A stretch of 45,418 nucleotides of DNA from Anaerolineales bacterium (GTDB lineage Bacteria > Chloroflexota > Anaerolineae > Anaerolineales > UBA6668). Both the position numbers and the translations under genes were made by a program. The stretch is taken from positions 5,908 to 51,325 of the forward strand of contig JAHDIM010000007.1 of assembly GCA_020630805.1 (NCBI GenBank). The letters are read 5' to 3'. Shown here piece after piece: positions 1 to 45,418 of the stretch (positions within the stretch are counted from its first letter, which is position 1; the number at the start of each line of letters is the position of its first letter). The notes beneath the pieces were generated by a model. It saw only the letters and a program-made list of their open reading frames with translations, was not told the origin of the DNA and did not search any database.

Positions 1-1
1 C

Positions 2-214
2 GACGCTTATCCGGACCTCTTACCACTTGGGTTGCTCTGTATTTTTGTGTCCGGTCTGTTTTTATCTGAATTTTTGCAGCGACGTAAAGTGCATCCCTTG
101 CAGATTGGTTCTCTACCGACTTGGACACGCTGGTCAATTTACTACGCGCTAGCGCTTATCATTGTAGTGTTTGGCAAAGTTGATGCAGCACCATTTATTT
201 ACTTCCAGTTCTAA
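2..214 (+). CDS. MBOAT O-acyltransferase, C-terminal fragment (cut by window edge)
   Basis: Only the last 70 codons are present; the frame is open to the left edge and ends in TAA. The residues closely match the C-terminus of the complete MBOAT protein at 5603-7048: both have an FxSEFLQRRKVHPLQI-like stretch and both end in PFIYFQF. It is therefore very probably a second DltB/AlgI-type membrane-bound O-acyltransferase paralogue, which would move an acyl group across the membrane onto an extracellular glycan. The catalytic His region lies outside the window. The next gene starts 5 bases after the stop, which suggests one operon. Confidence 0.85.
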   Translation, partial: DAYPDLLPLGLLCIFVSGLFLSEFLQRRKVHPLQIGSLPTWTRWSIYYALALIIVVFGKVDAAPFIYFQF

Positions 215-219
215 GGCAA

Positions 220-2076
220 ATGCAACCTTACACTCGCAATAGTTCGCCGCTACGAGTAGAGCGCTTTTTATTGCTTCTGATTTTCTTGATCATTGGCATC
301 GGAGTGTTGCGTTCGGTTTCAAGGCCAACTTTCGATTTATCGACAGATTTGACTTGGGGCCGTGAAAATCAACCTCTTGGTGATTACCATGTCGATGAAG
401 ACGTGCATGTCAAAGTAGCCCTAGTTCCATTAGCCGAAGCATTAGGCGACTGCGAAGGCGACAAATTTTGTCGCTACGCAGCAAGCAATTTCCAGGAAGG
501 ACTGCTCTACCGCTTCTATCAAAAACTTATCCTCACGCCATTTCAGTGGCTTCCAAACCATGCACTTCTTATTTGGTCCCGCATTGGAAATCTGTTTCTA
601 CACCTGGGGTTGGTTTTACTCACATGGCGGCTGGCTAAGTCGCTAACGTCAAGCGACTCTTTCATTCCTCAAACTGCCGCGACCTTAGTGGCGCTCACCC
701 CCACAATTAGCGATCTGTATAGCGGCATGAACTTAGAAAGCGCTGCTGGCGTAGGTGGCGCTCTTTTGCTGTGGCTCGCGTTTCGGATTGTTAACCGTCA
801 AAAACTCAACTGGCAAGATTGGCTGTTACTTGCTGCTGGCTGTCTCCTAATCACAATTCGCGTGCAAACGATGGCTCCGCTGATGTTAGGTATAGCCTTT
901 GCAATTTGGGTGCGCTGGTCACCACGAATACGCTATGCAGTGTTACTCGGTCTCGTGTTGATTGGCATCGTTGGCATGGTCGTTGTGCGCCCCTTCAACT
1001 TGCCAGGCGCTGCATATTGGTTCTACCAAGACGTCTACACGAGTTACGGCCCCCGCAACCCAATGTTTCCGACCCAAACGACTGATGCGAAATTTGGCGA
1101 GACGGCGATGGTATTGCCACACTTTCGTGCCAAAGAGCCGGTTGTTCAGTATTTGGTCAATTCAGACGCAGTTGCAATGTCTGGTGAAACCGTGACTGTT
1201 GGTGGCTGGTATCGCGTGCTTGCGGAAAGCTATCTGGCGCAGGTGTATGTAGAAGTCAATGATCAAAAAGTTGCTGAGCCGGTTACTCTTTCAACAAACG
1301 CTAGCACTGATTGGCAATACTTCTCCGCAACGTATACATTGCCAATGGACATCCAAACGCTTGCGGTTGGCATTACTGCGCCAGAAGAAAACCAGATTTA
1401 TGAAGATGTCATCGCTTTTGATGGGTTATTTCTGCTTTCTGGTGTAGTTGAACAACCTCCATCTGAAGACATCATTCTGACGGGGAATTTATTGCGGAAT
1501 GGCAGCTTTGAGCAGTCTTGGCGCCAAACCGACTCTCGGCTGCGGACACTGGGTTTGAATGTGAAGCTAGGGTCAATTTACTATCTAGAGCGCACTTGGA
1601 CGGGCTGGTTGCATGCCCCGCGTGCGTTACTCAGTAATTATTGGGGCTCGTTCAACAGTATTCATCCTGCTTTGACACGCGCACAACTTCTGCCGCTGTA
1701 TCTGCTGACCGTTGTTGCGCTCATCGGATTGTTGCAATTGTTGCCGCAGTTTAGAAAAAACAAGCTGTATCAATTGTTGCTGGTGTTTGCGTTTGCGTCA
1801 TCAATCGTCATCTTGTATCGTGTGCTCATCTTTCCACATAAGGTCAATGTGTTTGTGTGGGCGGGCACGCGGCATGGCAGCACTGCTTATGCAACGTTCT
1901 CTTTGTTATTAGCACTTGGGCTTTCTAATGTCATCAAATGGCCGTCATTCCGGCGCTATTTTCCGATTGGGTTACTCATCATGTTAGTTGCCTTCAACAT
2001 CTATAGTATTGTGATGGTGCAAATCCCGCTCTATAACTGCACAGACGCAAGTCTAGCTGCTTGTCTGAATTTCTAA
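220..2076 (+). CDS. GT-C-like polytopic membrane protein with a carbohydrate-binding-like insert
   Basis: A 618-residue polytopic membrane protein. After the first membrane segment there is an acidic/His loop (residues about 57-64, HVDEDVHVK), which resembles the catalytic external loop of GT-C glycosyltransferases that use lipid-linked sugars. Several hydrophobic helices follow. A hydrophilic, beta-rich section then runs from about residue 300 to 440 and contains LLRNGSFEQSW near residue 422, typical of CBM4/9-like domains; helices resume afterwards. I infer an envelope glycosyltransferase with an extracytoplasmic sugar-binding insert, but no specific family is recognised. It starts 5 bases after the MBOAT stop, with AAGG just upstream. 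GT-C function is inferred from topology only. Confidence 0.6.
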   Translation: MQPYTRNSSPLRVERFLLLLIFLIIGIGVLRSVSRPTFDLSTDLTWGRENQPLGDYHVDEDVHVKVALVPLAEALGDCEGDKFCRYAASNFQEGLLYRFYQKLILTPFQWLPNHALLIWSRIGNLFLHLGLVLLTWRLAKSLTSSDSFIPQTAATLVALTPTISDLYSGMNLESAAGVGGALLLWLAFRIVNRQKLNWQDWLLLAAGCLLITIRVQTMAPLMLGIAFAIWVRWSPRIRYAVLLGLVLIGIVGMVVVRPFNLPGAAYWFYQDVYTSYGPRNPMFPTQTTDAKFGETAMVLPHFRAKEPVVQYLVNSDAVAMSGETVTVGGWYRVLAESYLAQVYVEVNDQKVAEPVTLSTNASTDWQYFSATYTLPMDIQTLAVGITAPEENQIYEDVIAFDGLFLLSGVVEQPPSEDIILTGNLLRNGSFEQSWRQTDSRLRTLGLNVKLGSIYYLERTWTGWLHAPRALLSNYWGSFNSIHPALTRAQLLPLYLLTVVALIGLLQLLPQFRKNKLYQLLLVFAFASSIVILYRVLIFPHKVNVFVWAGTRHGSTAYATFSLLLALGLSNVIKWPSFRRYFPIGLLIMLVAFNIYSIVMVQIPLYNCTDASLAACLNF

Positions 2077-2086
2077 ATTCACTGTC

Positions 2087-2770
2087 ATGATTCAACGTCG
2101 TTTGTTGCTCTTATTTGCCGTTGTGTTGGCTGCTTGCTACCTGATCTTGCTCGGCGTTTGGATTGGATCTAACGCGGCTTACGACCTCTCTGTAGCGATT
2201 GGTATTGCACCTGATTTAGTCAACCCAGAAGGAGTCGTTGAGGCAATTGAGGCCATCTTATGGCTAATTGCGACAGTCTTTTTCGGGCGGACGGCCTGGC
2301 GCACGAAATCGCCTTGGTTAGTACTACTGACACTAATGTGTTTCTTTGCGCTTGGAGAAGAGATTAGCTGGGGGCAACACTTACTTGGCTTTGAGGCGCC
2401 AGAAGCCCTTGCCGATGTCAATCAGCAAGACGAAACCAATCTGCACAACCTCAACTTAGCCGTGATACTCGGACTGCCTGAGACAATGCCGTTCTATTCG
2501 TATTTCACGAATATCACGCGGATACTGAATCCGTTGTTTTATCTTGTGAATATGATCCTTTGGATCGCGTTTCCGTTGCTCAAGCCTCGCGTGAATCTGC
2601 TGCGGCAATATCCAGCGCTATCGCGTCAGTTCGTAATCTTTGCGATTGGTGTGTTTATTGTCTTTATCGTGGTGGATCGGCTTCTTATAAACGCTGGCGA
2701 GTTGCTTGAGCTAGGTCTCTCGATGCTGGGATGTTTAGCCGCCGTTGAAGTTTTTTTGAACCGTGAATAG
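2087..2770 (+). CDS. conserved membrane protein with EEISWGQ motif
   Basis: A 227-residue protein with about six hydrophobic segments. A short motif EEISWGQHLLG lies between helices at about residues 88-98, followed by a polar segment with DETNLHNL. The EEISWGQ signature is known to me from uncharacterised bacterial membrane proteins in surface-polysaccharide loci, but no activity is established. The paired Glu residues at a membrane boundary hint at an active or metal site; this is inference. The gene begins 10 bases after its predecessor and overlaps the next gene by 8 bases, so it is probably cotranscribed and translationally coupled. Confidence 0.6.
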   Translation: MIQRRLLLLFAVVLAACYLILLGVWIGSNAAYDLSVAIGIAPDLVNPEGVVEAIEAILWLIATVFFGRTAWRTKSPWLVLLTLMCFFALGEEISWGQHLLGFEAPEALADVNQQDETNLHNLNLAVILGLPETMPFYSYFTNITRILNPLFYLVNMILWIAFPLLKPRVNLLRQYPALSRQFVIFAIGVFIVFIVVDRLLINAGELLELGLSMLGCLAAVEVFLNRE

Positions 2771-5420
2771 ATGGATAGCGCTTTTTGCTGGATTAGGGTG
2801 TGCTTTGGTTCTGTCAGGCTGTGCGGTTGCGCAACCAGTCGGAACGCAACAGTCGATTTACATTAGCGAGTTTGTTGCTGCGTCGCAAACACATTTGGCC
2901 GCAGCCGATGGTCAATTCTATGACTGGATTGAACTTCACAATCCAGCCCCTCAACAACAAAGCTTAGATCAATTGTTTCTGAGCGATGATATTGAAAATC
3001 CACTCAAGTGGGCGTTGCCTGCTATCGCTATTCCAGCGAACAGCTACCTCGTTGTCTTTGCATCCAACTTAGATACAGTAACCCGCCAAGGCCAACTGCA
3101 TACCAATTTCAAGCTTTCTTCGGAAGCCGATGTGCTGCTGTTGACCCGCCAAATTGATGGCATTCCCATCGTTATTGATCAAATAGAATATCCGCAGCAG
3201 TTCAGCAATGTGGCCTTTGTTCGAACTGCTTCTGATGATGTGTTTGGCTATCAGGCTGAGCCATCTCCAGAACGTCAGAACCGCGTTGGTGTTGCACCAG
3301 AGCTCCTGCAAGTCTCGTTTTCGCATCCGCATGGTCTCTACGATGAACCATTTATACTGACGCTCGAGTCGCCTTTACCAACAGCAGACATTATTTACAC
3401 TTTAGATGGGTCATGGCCCACTCTGGAAAACGGCCAGCGATTTACAGCGCCAATTCAAATTGAGAAGAATACTGTTGTGCGTGCTGTGCTCAGTGCCGAT
3501 GTATTAGTGCCACATCTCAGCAAAACCCAAACCTATCTCTTTCCAAGTCAAACGCGGGCCCAAGCTGATGGTATCCCTGAGGGTTATCCTGCTGAACGCG
3601 AAGGACTTCCGATGGACTATGGCCTAGACACGGAGTTGCTTGAGGCTGAGCAACTTGACGCTGCTCTTGAACAAGCTTGGCGTTCCATTCCAACCATGTC
3701 GTTGGTGATGGATGTTGAAGATATCTTTGGCCAAACAGGGCTGTATCAAAACTCGCGTTGGTCAGGACGGCAATGGGAACGAGCAGCGTCGCTTGAATAT
3801 CTGCCGCATTCAGACTCGTTAGTAGACTTTTCTGCCAACGTTGGCGTACGTATTCAAGGTCACAGCAGTCGCTTACCGGTACACAATCCCAAACACTCTT
3901 TCCGGATTGTTTTCAGAACAGAATACGGCCAAAGCACTTTGCAAGCCCCTTTGTTTGATGCCGCGAGTGCTAATGTCGCCTACAACGAGATTGTGCTCAA
4001 AGCGGGCTATGACCTCGCGTGGGTGACCAAAAATCATACGAACCGTCCAATGGCGCAATACACTCGCGATGAGTTTGCACGTCGCACTCAACTGGCAATG
4101 GGTCAACTTGCCGGCCAAGGAAGAGTTGTGCATTTGTACATCAACGGCTTGTATTGGGGTGTTTACAATCTGATGGAACGGCCCACTCCAGACTGGGCTA
4201 GCGCTTACTTAGGCGGTGAGATTGAGACATGGGAAGCCCAGAACGGAAATTCGCCGCTTTCAATAGCAATCAGTACGTGGGACTCAATTCAAGACATAGC
4301 CTTGAATACGTCTGACCCAGAGCAACGCTATACCGCCTTAGCTGATGTTCTTGACGTTGCTAACTTTATCGACTTTATGCTGCTAAATCACCTTGGCGGG
4401 AATGCTAGCCTCAAGCCAACTAGCAATTGGTATGCGGTCGCAAATCCAACTGAGAGTGTTGGTCTGCGCTTTGTCAGTTGGGATGCTGAAGAGACGTATC
4501 GCAATCTGGATGACAACACGGCTGCTAATGCTCCCGAAGAGTTTGGCCCACAGGCGTTATTTATTTCTCTACTTGAAAGTGAACAGTTTCGGAATGATGT
4601 AGCGGCGCGCCTGGCATATCACACTGTTGACGGCGGCGCGCTATCGACCGAAGCATTAGTGACGCGTTATGAAGCTGTCGCGGCTGAAGTTGCGCCAGCC
4701 ATCTTAGCCGAGTCGGTCCGCTGGGGAGACTATCGGCGCGATGTGCATGCGTTTCGTGACAATGAGCCGCCGTATCTTTACACAGTTGCAGACTGGGAGG
4801 CAGAACGCGAACGCTTACTAACTGAAATATTGCCTCAGCGTACAACAATCCTCAAGGATCAATATGCTGCACTTGGGATCCCAACTGATGACATCTCGCA
4901 GTTAGTGCAAACTCAAGCGCCACTCAGTAGCAATTGGAATGGTCTTGTCATTAGCGAAATTATGTATCAGCCAGACAAATCGATTTTGGGTGCTGACCTT
5001 GCTGAGTTTGTCGAATTGGCCAATATGGGGGTGACAGAGATTGATCTGAGTGGATATTATTTTTCTGCTGGCATCCGGTATACTTTTCCGCCGGATACAA
5101 CATTGGCTGTGGGCGAACGCCTCATTTTGGCGCGTAACCCAATTGCTTTGACTGAATTGTGTCCAAGGGTCACCGTCTTCGGTGCTTATGCAGACGACTT
5201 GCGCGACCAAGGTGAAGCAGTCGAATTGTCCAATCCAGACGATGTTCCAGTGTTGCGCGTTCACTATCACACGTCAGAAGTGGCCGGTTGGCCGCATGCT
5301 GCTGCTGGGGTAGGGAGCTCGCTTGAACGACGTACAGAGCGTTTACCGTATGCCTATCTCTCAGAAGCGGCTTGGTGGCAAGCGAGTGAAACTCAGCCTT
5401 GTGGGAGTCCTGGCTCATGA
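2763..5420 (+). CDS. CotH-kinase lipoprotein with lamin-tail and chitobiase C-terminal-like domains
   Basis: An 885-residue exported protein. The N-terminus is a lipoprotein signal with lipobox LSGC (Cys20). Domains in order: lamin-tail domain (about 31-135, ISEFVA...DWIELHNP), a chitobiase/hexosaminidase C-terminal-like beta domain (about 185-260, IIYTLDGSWPT), a CotH kinase domain (about 310-640, with VRIQGHSSR, KHSFRIVFR and INGLYWGVYNLMERP), and a second lamin-tail domain (about 738-850, VISEIMYQP...EFVELANMG). CotH proteins are atypical protein kinases, first characterised on spore-coat proteins. Here the domain is extracytoplasmic and flanked by adhesion-like modules, so the substrate may be a surface protein or glycan. 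It overlaps the upstream gene by 8 bases. Confidence 0.85.
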   Translation: MNRWIALFAGLGCALVLSGCAVAQPVGTQQSIYISEFVAASQTHLAAADGQFYDWIELHNPAPQQQSLDQLFLSDDIENPLKWALPAIAIPANSYLVVFASNLDTVTRQGQLHTNFKLSSEADVLLLTRQIDGIPIVIDQIEYPQQFSNVAFVRTASDDVFGYQAEPSPERQNRVGVAPELLQVSFSHPHGLYDEPFILTLESPLPTADIIYTLDGSWPTLENGQRFTAPIQIEKNTVVRAVLSADVLVPHLSKTQTYLFPSQTRAQADGIPEGYPAEREGLPMDYGLDTELLEAEQLDAALEQAWRSIPTMSLVMDVEDIFGQTGLYQNSRWSGRQWERAASLEYLPHSDSLVDFSANVGVRIQGHSSRLPVHNPKHSFRIVFRTEYGQSTLQAPLFDAASANVAYNEIVLKAGYDLAWVTKNHTNRPMAQYTRDEFARRTQLAMGQLAGQGRVVHLYINGLYWGVYNLMERPTPDWASAYLGGEIETWEAQNGNSPLSIAISTWDSIQDIALNTSDPEQRYTALADVLDVANFIDFMLLNHLGGNASLKPTSNWYAVANPTESVGLRFVSWDAEETYRNLDDNTAANAPEEFGPQALFISLLESEQFRNDVAARLAYHTVDGGALSTEALVTRYEAVAAEVAPAILAESVRWGDYRRDVHAFRDNEPPYLYTVADWEAERERLLTEILPQRTTILKDQYAALGIPTDDISQLVQTQAPLSSNWNGLVISEIMYQPDKSILGADLAEFVELANMGVTEIDLSGYYFSAGIRYTFPPDTTLAVGERLILARNPIALTELCPRVTVFGAYADDLRDQGEAVELSNPDDVPVLRVHYHTSEVAGWPHAAAGVGSSLERRTERLPYAYLSEAAWWQASETQPCGSPGS

Positions 5421-5423
5421 ATT

Positions 5424-5581
5424 GGAACCACGAAGTGACACTAAGGGTCACGAAGAAAGGCTTCATCAAGATTTAATGTCTTATGCTTTCTGTCTGCTCA
5501 CAAACTCTAAAGATATCGGCTTATAGAATCTAAGGCTAACTCAAAACCTCTTCGTGCTTCTTCGTGTGATTTCGTGGTTTT
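5424..5581 (+). repeat. intergenic inverted repeat of degenerate CACGAAG units
   Basis: The arms are 5424-5460 and 5547-5581. The left arm reads AACCACGAAG, then CACTAAG, then CACGAAG at 9-10 base spacing; the right arm is its imperfect reverse complement (TTCGTG repeated three times, ending in CGTGGTT). It fills most of the gap between the CotH gene and the MBOAT gene. It has the same architecture as the repeat at 31816-31925. It could form a long imperfect hairpin in RNA, but there is no U-tract typical of a terminator. Confidence 0.8.
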
Positions 5582-5602
5582 CTCTCTGAGCCTCACATTT
5601 CC

Positions 5603-7048
5603 GTGATATTCAACTCCATCGCATTTGCCATCTTTCTAATCGTTGTGTTTGTCAGTTACTGGGCAATTCAACGCTTTCAGCTTCGTTGGCAAAATCTATT
5701 CCTACTCATTGCTAGTTATGTTTTCTATGGCTGGTGGGATTGGCGCTTTCTGGGGCTCATTGCGTTTAGTTCTTTTGTGGACTATACGGTTGGTCTACGG
5801 ATGGATGCGAGCGATGATGACACCGTCCGGCGTCGCTGGCTGTATGTTAGCCTCATCAGCAATTTAGGCTTGCTAGGGGTCTTCAAGTATTACAACTTTT
5901 TTGTTGGCTCCTTTGCAGATTTGCTCACCACTGTCGGGCTAGAACCAAGCTTCTCAACCCTGCGCATTGTCTTGCCAGTCGGGATCAGCTTCTACACCTT
6001 CCAAACGCTCAGCTACACCATCGATATCTACTGGCGGCAACTTAAACCAACCAAAGACATCATCGCGTTCTTTGCGTTTGTGAGCTTTTTCCCGCAGTTG
6101 GTGGCTGGCCCCATTGAGCGCGCAGCGCATTTGTTGCCGCAGTTTGGTAAAGCCCGCATCCTAGACGTTGCCAACGCTAAAGACGGTCTGCGGATGATGC
6201 TTTGGGGGCTTTTCAAAAAAGTTGTCATTGCAGACAACCTCGCCGCTGTCACTGACCTGGTCTTTGGTAACTATGGCGCATTTACCGGCTTTGATGTCGC
6301 CCTAGGGGCGTTCTTCTTTGCGTTGCAGGTCTACTGTGACTTCTCTGGCTATTCCAATATGGCAATTGGGACTGCCAAGCTGTTTGGCTTCGAATTGAGC
6401 CGCAACTTTGCTTATCCGTTGCAGTCGGTGTCTATTCGGCAGCTATGGCAAAACTGGCATATTTCACTGTCATCTTGGTTCCGGGACTATGTCTTTATCC
6501 CACTGGCGTTTTTGGGGCACAGTCGGCGCTTGAGTATGCGCATGCGCCATGCCGTCAATCTGATGATCACCTTTGTGTTGATCGGTCTCTGGCATGGGGC
6601 GAACTGGACCTTTGTGATGTTTGGTGTGATCCAAGGCTTGTTGCAACTGCCATACCTTCTCTACCAGAAATACCTGACTCCCAAACGCACCGCGACGATC
6701 TTGCTCAGCATTGTCATGACCAATGCGGTTTTTGCGTTTAGCATGATCTTTTTTAGGGCGACATCATTGCTGCATGCGCTGGGGATGATTAAACATATGC
6801 TGACCGAGTCGTGGTTGGCGACTGGCATTTCCACTGACATTTATTCGAAACTGGTGCCAATGCCGCTCTTGCTGACGTTTGTCGTCGGTTTATTTGTAAT
6901 CGAGTACATTCAGCGTAAGCGCATTCATCCGCTGCAAATTGCGGACTGGCCGGTCATGGGACGCTGGGTTGCGTACTATGGGCTAGCGTGGCTCATTTTC
7001 ACCTACGCCCGCATTGATTACACGCCCTTCATCTACTTCCAATTCTGA
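5603..7048 (+). CDS. MBOAT O-acyltransferase (DltB/AlgI family)
   Basis: A 481-residue polytopic protein, full length for the family. It carries the MBOAT hallmarks: FFPQLVAGPIERAAHLLPQF at about residues 165-185, an SIRQLWQNWHISLSSWFRDY stretch, and the catalytic His331 in GLWHGANWTF. Members take an acyl group from a cytoplasmic donor and deliver it to an extracellular polysaccharide, usually with an SGNH partner, which here is the next gene (the stop and start share one base). The start is GTG. It is a paralogue of the truncated protein at the left edge, suggesting two acylation systems or a local duplication. The acyl donor is unknown; the ACP module at 8.5-11.9 kb could supply it. Confidence 0.93.
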   Translation: MIFNSIAFAIFLIVVFVSYWAIQRFQLRWQNLFLLIASYVFYGWWDWRFLGLIAFSSFVDYTVGLRMDASDDDTVRRRWLYVSLISNLGLLGVFKYYNFFVGSFADLLTTVGLEPSFSTLRIVLPVGISFYTFQTLSYTIDIYWRQLKPTKDIIAFFAFVSFFPQLVAGPIERAAHLLPQFGKARILDVANAKDGLRMMLWGLFKKVVIADNLAAVTDLVFGNYGAFTGFDVALGAFFFALQVYCDFSGYSNMAIGTAKLFGFELSRNFAYPLQSVSIRQLWQNWHISLSSWFRDYVFIPLAFLGHSRRLSMRMRHAVNLMITFVLIGLWHGANWTFVMFGVIQGLLQLPYLLYQKYLTPKRTATILLSIVMTNAVFAFSMIFFRATSLLHALGMIKHMLTESWLATGISTDIYSKLVPMPLLLTFVVGLFVIEYIQRKRIHPLQIADWPVMGRWVAYYGLAWLIFTYARIDYTPFIYFQF

Positions 7049-8232
7049 TGCGCACGCTTGCTACTCGCTTTCTCCTATTTTGCCTACCTGTCTTTGTTGG
7101 GTTGGGCCTAATGGAATATCAACTCTATCGCACGGGTGAGTCTTGGAGTGCAGACCGAATTGCTGAAAGACACCTCGTTGGCGATGACTTTATGTACTTT
7201 CGCTTTCGCTTTGGACAGCAATTCAACGTCGACAAAATCGCCACAATCCAAGCGCTTGAACCAGACATTTTGATCTTAGGTGCATCTTCTGTGATGCAAA
7301 TTCGCGAAGAGATTTTCGCACCCCACGACGATGTGATGTACAACGGGGGTGGCCTCATTCAAGGTGTCAATGACCTCGTTGGGTTTGTTGATCTCATTGA
7401 GGACGGCACTGTGCCTGCCCCAGAGGTCATCATCATTGGGATGTTCCCACGCTGGTTTGATGCTGAACATCAAGGGAACAATTGGCTGACGACAGAGGCA
7501 ATTGAAGCCGATGCAACGCGTGATTTTTATACACGCTGGGCCATTTGGCGCGAGTTACTCTTCGAAGGTGGCTATCAACGCTTGCGGCAGTTGCCGAATG
7601 CCAATACGGTTGTCGCTGGCTATGAAGTTGCCGGGATTGGAGAGTTTACGCTGACCAACGGTGAAGGCTTCCGGCCCGATGGCAGTACGACCTACGAACC
7701 GCACCTCATCCAGCGCTATCTCGATGATCCGCGTCATGTGGATTTTCACGTCCCGCCCATTATTGATCGGTTCAAATACGAACATGACGAATGGACCCGT
7801 ACACCAGAGCTGTCAGAAGATCATGTTGAAGAGTTTGTGCAAGCTGTAGCCAACCTGCAAGCACAGGGCATTGAAGTCCATGTGTTCGCCACGCCGTTTA
7901 CAGACGAACTGGTTGAGTTTGTTGCAAATGATTCCGTGATGGCACCGTGGTGGGAGGAGTGGATCACCACGCTAGACAATGAACTAGCACCACTTGGCCT
8001 AAAGCTTGATGCACCACTCAGCCCAAGTTCGCTAGGTGCTGACGACCGTTACATGTGGGACGCCATCCACGCGTCTGAGGTATTTATTACGCAGGTGTTG
8101 TTAGAACAAGTCTTTGCGAACTTGCCAGAGGACAGTCTGTTGACTGGAATTGATCAGGCAGCGCTGCAAGCAAAAATTGACAACGCTGTTATTCCATTGA
8201 TGTTTGAGTTACCGCCAGGGCTGCGGGAGTAG
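7048..8232 (+). CDS. SGNH/DltD-AlgJ-like partner of the MBOAT protein
   Basis: A 394-residue protein with one N-terminal membrane anchor (about residues 7-22) and an extracytoplasmic domain. LILGASSVMQ at residues 75-84 occupies the place of the SGNH nucleophile block (Ser80), and DAIHASE (Asp338, His341) fits the C-terminal DxxH element of SGNH hydrolases. Proteins of this type (DltD, AlgJ/AlgX, PatB) finish O-acyl transfer outside the membrane. The one-base overlap with the MBOAT gene supports a functional pair. Overall similarity to characterised families is weak, so the exact acyl group and polymer are not known. Confidence 0.72.
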   Translation: MRTLATRFLLFCLPVFVGLGLMEYQLYRTGESWSADRIAERHLVGDDFMYFRFRFGQQFNVDKIATIQALEPDILILGASSVMQIREEIFAPHDDVMYNGGGLIQGVNDLVGFVDLIEDGTVPAPEVIIIGMFPRWFDAEHQGNNWLTTEAIEADATRDFYTRWAIWRELLFEGGYQRLRQLPNANTVVAGYEVAGIGEFTLTNGEGFRPDGSTTYEPHLIQRYLDDPRHVDFHVPPIIDRFKYEHDEWTRTPELSEDHVEEFVQAVANLQAQGIEVHVFATPFTDELVEFVANDSVMAPWWEEWITTLDNELAPLGLKLDAPLSPSSLGADDRYMWDAIHASEVFITQVLLEQVFANLPEDSLLTGIDQAALQAKIDNAVIPLMFELPPGLRE

Positions 8233-8286
8233 ATAAGGATAAATTCGAAGTATTCAAACCGTTGGGAATGTTTCGATACGACAGTC

Positions 8287-8452
8287 ATGTCATGCAGAGC
8301 GCGAACGAAAAAAATTTAGATATTTTCAGGATGGTTGGCGCGCGAAGCATCTGAACAAAGATGCTTTGTTACCGTCGATCCAATGATCAGATTCCTCGCG
8401 CCGAAACGCTATAACTACTCAGTGTAAGTTCAAACGCGCTCGGAATGACACG
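8287..8452. repeat. nested imperfect palindrome between convergent genes (GTCAT...GAGCG type)
   Basis: The outer arms are about 8285-8306 (TGTCATGCAGAGCGCG) and 8433-8453 (CGCGCTCGGAATGACA). Inner arms around 8338-8353 (GGCGCG...CATCTGA) match 8387-8402 (TCAG ATTCCTCGCGCC), and the centre has a perfect 8-bp hairpin AAGCATCT/AGATGCTT at 8346-8367. This resembles the common class of intergenic repeats bounded by TGTCATTCCGAGCG-like ends. It lies between convergent genes and could act as a two-way terminator. The rest of the 8233-8484 gap shows nothing else. Confidence 0.7.
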
Positions 8453-8484
8453 AACCAAGGCCACAGTTAGCTGGACTCATTTCT

Positions 8485-8730
8485 CTATCCAGCAACCTTC
8501 CCATCAATTACATCCATCAAACTGCCAACGGTTTTTAACCCTGCAATTTCGGCCAACGTAAATTTGATTCCAAATTCTTGCTCACAAGCAAAGATTAGAT
8601 TGATGTGGGTCATCGAATCCCACCCTTCAATGTCGGTGGCGGTCATGTCTGTGTTCAGCTTAATGGAGTCATCCATGAACACGTCATGGAAAATAGTTTC
8701 GAGTTTGGTTTGAATATCTTGTGCTGTCAT
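8485..8730 (-). CDS. acyl carrier protein
   Basis: An 81-residue ACP. The phosphopantetheine attachment site is the Ser of EGWDSMTHINLIF, followed by the acidic helix typical of the family. I chose the ATG at 8730: the longer GTG start at 8754 would add eight residues that run into the upstream coding region and are not ACP-like. It is the last gene of a four-gene minus-strand module with an FkbH-like enzyme, which points to a dedicated carrier (for example for a glyceryl unit) and away from the fatty-acid ACP. It starts within 10 bases of the methyltransferase stop. Confidence 0.92.
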   Translation of the reverse strand: MTAQDIQTKLETIFHDVFMDDSIKLNTDMTATDIEGWDSMTHINLIFACEQEFGIKFTLAEIAGLKTVGSLMDVIDGKVAG

Positions 8731-8738
8731 TGTAAAAA

Positions 8739-9707
8739 TTATGCCTTGGTACACACGTAGGCAACGTCAATTGTCGGATCTTTTGTGTTTGGATCGTAAT
8801 CTTTCAAGACAAAGGCTTGTCTCGCTTTTATTTGTAGCCCATTGTCCGTTAACATCGTATCAATTTCACTGAGATCTTTGAAGAGCCACAGATGATCTAC
8901 TGCGTTGCTGTCCACGACGCTGGTGACAAAGACAGGCGCATTTGGTTTCAAACAACGCGCGATCTCACGCAACGCAAACTGCGGATTTGGAATATGTTCC
9001 AAGACTTCCGCAAACACGACCCAATCAAGCGAATTATCAGTGTGTGGCAATGACTCTCTAACATCCCCTAAGCCCAGCGAAAACCGCGCAGTTGGAACAT
9101 CATTTTTCTGTAACAAGTGCGTTGCAAACTCAACAGCATATTGGCTGATGTCATAGCCCAGCGCCTGTGTGCTCGGCACGTGCTGCAAGATTTCGTACAG
9201 GTACAGTCCATGACCAAAGCCGAATTCGGCCCCTTGGGCTGCATCTTGCGCAATCGCGGTCAAGAACTCGCTTTCAAAAAAGTGATGCATATCCAGATGA
9301 ATCGGCCAGAAGGCGTGCGTCATCAATAGGCCTTCTAAGTAAAAGGCTTGCATTACGTCTGGATTGTTATACACCTCGTCGTAGGCATCTTGAAACGAAT
9401 CAGTGCTGTATTTATATTCGCCGGTGCGCATGAACATGGCTTGTTCACGCACAATCGCGAGTGTATATTCCAGCAGCACACGTTCCGGCTCACCGTCAAT
9501 ATTTTTGTTGAGGTGCAGCAGTTTTTCTGCTAACGGCCAAAATCGCTCACGTCGGTTCAGAATCAAGAATTCAATCTGACCCCGCAGCAGCACGATTGAA
9601 TTCGCAAAGAAGTTGGTGACAAATTCAGCCGCGAGTGGATACTGCTGAGCGTGAGCCGTAATCTCGGCTTCAATGGTGGGATTACTCATTCTTTTCGACG
9701 TACTCAA
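8739..9707 (-). CDS. SAM-dependent methyltransferase (class I)
   Basis: A 322-residue protein. The N-terminal 130 residues are helical and of unknown role. The Rossmann methyltransferase core follows, with the SAM motif EFGFGHGLYLYEIL at about residues 156-169, an acidic strand end (GYDIS), and DNSLDWVVFAEVLEHIPNP, the Methyltransf_11/25-type motif. It overlaps the upstream VOC gene by 26 bases, so the two are translationally linked. In FkbH/ACP modules a methyltransferase often O-methylates the ACP-bound unit; that role is inferred here. Confidence 0.82.
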   Translation of the reverse strand: MSTSKRMSNPTIEAEITAHAQQYPLAAEFVTNFFANSIVLLRGQIEFLILNRRERFWPLAEKLLHLNKNIDGEPERVLLEYTLAIVREQAMFMRTGEYKYSTDSFQDAYDEVYNNPDVMQAFYLEGLLMTHAFWPIHLDMHHFFESEFLTAIAQDAAQGAEFGFGHGLYLYEILQHVPSTQALGYDISQYAVEFATHLLQKNDVPTARFSLGLGDVRESLPHTDNSLDWVVFAEVLEHIPNPQFALREIARCLKPNAPVFVTSVVDSNAVDHLWLFKDLSEIDTMLTDNGLQIKARQAFVLKDYDPNTKDPTIDVAYVCTKA

Positions 9708-10074
9708 TAATCACGCCGCGCGTTAGCAGCGGCGGCAAAAAGTTGATGTTGATTGGCCCGGCGTTGACATTGACCGCTTCTAATAGCTCTGCCTCAAACG
9801 TGTCATTTAGAACGTCACGCTCAGCGTCAATGCTATCCACTTCCAGTGCAATGTGATGAATCCCGCCAATGCCCCGGTTGTATTTGCTGAGCACGCTGTC
9901 CGTAGTCGGCACAATAAATTCAATTGCAACGTTCTCAAGCGCACAGAAAATGCAGTGGGCACCATATTCTTCCACAAAGTATTCGCGCACGACCTTTGCT
10001 TGCAACAATTGGAGCCACATCTCTAACAGGCTTTGGTCCGGCAAAATAATGCCAATGTGATGTAATTTGCTCAT
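9682..10074 (-). CDS. VOC superfamily protein (glyoxalase / methylmalonyl-CoA epimerase-like)
   Basis: A 130-residue protein with two VOC half-modules: LHHIGIILPDQ at the start and IHHIALEVDSI around residue 72, ending in GVIIEYVEKNE. The His and Glu residues at these places are the usual metal ligands of the fold. The nearest known relatives by pattern are methylmalonyl-CoA epimerases and glyoxalases. The gene overlaps its neighbours on both sides (4 bases with the FkbH-like gene), so its substrate is probably the ACP- or CoA-linked intermediate of this module. An epimerase role is inference. Confidence 0.8.
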   Translation of the reverse strand: MSKLHHIGIILPDQSLLEMWLQLLQAKVVREYFVEEYGAHCIFCALENVAIEFIVPTTDSVLSKYNRGIGGIHHIALEVDSIDAERDVLNDTFEAELLEAVNVNAGPININFLPPLLTRGVIIEYVEKNE

Positions 10075-11876
10075 GAAAGGGTGGTGATATGCGTGGGGAT
10101 TTCTGCGTAGTTATTCAACGCTAACGCCCAGACATTGTCGGTGTCAGTCGCTTCAAACCCGAGTCTTGGATACAAATCTGCGACCATCCGATTTTTCTTA
10201 GTTGGGCTGTATACGCCCACTAAGGTGTCGTAGCCAGCATCTTGACAAAGCATGGCGACGTGATTGCGCAAATGTTGCTCAGCGCCGCGTGAAAGCACTC
10301 GGCAACTCATTAGCCAGGTATCAATAGTAACGGTTTTTGTTTCGGTGTCACCCATGCCAATCCAGACTGCAATTAGGCCGTTGTCGCCGAATTTGTCTTT
10401 GAGCCGCATGGAAATGGTGAGCACGTTTGGATCTTGCGCAAAGTGTTGCAGCGCTTCCAGAGAATGGCGGCGGGTCAGTAAATTGAACTGATTCGAACGG
10501 GCAATGAGCTGCGCAATGCGCTCCATATCCGCCGCTTGAAAAGGCCGAATAATCGCTTCCATATTGAGCGAGCCCAGAAAGCTGTCCATGTCTACGCTAG
10601 ACTGCTGCTGTTCTTGCCGCGCCTGATTGGCCTTGTACATCGCAGTGCGATTTGCATCCTCCGCAGAGTAGGTAATGCTTTCGAAATACTGCCCGTCTTG
10701 CAGCGTGCGGACATAATAAGCTGCATCTTCCGGCATTTCCGGCACAGCGACCATCGGTAGAAATTCACGTACAATCGCGCGTTCGGCGGGATTGTCATCC
10801 ACAAAAACAAACGAGTCGAGACCAATATTAAGCGTTTCACTGATCGTGCGAATATTGTCTGGCTTCGGCAACCAGTTCGCGACAAAACAGGCGATGTCGT
10901 CTTCTTTTAGCAGCATGTCAGGGTGTGACTGAAAGGGCTGCACTGCATTTTCGATATTATTTTTGGAGCAAACCGCCAACAGGACACCGCGATCTTTGAG
11001 TCGCAACGCATAACGCTGGAGGGCGAGATGCGCCTCACCCAAGGGTGAGCCTTGTCCAAGCTCAATGCCACTCAGGCCATCATCGCCAATTACGCCGCCC
11101 CACAGCGTATTGTCCAGATCTAACACCAAACATTTCTTGACATGGCCAACGGATGCCAAAATTAGTTGCGCGACGCTTTGGGCATAACGCGGCAAGTTTT
11201 CTAACGTGCAAGGTTGCTTGGCATGATGATACATCCGTGGATCTTGCCAAGACTGCGCCCCAACTGTTGCTGCTAATCCGGCTAAATCGTGCACTAAAAC
11301 ATGCGCTGGCATGGCATCTGCAAATAACAGATTCAATTCTTGGATGTAGCGCTTTGGCGTAAACCGCAGCTTCTGGTCCATGCTGCCAAAGACAGAACCG
11401 GCGGGCAAGTCAAAGTTGTTTTGAATAATGGTGGCGTTGGTACGTTCGCCTAAAGTTTGCCAAAGGCTTTGCCAATGTTGCAACTCGGCGCGTTGCAGTG
11501 CGTCGATATCTGCACCGGCGCTGAGCTGACCGATCGTCAATAAATCACGCTGATTGGTGAGTAGTATCACCACATCTGGCGCGAACGTATACAGGTCCGA
11601 GGCAGGATTTAGAATGGCCTGTGGAACACTGCCGTAATCACTTTCGTAGACGTCAATTGCAATCTGCTGTTTTGCCAGCATCGCGCAGAGTAAATCTGCA
11701 AATTGAGACAGCGTGCCAGATGCTAAAACAGCAACCCTTAATTGTCGCCAGCCGTTAGGTGGCGCAATTTTGCCAAGTTGTAGTCGTGCTTTCCGAGCTA
11801 GTGAAAGCTGTTTGAAAGGCACTGTGGCAGCTTGGAAGTTGGCTAATGTTGCAAAGAAGTCGGAGGGTGTTGTCAC
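10071..11876 (-). CDS. FkbH-like HAD-IIIC protein
   Basis: A 601-residue protein with an N-terminal segment (about 45-230) resembling the SGNH-like part of FkbH proteins. A HAD phosphatase domain follows, with the nucleophile motif LDLDNTLWGG (Asp253, Asp255), the second motif AVCSKNN and FVDDNPAER. The C-terminal domain (about 430-595) is GNAT-like. FkbH-type enzymes take D-1,3-bisphosphoglycerate, dephosphorylate it and load D-glyceryl onto an ACP. The ACP gene three genes downstream fits this. The start is GTG. The gene is divergent from a GT-C-like gene, with a 67-bp shared upstream region. Confidence 0.88.
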   Translation of the reverse strand: MTTPSDFFATLANFQAATVPFKQLSLARKARLQLGKIAPPNGWRQLRVAVLASGTLSQFADLLCAMLAKQQIAIDVYESDYGSVPQAILNPASDLYTFAPDVVILLTNQRDLLTIGQLSAGADIDALQRAELQHWQSLWQTLGERTNATIIQNNFDLPAGSVFGSMDQKLRFTPKRYIQELNLLFADAMPAHVLVHDLAGLAATVGAQSWQDPRMYHHAKQPCTLENLPRYAQSVAQLILASVGHVKKCLVLDLDNTLWGGVIGDDGLSGIELGQGSPLGEAHLALQRYALRLKDRGVLLAVCSKNNIENAVQPFQSHPDMLLKEDDIACFVANWLPKPDNIRTISETLNIGLDSFVFVDDNPAERAIVREFLPMVAVPEMPEDAAYYVRTLQDGQYFESITYSAEDANRTAMYKANQARQEQQQSSVDMDSFLGSLNMEAIIRPFQAADMERIAQLIARSNQFNLLTRRHSLEALQHFAQDPNVLTISMRLKDKFGDNGLIAVWIGMGDTETKTVTIDTWLMSCRVLSRGAEQHLRNHVAMLCQDAGYDTLVGVYSPTKKNRMVADLYPRLGFEATDTDNVWALALNNYAEIPTHITTLS

Positions 11877-11943
11877 GAAGTTGACGAGTGTCTTGCGACC
11901 GTTGTAACGGCAGTGGACAAATAAAGCTGGCTAATAGGATACT

Positions 11944-13992
11944 ATGCACCGCTATTGGTGCCGCCAAATGATAATACTATCTTCTGCGCTTGTCGCGCTT
12001 TTCTACGCATTGATTTGCATACTCTTGGGAACTTGGTTGCTCGGCGCAACAGATACGCCTGCCCAGTCACCGAAAGTAAGTTTACGATTCATACTAGGTC
12101 AAATTTTACTAGGCTCTCTCTGGATGCTGTTGGGGATTGGGCGACAGTTTAGCAGTGGAATTGTTTTAGCTATTCTAACGATTGTATTGCTGGTCACGCT
12201 GTTTCGTGCGCGTACGGCAGCTTTACATGTATTTCAGTCTGGTTTTACTCGCCTAACGCAGGTGTTTCAAGACAATCCGTTACTGGCAAGCTTGTTATTG
12301 TTGACTGGAACTACTTACGGACTCAGTGCGCTACTCTTGCCGCTGCGCTTCGGCTCAGGCGATGGATTTTTCTATTACATGATTACGCCGCGCATGCTAG
12401 CCGAGTTTGGTGAGCTTTTACCGGCAGTCGGTCGCGAAGGCTCAATGCAGCGTGGCCTACTCAGCGAAATGAGTTATGCCGTTATGCTGTTGTTTAGCGG
12501 TGAACATGCGGCTGCCTTTCTAGCTTGGCTAACTGGCTTGGCTTCTATGGCAATTGTCTTTGATCTTGCGTTACAAGCAAAAGCCTCAACCCGTGCGGCG
12601 TTGCTTGTTATTGTATTGTTCCTGTCCTCCTCCGGCTTTTATCTGTTTTTCAACGACGGCAAGGTAGAGATGTTTGCTTTAGCCTATGCTTTAGCAGGTG
12701 TGTGGATGGTGTTCAACTTAGATCCACAGCGTTTGTCCATAAGGGCCTGTGCTGCCGCTGGTGCGTTCTGTGTGGCAAGCGCCTTGGGTAAACCAGCTTT
12801 TGCAATCACTGCGATTGGAATTGGAGTTGTCTTTGGCTGGCAACTTTTACGTGCGATTTATCACGGGGCAATTGAAAACCAAATTGCAGAGCAACTCAAA
12901 AGAGTGGTGCTGGTTAGTGCTGCATTTGGCGTTGCTAGCCTTTTGACACTGTTGCCACATTCAATCAAGAATGACCTTTGGTATCGATCACCGCTGTCTC
13001 CATTCGCGCGAGTGTCAAGCGTGTTGCCACAAACGTTGCGCTCTCAAGAATTGCAAAATCGGTTTCAGATTTATCCTGACCTAGTCCCAGATCCGCCAAG
13101 TCATGATGCTCCCGTAGTCGCGCCAGAAGGTGGGTTTGAACGCATAAAATGGTTTACCGTAGAGACGACCGATACAGAAATTGTGGCCCAATATTGGGCA
13201 CAGTTGACTTACATTCAGCAGGGATTTCAAATCGGCCGAATTTCGCCCTTGTTGTTGGGCTTACTGCCCTTTTTGTTTACGATTCGTGGAAAGTCATGGC
13301 GTAAACATCGACTGGCCTTGTTATTGGCAACTTTTGGCATTCTTTCCATTGTTTACTACGTGCGGCGTTTTGTGTTCTTGGTCAGTGTGCGGACCTTATT
13401 ACCAAGCTTAGTCTTGCTGTTTCCACTCTTTGCAATTCTGGCTGACAAATTGTGGCGCAAGGTGGATCATCTCCCACTTAGCAATGTCATCGTGACGGGG
13501 GTCATTGCCTTTACCTTGCTAGGCTATTCCAATTTTGATCAAGAGTTCGCGCGTTTTCAGCAAGTCTATGTTGAGAATGATCCGGCCTGTGCTAACGGCA
13601 ATGTAGATGGCATAGCCTTTTGCGAGATCTCACAATATCTCAATGCGCATGCACCAGAAGGTGCACGCGTGGCAAATATTACGTATCCTTGGTGGTTGCG
13701 GCAAGATTTGTTTGCTTGCCTCCCTTCAACTTACGAGCGACGCACATATGATGACAACTGGGAGTTGCTCATCAATCGTGGCTTTACCTACTATGTCGAA
13801 GATATTGGGATGGAAGAGCGGTCAGCGCAGTTCGAAATTCCAGACGGGCTAAATATCGAAGTGGTGTTTGAAAACAGCAAACGTCGTATCTATCACTTGC
13901 AACTCGATGCGCCGATTGAAACAGAAACCGTTTGTGCACCGGATACGAGTGGGGCGTGGGAAATAACTTTTATGGATAGTGCCACCCAATGA
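11944..13992 (+). CDS. large GT-C-like polytopic membrane protein
   Basis: A 682-residue protein with many hydrophobic helices and a C-terminal extracytoplasmic region (about residues 540-682). A polar loop FGSGDGFFYYMITPRMLAEF at about residues 137-156 occupies the position of the catalytic acidic loop of GT-C transferases. No specific family is recognised. An alternative ATG lies at 11968, giving a shorter signal-like N-terminus; a possible -10 box (GATACT, 11938-11943) directly before the first ATG favours the later one. The next small gene overlaps its stop as ATGA. Confidence 0.6.
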   Translation: MHRYWCRQMIILSSALVALFYALICILLGTWLLGATDTPAQSPKVSLRFILGQILLGSLWMLLGIGRQFSSGIVLAILTIVLLVTLFRARTAALHVFQSGFTRLTQVFQDNPLLASLLLLTGTTYGLSALLLPLRFGSGDGFFYYMITPRMLAEFGELLPAVGREGSMQRGLLSEMSYAVMLLFSGEHAAAFLAWLTGLASMAIVFDLALQAKASTRAALLVIVLFLSSSGFYLFFNDGKVEMFALAYALAGVWMVFNLDPQRLSIRACAAAGAFCVASALGKPAFAITAIGIGVVFGWQLLRAIYHGAIENQIAEQLKRVVLVSAAFGVASLLTLLPHSIKNDLWYRSPLSPFARVSSVLPQTLRSQELQNRFQIYPDLVPDPPSHDAPVVAPEGGFERIKWFTVETTDTEIVAQYWAQLTYIQQGFQIGRISPLLLGLLPFLFTIRGKSWRKHRLALLLATFGILSIVYYVRRFVFLVSVRTLLPSLVLLFPLFAILADKLWRKVDHLPLSNVIVTGVIAFTLLGYSNFDQEFARFQQVYVENDPACANGNVDGIAFCEISQYLNAHAPEGARVANITYPWWLRQDLFACLPSTYERRTYDDNWELLINRGFTYYVEDIGMEERSAQFEIPDGLNIEVVFENSKRRIYHLQLDAPIETETVCAPDTSGAWEITFMDSATQ

Positions 13993-14117
13993 ATCGACTG
14001 AACTTACGCAACGTCATCCAACTTGGTTTGGTCGGCTGGTTATTCATCAGCGTGATCTACTTCCAATCTTTCAATCTGATTGGATTTCTACGGTCGCTAA
14101 TGACAAGCGTCTTCTGA
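13989..14117 (+). CDS. 42-residue single-span membrane protein
   Basis: An ATG at 13989 overlaps the stop of the preceding gene in an ATGA arrangement; the frame runs to TGA at 14115-14117. The product has a short basic N-terminus (MNRLNLRN) and one hydrophobic span of about 20 residues (from about VIQLGLVGWLFISVI onward), followed by FLRSLMTSVF. The next gene starts 7 bases downstream. Overlapping starts on both sides make it a credible translated gene. It could be a small subunit of the flanking GT-C-like proteins; this is inference from position. Confidence 0.6.
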   Translation: MNRLNLRNVIQLGLVGWLFISVIYFQSFNLIGFLRSLMTSVF

Positions 14118-14124
14118 TTACGTG

Positions 14125-15480
14125 ATGGTAACTCAATCTGAAACGCGCTCACGCTGGCTCTATCTCGTTGTTGGCATTATTGGGCTGACGTACTTTGTCT
14201 TGTGGCAGTCTGAAGCACCGCACTTTTCGAACGACAGCGGCGGTTACATTGATGTCGCAATGGATCTTGCCGATGGACGTTTAGACACCTTGCATTTCCG
14301 CTCTGTGGGCTATCCGCTATTTCTATTACTACTTGGTCAAGCGCCGGAGCCGACACTCTTATTGTTCATTGTGCAGATGTTGCTGCACGTTACAGCGGTG
14401 TGTGTGGTAACGGCAGTTCTGTCACGTAATGCTGTCTCAATCTGGTTGACGAGTGTTTTTGCTTTGCTTGCCATGAGCCCGCCGATTGTGAGCGCAACTA
14501 CGTCCGTCTTGTCTGGCGCGCTTGCTGAATTTTGTCTGATTTTAGGCTTAGCCTGTGCCCAAACGGGATTGTCAACTAAGCGCACGTTCCTTTGGGCAGT
14601 GCTGGCAGGCAGTTTGCTTGCGTTTGGTGCATTGGTACGGCCATCTTTCCAAATGGCATATCTGCCGATTATTCTGACAGTCTTGCTACTGTGGTGGATG
14701 GGGTGGACATCACGTGAGCAGGCCGTGATGGTCATGTTGTCAGTGTTTGTTTTTCTATTTGGAACCGTACAAATCGTGTCTGCCTATAACGGCAACAACT
14801 TTCACCAACGCACGTTTTCACCATTGTTAGGCGTCAACTTGTCGCACAAGACCTATCGCGTTGTAGAGCGTTTGCCCGACTCGCAATCGAATGTGCGAGA
14901 GATCCTGATCAAACATCGTGATGATAACTTGATCAATGCGAAAGATCATCAGGCGCAAAATTACATTTGGGATGCAATGCCAGAATTGGAAGCAGCGCTT
15001 GGGCTGCCAGCGGTTGAAGTGTCTGAGTTCCTCATTCCGCTCAATTTAGATCTCATCAAACGCGCGCCATTGAATTATCTGCAAGAAGTGGGCTATTCAA
15101 TTGTGCTGTATAGCTTCCCGCACCTAAGTCAATTAAATACATTTGGCTCACGCATTTTGCAGTTGATTTACACCATAGTGCACTTCTTGGTGTTTGGCTT
15201 GTTTTTGATTACCACCGCAGGTACGCTTGGGCTGCTTGCAATAATTGCGAGCCGAAACGCATTGCGGCAAGTGCTGCAGCATGCCATTTCCCCAGAATTG
15301 ATCTATTGGTACGCTGTTAGCCTGTTGGTTGTTCTCTACAATTTTGGCATCACTGTTCTGTTGGCAGTCGGCTCTCCACGTCAGCGCGTGTCAACAGATT
15401 TGCTGGTGCTGCTAACGCTTTTGTTATCTTTGCACATTTGGCGTAAGATTTCGCCCGCATTGATTGTCATAAAGCCATAG
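14125..15480 (+). CDS. GT-C family glycosyltransferase-like membrane protein
   Basis: A 451-residue polytopic protein. The first external loop reads FSNDSGGYIDVAMDLADGRL followed by a YPLFLLLLG helix, which is the classic layout of ArnT/PMT-type GT-C enzymes: an acidic residue just after the first helix, then Y...A..L..G. Such enzymes transfer a sugar from a polyprenyl-phosphate donor on the outer face of the membrane. I chose the ATG at 14125; a GTG three bases earlier (14122) is also possible. It appears to be last in the operon, since a promoter follows at once. Confidence 0.68.
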   Translation: MVTQSETRSRWLYLVVGIIGLTYFVLWQSEAPHFSNDSGGYIDVAMDLADGRLDTLHFRSVGYPLFLLLLGQAPEPTLLLFIVQMLLHVTAVCVVTAVLSRNAVSIWLTSVFALLAMSPPIVSATTSVLSGALAEFCLILGLACAQTGLSTKRTFLWAVLAGSLLAFGALVRPSFQMAYLPIILTVLLLWWMGWTSREQAVMVMLSVFVFLFGTVQIVSAYNGNNFHQRTFSPLLGVNLSHKTYRVVERLPDSQSNVREILIKHRDDNLINAKDHQAQNYIWDAMPELEAALGLPAVEVSEFLIPLNLDLIKRAPLNYLQEVGYSIVLYSFPHLSQLNTFGSRILQLIYTIVHFLVFGLFLITTAGTLGLLAIIASRNALRQVLQHAISPELIYWYAVSLLVVLYNFGITVLLAVGSPRQRVSTDLLVLLTLLLSLHIWRKISPALIVIKP

Positions 15481-15507
15481 ACTCAGTAAAAATTATCTTG
15501 TTATAAT
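15478..15507 (+). promoter_or_regulatory. extended -10 promoter of the cysteine leader
   Basis: A perfect TATAAT at 15502-15507 is preceded by TG at 15499-15500, giving TGnTATAAT, an extended -10 element. TAGACT at 15478-15483 is a 4/6 match to the -35 box at an 18-bp spacing. Transcription would begin around 15514-15517, at or within three bases of the ATG of the leader ORF, so the leader is translated without a Shine-Dalgarno site. Confidence 0.75.
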
Positions 15508-15516
15508 CTTGACACT

Positions 15517-15576
15517 ATGAAACACCTTTGTACATGTTGTTGCTGTTGTACCCACCTTGGAGATGCCAATCGGTAG
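15517..15576 (+). CDS. polycysteine leader peptide (19 aa)
   Basis: The frame ATG to TAG encodes MKHLCTCCCCCTHLGDANR: six Cys in seven consecutive codons (positions 5 and 7-11). It begins at the predicted transcription start and is followed by an intrinsic terminator, then a sulfur importer. Leaderless polycysteine uORFs that act as cysteine-responsive attenuators are known from mycobacteria. The Cys-codon segment 15536-15545 can pair over 10 bp (one G-U) with 15581-15590, so ribosome position would control local RNA folding. Stalling when charged tRNA-Cys is scarce is the expected sensor; this is inferred. Confidence 0.85.
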   Translation: MKHLCTCCCCCTHLGDANR

Positions 15577-15654
15577 TTCTCAGCAATAACGCTGTTTCAA
15601 CCTCGTGCATTTCCAGACCTTTGGAAGCGCACACGACATAAAATGTTCTTTTTT

Positions 15655-15684
15655 GCCCGCGCTTTGCCGCGGGCTTTTTGTTTT
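15655..15684 (+). terminator. intrinsic terminator of the cysteine attenuator
   Basis: Stem GCCCGCG (15655-15661) and CGCGGGC (15668-15674) with a six-base loop, followed by TTTTTGTTTT. It stands between the polycysteine leader and the YeeE/YedE genes. A competing pairing of GAAGCGC (15624-15630) with GCGCTTT (15659-15665) would break the terminator stem, and TTTCCA/TGGAAG (15610-15615 with 15622-15627) could in turn occupy part of that antiterminator. Confidence 0.88.
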
Positions 15685-15699
15685 CTAGGAGTAATTTAT

Positions 15700-16185
15700 A
15701 TGAATGCAGTTTTACAACCTTGGCCTTGGTATGTTGCTGGGCCGCTTATTGGACTGACCGTGCCGCTGATGTATTTGTTAGTCAATAAAAGTTTTGGAAT
15801 TTCAAGTAGTTTCCGACACCTCAATTCCATTTGTCAGCCGAACACGACTGTGTCCTATTTCAAAAATAACAATTGGCGTGGCAACCTCTGGAATTTAGCG
15901 CTTGTTGCTGGAATTACGGTCGGGGCATTTCTTGCCAGTCAATTCTTGTCGGCAACGCCGGTGCAGTTTCTACCAGAGTCATATTTCTCCCTTGGGGGTG
16001 TGACCCGCTTGCTGCTTGGTGGGATGTTAGTCGGGTTTGGGACACGCTATGCGCGCGGCTGTACATCTGGGCACACAATTACCGGAATTTCGAATTTACA
16101 AGGCGCGAGTGTGATCGCATCGATTGCGTTTTTCGCTGGCGGATTATTGATGGTCAACGTTCTGTTGCCATTGTTTGGGGGATAA
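15700..16185 (+). CDS. YeeE/YedE family sulfur transporter, first half
   Basis: A 161-residue membrane protein with the YeeE/YedE signature [18 protein letters not shown] (Cys121) plus Cys45 in LNSICQP. YeeE-type proteins import thiosulfate by relay through conserved cysteines. Single-length members have both halves fused; here they are separate genes. The start at 15700 is preceded by AGGAG at 15687-15691. An in-frame upstream start at 15643 is rejected because its first codons would lie in the terminator. The gene sits downstream of the polycysteine attenuator, so expression should rise when cysteine is short. Confidence 0.88.
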
Positions 16186-16189
16186 GCAC

Positions 16190-16654
16190 ATGAAAAAGCT
16201 ATTTCTATCTTTTCTTGTTGGGATCTATTTTGGCGTCATACTGGTCAAGTCTGAAGTTGTGTCATGGTTCCGTATTCAGCAGATGTTTCGTTTTGAAGAA
16301 GCACACATGTATCTCATTATTGGGTCAGCAGTGGTTGTTGGCGTGACAAGCGTTTGGCTGATGAAACGGCTTGGCGTTGTCTCAGTTGAGCATGAACCTA
16401 TTCAATATCGTGAGAAGCAGTGGCACCCTGGACTCATCTATGGTGGCATTGCCTTTGGGTTGGGCTGGGCAATTACTGGGGCTTGCCCAGGTCCCATTTA
16501 TGCGCAAATTGGGAGTGGCCATTGGTTGGCGCTGGTCACGTTCGGCGGGGCGTTTCTTGGGGTCTATCTCTATGGCGTAGTTGAAAATTACCTGCCACAG
16601 TCGTTTGGCACAGGTAGTGTCGAACGCTCAACGGCGTCTAAATCTGCTGTTTGA
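16190..16654 (+). CDS. YeeE/YedE family sulfur transporter, second half
   Basis: A 154-residue membrane protein with AFGLGWAITGACPGPIYAQIG (Cys99), the partner signature of the YeeE/YedE fold. It starts 4 bases after the first half, with a GGGGGA stretch upstream that can serve as ribosome-binding site and overlaps the end of the previous gene. The two products probably form one thiosulfate/sulfur-compound channel in the membrane. The specific substrate cannot be read from sequence alone. Confidence 0.88.
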   Translation: MKKLFLSFLVGIYFGVILVKSEVVSWFRIQQMFRFEEAHMYLIIGSAVVVGVTSVWLMKRLGVVSVEHEPIQYREKQWHPGLIYGGIAFGLGWAITGACPGPIYAQIGSGHWLALVTFGGAFLGVYLYGVVENYLPQSFGTGSVERSTASKSAV

Positions 16655-16755
16655 CATGAATCCAAATGACGTGCGTGTCTTTTGCGACAGATTGTTGTTA
16701 ATGCAAATAGTGTGACATCCATGCCGGACATTGGCTGATGTAAATATCTAGGCCA

Positions 16756-16884
16756 TTGGCAATGTCATTGAGTGATGAACACGACTTCAGCAGTGCATAA
16801 AATTTGACAGTTGCACTTGAATGCCAAAGATATAGACATCTGAAATGTTCAACGTTTAGGTGTTTGGCATTGTTGCTGAGTGAT
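16756..16884. repeat. repeated and inverted motifs in the fabF upstream region
   Basis: A 21-22-base segment at 16756-16777 (TTGGCAATGTCATTGAGTGA) recurs imperfectly at 16864-16884 (TTGGCATTGTTGCTGAGTGA). The second copy also forms a perfect 9-bp inverted repeat, AATGCCAAA (16821-16829) with TTTGGCATT (16863-16871), just before the putative fabF promoter. It may be an operator for fatty-acid synthesis control. Apart from this and the promoter, the 16655-16922 gap holds nothing I recognise. Confidence 0.45.
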
Positions 16885-16899
16885 TACTATTGCTATAAC
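16870..16899 (+). promoter_or_regulatory. putative fabF promoter
   Basis: TATAAC at 16894-16899 with TTGTTG at 16870-16875, spacing 18 bp. The -35 match is weak (3/6). A ribosome-binding site GAGAGG at 16911-16916 precedes the ATG. Confidence 0.4.
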
Positions 16900-16922
16900 T
16901 ATTTTTCCTTGAGAGGATTTGT

Positions 16923-18149
16923 ATGCGTAAACGCGTTGTCATTACTGGGATGGGCACAATTAACCCACTCGGCAATAATGTGACTGAAACTTGGGACAGT
17001 GTTTTTAATGGCCGAAGCGGTATTGGACTAACGTCTCATTTTGATACTTCCGACGTGCCGGATAAAGTTTCTGCGGAGGTCAAAGGGTTCGATGCTGCTG
17101 CAGCGCTGGGCCGCAAAGATGCCCGCCGCATGGATCGGGTAACTCAGCTCTCTGTATTTGCAGCCAATGAGGCCCTTGACGGTTCAGGAATTGAAGTCAC
17201 TGAAGCAAACCGGGACCGGATTGGGGCCATTATTGGCAGCGGGATTGGAGGAATTCAAAGCTTCCATATGGGGGTTAACATGCACAATGATCGTGGCCCA
17301 CGTTCAGTCAGCCCATTTATGATCCCAATGATGTTGCCAGATACGCCCGGTGGTGAAGTCGCGATCCGCTTTGGCATTCGCGGCCCAAATATTGGAGTCA
17401 GCACAGCGTGTGCCACAGGCACTAACGCAATCGGTGAGGCGACTGAAATGATCCGTCGTGGCGCCGCAGATGTCATGCTAGCAGGTGGTGCAGAAGCCGC
17501 GATTGATCCAGTCATTATTGCAGGGTTTAGCCGAATGGGTGCACTCACGAAATCCCAAGATCCCGCAACAGCCTGTACGCCGTTCGACCTCAACCGTAGT
17601 GGATTTACCCCAGGGGAAGGTGCTGCGATTGTGGTGCTAGAAAGTGAAGAACATGCGAAAGCGCGTGGTGCGACTATTTTTGGCGAGGTTGTCGGATATG
17701 CGTTGACCAATGATGCATATCATATCTCTGCTCCGGCTGGATACGGCGCGGTCACTTGTATGAAATTGGCGTTGAATAATGCGGGTCTCAACACCGAGCA
17801 AGTGCAGTACATCAATGCGCATGGCACGTCGACTAAGCTCAATGACAAGACGGAAACGGAAGCGGTCAAAGAAGTCTTCAATGGTCATGCCAACAAACTC
17901 GCGATTTCATCAACAAAATCGATGCATGGGCACTTACTAGGTGGTGCGGGCGCACTCGAAGCAATTATTGCTGCGGGCGTGCTGAAAAACAGCGTTGTGC
18001 CTCCAACGATAGGCTACACAACCCCTGACCCAGACTGTGACCTAGACTATGTTCCAAACGAAGCACGTGACCTTCGCGTGGACTACATCCTGTCCAACTC
18101 CTTTGGGTTTGGCGGCCACAATGCCACCTTGGTGATTGGTAAATACTAG
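16923..18149 (+). CDS. fabF: beta-ketoacyl-ACP synthase II (FabF)
   Basis: A 408-residue condensing enzyme of fatty-acid elongation: malonyl-ACP plus acyl-ACP gives 3-ketoacyl-ACP and CO2. The catalytic triad is visible: Cys163 in VSTACATG, His300 in NAHGTSTKLND and His337 in MHGHLLGGAGA; the C-terminal GFGGHNATLV is also typical. Length and colinearity fit FabF closely. It has its own promoter region and an intrinsic terminator, so it is probably monocistronic. No other fab gene is nearby. Confidence 0.97.
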   Translation: MRKRVVITGMGTINPLGNNVTETWDSVFNGRSGIGLTSHFDTSDVPDKVSAEVKGFDAAAALGRKDARRMDRVTQLSVFAANEALDGSGIEVTEANRDRIGAIIGSGIGGIQSFHMGVNMHNDRGPRSVSPFMIPMMLPDTPGGEVAIRFGIRGPNIGVSTACATGTNAIGEATEMIRRGAADVMLAGGAEAAIDPVIIAGFSRMGALTKSQDPATACTPFDLNRSGFTPGEGAAIVVLESEEHAKARGATIFGEVVGYALTNDAYHISAPAGYGAVTCMKLALNNAGLNTEQVQYINAHGTSTKLNDKTETEAVKEVFNGHANKLAISSTKSMHGHLLGGAGALEAIIAAGVLKNSVVPPTIGYTTPDPDCDLDYVPNEARDLRVDYILSNSFGFGGHNATLVIGKY

Positions 18150-18171
18150 ACCCAGTCTTGCCTAGACCTTG

Positions 18172-18203
18172 AGCCGTAGTCATCACCGTCTACGGCTTTT
18201 TTA
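18172..18203 (+). terminator. intrinsic terminator of fabF
   Basis: Perfect 8-bp stem AGCCGTAG (18172-18179) and CTACGGCT (18190-18197), followed by TTTTTTA, 22 bases after the fabF stop. Confidence 0.9.
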
Positions 18204-18348
18204 TTTATCTACCCTCAGTTCTGAATAAACATTGGCTTTCTAATTGAGCCTGAGTTCTGGATAACGCTTTTGAATAGATTACGCAAGCTATATCAGGTAA
18301 GCTGAGCCTGTCGTCCGGAGGTAAGGCTTGGCCGCTAGCCGAGTTGCT

Positions 18349-18453
18349 AGTACAGCGTGGCGCAAGTAAGCATCCAGTAAGTCTTGACACGCTGTACTTT
18401 AAGCAAACTGGCCGAGGCTCTATAGTACTGGATACTTACTTAGGCCAGTTTGC
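18349..18453. repeat. two opposed hairpins with different stems and a shared loop core
   Basis: Hairpin 1 has perfect 11-bp arms AGTACAGCGTG (18349-18359) and CACGCTGTACT (18388-18398). Hairpin 2 has perfect 11-bp arms GCAAACTGGCC (18403-18413) and GGCCAGTTTGC (18443-18453). The 16-base loop segment 18364-18379 (AAGTAAGCATCCAGTA) is the reverse complement, with one mismatch, of 18426-18441 in the other loop. The order is therefore A-B-A'-C-B'-C'. In RNA the loops could kiss; in DNA it is a pair of hairpins in opposite orientation that share a loop but not a stem. Confidence 0.85.
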
Positions 18454-18526
18454 ACTAGTCATCTCTAAATTAGACAATCTTGGTAAAATCTACCCGGTTT
18501 TTACAGATAGACCGAGATCGCTTGAA

Positions 18527-18838
18527 ATGGAAACGCAAAAATACAAAGTCATTCTTTCCTACGACATCCTAAATGTTGAGTCTGATGCCTACTACCGCTT
18601 CATGCTTGGCAAGTTTGTACCGGCCTTACAAGACTTTGGCTGCAGCGAATTTGAAGCATGGCACACGGCATATGGTGACTATCCAGTACGTTTAGTAACG
18701 TTTGTTGCTGACAGTTATGACGCTGTCCAAGATTTGTTTGCAACCCGAAACTGGGAAAAGCTGGAAGAGAAGTTGCACGAATTTGTGACAAACTACAATC
18801 TTCGAATTGTGCCAGTAGATGGGCAGTTTTATTTCTAA
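18527..18838 (+). CDS. conserved small protein, possible ferredoxin-like (dimeric alpha/beta) fold
   Basis: A 103-residue soluble protein: METQKYKVILSYDI..., with YYRFMLGKFVPALQDFG and AWHTAYGDYPVRLVTFV in the middle and a Trp-rich helix EKLEEKLHEFVTNY near the end. The beta-alpha-beta-beta pattern suggests a NIPSNAP/ABM-like fold, but I do not recognise a named family; it looks like a conserved hypothetical of Chloroflexota. The ATG at 18527 is chosen because an upstream in-frame extension to 18344 would be encoded by the paired-hairpin repeat. Function unknown. Confidence 0.75.
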   Translation: METQKYKVILSYDILNVESDAYYRFMLGKFVPALQDFGCSEFEAWHTAYGDYPVRLVTFVADSYDAVQDLFATRNWEKLEEKLHEFVTNYNLRIVPVDGQFYF

Positions 18839-18889
18839 GCACAACTGTTTATTGAAAACTGGGTTACTATTGTTGGAGATCTTGAAATT

Positions 18890-19117
18890 ATGAACAGACC
18901 AATGAGTTTTCTTGCGGGCGCTCTCTGTGGCGCAGTTGTAGGTGCAGTAGCCTCTTTATTGTTGACACCGTTGTCTGGGCGTGACCTGCAAGTCAAAGCC
19001 CGCACAGAAGTTGAAAACATTTTGCTAGAAGCGAAAGACGCTGCCGCTGCCCGCCGTGAGGAACTTCGGATGCGCTTAGAAGAGCTGCAACTCCCACGCG
19101 GCGTAGATATCGAGTAG
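18890..19117 (+). CDS. YtxH-like small membrane-anchored protein
   Basis: A 75-residue protein with one N-terminal hydrophobic span (FLAGALCGAVVGAVASLLL) followed by LTPLSGRDLQVKAR and a charged amphipathic helix (EAKDAAAARREELRMRLEEL). The Gly-rich span, then a xTPxSGRxxR motif, then a helix is the YtxH domain layout, first seen in stress-induced proteins. A GGAG-like site lies about 20 bases upstream. The role is not known. Confidence 0.8.
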   Translation: MNRPMSFLAGALCGAVVGAVASLLLTPLSGRDLQVKARTEVENILLEAKDAAAARREELRMRLEELQLPRGVDIE

Positions 19118-19143
19118 TCGCTGCGACTTTCAGTGTTATTGAG

Positions 19144-19178
19144 AACGGCAATGTGTATCAACGCATTGCCGTTTTTTT
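19144..19178 (+). terminator. intrinsic terminator after the YtxH-like gene
   Basis: Perfect 10-bp stem AACGGCAATG (19144-19153) and CATTGCCGTT (19164-19173), followed by TTTTTT. The longer possible start of the next gene (19153) lies inside it, which supports the ATG at 19195. Confidence 0.92.
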
Positions 19179-19194
19179 ATTGGAATACATCTTT

Positions 19195-20073
19195 ATGCAA
19201 CGTGGAATTGTTTATGCACTAACTGGATATTTTCTGTGGGGCATTGCGCCGTTGTTTTGGTATTTGCTGCGCGATATTGATTCGTTTGAAGTGTTGGCGC
19301 ACCGCATGGTGTGGTCACCGTTGACACTGTTGCTGGTGCTGCTCGTCACGCGTAACCTAAGCTGGATTAGACCTGCATTTCAGGACCGCCGAACGCTCCG
19401 CACGTTTATTACGACGGCACTTTTGGTCGGGTCAAATTGGGGCGTCTTCATCTGGGCCATTAGCGTCAACCGCACCGTGGATGCCAGCTTAGGTTACTTC
19501 ATCAATCCGCTTCTGAGCGTGATGCTCGGCATGATTTTCTTAGGGGAAACCATGCGTCGCGGGCAATGGATTGCTGTAGCTGTTGCCGCGACAGGTGTTC
19601 TCTACCTGACTTGGGTAGAACAAACGCTGCCATGGATCGGGTTGATCTTAGCGATTACATTCGGCCTCTACGGCTTACTACGGAAGACTGCGCCGCTCAA
19701 TGCAATTGAAGGGCTCAGCATGGAAACATTTCTTCTGTTTATTCCAGCATTGCTGTTTATGGGCTGGCTGGCGATGCGTGGCGAGCTTTCCTATATCTCA
19801 GAACCTGCTTCAGTGCGCGTATTGATGATGTTAGCTGGGGCGGTTACGGTCATTCCTCTGCTTTTCTTTGCCGCGGGCGCACGGCGCATTCCACTTGCAA
19901 TGGTGGGAATATTTCAATACATTGCACCGTCACTGCAATTTTTGATTGGTGTGCTAATTTTCCGCGAACCATTTACGTCAGCGCAATTTGTTGGCTATGC
20001 AATTGTGTGGGCAGCGTTGGCGTTGTATGCCTTAGAGGGATTTCGGCATTCGCGACAAGAAAGCGTAACGTAG
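19195..20073 (+). CDS. rarD: EamA/RarD-type transporter
   Basis: A 292-residue protein with ten predicted hydrophobic segments in two EamA halves. RarD-type markers are GYFLWGIAPLFWYLL at the N-terminus, HRMVWS, and SNWGVFIWAISVNRTVDASLGYFINPL in the first half. The family belongs to the drug/metabolite transporter superfamily; RarD substrates are poorly defined. The start at 19195 is the first Met after the preceding terminator. Its stop codon falls inside the outer arm of the palindromic repeat that follows. Confidence 0.9.
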   Translation: MQRGIVYALTGYFLWGIAPLFWYLLRDIDSFEVLAHRMVWSPLTLLLVLLVTRNLSWIRPAFQDRRTLRTFITTALLVGSNWGVFIWAISVNRTVDASLGYFINPLLSVMLGMIFLGETMRRGQWIAVAVAATGVLYLTWVEQTLPWIGLILAITFGLYGLLRKTAPLNAIEGLSMETFLLFIPALLFMGWLAMRGELSYISEPASVRVLMMLAGAVTVIPLLFFAAGARRIPLAMVGIFQYIAPSLQFLIGVLIFREPFTSAQFVGYAIVWAALALYALEGFRHSRQESVT

Positions 20074-20401
20074 TGCCACACCGCAGTGTGGCACATGCAT
20101 ATCAGTCTAGTGGCCATTGCATTGAGAGATTCGTTTCTGCTAGCAAAAACGAAGGCACAAGTGTCATCCCAGCCGCGAACGACTTGTCCAAAAGTAGCTC
20201 AACAGCTTCAGCGGCAGGGATCTCTTTAGGACCTAGGCTACAAAGTAGCGGAGTATTGCAATGAGATCCCGCACACACCATCTAAACTTTGACTTCATTG
20301 TCGCTCGTTCGTGTGCGGGATGACACAGATACGCAGGAATCGGCTAGCAGAAATGCTTAGCTTGATGCCTAGCCGCCACACTGCTGTGTGGCACTACGTT
20401 A
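20066..20401. repeat. 336-bp nested palindromic element with hairpin ends
   Basis: Outer arms 20066-20092 and 20375-20401 match in 26 of 27 positions as reverse complements. Each arm is itself a hairpin (GTGCCACAC/GTGTGGCAC). Inside, further arms nest in order: TTTCTGCTAGC (20134-20144) with GCTAGCAGAAA (20342-20352), GTGTCATCCC (20161-20170) with GGGATGACAC (20317-20326), and GGGATCTC (20218-20225) with GAGATCCC (20263-20270). It fills the whole gap between two convergent genes. No ORF or transposase is present; a MITE-like or terminator role is possible. Confidence 0.8.
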
Positions 20402-20410
20402 TTGTGATGT

Positions 20411-22624
20411 CTAATTGATCGACAGTTCGTAGGTGCCGGCCTGCGTTGTGTTGCGCGTGGTTCCGTAGACAATCACAGTGACAGTTTCGCCACTGGCAAT
20501 GTTGAGCGTCAAGTCAAACGCCTGATTGTCAGGCACGGCGACTTTTTCAATAGTCGTCGTACCATTATTTTCGCGCAGCAATTGCACCCCAAAGGTTTGC
20601 GGTAATTCGTTGCGTAACGCGACAAACCCTTTGGTTTCCCAATCGCTAGATCCGCTGTCAAAATTCTCTATGTAGCCAATTTCAGGAATTGCGATGTCGT
20701 CAATCAGCCAGCCGGCTTGGTTGACAGCATCATCCGTGAGGTATTCAAAGCGGATTTGCACGCTTTGTCCTACATAAGGCGTTAGATCAACGCGTTCATT
20801 GATCCACGTGCTGTTACCGCCGGATTCGCCGTTATAGCCCCAGCCAAAACTATTCCCTACTGGATTGCGATCTGTGCCATTTGGCGTTTGCAGAATGGTC
20901 CAGTTGTTGCCACCGTCTGTCGAAATTTCGACATACGCATAGTCATAGTCAGGCTCAATGCGATACCACGTCCAATAGTCTAGCGTTGCGTTACTCACAC
21001 CACTGAGGTCAAAACTGCGTGTCATGGTGGCGGTACTGTTATCCACGCGGTTGCTCCACGCGGCAAATTCACCGCTGTGCATGCTCGTCGGTACCACTTG
21101 GATGGCGTTATTGCCGCGGAACGAAAGCGTGTAATCGCCAGCGCAGGTGAATTCGTAGTAATCCGCAGCAAATTGCGAGACTGTTTGCTGCCCAGTATTG
21201 GCGGGACAATTGCTATAGCTCGCCGTTGGGCCGCTGATTGTTTGGAAGTTCGGATAGTTCAGGTAGAAGTAACGTCCATCGCCAATGCCAGGGTCGTTAC
21301 GATAATTTGTGACAACCCAGTCTGCGAATAGGTCTTCCAGCGTAATGGGCTGATTGGTGACCGGGTCAATCAGATTGGTTTGGGCCAAAATTCGTTCTAC
21401 TGACGTCAGCCCGTTGGCAGAATCACCGATAAGCGCAATAGTTGCGTCCGTGCCGATGCGGTCTAAGAAGTATTTGATGAACAAGAACCCCGCACCATAG
21501 TGTGCGCCGCCATAGCCCGTTTCACTCCAGGTGTTGAGCTGGAGATCTGGCGCGTTCAAAAACGAGGGCACAAATTGTGATGCACCATAGCCATTCAAAT
21601 ACGCAGACAGTTCAGACGCCCCTTCATTCAGCCAACTTTCTTCGTTTCCATCTTGGTTCCAATGGATCATGTGCTGGAACTCATGCGCCAAAATCCCGAG
21701 CATGCTAGAGCCATTGACGGGCACAGCATCGGCATTGATGTAGAACATTTCTTTCTCATTTGAGAATTGATTTGCCAACGACGAATACTGATCCGAAGAG
21801 CCATAGTAACCAGCAGCACCACCTAGCCCACGGGCGTACAGAATATACAAATGCGGATCACCATCTACCCCAGGTGACCATTCGCTGCCAAAGAAATTGC
21901 GCGTTGTGGGATAAATCTCGTTTTCAAAGATGTTCAACACGGCATTGACATCGTCCACATTAGGATTGACCGTAGTGTCGGCGAAGAAATAGACATGCTC
22001 AGTAAAGGCAACGAGACGGGCATCAACTTGGAAGGACGCATTCGTCGAGGTATTGGTTGCATTGAACGTCAACGTTGTTCCAACCTGATGATTTGCGGGC
22101 GTAGTTGAAACCTGATCCGGAATATCGCCCACGTCTTTGAGACGCTCAGCCACGTCACTCAAGTTACGTGGCTCGATTTCAACTTGCGCTAGCGCGTTTG
22201 CCATCGCTTGCGGCAAACTTATCGCTGGTGCTTCGGTTGGGGCTGGTGTTGGGTCTGCGGTCTCAGCAGTGGGTTCTTCTGGGATAGCCGTTGGTTGTTC
22301 TGCCGTGGCTGTCGGTTGCGCTTCAGCTTGAACTGGCTCAGGCGTTGCGTTATCAGTCGTTTCAATATCAGAAATATTGTCGTCTGCTTGCGGTTCCAGC
22401 GTGGCTTGCACTTCAGGCAGGGCTTGCGAGTCTTCAGGGATGGTTGCCGTCGCCTGCGGTGCGGTGTCTTCTAAGATCGATTCAACTTGCGCTTGCTCTA
22501 CGGGCGCGTCTTCAATCTCGAAAACTTGGGTCGGTGCGGTTTGCGATTGCAAAACGTTGGTAAGGGGGCTACAGGCCAAGATGCTAAGGCTTAAGGCCAG
22601 AATGCCGAAAGAAACACGTTTCAT
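20411..22624 (-). CDS. secreted lipoprotein zinc metallopeptidase (immune inhibitor A / M30-like)
   Basis: A 737-residue protein with lipobox LSILAC (Cys18), a Thr/Pro/Glu-rich low-complexity linker (about 55-135), then a peptidase domain with HEFQH (His314, Glu315, His318) and WLNEGASE with a second Glu334, typical of gluzincins. Downstream, about residues 470-660 contain a jelly-roll-like region (LDYWTWYRIEPDYDYAYVEI) as in MAM/immune-inhibitor-A C-terminal domains, followed by a beta-rich tail. It probably degrades extracellular protein from an anchored position. There is no clear Shine-Dalgarno site. It is convergent with the RarD-like gene. Confidence 0.87.
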   Translation of the reverse strand: MKRVSFGILALSLSILACSPLTNVLQSQTAPTQVFEIEDAPVEQAQVESILEDTAPQATATIPEDSQALPEVQATLEPQADDNISDIETTDNATPEPVQAEAQPTATAEQPTAIPEEPTAETADPTPAPTEAPAISLPQAMANALAQVEIEPRNLSDVAERLKDVGDIPDQVSTTPANHQVGTTLTFNATNTSTNASFQVDARLVAFTEHVYFFADTTVNPNVDDVNAVLNIFENEIYPTTRNFFGSEWSPGVDGDPHLYILYARGLGGAAGYYGSSDQYSSLANQFSNEKEMFYINADAVPVNGSSMLGILAHEFQHMIHWNQDGNEESWLNEGASELSAYLNGYGASQFVPSFLNAPDLQLNTWSETGYGGAHYGAGFLFIKYFLDRIGTDATIALIGDSANGLTSVERILAQTNLIDPVTNQPITLEDLFADWVVTNYRNDPGIGDGRYFYLNYPNFQTISGPTASYSNCPANTGQQTVSQFAADYYEFTCAGDYTLSFRGNNAIQVVPTSMHSGEFAAWSNRVDNSTATMTRSFDLSGVSNATLDYWTWYRIEPDYDYAYVEISTDGGNNWTILQTPNGTDRNPVGNSFGWGYNGESGGNSTWINERVDLTPYVGQSVQIRFEYLTDDAVNQAGWLIDDIAIPEIGYIENFDSGSSDWETKGFVALRNELPQTFGVQLLRENNGTTTIEKVAVPDNQAFDLTLNIASGETVTVIVYGTTRNTTQAGTYELSIN

Positions 22625-22782
22625 AAATATTGTTTGGAAACAGTCTAGATTGGAATATAAGGTTACGTACTCAAAGCGTACTGCAACTTCCTTACCTCTA
22701 CATGAGGAAACAGATGTAGCAGTGCTATTTCATCGTAACTTAATCGGTTGGATATGTGGATATGCGATAGTAGAACGGTCTG

Positions 22783-23241
22783 CTAGGTGTCTGTGTTTGG
22801 TTGCTTTTTGAGATAGTAGAACTCGAAATATGCCCAGCCCAACACTGCGGGTAATGTCAAGAATACTAGTGCGCGCAGTGTCGTATTCGCGATTGGTAAA
22901 CGATCAAAGAACTGCGCCGTGCCCGTCACAATTAGCGTGATGTAGGAATACACCATAAACCGACCATGCCAAGCTTGCCAATTTGAGAGTGTTGTTCGCA
23001 TAAACCGGGCAATGACAACGGCTGCAATCACAAAAATCAAACTTTGGATGCTGATGGCGTGAAAGATGTAGAACGATCCCGTCACCTCGTAAATTCCAAA
23101 GGAGGCTACTGCAAGGGTGACCATTGCCAAGGCATAAATTCGACCCACAATCAGATGTACAAGCGTGCCTTTTGTAGACAGAAGCACAATTAGCCCTGAA
23201 ACAATCGCGAGGATAGAGGTGTAGATGTGCAGAGAGATCAT
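22783..23241 (-). CDS. DUF2306-like membrane protein
   Basis: A 152-residue protein with four to five hydrophobic helices and paired His motifs (LVHLIVGRIYAL and AWHGRFMVYSYI), as in DUF2306 family proteins. The His residues within helices could bind heme or metal, but this is inference. I chose the ATG at 23241: the alternative GTG at 23259 falls inside the terminator hairpin of the upstream gene. Function unknown. Confidence 0.78.
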   Translation of the reverse strand: MISLHIYTSILAIVSGLIVLLSTKGTLVHLIVGRIYALAMVTLAVASFGIYEVTGSFYIFHAISIQSLIFVIAAVVIARFMRTTLSNWQAWHGRFMVYSYITLIVTGTAQFFDRLPIANTTLRALVFLTLPAVLGWAYFEFYYLKKQPNTDT

Positions 23242-23250
23242 GTGAAATAA

Positions 23251-23276
23251 AAAACGCACCTTTTGCGGTGCGTTTT
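23251..23276 (-). terminator. intrinsic terminator of the DUF151 gene (works in both directions)
   Basis: Perfect 10-bp stem AAAACGCACC (23251-23260) and GGTGCGTTTT (23267-23276) with a six-base loop. On the minus strand it is followed by a T-rich run (TTTTTTATTT, from 23254 downward). It lies 23 bases after the stop of the nuclease-like gene. Confidence 0.9.
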
Positions 23277-23298
23277 ATTTTAGGCGGATTGGTGTAAT

Positions 23299-23838
23299 TT
23301 AGTCGTCATCACCCAGATCATCAAGATCAAGTGAATCCATGAAGTCGGCGAATGCAGACAGGTCTGTATCATCTTCTGCTTCGTCATCTTCAAGTTCGAT
23401 ATCAATATCATCTAGCTCGTCATCATCTGTCACATCGTTTTCTGGCGTGATGGCAGCTTCATCCATGACGTCGTTCTCAACGAAGATCGGAACATCAAGC
23501 CGGACAGCCAATGCCAGTGCGTCTGATGGGCGCGAGTCAATTTCAATCTCTTGCCCGTCACGATCAATGACAATATAAGCGTAGAACACATCGTTTCGTA
23601 GTTCACGAATCACAATATGAGCCACGTTGGCATTCATCTGATCTAGCATCGTCTTGAGCAAATCATGCGTCATTGGACGTGCAACTTCAACATCTTGCAG
23701 TTTGACAGTAATTGCATCTGCCTCGCAAGAGCCAATCCAGATGGTGAGATAACGCTCACTATCGATGTCTTTTAAGATCACAATCCGGTGCTGTGACATC
23801 AAACTCACGCGGATGCTATCGATTGTAACTTCAACCAT
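23299..23838 (-). CDS. bifunctional nuclease family protein (BFN/DUF151)
   Basis: A 179-residue protein. The first 135 residues form the BFN domain: ILKDIDSERYLTIWIG, the EADAITVKL helix, then EIDSRPSDALALAVRLDVPIFV, the signature end of the family. The C-terminal 45 residues are an extremely acidic Asp/Glu tail (EDDEAEDDTDLS...DDLGDDD). BFN proteins have reported nuclease activity in plants and are widespread in bacteria. A good SD (GAGAAGG) and promoter (TCGACA-17-TAGAAT) precede it. Confidence 0.92.
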   Translation of the reverse strand: MVEVTIDSIRVSLMSQHRIVILKDIDSERYLTIWIGSCEADAITVKLQDVEVARPMTHDLLKTMLDQMNANVAHIVIRELRNDVFYAYIVIDRDGQEIEIDSRPSDALALAVRLDVPIFVENDVMDEAAITPENDVTDDDELDDIDIELEDDEAEDDTDLSAFADFMDSLDLDDLGDDD

Positions 23839-23861
23839 AAAGAGACCTTCTCTAATGAGTC

Positions 23862-23890
23862 ATTCTAGCATAATCAATACGCAGTGTCGA
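23862..23890 (-). promoter_or_regulatory. promoter of the DUF151 gene
   Basis: On the minus strand, TCGACA (complement of 23885-23890) and TAGAAT (complement of 23862-23867) are separated by 17 bp; both are 5/6 matches to consensus. Confidence 0.7.
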
Positions 23891-24009
23891 AAGTCATAGG
23901 GTTCTGTTTGGGCGTCTAAATTTGTACGCTTTGCTGGCTAAATCTGGGCGGAGAATTTTATGAATATCCAAGTCTCGTTAGCGGCAGATTTGCGTATGGT
24001 TTGCGTCAG

Positions 24010-24038
24010 TTGACTCTAGTTAGTCATGTTGCTATACT
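24010..24038 (+). promoter_or_regulatory. sigma-70-type promoter upstream of the SWIM gene leader
   Basis: TTGACT (24010-24015) and TATACT (24033-24038) with an ideal 17-bp spacer, both 5/6 matches. The expected start site is about 24045, which is the A of the ATG of a 20-codon ORF. Confidence 0.8.
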
Positions 24039-24044
24039 CGTGAC

Positions 24045-24107
24045 ATGGATTTAGAAGGCAATTCGCCAAAATCGAATATCCAATTTCTGGAAACAGCATT
24101 GAAATGA
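24045..24107 (+). CDS. leaderless 20-aa upstream ORF of the SWIM gene
   Basis: The ATG coincides with the predicted transcription start; the frame encodes MDLEGNSPKSNIQFLETALK and ends in TGA at 24105-24107. The stop abuts the 5' arm of an intrinsic terminator, so a ribosome terminating here would cover that arm. No amino acid is enriched, so no nutrient signal can be read from it. It could instead be an incidental frame in a terminated small RNA of about 97 nt. Confidence 0.5.
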   Translation: MDLEGNSPKSNIQFLETALK

Positions 24108-24141
24108 CACGCAGCGCACTACGCCTGCGTGTTTTTGTTTA
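24107..24141 (+). terminator. intrinsic terminator in the SWIM gene leader
   Basis: Perfect 8-bp stem ACACGCAG (24107-24114) and CTGCGTGT (24125-24132), followed by TTTTTGTTT. It lies between a strong promoter and the SWIM gene with no full-length gene before it, so it acts as an attenuator or ends a small RNA. Confidence 0.85.
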
Positions 24142-24210
24142 AGCACTTGTCGCACTGTGCTCAACAATGCTGGAGAACAACCACCCCACTAGTTTTAGGA
24201 GAGGCACACC

Positions 24211-24444
24211 ATGGATTACGGAATGATCGGTAAAATTCAAAAGTCAAAGCATTATGCTCAGGAACGTGATCGGTTCCAGTTTGATGCATTTTCTGTGAGT
24301 TTTCGTGGTAACAACAACGATCATGCGGTCTCATTTGATAATGGCAAATGGAAATGCGATTGTGAATTTTTCAAAGCGCGTGACGTTTGCAGCCATACAA
24401 TGGCACTAGAACGGCTCCTCGACAATATGATCCCAGAGGTTTAG
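24211..24444 (+). CDS. small SWIM zinc-finger protein
   Basis: A 77-residue protein with the SWIM signature CxCx(8)CxH: Cys49, Cys51, Cys60 and His62 in WKCDCEFFKARDVCSHTMA. SWIM domains bind zinc and mediate DNA or protein contacts. The whole protein is little more than the finger with an N-terminal beta region. It has a strong SD (AGGAGAGG, about 24197-24204), in contrast to the leaderless uORF before it. The target is unknown. Confidence 0.88.
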   Translation: MDYGMIGKIQKSKHYAQERDRFQFDAFSVSFRGNNNDHAVSFDNGKWKCDCEFFKARDVCSHTMALERLLDNMIPEV

Positions 24445-24480
24445 CGCAGCTAGATTATTATCAAGAATTATCCTATTCAG

Positions 24481-24517
24481 ACGCGCGGTGTTGCAAAACA
24501 GCGCGCGTTTGTGTTTT
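24481..24517 (+). terminator. intrinsic terminator of the SWIM gene
   Basis: Twelve-position stem (24481-24492 with 24497-24508, one mismatch) closed by a GCAA tetraloop, followed by TTGTGTTTT. Confidence 0.85.
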
Positions 24518-24593
24518 AAGGGAGATGAGGGGCTAGTCGAGATTGGAACTTTGTCTCTTCACTGTGCGTCCTTCTCTATCTTTTCTAAATTTT

Positions 24594-24672
24594 TTGACAA
24601 TGCCAACCCGCTTATGCTTAACTTTGTAAGGTACTGTTATTAAGTTGACAGTCTCCACAACACGGGTAACTT
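24594..24672 (+). promoter_or_regulatory. candidate promoters of the LPG-synthase-like gene
   Basis: Two perfect TTGACA boxes occur, at 24594-24599 and 24645-24650. The second is followed after 16 bp by TAACTT (24667-24672), placing the start near 24680, essentially at the ATG at 24681. The first pairs with no strong -10 box. The -10 matches are poor, so confidence is limited. Confidence 0.4.
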
Positions 24673-24680
24673 TTTCACAT

Positions 24681-25742
24681 ATGAAACGTTGGCAATTTTG
24701 GTTAGGCATTGCAATTAGTGCACTGTTTTTATGGTGGGCTGGTCGCGGCCTTGAGTTTGGCGAAGCAATGGAAGCCGTTCGGCACGCAAACTACTGGTGG
24801 ATCCTGCCAGGCGTTGGCGCATATATGATCGGTCTTGTGATCCGCGCTTGGCGCTGGCACTACTTGCTGCGACCCATCAAGGCTATCCCTGTCAAAACCA
24901 TGTTCCCAATTGTCACCATCGGTTACATGGGGAACAACATTTACCCGTTTCGGATTGGGGAAGTCTTGCGGGCTTTCATACTGCGGCGCAAAGAAAATGT
25001 CGCTATTAGTGCCTCACTTGCCACCATTATTGTGGAGCGCATCTTCGATGGCGTCGTGATGCTCGGTTTCATTTTCTTCAACTTGAGTGAACTTGGACGC
25101 TTAGGTGGCTCATCTGGATTTGTGGGCAATATTCGTCAAGTTGCGCTGTATGGCACCATCGCTTTTGGTGGGGCGCTGATTGCGTTTTTGCTGACGGCAA
25201 TGTTCCCAGATCTGGCGCGCGCCATTTACAACCCAATCTTGAATTTGTTGCCAACGCAACTTGGTGACAAAGCACGCGTTATCATCGATAAATTTATGGA
25301 TGGCTTGGCCTGCTTACGCTCGCCAAAAGATGCCATCATGATTTTCTTCACCTCTGTCATTATCTGGCTACTTGAAACTGCGAAATACTGGTTTGTGATG
25401 CACGCCTTCAATTTCTCTGTCAGTTTCTTCGCCCTGATGCTGATGAATGGCATTGTCAACTTAGCAACGACTATTCCATCTGCCCCTGGCTATGTTGGGA
25501 CGTTTGATGGCCCAGGCATTGCCGTGCTCACCGCCTATGGCATTCCACAAGCGGTTGCCACGGCCTATACATTGGTGTTGCACATCGCACTCTGGGTGCC
25601 GCCAACGGTGCTAGGTCTCTACTTCTTTGCCCGTGAAGGACTCAGTTGGTCGCAAGTCAAAGAATGGCAAGCTGAAAGCGACGGCACCTCTGCCGATAAC
25701 GACGGCTCTACCAACGGAACCAGCACACTCGTAAACGCCTAA
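24681..25742 (+). CDS. lysylphosphatidylglycerol synthase TM-region family protein (UPF0104/AglD-like)
   Basis: A 353-residue protein with about eight membrane segments. Family features include RAWRWHYLLRPI after the second helix, NNIYPFRIGEVLRAF, ERIFDGVVML and APGYVGTFDGPG. It corresponds to the membrane (flippase-like) half of MprF without the catalytic domain. Relatives are encoded near glycosyltransferases and may move or modify lipids; the role here is open. ATG 24681 is preferred because the in-frame TTG at 24645 is the T of a TTGACA box. The next gene follows after 33 bases and is probably cotranscribed. Confidence 0.88.
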   Translation: MKRWQFWLGIAISALFLWWAGRGLEFGEAMEAVRHANYWWILPGVGAYMIGLVIRAWRWHYLLRPIKAIPVKTMFPIVTIGYMGNNIYPFRIGEVLRAFILRRKENVAISASLATIIVERIFDGVVMLGFIFFNLSELGRLGGSSGFVGNIRQVALYGTIAFGGALIAFLLTAMFPDLARAIYNPILNLLPTQLGDKARVIIDKFMDGLACLRSPKDAIMIFFTSVIIWLLETAKYWFVMHAFNFSVSFFALMLMNGIVNLATTIPSAPGYVGTFDGPGIAVLTAYGIPQAVATAYTLVLHIALWVPPTVLGLYFFAREGLSWSQVKEWQAESDGTSADNDGSTNGTSTLVNA

Positions 25743-25775
25743 CTTACGCATTACATCTTACGAATTACTACTCCC

Positions 25776-27056
25776 ATGAAAATTGCAATTATCGGCGCTG
25801 GCCTTGCTGGCCTTTCCGCCGCATTTGATCTTGCCAAAGCTGGCCACGATGTCACAGTGTATGAAGCCACAGAACAAGCCGGTGGTCTAGCCTCTGGCTT
25901 CAAAGCTGAAGGCTGGGACTGGTCGCTGGAAAAGTACTACCACCACTGGTTTACGTCTGATGCTGACCTGCTCGGTTTAGCCGAGGAAATGGGCGTGCGT
26001 GACAAAGTGTTTTTCCCGCGTCCCGAAACCGTGGCCTACTATGACGGCAAGTTCTACGCGCTAGACTCCCCCATCGCGCTGCTGAAATTCCCAGGCTTTG
26101 GCCTGATCGACAAGATGCGCTTTGGGTTCACCTATCTATACTTGAAACTGCTGGTCAAAGACGGCACGCATCTTGAAAAAGACACTGCTATGGCTTGGAT
26201 GCAACGTACCATGGGGCCACGCGTCACCGATGTGCTGTGGCGACCAATGCTCGAAGGGAAGTTTGGTCAGTATGCGGACAAGGTCAATATGGCTTGGTTG
26301 TGGGCGCGTATTATTACGCGTACGCCACGCCTTGGGACTTACAAAGGTGGCTTCCAAGCCTTTTGTGATGAACTTGCCAAACAAGTTATCGAACGTGGCG
26401 CTGCGATTGAATATAACAATCCAGTGACCAACGTCAGTCGGGTAGATGGACACGTGCAAGTCAAAACGGCCTCTAGCGTCGCAACCTATGACCGCCTGAT
26501 TTCAACTACCTCACCTGCGCTGATGGCAAAGATCACGCCAGATCTTCCAGAAAGTTACACTGGCAAGCTGAATGGCCTCACCAGTATGGCTGCATTTGTA
26601 TTGATCTTAGCAATCAAAGAAAAACTAACCGACAGTTACTGGTTCAATCTTCCAAAAGAAGCCGGCTATCCATTCTTGGCGATGGTCGAGCACACTAATT
26701 TCCTGCCTGCTGAACACTATGGCGGCGATACACTGCTGTACTGTGGGGATTACGTGGATCAGGACGACGAGGCGATGTCGCTCACGAAAGAAGAAATGAT
26801 TGAGCGCTTTATTCCGTCTATCAAGCGCTTCAACGCTGACTTCGATGAAAGTTGGATTCGCGACTCATGGATCTTCCGTACAAATTACGGTCAACCCGTG
26901 CCATTCGTCAATCACTCTAGCAAAATTCCAGCGCTCAAAACGCCAATGGAAGGCGTCTGGCTGGCAAGCATGAGCCAAATTTACCCTTACGACCGCGGTA
27001 CAAATTTCGCGGTTGAAATTGGGCGTCGTGTTGCGAAGCTGGCGACAGAACGCTAA
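25776..27056 (+). CDS. NAD(P)/FAD-dependent oxidoreductase (amine-oxidase/protoporphyrinogen-oxidase-like)
   Basis: A 426-residue flavoprotein. The N-terminus has the dinucleotide motif IIGAGLAGLSAAFDLAKAG with the acidic strand end VYEA and the second motif GGLASGF. The C-terminus has WLASMSQIYPYDRGTNFAVEIG, the FAD-closing motif of this superfamily. KYYHHWF near residue 50 is typical of a subgroup often encoded with lipid-carrier or glycan genes. The substrate is unknown. The gap before it (25743-25775) contains two TTACG(C/A)ATTAC units, like half of the tandem repeats found elsewhere in the window. Confidence 0.82.
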   Translation: MKIAIIGAGLAGLSAAFDLAKAGHDVTVYEATEQAGGLASGFKAEGWDWSLEKYYHHWFTSDADLLGLAEEMGVRDKVFFPRPETVAYYDGKFYALDSPIALLKFPGFGLIDKMRFGFTYLYLKLLVKDGTHLEKDTAMAWMQRTMGPRVTDVLWRPMLEGKFGQYADKVNMAWLWARIITRTPRLGTYKGGFQAFCDELAKQVIERGAAIEYNNPVTNVSRVDGHVQVKTASSVATYDRLISTTSPALMAKITPDLPESYTGKLNGLTSMAAFVLILAIKEKLTDSYWFNLPKEAGYPFLAMVEHTNFLPAEHYGGDTLLYCGDYVDQDDEAMSLTKEEMIERFIPSIKRFNADFDESWIRDSWIFRTNYGQPVPFVNHSSKIPALKTPMEGVWLASMSQIYPYDRGTNFAVEIGRRVAKLATER

Positions 27057-27070
27057 TCCAAAAACCTAAA

Positions 27071-27122
27071 ACAAAGCGGGTTCCTTCTCAAAACCAAGGT
27101 TATAAGTAGGAACCCGCTTTGT
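27071..27122. repeat. strong hairpin, copy 1 of a tandem pair (probable two-way terminator)
   Basis: Perfect 15-bp inverted repeat ACAAAGCGGGTTCCT (27071-27085) with AGGAACCCGCTTTGT (27108-27122), loop of 22 bases. It lies between convergent genes. Copy 2 lies 104 bp on. Confidence 0.85.
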
Positions 27123-27174
27123 ATTTAAGACTGTGCTTTCGACCAGTCCCCCGTGGCTTAGGCTTAACCTCTTA

Positions 27175-27224
27175 CGAGGCGGGTTCCTCCTCAAGACTAA
27201 GATCATAAAAAGGAACCCGCCTCG
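27175..27224. repeat. strong hairpin, copy 2 of a tandem pair
   Basis: Perfect 14-bp inverted repeat CGAGGCGGGTTCCT (27175-27188) with AGGAACCCGCCTCG (27211-27224), also with a 22-base loop. The stem core GCGGGTTCCT and about 15 of 22 loop bases are shared with copy 1; outer stem bases differ but stay paired. Confidence 0.85.
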
Positions 27225-27238
27225 TGCATGCTTGGCCG

Positions 27239-27694
27239 CTACCAAACATCCCCCAACGGCGGCGCAAAGCTCTTGTCATTCAACACCACTAATGTCTCCG
27301 TCCGAATCACGCCCGGCACTTCATTGATCTTGCTGATAATCCCAGCCAAGTCATCAATATTACGTGCCCAGACCGTGATCAATCCATCGATATTGCCTAG
27401 CGGATGAATCAGTCGGGTCACATTTGGAATGTCTTCCAAGTGCGGCAAGATATTTTGGATCTGCCCATTCGTATCGCGCTGGATTACGACCACTGCTTGA
27501 ATGTCATAGCCCAACTGCTTCGGGTCCAAAATCGGCTGGTACCCAGCAATCACGCCTGAGGCTTCTAACCGCCGCAAGCGTCCACGTACAGTAGAGGCTG
27601 GTTCAGCTAGCGTTGCGGCAATTTCCGCCAAAGGCATCCGTGCGTCTTGTAGCAACACGTTGAGGATTTTTTTATCGAGTTCGGTAAGGGTCAT
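27239..27694 (-). CDS. Lrp/AsnC family transcriptional regulator
   Basis: A 151-residue protein: N-terminal HTH (LTELDKKILNVLLQDARMPLAEIAATL, recognition helix in PASTVRGRLRRLEASGVI) and C-terminal RAM effector domain (about 65-145). Lrp/AsnC proteins sense amino acids. It is divergent from the dimethylglycine dehydrogenase-like gene, with 95 bp between the start codons, so it probably controls the amine cluster and itself. Candidate sites are the direct repeats at 27710-27751. Confidence 0.92.
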   Translation of the reverse strand: MTLTELDKKILNVLLQDARMPLAEIAATLAEPASTVRGRLRRLEASGVIAGYQPILDPKQLGYDIQAVVVIQRDTNGQIQNILPHLEDIPNVTRLIHPLGNIDGLITVWARNIDDLAGIISKINEVPGVIRTETLVVLNDKSFAPPLGDVW

Positions 27695-27709
27695 AACGAG
27701 GTGCGCGTT

Positions 27710-27751
27710 GCGCGTAAATAATCTTTATTTTGTGCTTGATGCGCGAATAAA
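27710..27751. promoter_or_regulatory. candidate Lrp-type operator in divergent promoter region
   Basis: GCGCGTAAATA (27710-27720) and GCGCGAATAAA (27741-27751) are near-identical direct repeats 31 bp apart, about three helical turns, with AT-rich sequence between. The downstream copy abuts the -35 box of the divergent gene. Confidence 0.45.
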
Positions 27752-27780
27752 TTGACAATTGCAGTGTTCTTGGCTTGAAT
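27752..27780 (+). promoter_or_regulatory. promoter of the dimethylglycine dehydrogenase-like gene
   Basis: Perfect TTGACA (27752-27757), 17-bp spacer, TTGAAT (27775-27780, 4/6). The start site is expected near 27787, three bases from the ATG at 27790, so the mRNA is leaderless or nearly so. Confidence 0.65.
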
Positions 27781-27789
27781 AGTAGCAGA

Positions 27790-30186
27790 ATGGAAAGGAA
27801 TGAGCAATTTCAGGCTGTCATTGTTGGCGGCGGCATCGTTGGCTGTAGCATTGCCTATCATCTCGCTGAGCGGGGCTGGCAAGATATTCTGGTCTTAGAC
27901 AAGGGTGAGCTGTTTGAAAACGACGGATCGAGTTCGCATGCGCCGGGTGTTTTAGGCCTCGTCACGGGCGAACCCACCCTGACGCAGTGGGCGCAATACT
28001 CTGCCGATCTATACTCAGATCTGGGCTGTTTCTATCGCGTTGGCGGCCTTGATGTCGCGCTAACTGCTGCGACTGAACACGAACTCAAACGCCGCCATGG
28101 TCTTGCCCTCGCACGCGGATTACCGGCCCGCTACATCGACCGTGATGAGCGCGAGGCGTTATTTCCCCACATCAATCACACTGACATCAAGGCAACTTTG
28201 TTCCATCAGCATGATGGCATGACGCACGGCCCCACAATTTGTGCCGCGTTTGCTGCCCGTTGCGGCTCAGCTGTTGAGTTTAGGGCAAACACGCCAGTGA
28301 CCTCACTTGTTACTGAAAAGAATCGCATTACGGCGGTTGTGACTGAATCTGGTCAACAGATCGAAGCGCAACATGTGATTTTGGCAACCAATATCTGGGG
28401 CGCGTTACTTGCTGAACAAGTCGGCATCACCATTCCGATGCTGGCTGCGCAACATCAATATGTTGTGACAGATCCATTACCGCTACTTGCGGCAGAAACT
28501 GTGGACGTACGCATGCCAAACTTGCGCTACTTTGACTACGGGATTTATGTCCGTCAGCATCAGCAGGCGTATGGATTTGGTAGCTACCACCATCAAGCAT
28601 TGATGGTTTCAGCTGAGAACGTTGGTAAGTCCTCTATCAAGCCTTTTACGCCAACCGATTTTGATGCTGCGTGGGACCTCATGCAAAATCAGCTCCCCGC
28701 CTGTGACGGCAGCGGCTTCTCTCGTGCCTTCAACGGCATGTTTGGTTTCACAATTGACGATCATCCCATTCTGGGTGAAACGCCAGACGTGCGCGGCTTG
28801 TGGCTGGCACTTGGGTCTTGGGTGACTCACGCTGGAGGCGTGGGGCGTACCATGGCGCGTTGGATTGATACCGGCACGCCTGATTGCGATATTCACCGTG
28901 TCGATGCGAATCGCTTCCACGATTATCATCGTGATCCAACGTTTATTTTGCAACGTAGTAGCACCCATTACGCGCAGCATTTACAGGTCATCCACCCTAA
29001 AGAACCGTGGGGCGAGCCGCGCGATATTCGACATGCGCCGTATCACGCTCAGATGCAAGCGTTGGGGGCAGCATTTGACGAATTTGCAGGCTGGGAAATG
29101 GCGCAGTGGTACAACGCCAATGCGCCGCTGGTTGAAAAATATCAGGCTCAAATTCCTGAACGCGATGAATGGGCTTCTCGCCATTGGTCGCCCATTGCGG
29201 CCGCTGAGCATCTTGCGACGCGAGACAAGGCTGGGGTGTTCAACATCAATGGCTTGACCCGCATTGAAGTGACAGGGTCTAACGCAACGGCTTTCTTAGA
29301 ACGCATGTGTGCCAATCGCATCGATAAACCAGTGGGGCAAATTACCTATACACCGTTGCTCAACGCTGACGGCAAATTAGTTGCCGATTTGATTGTGGTG
29401 CGCCGTGCAGAACACGACTATCTCCTCATTACCAGTACGCTGCACGGTCAACACGATCTTGCGTGGCTACGCTTACATCAGCAAGGTGATGTGCAAATGC
29501 GCGATGTGACCACCGAGTGGAGCGGTGTTGCCATTTGGGGGCCTCATGCACCTGCCATTTTGCAAGCCCTTACGGATGCTGACTTGAGCAATACTGCCTT
29601 CCCGTATTACACGTCTCAAAACATCAAAGTCAATGCAATTGAGTGCTTAGCGCTGCACATGTCGTTTGTCGGCGAAGCAGGCTGGGAACTGCACGTGCCG
29701 CGTGACGCTGCCTCGCAGCTTTGGGACGCGGTCTGGCAAGTTGGTCAAGCTCACGGCTTAGTTGCAGTCGGTAGTGTTGCACTCGATTCGCTCAGTAAAG
29801 AAAAAGGCTATTTGATTTACGGCAACGATATCAACACCAGCTACACGCCGCTTGAGGCAGGCTTAGGTTGGACCGTCAAACGCGACGCGACGGACTTTAT
29901 CGGACGTGAGGCGATTGTGGCGCAGCGCAAAGCAGGCCTCAATCGTAAACGCTGTACGTTAGTCTTCAACGACTCAACCGGCATGGCAATGGGTGGCGAA
30001 CCCGTCCTCGCAGATGATGTTTGTATTGGCTACGTTACGAGTGCAAACGGGGGCTATTCCATTGGCAAGCACATTGCGTATGCCTATCTGCCCAAGAAAT
30101 TTGCCAAAGCGGGCACTGAATTGCAAGTTGAATACTTTGAGAAGCGTTACGTAGTCACTGTTGCTAAGCAGCCGCTAGTGGCGTGA
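27790..30186 (+). CDS. dimethylglycine/sarcosine dehydrogenase-like FAD and aminomethyltransferase fusion
   Basis: A 798-residue two-domain protein. The N-terminal DAO-type FAD domain has AVIVGGGIVGCSIAYHL; SSSHAPGVL aligns with the His that carries FAD covalently in mammalian dimethylglycine dehydrogenase. The C-terminal half (about 430-795) is GcvT-like, with GLTRIEVTGSNATAFLERM and LEAGLGWTVKRD...FIGREA, and would pass the released methyl group to tetrahydrofolate. It probably demethylates dimethylglycine, sarcosine or a related N-methyl amine. ATG 27790 is chosen; the in-frame TTG at 27775 is part of the -10 box. Confidence 0.88.
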   Translation: MERNEQFQAVIVGGGIVGCSIAYHLAERGWQDILVLDKGELFENDGSSSHAPGVLGLVTGEPTLTQWAQYSADLYSDLGCFYRVGGLDVALTAATEHELKRRHGLALARGLPARYIDRDEREALFPHINHTDIKATLFHQHDGMTHGPTICAAFAARCGSAVEFRANTPVTSLVTEKNRITAVVTESGQQIEAQHVILATNIWGALLAEQVGITIPMLAAQHQYVVTDPLPLLAAETVDVRMPNLRYFDYGIYVRQHQQAYGFGSYHHQALMVSAENVGKSSIKPFTPTDFDAAWDLMQNQLPACDGSGFSRAFNGMFGFTIDDHPILGETPDVRGLWLALGSWVTHAGGVGRTMARWIDTGTPDCDIHRVDANRFHDYHRDPTFILQRSSTHYAQHLQVIHPKEPWGEPRDIRHAPYHAQMQALGAAFDEFAGWEMAQWYNANAPLVEKYQAQIPERDEWASRHWSPIAAAEHLATRDKAGVFNINGLTRIEVTGSNATAFLERMCANRIDKPVGQITYTPLLNADGKLVADLIVVRRAEHDYLLITSTLHGQHDLAWLRLHQQGDVQMRDVTTEWSGVAIWGPHAPAILQALTDADLSNTAFPYYTSQNIKVNAIECLALHMSFVGEAGWELHVPRDAASQLWDAVWQVGQAHGLVAVGSVALDSLSKEKGYLIYGNDINTSYTPLEAGLGWTVKRDATDFIGREAIVAQRKAGLNRKRCTLVFNDSTGMAMGGEPVLADDVCIGYVTSANGGYSIGKHIAYAYLPKKFAKAGTELQVEYFEKRYVVTVAKQPLVA

Positions 30187-30272
30187 GGGTGTTTATACAC
30201 ATGACCCAATATCACGCGAATTTAGCGTGCCAACTAGACTAGGAATTAGAACACCACACAGTCCAAGCATCT

Positions 30273-31811
30273 ATGTCACAACGCCGTCGTAAACAATCCA
30301 AAGCGAACCGCAAACGTTCTTCATTCCATGCCGTGCCATGGAAAAAGCTTGTCAATCCTTACGCACCGCTAGAAATCTGCACTGCAGAACAAGTCGAGCA
30401 GATTCACGAAGCCACCTTAGACATTATCGAAAATATAGGCATTGATTTTATGGATGCCGAAGCGCTCTCGATCTGGGAAAAAGCGGGGGCCAAGGTTGAC
30501 CATAAAGCGCAGCACGTTTGGGTCGACCGTGGCTTGCTTATGGAGCTTGTATCTAAAGCGCCGTCAAAGTTCACGCTCAAAGGTCGTAACCCCGGACGCG
30601 ACATGATTGTCGGTGGCAATCACATCAACTTCCTGCCGGGCGGTGGGTTTGCGTTTATCAGCGATTTAGACACCGGCAAACGCGCTGGCACACGTGACGA
30701 CTTTGCCAATCTGCTCAAGCTGATTCAGATGAGCAACGTGATGCATGGCACTGGCGTGGCGCTGATCGAAATGATGGATGTGCCTGTGTCGTATCGGCAT
30801 TTGCAGCGCGTTTTGCTGAATATGACATTGAGCGACAAGCCGACTACTGGCGCAGCCCATGATCGCATCATTCCGCAAGACGTGCTCAATATGGCACGCA
30901 TCGCGTTTGGAGATGATGCCTTAGATACTCCGGTTGATCCGGTGATTGTGGGTATTGTCAATGTCAATAGCCCGCTGCGCTATGACGAACGCATGCTGGG
31001 TGGCCTCATTAGCTATGCCCGCGCCGGACAAGCGTTGATCATGACGCCGTTCATCGTGGCTGGTGCGATGAGTCCCATTACCATTGCTGGCGCGATTGCC
31101 CAACAAAATGCGGAGGTTCTCGCTGGGACTGCACTGGCGCAACTCATCCGACCCAATACGCCTGTGCTCTATGGCCCTTTCTCTACCAACGCCGATATGC
31201 GCTCGGGCAGTCCCGCATTTGGGACACCCGAAGGCGGTTGGGTATCTGTCATGGCGGCGCAAATGGCGCGTTATTACAACTTGCCATCGCGCGGTAATGG
31301 TGGGCTGACGAACGCGAATTCTAATGATGCACAGTCTGCATATGAAGCGCTCTGGACACTTTGGCCCACTGTAATGGCCCACAGCAATTACATCATGCAC
31401 GGTGCAGGCTGGCTGGAAACTGGACTCACTATCTCTTTCGAAAAGCTGATGATCGACATGGAAAACTTGGCGATGTTCCAGCATTTTTTGCAAGGCATTG
31501 AGGTCAACAAAGATACTTTGGCCGTCGATATGATGGCCGAAGTGGGACCGGGAGGGCATCACTTTGGCACGCCACACACGCAAGCCCGTTTTAGTAATGC
31601 TTTCTATGAACCGTTCCTAAGCACTCGGTTGTCAATGGAAAACTGGCAGACCCAAGGCGCGCCGGATACGGCCCAACGCGCCAACACACTCTGGAAGCAA
31701 TTACTCAAAGAATACGAGCCGCCGCCCATTGACTCTAACGTCAAACAAGCGCTAGAAGACTACGTCGCCAAACGCGAACGCGAACTAGATGGCGTGGATT
31801 TGTATTACTGA
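30273..31811 (+). CDS. trimethylamine methyltransferase (MttB) superfamily protein, non-pyrrolysine
   Basis: A 512-residue MttB-family protein with a basic N-terminus (MSQRRRKQSKANRKR), then AEQVEQIHEATLDIIENIG, NHINFLPGGGFAF and SPITIAGAIAQQNAEVLAGT. The frame has no internal amber codon, so it is not the pyrrolysine TMA enzyme. Non-Pyl members include glycine betaine:corrinoid methyltransferases. The partner corrinoid protein and its activase are absent from this window. The substrate is probably a quaternary amine, consistent with the flanking demethylase genes; this is inferred. Confidence 0.87.
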   Translation: MSQRRRKQSKANRKRSSFHAVPWKKLVNPYAPLEICTAEQVEQIHEATLDIIENIGIDFMDAEALSIWEKAGAKVDHKAQHVWVDRGLLMELVSKAPSKFTLKGRNPGRDMIVGGNHINFLPGGGFAFISDLDTGKRAGTRDDFANLLKLIQMSNVMHGTGVALIEMMDVPVSYRHLQRVLLNMTLSDKPTTGAAHDRIIPQDVLNMARIAFGDDALDTPVDPVIVGIVNVNSPLRYDERMLGGLISYARAGQALIMTPFIVAGAMSPITIAGAIAQQNAEVLAGTALAQLIRPNTPVLYGPFSTNADMRSGSPAFGTPEGGWVSVMAAQMARYYNLPSRGNGGLTNANSNDAQSAYEALWTLWPTVMAHSNYIMHGAGWLETGLTISFEKLMIDMENLAMFQHFLQGIEVNKDTLAVDMMAEVGPGGHHFGTPHTQARFSNAFYEPFLSTRLSMENWQTQGAPDTAQRANTLWKQLLKEYEPPPIDSNVKQALEDYVAKRERELDGVDLYY

Positions 31812-31815
31812 GGAA

Positions 31816-31925
31816 GGGGAAGAATCCACGAATATCACTAATAATCACGAATTTTCGCGTATCCACACGCAATGGCTACAAAAGCTTCCATTCGTGCATA
31901 TTCGTGTAATTCGTGGATTCCCCCC
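31816..31925 (+). repeat. intergenic inverted repeat of degenerate CACGAAT units
   Basis: Left arm 31816-31854: GAATCCACGAAT, CACTAAT, CACGAAT at about 9-base steps. Right arm 31887-31925 is its imperfect reverse complement (ATTCGTG three times, ending GTGGATTC). It fills the gap before the aminotransferase; the right arm reads through in frame with that gene, which creates a false N-terminal extension. Confidence 0.85.
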
Positions 31926-31940
31926 AATTTGGACAACACT

Positions 31941-33230
31941 ATGAACGCAGACAAAATCAAACAATTAGATAAACGCCACAATGTGCATAGCTGGACTGTC
32001 AATGATGCACTTGACCCACTCGTGGTTGAACGCGCTGAAGGGGTCTACTTTTGGGACGCTGACGGCAAGCAATACCTCGATTTTTCGTCGCAGTTGGTCA
32101 ATATGAATATTGGGCACCAGCACCCGAAGGTTATTGAGGCCATTAAAGAACAGGTCGATAAGCTGTGTTACATCTCGCCGAGTATGGCAACGTCTGCGCG
32201 CTCCAAAGCAGCAGAAGCGATTGCCAACGTCACGCCGGGGGACTTGAATCAGATCTTCTTTACGCTTGGTGGGGCAGACGCCAACGAAAACGCAATTAAG
32301 CTGGCGCGGCTGTTCACGGGCAAGCAGAAGATCCTTGCGAAATGGCGATCCTATCACGGTGCAACCATGGGCGCGATCTCTGTGTCGGCTGATCCACGCC
32401 GTCCGGCAGTCGAGCCGGGCGTGCCGGGTGCGGTGCATTTCATGGACCCATTCTGCTATCGCTGTCCGTTTGGGTTGGAATATCCCAGTTGCAATTTGCA
32501 TTGTGCGGAACATGTCAACCAGACCGTACAAATGGAATCACCAGACACGATTGCGGCCATCATTTTGGAGTCGCAAACGGGCGGGCCGGGCTTTTATGCA
32601 CCACCACCGGGCTATATGGAACGTGTGCGCGAAATCTGTGATGAAAACGACATCCTGCTGATTTGTGATGAAGTGATGGTTGGCTTTGGGCGTACGGGTG
32701 AATGGTTTGCCATTCAGCATACTGACGCTGTGCCTGACATGATCACAATGGCAAAGGGCTTGACCTGTGGCTATGTGCCACTCGGCGCAGTTGCCATTTC
32801 TGACCGCATTATGGACGCGCTGCGGGGTAAATATTTGTATGTCGGTTTGACCTTCAATGCACACCCTGTGAGCTGTGCGGCGGCTGTTGCAACCATTGGC
32901 GTTTATGAAGATGAAGGTCTCATCGGGAAATCGGCGGAACTTGGCAAAGTCTTGCTGGGTCGCATTACCGAAATGATGGATAAGCACACTGTTGTTGGTG
33001 ATGTACGTGGCACGGGCCTATTTGCTTGCTTAGATCTCGTCGAAGATCGCGACAGCAAAACACCCCTCGCTGGCGAAAAAATGCAGCAACTCAAGGGTCT
33101 GTTACTCGCCCAAGGCCTTAGCACTAATCTAATCGGCAACCGCCTGTTTATTGGTCCACCGCTGATCATTACCGAAGAACAACTGCATCACGGGCTGGAT
33201 ATCATCGATACGGCTCTCGAAGCTATCTAA
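31941..33230 (+). CDS. class III (omega) aminotransferase
   Basis: A 429-residue PLP enzyme: GKQYLDFSSQLVNMNIGHQHP near the start, PLP-contact motif LICDEVMVGFGRTGEWFA and catalytic Lys272 in MAKGLTCGYVPLG. The subgroup resembles taurine- or beta-alanine:pyruvate aminotransferases. It would deaminate an omega-amino acid or amine produced in this cluster. ATG 31941 is chosen: an earlier in-frame start (31872) would be encoded by the inverted repeat. Confidence 0.92.
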   Translation: MNADKIKQLDKRHNVHSWTVNDALDPLVVERAEGVYFWDADGKQYLDFSSQLVNMNIGHQHPKVIEAIKEQVDKLCYISPSMATSARSKAAEAIANVTPGDLNQIFFTLGGADANENAIKLARLFTGKQKILAKWRSYHGATMGAISVSADPRRPAVEPGVPGAVHFMDPFCYRCPFGLEYPSCNLHCAEHVNQTVQMESPDTIAAIILESQTGGPGFYAPPPGYMERVREICDENDILLICDEVMVGFGRTGEWFAIQHTDAVPDMITMAKGLTCGYVPLGAVAISDRIMDALRGKYLYVGLTFNAHPVSCAAAVATIGVYEDEGLIGKSAELGKVLLGRITEMMDKHTVVGDVRGTGLFACLDLVEDRDSKTPLAGEKMQQLKGLLLAQGLSTNLIGNRLFIGPPLIITEEQLHHGLDIIDTALEAI

Positions 33231-33240
33231 ATAAAGACTC

Positions 33241-33306
33241 AACGCAGAGACGTGGAGAGCGCTGAGTTTTCTTGAATCACCTCAGCGCCCTCAGCGTCTC
33301 CGCGTT
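33241..33306 (+). repeat. intergenic inverted repeat (AACGCAGAGACG type)
   Basis: Arms 33241-33266 and 33281-33306 are reverse complements in 22 of 26 positions, with a 14-base loop. Left arm AACGCAGAGACG...GCGCTGAG; right arm CTCAGCGC...CGTCTCCGCGTT. Sequence unrelated to the neighbouring repeats, but same layout and same kind of position. Confidence 0.88.
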
Positions 33307-33329
33307 AAATATCCCCAAAGGAGAACAAC

Positions 33330-34637
33330 ATGAAACGCACTGCTGATGCAATCATCATTGGCGCTGGCATTATTGGCTGTGCCATCGCGTTTGAACTTGC
33401 CAAGAAAGGTTTCAAAACTCTTAATATCGATCGCTTGCCGACGGCTGGCTTTGGTCCAACCAGTAACTCGTGTGCCATTATTCGCGCACACTATTCGACC
33501 TTTGAGGGCACCGCCTTTGCCTATGACAATTTCTGGTACTGGCAAAACTGGGAAGACTATCTGGGCGCAAAAGATGAAAGTGGCTATGCCAAATATCATG
33601 ACACTGGCACAATCTGGGTGCCGAATCAGGTGCATGGCTACAAGCACATTTTGGAGCTTTACGAACAAGTTGGTGTGGCTTACGAAATCTGGGATCTCAA
33701 CAAATTCCAAGATCGTTTGCCAGTGGTGACGACCCGTTCAAACTGGCCGCCCCGTCGCCCTGAAAATGAAGACTTTTGGGAAGAGTCAGATGAGACCATC
33801 AAGCTGGCCATCTTTACGCCTGGCTCTGGTTACGTGAGTGATCCGCAGTTAGCAACGCACAATCTGATGCGGGCGGCAGAAGCCAATGGTGGTGAATTCT
33901 TGTTCAATCAGGAAGTGACTGCCATTCGCCAAGAGAATAATCGCGTGCAGGGAGTGACGTTGAAAGACGGCACCGAAATCGATGCGCCGATTCTGATCAA
34001 CGTTGCGGGGCCGCATTCGTTTCTCATCAACCGCATGGCGGGTGTGGAAGACAGTATGGCAGTCAAAACGCAGCCGCTGCGCCATGAGGTACATCATGTG
34101 CCGTCGCCAGCGGGCTATAACTTCGAAACAGACGGCATTCATGTTTCAGACGGTGATTCCTCGGTTTATTTCCGACCTGAAGTTGGTAACTCAATTTTGG
34201 TAGGCAGTGAAGACCCTGAGTGCGATGAAAAAGAATGGGTGTCAGACCCAGATGATTTCAATCGCACCTTGACCGATGCCCAGTGGAAGGCACAGGTCTA
34301 TCGGCTTGCCAAGCGCATTCCAGACTTACCCATCCCTGAGAAACCCAAAGGCGTGGTAGATCTCTACGACGTTTCTGACGATTGGATTCCCATCTATGAC
34401 AAATCCAGTTTAGATGGTTTTTATATGGCAATTGGCACCAGTGGTAATCAATTCAAAAACGCCGCCGGCGCCGGACATATGCTGTCTGAAATCATCCAAA
34501 TGTGTGAAAACGGGCAAGATCATGACAAAACCCCGATGCAGTACAAACTGCCAAACATTGGCTTGACCATCAACGCTGGCTTCTTCTCACGGAATCGTGA
34601 AGTGAATCCGGATAGTAGTTTTTCAGTTTTAGGGTGA
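33330..34637 (+). CDS. DAO-family FAD-dependent oxidoreductase (sarcosine oxidase-like)
   Basis: A 435-residue flavoprotein: IIIGAGIIGCAIAFELAKKG at residues 8-27, NSCAIIRAHYST, and a C-terminal GFYMAIGTSGNQFKNAAGAGHM motif that closes the FAD site in sarcosine/glycine oxidase-like enzymes. It probably oxidises an N-methyl or secondary amine. Strong SD AAAGGAG lies 8 bases before the ATG. Confidence 0.88.
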   Translation: MKRTADAIIIGAGIIGCAIAFELAKKGFKTLNIDRLPTAGFGPTSNSCAIIRAHYSTFEGTAFAYDNFWYWQNWEDYLGAKDESGYAKYHDTGTIWVPNQVHGYKHILELYEQVGVAYEIWDLNKFQDRLPVVTTRSNWPPRRPENEDFWEESDETIKLAIFTPGSGYVSDPQLATHNLMRAAEANGGEFLFNQEVTAIRQENNRVQGVTLKDGTEIDAPILINVAGPHSFLINRMAGVEDSMAVKTQPLRHEVHHVPSPAGYNFETDGIHVSDGDSSVYFRPEVGNSILVGSEDPECDEKEWVSDPDDFNRTLTDAQWKAQVYRLAKRIPDLPIPEKPKGVVDLYDVSDDWIPIYDKSSLDGFYMAIGTSGNQFKNAAGAGHMLSEIIQMCENGQDHDKTPMQYKLPNIGLTINAGFFSRNREVNPDSSFSVLG

Positions 34638-34639
34638 CA

Positions 34640-34733
34640 TAGTTGGCTAGTTTGATAGTTGGTAGGTTTGTTAGTGGGTCTTGGGTTACCCTAACGCACC
34701 AACAAACTAACCAACTTACCAACCAACAAACAA
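34640..34733 (+). repeat. intergenic inverted repeat of TAGTTGGT-like units
   Basis: Left arm (about 34640-34687) is built of TAGTTGG, TAGTTTG, TAGTTGG, TAGGTTTG, TTAGTGGG units; right arm (about 34688-34733) is the imperfect reverse complement (ACCAACAAACTAACCAAC...). It starts 3 bases after one stop and ends 4 bases before the next ATG, so the whole gap is repeat. Confidence 0.82.
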
Positions 34734-34737
34734 AATC

Positions 34738-35175
34738 ATGAACGTATACGCAAGCACAGTAATCAACGCATCCATTGATGATGTCTGGCAGGTCATGCGC
34801 GACTTTGTTGGGCTGACTGCATGGAGCCCTTCTGTCACGAAGGCATTTATCACAAACGACAAAGCGGCAGATCAGGTCGGGGCAGTTCGGCATCTAGACA
34901 TCAGCGATGGCTCGGTCTTTATTGAGACGTTGGTGGAATTGTCGGACCACGACACTTATTTCAAATATGACATTGTGGACGGGCCGCTGCCGGTAACAAA
35001 CTACATCGCCACGATGCGCTTACAACCAATTACAGACGGCAACCAGACCTTTGCGTCTTGGTCTGCCGCGTTTAGTACGCCTGACCAGCATCGCGAAGAG
35101 ATGCAACACGTCGTTGGGACGCTGATCTGCACTGGTGGACTGGCGGGTCTGAAAGCATACATGGAAGGAAAATGA
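34738..35175 (+). CDS. SRPBCC (START/polyketide-cyclase-like) protein
   Basis: A 145-residue protein with the typical start VYASTVINASIDDVWQVMRDF, a central NYIATMRLQPI strand and FASWSAAF, and a C-terminal long helix (VVGTLICTGGLAGLKAYM). The fold binds hydrophobic ligands; this subgroup is often annotated polyketide cyclase/dehydrase. Its role in the amine cluster is not clear. No SD is visible because the repeat runs almost up to the ATG. Confidence 0.83.
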   Translation: MNVYASTVINASIDDVWQVMRDFVGLTAWSPSVTKAFITNDKAADQVGAVRHLDISDGSVFIETLVELSDHDTYFKYDIVDGPLPVTNYIATMRLQPITDGNQTFASWSAAFSTPDQHREEMQHVVGTLICTGGLAGLKAYMEGK

Positions 35176-35245
35176 ATACACGGACGCGGAAGACAGCACG
35201 GATGATTAACAAAAAATATCTGTGTTGTCTTCCTATCTGTGTATT
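35175..35245 (+). repeat. intergenic inverted repeat (ACACGGA/GGAAGACA type)
   Basis: Arms 35175-35207 and 35215-35245. Left arm AATACACGGA...GGAAGACAGCACGGAT; right arm is the reverse complement with a few changes (ATCTGTGTTGTCTTCC...TCTGTGTATT). The first base of the arm is the last base of the SRPBCC stop codon, and the SD of the next gene follows directly. Confidence 0.85.
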
Positions 35246-35260
35246 AGAAAGGAGAAGGAA

Positions 35261-35968
35261 ATGGCTGATCGATTAGGGTATCTAAAAATATTTGGGGTGC
35301 TAATTCCTGGCATGAACAGCGTGGTGGAGCCAGAATTGGCAATGTTGCGTGTCCCCGGTGTGACCAATCAGACCGCGCGGCATGTGATTGCGCCGGGCTT
35401 GAAGACGCCGGGTATTGAACAAGTGATGGAGTTGCTGTTGACGTGCAGTCCGGATGCCCTGTTGCTAGGACTTACAACAGAATCGGCTGAAGGCGGGTTG
35501 CAGGCGTTAGCAAGTCTTGCTGAGACGCTGGCTGAAAAGTCTGGATTACCAGTATATTCAGGCTCATATGCGAGCTATGCCGCATTGCGCGCGATCGGCG
35601 CAACCAAAATCGCTGTTGTTACCCCGTTTGATGATGAAAAGAATGCGACAGTGGTCAAGCCACAGGTCGAAAGCCAAGGATTTGAGGTTATTTCTATTGC
35701 TGGAACAGCAGCGCCCTCTTTAGAAGCGATTGCAGGCGCATCAGATGAAGAAATTCAGGGCGTGTTTGCAGCGGCTAATCATCCAGATGCCGATGCTATT
35801 TTGCAGCTAGGAACTGCTTTGCCAGTCGTGGATTTAGTTGGTAGCTTGGAAGAACGGACAGCGAAGACAGTTGTTGCTTGCAACGCTGCGCTCTATTGGC
35901 AAGCCTTGCGTGAGAGTGGAATAAGCGACGCAATTCAAGGTTATGGTCGCTTGTTAGCGGATTACTAG
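35261..35968 (+). CDS. Asp/Glu racemase / arylmalonate decarboxylase-fold protein lacking both catalytic cysteines
   Basis: A 235-residue protein of the Asp/Glu racemase superfamily, closest in layout to maleate cis-trans isomerase and arylmalonate decarboxylase: YLKIFGVLIPGMNSVVEPE, ALRAIGATKIAVVTPF, and a WQALRESG...GYGRLL ending. The two Cys positions that define the family are replaced: LLLGLTTES (Leu71) where ACTSGS is usual, and LQLGTALP (Gly184) where SCTAL is usual. Strong SD GGAGAAGGAA before ATG 35261; the earlier start at 35222 lies in the repeat. Function unknown. Confidence 0.78.
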   Translation: MADRLGYLKIFGVLIPGMNSVVEPELAMLRVPGVTNQTARHVIAPGLKTPGIEQVMELLLTCSPDALLLGLTTESAEGGLQALASLAETLAEKSGLPVYSGSYASYAALRAIGATKIAVVTPFDDEKNATVVKPQVESQGFEVISIAGTAAPSLEAIAGASDEEIQGVFAAANHPDADAILQLGTALPVVDLVGSLEERTAKTVVACNAALYWQALRESGISDAIQGYGRLLADY

Positions 35969-36016
35969 TGTTCTGCTCCACCTAAGCCGCAGCATTGTGC
36001 TGCTCAGAACATCAAA

Positions 36017-36070
36017 GGCTTGTCACGCCCATTGCCAAAATGTATAGCGCAATGGGAGGCGTGACAAGCC
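36017..36070. terminator. bidirectional hairpin between convergent genes
   Basis: Long stem: GGCTTGTCACGCC (36017-36029) with GGCGTGACAAGCC (36058-36070), continued inward by CCATTGC/GCAATGG with a small bulge. A shorter hairpin (TGTTCTG.../...CAGAACA, about 35970-36012) lies before it. No strong T-run, but the position fits termination on both strands. Confidence 0.7.
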
Positions 36071-36086
36071 ACTAGGTTGGACTAGT

Positions 36087-36428
36087 CTATTTGTCTAGAC
36101 CTTCTAAGAACATATCAACAACGCGTTCTGCGACGTTGGAGCGTACACCGAATGTCAATGGCTGCCCAACAGCATTAATTGGAAACGCGCGTGCAATGAC
36201 GACGCTGCCGCCTTCGCTGCCATCAATTACGGCAACATCCATTTGGCTGCGATCATTAATATATTCGCCGCCAACTTGCTTGCCAAATATAGTCTTGAAT
36301 TGCAGTTTCCCGTCTGCAACGGTGACCTTTGCTTTTGCGTCCAGCGCTTCAACCAAGCTCTTGGCTTTTGTGAACATCGCTTCCTTTTCTGTAGCAAATG
36401 CTTTGTGTTTTTTTACAGTCGTTGACAT
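36087..36428 (-). CDS. hypothetical protein, 113 aa
   Basis: A soluble protein with a basic helical N-terminus (MSTTVKKHKAFATEKEAMFTK) and a beta-rich rest (VTVADGKLQFKTIFGKQVGGEY, DVAVIDG, SVVIARAFPIN). No family recognised. The minus strand is preferred over the overlapping plus-strand frame because of a good SD (GAGGAAT) seven bases before the ATG and balanced composition. It stands alone between the amine cluster and the PTS locus, with a terminator-like hairpin downstream. Confidence 0.65.
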   Translation of the reverse strand: MSTTVKKHKAFATEKEAMFTKAKSLVEALDAKAKVTVADGKLQFKTIFGKQVGGEYINDRSQMDVAVIDGSEGGSVVIARAFPINAVGQPLTFGVRSNVAERVVDMFLEGLDK

Positions 36429-36559
36429 ATCTATTCCTCAATTACACTGAACGCTATTCTAATAATGTGGTTGTCCAGCTATCTTTTTTACGCTTTATAA
36501 ACTAATAATAGTGTGGTTATAGCGATTGAATTCTGTCTAATTTTGTTCGATCATTCCAG

Positions 36560-36583
36560 TTTTGTAACAACTTGTTAACAAAA
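36560..36583. promoter_or_regulatory. palindromic candidate operator upstream of the PTS regulator
   Basis: An almost palindromic 24-base AT-rich sequence: half-sites TTTTGT and ACAAAA around AACAACTTGTTA. It lies about 100 bases upstream of the regulator start. It could bind the regulator itself or a catabolite-control protein; this is a weak inference. Confidence 0.35.
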
Positions 36584-36679
36584 AACTGTGCTAATACACT
36601 CCGCGAAACCGACGATTACCGTATTTTGTGGATTAAAGTAGTGGCGCAAAGGGAATTTGGACACTTCCCCATTTGTCAT

Positions 36680-38230
36680 ATGCAATTAACAACTAGACAA
36701 CGTGATGTGCTGCAATATCTATTAAACGCCGATGAAGCGGTCGTTGTTGCAGATATAGCACGTCAACTCGATCTTACACCGCGTCAAGTGAGTTATAGCC
36801 TTTCTGGTTTGAAGGGCTGGCTACAAACTTATGATGTCGAAGTCAGTTTACGACCCGGTGTTGGTGTGCAACTGGTCAGTTTGGTCGAAGGCCAATCAGT
36901 TGATATCGATGTCCTCGGTGATCGGCTAAAGTACGATGTTGTACTTACACCGACACAGAGACAGATCTTACTCACGTTTGCGTTGTTATATGCAACAGAG
37001 CCATACATTTTGCATCAACTTCAGATGCAACTCGATGTCTCAAGAAACACAATTGCAAAAGACTTAGACGAAGTCGATACATGGCTTCAGGACTTTGATT
37101 TGACCCTCGAGCGTCGTCCAAACTTGGGGTGCTGGATTGAAGGCCCTGAGTGGGAAAAGCGCATTGCGCTGAACACACTGCTATGGACTGCTGAAGAGCT
37201 TAGTGAGGGTCAATTAGTCCAGTTGAACCACGCATATGGCCTAAAACTTCAGTTAGGAACTTCAAAGACACAGCTACCGGTGATCAACCAAGCTGATAAG
37301 TTTGTCAAACAACTCAAAGTCAAAAAAGCAATTGATCAGATTGCATATGCTGAAGCTGTCCTCGGAGGTCGCTACACAGATGATGCAGTCCTGTACCTTG
37401 GAATGGTGCTGTCTATTCAGACGCTGCGCCAGCGACACGGTCACATTTTGGAAACTCCAATTCTCCCCGCGGGGTTAGATCTTGAGAAGTTTTCAGCATG
37501 GGGCGTTGCAAGTAAGGTGCTGTCCAACCATTCTGGTCGACGCGAGAACAGTCTTCCAGAAGCTGAAATTACGTATTTGACAATGCACCTGTTGAGTGCA
37601 ATGCGTAATGAACGCTGGCCAAGCGACTCAGAAGCTGACGGGAAATTTTCTTCCCTCATTGCAGACGTAATTGAAGATGTTGCTGTGGCTTATGAAATTG
37701 AAGAATTGCGCGACGATTTGTCGCTACGCGATGGGCTTTACGCTTATATCTACCCGGTTTGGATGCGTCACAGGTTCGCACTTCAGCCGGTGCCTGCAAG
37801 AACAGAATCTCTGTTGCCAGCAAAGTATGAGTTTGAGCACACCATTGCGAAACGGATCGGTAAAAAAATCAAAAAGCGTTTGGGGGTTCGGCTCTTATCG
37901 GCTGAAATCAACAATATTGCGCTTTTGCTAAGAGCCGCATATATCCGTGAAAGGCCAGTTGCGGAACGCCACATTGTAGTGGTGTGTCCAAGCGGAATGG
38001 CCACAGCGCAACTACTTGTTGCGCGATTGAAAGCGCGTTTTCCCCGCTTAGGGGTTTACACAATTTTGTCAGTGCGGGATCTGACTGTAGAGAATTTGGC
38101 AGCCGCCAGTTTGGTCATTACCACCACAACTCTCAGTTCAGCGCTGATAAAAAACAATAGTAATGTTATTCAGGTTCATCCGCTTCTACTACCAGATGAT
38201 GTAGAAACCATAACTAATTGGATGGCTTGA
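36680..38230 (+). CDS. PRD-containing PTS regulator (MtlR/BglG-type activator)
   Basis: A 516-residue regulator: two N-terminal HTH domains (TTRQRDVLQYLLNADEAV... and PTQRQILLTFALLY...), two PRDs (about 200-400; conserved His in ITYLTMHLLSAMR), and a PTS EIIB-like domain with Cys436 in VVVCPSGMATAQLL. There is no C-terminal EIIA domain. Such proteins activate PTS operons and are tuned by HPr- and EIIB-dependent phosphorylation. ATG 36680 is chosen over an upstream in-frame TTG. The PTS genes follow directly, so it is likely their activator. Confidence 0.87.
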   Translation: MQLTTRQRDVLQYLLNADEAVVVADIARQLDLTPRQVSYSLSGLKGWLQTYDVEVSLRPGVGVQLVSLVEGQSVDIDVLGDRLKYDVVLTPTQRQILLTFALLYATEPYILHQLQMQLDVSRNTIAKDLDEVDTWLQDFDLTLERRPNLGCWIEGPEWEKRIALNTLLWTAEELSEGQLVQLNHAYGLKLQLGTSKTQLPVINQADKFVKQLKVKKAIDQIAYAEAVLGGRYTDDAVLYLGMVLSIQTLRQRHGHILETPILPAGLDLEKFSAWGVASKVLSNHSGRRENSLPEAEITYLTMHLLSAMRNERWPSDSEADGKFSSLIADVIEDVAVAYEIEELRDDLSLRDGLYAYIYPVWMRHRFALQPVPARTESLLPAKYEFEHTIAKRIGKKIKKRLGVRLLSAEINNIALLLRAAYIRERPVAERHIVVVCPSGMATAQLLVARLKARFPRLGVYTILSVRDLTVENLAAASLVITTTTLSSALIKNNSNVIQVHPLLLPDDVETITNWMA

Positions 38231-38360
38231 TGTTAACAGTATAGGAGGAGGCAACTCTTACATAACACATTCGTTTAGGTTGCTAGGTAGCGTTACTTAG
38301 CATCTTTGTCTAGGAATAGACGGAAGCATTTGCTTCACACTTGCATCAGAGGATTGAAAG

Positions 38361-39428
38361 ATGAAAGAAACACTTCAGAGATTTGGTGGCTTCATGGCTG
38401 CCATGGTTGTACCGAACATCGGTGCATTTATTGCTTGGGGTTTGATTACAGCCCTATTTATTCCAACCGGTTGGACTCCAAACGAAACGTTGTCTGCAAT
38501 GGTTGGTCCAATGATTATCAACTTGTTGCCACTCCTGATTGGTTACACTGGTGGTAAGTTGATCCACGGCCATCGCGGTGGTGTACTTGGTGCTTTGGGT
38601 ACCATGGGCGTCATCGTTGGTGCTGACATCCCAATGTTCTTGGGCGGTATGATCATGGGCCCAATCGGCGGTTACTTGATGAAACTGGTCGACGGTGCTC
38701 TCGAAGACAGCATTCCTGTTGGTTTCGAAATGTTGGTCAACAACTTCTCAGCTGGTATCTTGGGTACCCTCTTGGCAATCGCTGGTTTGTTGGGTGTTGG
38801 TCCTGTCGTTGAACTGTTCACCAACATGCTCGGTGGTATGGTTGATGGCTTGGTAAGCGCTGGCTTGTTGCCACTTGCTGACTTGGTCATTGAACCAGCT
38901 AAGGTCTTGTTCTTGAACAACGCTTTGAACCACGGTGTATTGGCTCCACTTGGTGCTGTCGCTGCTGAAGAAACTGGTCGCGCAATTCACTTCTTGCTGG
39001 AAACCAACCCAGGTCCAGGTATGGGCTTGTTGATTTCTTACTGGATCGCAGGTCGCGGTCTGTTGAAGCAATCAGCTCCAGGCGCAATGATCATTCACTT
39101 CTTGGGTGGTATCCACGAAATTTACTTCCCATACGTGTTGGCACACCCAATCATGATTGTGGCTCTATGGGCTGGCGGTATCCTCGCTGACTTGTGGTTC
39201 CAAATCTTTGATGCTGGTTTGGCAGCAACTCCTTCACCAGGCTCAATCTTCGCTTACTTAGCTGTGACCCCTCCAGGACAATTCGTTCCTGTGTACGGTG
39301 GTGTGCTGCTCGCAATCATCGCATCAACCGTTGTTGGTACGATCTTGCTGCGCATGTTCCCAGTGGACGCACACGAAGAAGAAATCGGAGAACTGGACGA
39401 AGACTTAACCGCAGGCGTACCTGTGTAA
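38361..39428 (+). CDS. mtlA: PTS mannitol-type EIIC
   Basis: A 355-residue membrane permease of the fructose-mannitol PTS family. Characteristic: LQRFGGFMAAMVVPNIGAFI at the N-terminus, the GADIPMFLGGMIMGPIGG loop, LNNALNHGVLAPLG, and the substrate motif GGIHEIYFPYV (His252, Glu253). E. coli MtlA carries EIIB and EIIA fused behind this domain; here they are separate downstream genes. Codons are strongly biased to TTG, GGT, AAC and ATC, suggesting high expression. SD-like GAGG precedes the ATG; an orphan AGGAGGAGG stands at about 38244. Confidence 0.93.
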   Translation: MKETLQRFGGFMAAMVVPNIGAFIAWGLITALFIPTGWTPNETLSAMVGPMIINLLPLLIGYTGGKLIHGHRGGVLGALGTMGVIVGADIPMFLGGMIMGPIGGYLMKLVDGALEDSIPVGFEMLVNNFSAGILGTLLAIAGLLGVGPVVELFTNMLGGMVDGLVSAGLLPLADLVIEPAKVLFLNNALNHGVLAPLGAVAAEETGRAIHFLLETNPGPGMGLLISYWIAGRGLLKQSAPGAMIIHFLGGIHEIYFPYVLAHPIMIVALWAGGILADLWFQIFDAGLAATPSPGSIFAYLAVTPPGQFVPVYGGVLLAIIASTVVGTILLRMFPVDAHEEEIGELDEDLTAGVPV

Positions 39429-39583
39429 GTGTTGCTTCGGCAACGCTAACGCCGTCTCTCCTTTGTAGTACTTGTAAAGGTAGCTTGAACGTTTGCCTCC
39501 TGCTCTAGCTACCCTTACGAGGCTCGTGAAAATTATAATCAATTTTCACTCTAAGGCCACCGGCTCTCCCGGTCGGTGGCCTT
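39429..39583 (+). other. series of four hairpins between EIIC and EIIB
   Basis: In order: GTTGC-TTCG-GCAAC (39431-39444, UUCG tetraloop), GTAAAGGTAGCT/AGCTACCCTTAC (39474-39485 with 39507-39518, one mismatch), GTGAAAATT/AATTTTCAC (39526-39534 with 39541-39549), and AAGGCCACC/GGTGGCCTT (39553-39561 with 39575-39583). No T-run follows the last. They could stabilise or separate the EIIC message from the rest. The remainder of the 39429-39779 gap (39584-39779) holds a lone TTGACA (39715-39720) without a clear -10 box. Confidence 0.7.
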
Positions 39584-39779
39584 ACTAAACTCAGTTGAAG
39601 CCTGAACTGAACAATTTGGTCTGGTGTTCTGCCACACGCAAAGCTCCAATTCGCCTTTGCTGAACATCATATATTTGTCATACGAAATAGCGCTATATTC
39701 TAAATATATTGTCTTTGACAAATCAATAGATTGCTCACTTGAGTTTTCAACAGTACTTATTAGATCGAGGCCCCCATTT

Positions 39780-40121
39780 ATGTCCGAAGAAGAAAAACAA
39801 CGAAACACGATTGATCTGACCACCGTTAATTTGGTTTGGTTTGCATGTGAAGCAGGTGCTGGCTCTAGCCTTATGGGCGCACGTAGCCTGAGTAAAAAGT
39901 TCAAAAAAGCGAAGCTGAATGTGGAAGTAAAACACAGTCCAGCACGCTCAGTGCCAGACGACGCACAATTGATCTTGGTGCATCAAGGCATGATGAAACA
40001 GGTTGCAGAACGCGTTCCTGGTGCTGTCATCATTCCTTACAAAATGTTTTTAAATGACCCAATCTTCGACAAGCTTGTAAAAGCCTTTGTTGATGGGAAG
40101 ACAATCGCAAGCCGCGCATAG
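39780..40121 (+). CDS. PTS mannitol-type EIIB
   Basis: A 113-residue protein with phospho-cysteine Cys23 in LVWFACEAGAGSSLMGAR, followed by VEVKHSPARSVPDDAQLILVHQGM, a normal EIIB(Mtl) layout. It takes the phosphoryl group from EIIA and gives it to the sugar bound by EIIC. ATG 39780 is the best start; an in-frame upstream extension (to 39624) has no EIIB similarity. A GAGG sequence lies about 12 bases upstream. Confidence 0.9.
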   Translation: MSEEEKQRNTIDLTTVNLVWFACEAGAGSSLMGARSLSKKFKKAKLNVEVKHSPARSVPDDAQLILVHQGMMKQVAERVPGAVIIPYKMFLNDPIFDKLVKAFVDGKTIASRA

Positions 40122-40129
40122 AGATACCC

Positions 40130-40573
40130 GTGACTACGCTTAGTTTGAAATCGGTGCGGCTCGGTGGAGCTGCAAAAGATAAAGAAGATGCCATTCGGCA
40201 AGCTGGCGCCCTGTTAATGGAAGCTGGCTATGTCCAAGAAGGTTATATTCCAGGCATGTTGGAACGTGAACAAACAATGTCCACGTATATGGGGAATGGT
40301 GTTGCCATCCCGCATGGAATGCACGACAGCCGCGAATTTATTCTAGAAACTGGCATTTCTGTATTGCAATTGCCTGACGGTGTCGAATGGGAAGATGGTG
40401 AAATGGCCTATCTTGTCATTGGCATTGCAGCGAACAACGATGACCACATGACGATCCTCATGAATTTGGCAGACGCCATTGAAGAAGAGGATGATGCAGC
40501 TGAACTTATTGCGTTGACTGACGCAGAAGAAATGGTTGCTCGTCTATCCGCAACCCCAGAAGACGTTGGATGA
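40130..40573 (+). CDS. PTS fructose/mannitol-type EIIA
   Basis: A 147-residue EIIA of the PTS_EIIA_2 family, phospho-acceptor His62 in GVAIPHGMHDSREF, after the conserved MLEREQTMSTYMGNG. It accepts phosphate from HPr and passes it to EIIB. The start is GTG, eight bases after the EIIB stop; the end overlaps the HPr-EI start as ATGA. Confidence 0.92.
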   Translation: MTTLSLKSVRLGGAAKDKEDAIRQAGALLMEAGYVQEGYIPGMLEREQTMSTYMGNGVAIPHGMHDSREFILETGISVLQLPDGVEWEDGEMAYLVIGIAANNDDHMTILMNLADAIEEEDDAAELIALTDAEEMVARLSATPEDVG

Positions 40574-42621
40574 TTGAACTCAATCTCACAGTTCTAAACC
40601 ATACAGGTTTGCATGCGCGTCCGGCGCGTGAACTGGTGAATCTTGCGAAGAAATTTTCTTCGAAAATACAGATTGCCCATGGCGACCGCAGCGGAAATGC
40701 TAAAAGCCTAATTTCCGTTTTGAAGCTAGGTGTTGCCTCCGGTGGTGAAATTTGCTTTCAGATTTCAGGAGAAGATGAAGCAGAAGCAGCTGAACAGTTG
40801 CGCCAAGCAGTACTCTCTGGACTAGGAGAGTCTGTTTCCGTAAATGGCAGCCATCCTGAAAGCGAATCTGAACCAACTTCAACGCCTGTTGAAGTGCCGG
40901 AGGTTTCCACTCCTAAACCCAGACCTTCTGATTTTTCATTTCCAGTAGATCTGAGAGGTGTGGCGGCATCAAGTGGCTTAGCACTTGGCCCAATTTTTCA
41001 GCTTCAAGTGACGACAGTTTCAAGTGACACCTCTTATCAGGGTGCGCAGGCTGAGACTGCTCGCTTGTATAAAGCGCTTGCTTCTGCAACAGAAGAGTTA
41101 AGTGAACTTTCCGCAAAGTTGACAGCAGATGGTGTTACAGATGCTGCCAAGATCTTTGATGTGCACGCAGACCTGATTGCAGACGGGGCGTTGCTGGACC
41201 AAGTCAAAGCTGAAATTGATGCCGGAAAACGTGCAACCAAAGCTTGGGCTGACAGTATTGAGTCTTACGCGACAGAGCTTAGCCAAATGCCAGACCCAAT
41301 TTTGTCCGCACGATCTAGCGACCTGCGAGATGTCGGGCGACGCGTGACGGGGCATTTGACAGGTGCATCGCACCAAATGGAACTGCCAACTGAACCGGTT
41401 GTGATTGTTGCCGAGGAATTGTTCCCATCTGAAACGGCAATGTTGGATCCTAATAACGTATTAGGCATTATTACTGCTTCTGGTGGTGCGACGGACCATG
41501 CTGCAATTTTGGCGCGTGCGTTGGCATTACCTGCAATTGTAAGTGCTGGCCCAGATATTTTGAAACAAGCAAACGGCACAAAAGTGTTGTTTGATGGCTC
41601 AGTTGGAACGATTGCGCTCAATCCAAGTGATGCGCTTCAAGAGCAAGCGAAAGCAGCAATTGAGAAGCAGCGTGCTCGCAATGAAGCCCTCCGTGAAGCG
41701 GCCAAGCAAATGGCCAAAACTACCGATGGACACTTAGTTGAAATTGGTAGTAATGCGGGGAGTTTGGAAGATGTCCAGCGCGGTACTGAAAACGGCACCG
41801 ATGGTATTGGCTTGTTCCGTACGGAATTCCTGTACTTGGGTCGCGACTCAGCGCCAACAGAGGAAGAACAAGGCAGTATTTATCGTAGCATTCTGGAAGA
41901 ACTAAACGGTAAGCCACTTATTATTCGCACGCTAGACATTGGCGGTGACAAAGTTGTGCCTTATATGGATCTTCCTGAAGAAGCAAATCCATTCTTGGGC
42001 GTTCGCGGTATCCGTTTGTCTCTGTCACAACTTGACTTGTTCAAAGCGCAACTGCGTACCATTCTGACTTTGCCAGATGTCTCTGCTGTTCGCATCATGT
42101 TCCCTATGATTGCAACGTTGGAAGACTGGAGCAAGGCGCGTGCAGTGGTAACAGAATTGCAGAAAGAAACCGGCGTTACCGATATCAAAGTCGGGATGAT
42201 GGTAGAAGTACCATCAGCAGCAGTCCTTGCAGATTTGTTTGCACGTGAAGTTGACTTCTTCTCCATTGGGACGAATGATCTTACGCAATATACCTTGGCA
42301 ATGGACCGCACCAATAGCGTGCTAACTGCACAGCTAGACGGCTTACACCCCGCTGTGCTCCGACTGATCGCAAGAGTTGCTGAAGCTGCAAAAGCGGCTG
42401 GCAAATGGGTCGGTGTGTGTGGCGAATTGGGCGGTGACTTAGATGCTGTGCCAATTTTGGTCGGCCTAGGGCTCAATGAACTAAGCGTTGCGCCACCACT
42501 TGTAGGTCAGGTGAAAGACCGTGTTCGCAACCTTTCCTATACAGACTGTCAGAAACTGGCGAAAGCCGCATTGCAACAAACATCCGCTGCTGCTGTGCGT
42601 GAACTCGTCCGCAAACACTAA
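40570..42621 (+). CDS. HPr-enzyme I fusion (general PTS proteins)
   Basis: A 683-residue fusion. HPr domain (1-88) with His15 in NHTGLHARPA and Ser46 in NAKSLISVL; a Pro/Glu/Ser/Thr-rich linker (about 92-120); then enzyme I: N-terminal domain (about 125-290), phosphohistidine His310 in GGATDHAAILARALALPAIV, PEP-binding barrel with LFRTEFLYLGRD, SIGTNDLTQYTLAMDR and WVGVCGELGGD. It starts the phosphoryl relay from PEP. The conserved Ser46 suggests control by an HPr kinase. A four-base overlap couples it to EIIA. Confidence 0.95.
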   Translation: MIELNLTVLNHTGLHARPARELVNLAKKFSSKIQIAHGDRSGNAKSLISVLKLGVASGGEICFQISGEDEAEAAEQLRQAVLSGLGESVSVNGSHPESESEPTSTPVEVPEVSTPKPRPSDFSFPVDLRGVAASSGLALGPIFQLQVTTVSSDTSYQGAQAETARLYKALASATEELSELSAKLTADGVTDAAKIFDVHADLIADGALLDQVKAEIDAGKRATKAWADSIESYATELSQMPDPILSARSSDLRDVGRRVTGHLTGASHQMELPTEPVVIVAEELFPSETAMLDPNNVLGIITASGGATDHAAILARALALPAIVSAGPDILKQANGTKVLFDGSVGTIALNPSDALQEQAKAAIEKQRARNEALREAAKQMAKTTDGHLVEIGSNAGSLEDVQRGTENGTDGIGLFRTEFLYLGRDSAPTEEEQGSIYRSILEELNGKPLIIRTLDIGGDKVVPYMDLPEEANPFLGVRGIRLSLSQLDLFKAQLRTILTLPDVSAVRIMFPMIATLEDWSKARAVVTELQKETGVTDIKVGMMVEVPSAAVLADLFAREVDFFSIGTNDLTQYTLAMDRTNSVLTAQLDGLHPAVLRLIARVAEAAKAAGKWVGVCGELGGDLDAVPILVGLGLNELSVAPPLVGQVKDRVRNLSYTDCQKLAKAALQQTSAAAVRELVRKH

Positions 42622-42628
42622 CTTCAAA

Positions 42629-42651
42629 TGCCCACCACATTGTGGTGGGCA
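42629..42651. terminator. perfect 23-bp palindromic hairpin after the HPr-EI gene
   Basis: TGCCCACCACA (42629-42639) and TGTGGTGGGCA (42641-42651) are exact reverse complements around one base. No T-run follows, so it may be an intercistronic mRNA stabiliser or a partial terminator. The adjoining GGCACTAC resembles the outer end of the 20.4-kb palindrome. Confidence 0.6.
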
Positions 42652-42704
42652 CTACCTCTCAATGATGACCCTTTCAAAAGCGGTCAATTAGTAAAACAGA
42701 CGAT

Positions 42705-44402
42705 ATGACTTCAAAGAACCTTGCTTGGAATATGTATGGTGCTGGTCTTGAAAATATTGGCGTTGACGGCAACCCTGAAGTTGTCCCGATGCCAGAAGAA
42801 CCAGCTGATGATCAACTTTTGGTACGTGTTGATTGTGTTGGGATGTGTTTTTCAGATGTCAAGCTCATCCGTCAAGGCGGCAGCCATGCCAAGCTGTATA
42901 ACCGTGACTTGAGCCAAGAACCAACCCGTCTTGGTCACGAAGCCACCCTCACTATTCTTGCTGTGGGTGACTCACTCAAAGATGACTATAAAGTTGGTGA
43001 ACGCTATGCCGTCCAGCCTGATATCTATCAGCAAGGGCGGAGCACTGCTTATGGATACACCATTCCTGGTGGGCTTATTCAATACCACTTAGTAGGTCCA
43101 GAAGTGCTGGCCGCAGATGACGGTGCCTATGTATTGCCAATCAAAGAATCGCTTGGCTATGCAGAAGCAGCACTCACAGAGCCTTGGGCTTGTGTAGAAG
43201 CCTCCTACACGCAACGGCGCCGCCTTAGCCCCTTGGCTGGCGGGACAATGTGGATTGTTGGCCAACCTGGCGATGAAACCGACTATACCTTTGCTGATGG
43301 CGTAATTGCGCCAAGCAAAATTATTGCAACAGACATCTCCGAGAAATTACTCAAAACATTGCAGTCGCAAACCGATGCGCAAATTATTGAGTGCAACAGT
43401 GTGTCTGCTGAAAACTATGCCAAACTGTCAGAACGCTTCGCAGACGGCGAAGGGTTTGATGACATCATCATGCTGGCACCAACGTCTGCAGATGCGGTTA
43501 CCGAAGCTGGCAAGCTGATTGCCTTCCGCGGCACGCTTAATATTGTTGGCACTGAGCCGCTAGACGGGAATCCAATGATTGACGTGGGTCGTTTGCACTA
43601 TCACTACACGGCCTTTGTTGGGACGAATGGAACTGACATCACTGCCGCTTACGGTGAAGCGCGCAACCGTTGTGAACTCCAAGCTGGTGGCACCGCAGTG
43701 TTCATTGGTGCTGGTGGCCCAATGGGGCAAATGCATGTACAGCGTGCTATTGAACTACCAAATGGCCCGCAAAAGATTATTGCAACGGAAATTAGTGATT
43801 TGCGTCTAGAGACCTTGGCAGAACGCTTTGGTCCATTGGCAGAAGCCCATGGCAAAGAGTTGGTAACGTTCAACCCTCAAACGTCAGAACAAAGCACCGT
43901 GGACTTTGTGAAATCACAAACTAATGGCGAAGGCGCAGATGATGTTGTCGTTTCAGTTCCGGTACCAGTGCTGATGGCTGAAGGTGGCGAAATGATGAAT
44001 GCTAACGGTATGTTGGTGCTCTTTGCTGGGGTCAAGAATGGCTCAATGGCGCCACTGAAGGTCAGCGACATTTACTTGCACAATGCGCAGTTCACTGGAA
44101 CTTCTGGTTCAAAACTGTCAGATCAACAAATTGTGATTGACAAGACCTTGGCCGGTGAACTCTCTCCAAACCGTTCTGTAGCAGCAGTTGGTGGGATGCG
44201 GGCGGCACATGAAGGCATCGAAGCCATGATGACAGCGCGCTATGCAGGGAAAGTTATTATCTTCCCGCAGATTGAAGATCTTCCATTACAAAGTGTTGAA
44301 GAACTTGCAGCGGCGCATCCAGACATTGGCGCACTGCTTGGGCCAAATGATCTTTGGACGAAAGCTGCTGAAGACGCCCTGATTGCAAAATTTGGCGCAT
44401 GA
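42705..44402 (+). CDS. MDR zinc-dependent polyol-phosphate dehydrogenase-like protein with duplicated Rossmann domain
   Basis: A 565-residue protein, far longer than the usual 340-430 of medium-chain dehydrogenases. The catalytic domain has zinc ligands Cys48 (VGMCFSDVK) and His78/Glu79 (RLGHEATL). Two Rossmann units follow: residues about 178-315 (GGTMWIVGQPG...IIATDIS, ending FVGTNGTDI) and about 328-470 (GGTAVFIGAGGPMGQ...IIATEIS, ending FTGTSGSKL). The second keeps the nucleotide motif; the first is degenerate. Related to L-sorbose-1-phosphate reductase/YggP-like enzymes beside mannitol PTS genes. It probably oxidises the imported polyol phosphate. Confidence 0.8.
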   Translation: MTSKNLAWNMYGAGLENIGVDGNPEVVPMPEEPADDQLLVRVDCVGMCFSDVKLIRQGGSHAKLYNRDLSQEPTRLGHEATLTILAVGDSLKDDYKVGERYAVQPDIYQQGRSTAYGYTIPGGLIQYHLVGPEVLAADDGAYVLPIKESLGYAEAALTEPWACVEASYTQRRRLSPLAGGTMWIVGQPGDETDYTFADGVIAPSKIIATDISEKLLKTLQSQTDAQIIECNSVSAENYAKLSERFADGEGFDDIIMLAPTSADAVTEAGKLIAFRGTLNIVGTEPLDGNPMIDVGRLHYHYTAFVGTNGTDITAAYGEARNRCELQAGGTAVFIGAGGPMGQMHVQRAIELPNGPQKIIATEISDLRLETLAERFGPLAEAHGKELVTFNPQTSEQSTVDFVKSQTNGEGADDVVVSVPVPVLMAEGGEMMNANGMLVLFAGVKNGSMAPLKVSDIYLHNAQFTGTSGSKLSDQQIVIDKTLAGELSPNRSVAAVGGMRAAHEGIEAMMTARYAGKVIIFPQIEDLPLQSVEELAAAHPDIGALLGPNDLWTKAAEDALIAKFGA

Positions 44403-45325
44403 TCTACACGGTTACGCTAAACCCCGCAGTTGATAAACAAATTACGGTCCCTACAGTTTCGTTAGGGACCGTCTTGCGTGCCAGTGCAGTGCAGTCAGAC
44501 GCAGGCGGTAAGGGATTTAATGTCTCGCGTGCGTTGAAAATGCAAGGCACAAACAGCTGCGCACTTGGCTTTGTTGGCGGTGCAACGGGTGAATTTCTGA
44601 TTAAGGCGTTGGCAGATGTTGGCGTTGATACTGACTTTATTCAAGTCTCCGAAGCAACCCGCACGAATGTGAGTGTGGTTAGCGAAGGGGAAGGGCCGCA
44701 TCTCAAAGTCAATGAAGCCGGCCCGACTATTGATGAAGCCACTGTTGGGCAATTTTTGACGAAAGTTGAATCGTTAGCACAAGCCGGAGATTGGTGGGTG
44801 CTTGCAGGTAGTTTGCCACCTGGTGTCCCAGCCGATATTTACGCTACTCTGACAAAGTTATTGTCTGAGCAGGGCGTCAATGTCGTGGCGGATACGAGTG
44901 GTGCGGCGCTTGAAGCCTGCATTGCCGCAAAACCAGCGTTGATCAAGCCAAACCATCATGAGGCGAGTGTGCTACTTGGCCGCGAAATTGACACCTTAGC
45001 CGATGCAGCGGCTGCAGCCATAGAGTTGCAAGCGCGTGGGGTTGACTATGTTGTGATCTCAATGGGTGGCGATGGTGCCGTGTTAGCAACTGACAATACG
45101 GCCTATGTGGCTGAAGCCCCCACGATTGTAGAACGCAATCCAGTTGGCGCGGGTGATGCCATGGTGGCGGGGCTTGTAAAACAACTATCAGAAGGCAATA
45201 GTGCTGCAGAAGCGTTGCGTTGGGGCATTGCAACTGGTGCCGTTAGCGCTAGTTTAGATGGGACTGCTTTCGGTTCCAATGCGGAAGTTGCCGAACTTGC
45301 TAGCCAAGTTGTAATTGGCGGTTAA
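44399..45325 (+). CDS. PfkB-family sugar-phosphate kinase (1-phosphofructokinase/tagatose-6-phosphate kinase type)
   Basis: A 308-residue kinase: TVTLNPAVDKQITV at the N-terminus, the sugar-binding motif DAGGKGFNVSRALKMQG, and the catalytic NPVGAGDAMVAGL (Asp253). The subfamily phosphorylates fructose-1-P, fructose-6-P or tagatose-6-P. In this locus it should take the ketose phosphate made by the dehydrogenase, so a 6-phosphate substrate is as likely as fructose-1-P. It overlaps the dehydrogenase stop by four bases. Confidence 0.9.
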   Translation: MIYTVTLNPAVDKQITVPTVSLGTVLRASAVQSDAGGKGFNVSRALKMQGTNSCALGFVGGATGEFLIKALADVGVDTDFIQVSEATRTNVSVVSEGEGPHLKVNEAGPTIDEATVGQFLTKVESLAQAGDWWVLAGSLPPGVPADIYATLTKLLSEQGVNVVADTSGAALEACIAAKPALIKPNHHEASVLLGREIDTLADAAAAAIELQARGVDYVVISMGGDGAVLATDNTAYVAEAPTIVERNPVGAGDAMVAGLVKQLSEGNSAAEALRWGIATGAVSASLDGTAFGSNAEVAELASQVVIGG

Positions 45326-45327
45326 GT

Positions 45328-45375
45328 GTTTCGCAACAAGAATTTAGCAATAAATGCGACAATTGCATGCGAAAC
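45328..45375 (+). other. inverted repeat after the kinase gene
   Basis: GTTTCGCA (45328-45335) and TGCGAAAC (45368-45375) are exact reverse complements 32 bases apart. No T-run; the window ends soon after. Possibly the loop-out base of a larger structure or the end of the operon. Confidence 0.4.
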
Positions 45376-45418
45376 CTTCAGTAAAAACCAGATCTAACGT
45401 CAATTCTATTTTTGAGAA

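Follow-up and report, generated by a model that had tools for sequence, protein, structure and literature searches.

Tandem-unit hairpins in operon gaps of an Anaerolineales bacterium as probable solo members of a class of small inserted elements found across phyla

Short intergenic palindromes present in many copies and accompanied by a dedicated chromosomal enzyme gene are known from the REP/REPIN systems with their RAYT (Y1) transposases, to which the sequences described here can be likened, and degenerate 7-nt tandem units make up the heptamer repeats of cyanobacteria called STRRs. TAACTGA repeats are also heptamer arrays, nearly all of them direct (PMC4679880), and the 23S rRNA IVS, for example in Coxiella burnetii, holds an S23p/four-helix-bundle ORF in a stem-loop and is regarded as selfish (PMC4990558). 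The hairpins that we analysed lie in a window of 45,418 nt from an Anaerolineales genome (contig JAHDIM010000007.1). As in the IVS, a small element with an inverted-repeat stem and one four-helix-bundle ORF in its loop, PF05635 genes are found within inverted-repeat stems, at related loci (L044, L291, L292 and L457-L460) and not in the window. However, the present elements sit between protein genes and not in rRNA, their arms are degenerate tandem-unit arrays, their main gene is GxxExxY and solo copies number hundreds per genome. They differ from REP/REPIN-RAYT systems in the superfamily of the putative enzyme (PD-(D/E)XK, Cas4-like), in arms that are arrays of 7-nt cores and in that Y1 is missing from the genomes richest in the arrays. 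Like MITEs, they include gene-less forms with terminal inverted sequences common to the gene-bearing form, but here there is no known transposase class, no target-site duplication was seen and there are no internal-deletion remnants. With STRRs and TAACTGA repeats they share degenerate 7-nt tandem units in gaps, a patchy distribution across phyla and an unexplained origin, while in contrast to TAACTGA repeats the arrays form inverted pairs and have genes linked to them.

Inverted repeats of short degenerate tandem units occupy gaps at 5.4, 31.8, 33.2, 34.6 and 35.2 kb, all five as given in the preliminary description; no strand is assigned to them, and the genes named here are all on the plus strand. 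The first (5426-5579; arms 5426-5456 and 5549-5579) is of CACGAAG type, with cores CACGAAG/CACTAAG and non-complementary linkers. Downstream of a trimethylamine methyltransferase (MTTB) family gene (30273-31811, PF06253), with its first base 5 nt past the stop of this mttB-like gene, lies a hairpin of CACGAAT type (31816-31924; arms 31816-31852 and 31890-31924), whose arm, GAATC-[CACNAAT]-2-[CACNAAT]-3-[CACNAAT], is mirrored in the second arm. A class-III aminotransferase gene (31938-33230, PF00202) is followed by the CGCNGAG-type hairpin (33241-33306; arms 33241-33266 and 33281-33306), and the gene for an FAD-dependent oxidoreductase (DAO; 33330-34637), the anchor of the sister comparison, by a hairpin of 8-mer TAGTTGG/TAGTTTG units without the C-R-C core (from 34640 or 34650 to 34731). 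Between a Polyketide_cyc2 (SRPBCC) gene (34738-35175, PF10604) and an arylmalonate decarboxylase-like (Amdase) gene (35261-35968, PF17645), the CACGGA-type hairpin (35176-35244) starts immediately downstream of the stop codon and mirrors CACGGA..GGAAGAC..CACGGAT. The hairpins other than those at 5.4 and 31.8 kb had been described as unrelated in sequence, which holds for the 34.6-kb one only (TAGTTGG, 8-mers): the other four have a common core C-R-C-N-R-A-K, seen as CACGAAT/G (5.4 and 31.8 kb), CGCNGAG (33.2 kb) and CACGGA (35.2 kb). MFE scanning is a poor detector of these hairpins; folded as RNA, those at 31.8, 33.2, 34.6 and 35.2 kb reach -44.5, -39.0, -33.2 and -36.0 kcal/mol (z = -6.5, -6.4, -3.7 and -8.2), values that no shuffle equals. 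None of these four stems is followed by a T-run, which leaves them outside the pattern of intrinsic terminators (GC-rich stem plus T-run). Rfam gave no matches within the window, and blastn of the hairpins against plasmids gave none either.

Comparison of the same gaps in sister species, a check that had been proposed at the outset for sister strains, revealed gain or loss. The 31.8-kb gap contains nothing or a decayed piece there; the 33.2-kb gap is empty in G002, and in G001 a short hairpin of another kind, CACGGAT, occupies it; the 34.6-kb hairpin is missing from both species, with a spacer of 4-8 nt, and the 35.2-kb hairpin is missing from G002, where the flanking genes overlap. Since most of these gaps in the sister species are empty, overlapping or otherwise filled, the window hairpins were gained lineage by lineage, and recently. 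Three tandem-unit presence/absence cases (92.6% identity) showed no clean target-site duplication; presence or absence was accompanied by local replacement of 12-23 nt.

Such hairpins had been expected throughout this genome and in others, and they are there. Over a length of 331 kb, 71 inverted repeats have a score of at least 28 where a Markov null gives 1, and 62 with tandem-unit arms were found in 702 kb, only one of them inside an ORF. The exact pattern CACGAATNNCACGAATNNNCACGAAT occurs in at least 119 genome contigs from about a dozen phyla, where ~0.1 would be expected. One element is nested within the loop of another (L074), and the window's genome yielded no near-identical recent copies. 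A repeatable genome-wide process that generates such hairpins in gaps is supported. Hairpins also nearly fill their gaps, as had been noticed (median 78% for co-directional gaps), an appearance that arises because the sister gaps are near zero and the element itself made the gap.

Linkage of the arrays to genes had not been foreseen. Matching inverted arms surround 34 of 47 GxxExxY genes (TIGR04256/PF13366), and 6 of 7 four-helix-bundle (23S-IVS) genes lie between heptamer inverted arrays; control ORFs have such arms in 13 of 319 cases (P ~1e-26 for GxxExxY). Cyanobacterial four-helix-bundle genes also sit between heptamer arrays. Across 151 genomes of the phylum, arrays are present in 29 of the 35 with PF13366 and in 5 of the 116 without it (P = 4e-20, with kinship ignored), and the sister-genus contrasts (f41 g74/g95 and f28 g72/g55) agree in direction with this co-occurrence. 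The PF13366 gene is missing from some array-rich genomes (G152, G108, G062, G074 and G148), as are the tested arrays from some gene carriers (G015, G081, G117, G150, G197 and G205). Unit letters follow the GxxExxY protein clade: G at unit position 4 takes 3 changes on the protein tree, compared with a mean of 12.3 and a minimum of 8 in shuffles. Words of the gene arms reappear in solo arrays of the same genome, namely CACGAAA (G098), CACGAAT and CGCTGAG (G000, the window's genome) and CGCAAAG (G224).

The CACGAAT element at L048 (1010-1462) carries a GxxExxY ORF between its arms and sits as an insertion between trpC and trpF; in G002 the equivalent region is shorter by 270 nt, and in G001 a GxxExxY gene adjoins trpC. 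The ORF scores 145.8 bits (cut-off 35) and 145.6 bits (cut-off 22) against the TIGR04256 and PF13366 profiles, above the curated cut-offs, and has the GxxExxY and D..ExK residues, which places it in the family. The gene arms of L048 (CACGAAT) and L389 (CGCTGAG) match the 31.8- and 33.2-kb hairpins and the solo arrays of the same genome in words and architecture. The 34.6-kb hairpin shows no such match and may, by analogy only, belong to the four-helix-bundle class. When 48 solo-element loops were searched for GxxExxY remnants, the best score was 21.2 bits compared with 19-22.7 in nulls, and since none of the loops held remnants above chance, an origin of solo elements from gene-bearing copies by simple internal deletion is unsupported. 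An apparent gene remnant in the L072 solo loop matched no better than nulls and was rejected.

GxxExxY is a stand-alone protein of 120-135 aa with invariant G29, E32, Y35, D72, E82-x-K84 and Q96xxxY100. Sequence search found no solved homologue; the structure nearest to the model (pLDDT 95) is Cas4 SSO0001 (E 1.8e-5, Z 10), and by its model the protein is a Cas4-like PD-(D/E)XK nuclease with D-ExK intact. The modelled fold and the D...ExK...QxxxY motif are those of the Cas4/lambda-exonuclease branch, from which GxxExxY differs in standing alone, needing no CRISPR context and sitting inside arrays. The CACGAAT pattern is present in 22 viral contigs, and GxxExxY relatives are encoded in 2; viruses are a possible vector.

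What maintains the hairpins then? Their stable folds, the conservation of cores in orthologues and the T-rich flanks observed beside hairpins in Flavobacterium would be consistent with an ordinary function, as terminators, mRNA stabilisers or processing sites, for which hairpins are selected in gaps between cotranscribed genes. However, in nine Flavobacterium orthologues of one CACGAAT-type element 84.7% of cells are paired where shuffles give 86.1%, and the 3 double changes compare with 3.6, which is no covariation; the compensatory changes that had been sought are not seen above shuffles. Operon copies lack a T-tail, the same gaps in sister species lack the hairpins, and because co-directional, divergent and convergent gaps are occupied roughly in proportion to their numbers, the gap-specific mRNA role suggested initially is not indicated; we consider such selection improbable. 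Since the cores of the units are conserved but the two arms have drifted separately in their linkers and at core position 4, the hairpins do not appear to be maintained by pairing, so that of the statement that arms vary but stay complementary only the part on cores survives, and of a process that makes or preserves hairpins only the making. An apparent anti-complementarity of linkers (0.15 vs 0.33 in 32 elements) failed in 8 hold-out and 12 sister elements and was dropped. Tandem units, inverted arms and imperfect repeats could also point to hairpin-templated expansion, one of the options named in the preliminary description, or to quasi-palindrome correction, in which one arm templates the other through slippage and template switching. 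But the two arms of an element resemble each other no more than they resemble the arms of other elements (TTGG, 0.439 within vs 0.523 between; TCAATAG, 0.494 vs 0.521), linkers of opposite arms in CACGAA elements do not match, and identical words recur across phyla. With no preserved pairing either, templated copying is unsupported for the tested families, and we regard this origin as largely refuted and very unlikely.

Mobilisation by Y1 (RAYT) transposases, as for REP/REPIN-type palindromes, would account for many-copy intergenic palindromic repeats, and Y1 transposases do exist in some carrier genomes, but Y1_Tnp is at zero in G091 and G100 (~775 and ~750 TTCGTG pairs), G184 and G176, the GTAG/CGTC tag is missing and the associated gene is GxxExxY; as a general cause it is refuted, and we give it the least credence. 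Alternatively, the arrays could be primary, of other origin, and serve as landing pads for homing, with GxxExxY and four-helix-bundle genes as selfish occupants of their loops, just as in the 23S rRNA IVS, which, with its S23p ORF in a stem-loop, is a known selfish element (PMC4990558). The lack of gene remnants in solo loops and the great excess of solo arrays (hundreds per genome, against 2-8 gene-bearing copies) favour this, and the tracking of protein clades by unit words would also suit a nuclease that homes to its own family of arrays. Homing leaves unexplained, however, both the cross-phylum spread of solo arrays and their near-absence from genomes without the gene (5/116), and we hold it to be rather unlikely, if worth keeping in mind.

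The window hairpins are, in our opinion, probably the solo form, lacking a gene, of small inserted elements whose class extends across phyla. Short degenerate units that look like recognition sites are arrayed in each arm, as a rule three cores of 7 nt with linkers of 2-3 nt and a period of 9-10, and the array returns in inverted orientation as the second arm. Larger members of the class have one small gene between the arms, for the Cas4-like PD-(D/E)XK nuclease GxxExxY where units are of C-R-C-N-R-A-K type, and for a four-helix-bundle (23S-IVS) protein where they are heptamers. Elements would insert into tight intergenic gaps, where they are tolerated, with insertion creating the filled gap. 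We infer that GxxExxY moves or targets the arrays, recognising them and driving their spread by transposition or homing. More tentatively, this may be an unrecognised kind of mobile element, in which Cas4-like GxxExxY recognises inverted unit arrays and spreads itself and gene-less palindromes across phyla, with the four-helix-bundle/IVS genes and their heptamers in parallel. In the open-access literature we found no published link between such hairpins or arrays and GxxExxY; nothing on these hairpins was found there either, a paper that mentions GxxExxY has no bearing on mobility, and one that mentions PF13366/TIGR04256 is unrelated.

There is no agreed origin for the tandem-unit palindromes that are scattered between the genes of many phyla, and no known role for the GxxExxY and four-helix-bundle proteins annotated in numerous genomes. 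If each repeat grammar has its gene, the two puzzles become a single system that can be tested. The link supplies a candidate enzyme and, in the unit letters that track the protein clade, a candidate recognition code, and it would explain gained operon hairpins that are otherwise taken for regulatory RNA.

All four gaps of the operon, which encodes, in this order, an MTTB-like methyltransferase, a class-III aminotransferase, an FAD oxidoreductase, an SRPBCC protein and an arylmalonate-decarboxylase-like protein, hold inverted repeats built from short degenerate units in tandem, as does the 5.4-kb gap. These hairpins, pointed out in the preliminary description, are real, the RNA folds of the four in the operon having energies between -33 and -44.5 kcal/mol (z = -3.7 to -8.2). 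They are also not peculiar to this operon, and the observation is wider than first stated: a check of the source genome (G000, a 4.67-Mb draft in 500 contigs) revealed 71 such inverted repeats in 331 kb against 1 in the null. Over 702 kb, 61 of 62 tandem-unit repeats are intergenic, with 40, 6 and 6 in co-directional, divergent and convergent gaps (330, 61 and 54 gaps of each kind), and the median fill of co-directional gaps is 78%. TTCGTGN{1,5}TTCGTG occurs 116 times in G000, the reversed control 3 times. Two other kinds of palindrome were observed: repeated, terminator-like AAAGCGGGTTCC..GGAACCCGCTTT hairpins by gene ends (window 27067-27127 and 27174-27225; L045:12598; L052:10831; L053:1666), and separate short perfect REP-like palindromes (GTAGTGACATGAC..GTCATGTCACTAC) with a GTAG tag (L044:11715, L049:3818, L053:1614, L057:13234, L060:3266).

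Elements of the CACGAA family follow a rigid layout, (GAAT)C[CACNAAT]-2 nt-[CACNAAT]-3 nt-[CACNAAT]-loop-mirror, with an alternative of [CACNAAG] units and 2-3 nt linkers. Among 72 arms, the fourth core base is G, T or A, seldom C, and linkers are unconstrained and poor in C; the search demanded near-consensus cores, so that core fixity is partly a selection effect. The unit families had been described as unrelated, which does not hold for the 33.2- and 35.2-kb hairpins, as they have the C-R-C-N-R-A-K grammar in common with the CACGAA family, but does hold for the 34.6-kb hairpin (TAGTTGG units, period 8), which belongs with the G000 heptamer/octamer families TCAATAG, TCAGCC, GATAGAA and others. 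Avoidance of pairing by linkers is not claimed: the inter-arm match of 0.15 (0.33 by chance) in the first 32 G000 CACGAA elements (window and L043-L080) was reproduced neither by the hold-out elements nor by sister genomes.

Comparison with two sister species (71-84% nucleotide identity across aligned stretches) showed gain or loss between species, the window gaps being mostly empty, overlapping or differently filled there. The genes at 34.6 kb are 4-8 nt apart there. At 33.2 kb one sister has nothing in the gap and the other a short hairpin of a different kind; the genes flanking the 35.2-kb site overlap in one sister, and at 31.8 kb there is a decayed piece or nothing. Gaps therefore appear filled because the element itself created the gap. 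In L074 one element is nested within another's loop, and one gap across about 18 Flavobacterium species is a changing mosaic drawn from several families of element. A presence/absence comparison at 92.6% identity showed no clean target-site duplication. The proposal that arm complementarity is kept by compensatory change was not supported: nine orthologous CACGAATT copies retain the C.C.AATT letters and show no covariation, and two arms of the same element are no more similar than arms from different elements. Constraint acts on unit letters, not on pairing, and the hairpins are inserted, lineage-specific, letter-constrained arrays. In Flavobacterium we also observed one site at which whole hairpins switch family (CCTGCAAGG vs CCTAACAGG, shared AGGTTTT..AAAACCT frame; gap ref 12466-12661, L324-L343) and, in the L343 region gap and L247, a ~26-nt micro-insert (ACCCGAGCGATAGCGAACAGGCGAAGC) and the 18-nt TCCCGATAGCTATCGGGA inside other hairpin units.

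One CACGAAT element of G000 (contig C318, L048:1010-1462), lying as an insertion between trpC and trpF, carries in its 389-nt loop a 127-aa ORF, which is a GxxExxY protein (TIGR04256, PF13366). The matching trpC-trpF stretch is 270 nt shorter in the sister species G002, while in G001 a GxxExxY gene adjoins trpC. Almost all other GxxExxY genes examined also lie between inverted unit arrays, frequently starting directly after a stop codon, with arm words including CACGGAG, CGCAGAG, CACAGAG, CGCAAAG, CACGAAA and CGCTGAG. For 34 of 47 GxxExxY genes the upstream flank aligns with the reverse complement of the downstream flank (score 28 or more), compared to 13/319 control ORFs and 28/400 cross pairings. 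The genes lie inside the same kind of arrays as the gene-less (solo) hairpins. An annotated Bacteroides plasmid has its GxxExxY gene next to radA. Further observations are a T-box leader at L048:5754-6051; a GxxExxY gene between fabD and fabG on a Sphingomonas parapaucimobilis plasmid (L464), with the upstream array alone visible; a CACGAAT hairpin in tandem (163-nt period) near a same-armed GxxExxY gene in Prevotellaceae (L139:890-1842); and a single 287-aa frame with two PF13366 matches, possibly a tandem-domain form (G000:C408:2617-3375, L436).

Genes of the four-helix-bundle family PF05635, the 23S-IVS protein family, likewise lie between inverted arrays, with a 7-nt period in 4/7. On cyanobacterial plasmids the array words are AGCTAAA, GGGAACA, AGGGTGT and ACAGGGA, and in Anabaena sp. 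90 (L457) and Pseudanabaena galeata (L458) the heptamer-array gene sits between cas6 and cas4. Three species of the window's genus carry PF05635 genes with differing array words at apparently one shared site. Known IVS elements are selfish stem-loops in 23S rRNA with a four-helix-bundle ORF (PMC4990558); the PF05635-type ORF is common to both, within a stem-loop there and inverted arrays here. By analogy, this class may include the 34.6-kb hairpin as a solo form.

At least 119 genome contigs carry the exact CACGAAT 7-2-7-3-7 pattern, for which 21 bases are fixed and about 0.1 matches expected, the matches listed including Flavobacterium, Prevotella, Verrucomicrobia, Planctomycetota, Acidobacteria, Calditrichota, Cloacimonadota, Zetaproteobacteria, Spirochaetia, Ignavibacteria, Kapaibacteria, Marinimicrobia and Chloroflexi; among those listed, 51/91 pass a strict test for a mirrored arm. 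Distribution is patchy within the window's phylum: three genomes of one genus have about 750-780 TTCGTG pairs, and its sister genus has 0. In a set of 151 genomes from this phylum, 29/35 with PF13366 are rich in arrays, as are 5/116 without it (P = 4e-20, uncorrected for phylogeny), and the sister-genus contrasts f41 (g74 vs g95) and f28 (g72 vs g55) go in the same direction. On a tree of 43 GxxExxY proteins, 3 changes account for unit position 4 = G, where shuffling gives 12.3 with a minimum of 8; the corresponding numbers are 5 for position 7 (10.4 when shuffled, minimum 8) and 19 for the whole word (27.8 when shuffled, minimum 23). A gene's arm words are found again among the solo words of the same genome. 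Invariant residues of the protein are D72, E82-x-K84 and Q96xxxY100; its model (pLDDT 94.9) best matches Cas4 SSO0001 in Foldseek (E 1.8e-5, Z 10.0), followed by lambda-type exonucleases and archaeal Hjc.

We infer a putative role for GxxExxY in binding or cutting its own arrays and thereby spreading them. The element could be a transposon producing gene-less copies, or GxxExxY could be a homing gene settling in pre-existing palindromes. GxxExxY gene remnants do not exceed chance in 48 solo loops, which counts against the transposon version. Y1 transposases are not needed for the hairpin elements. The hairpins point to a gene-linked class of element, of which the open literature that could be searched yielded no description.
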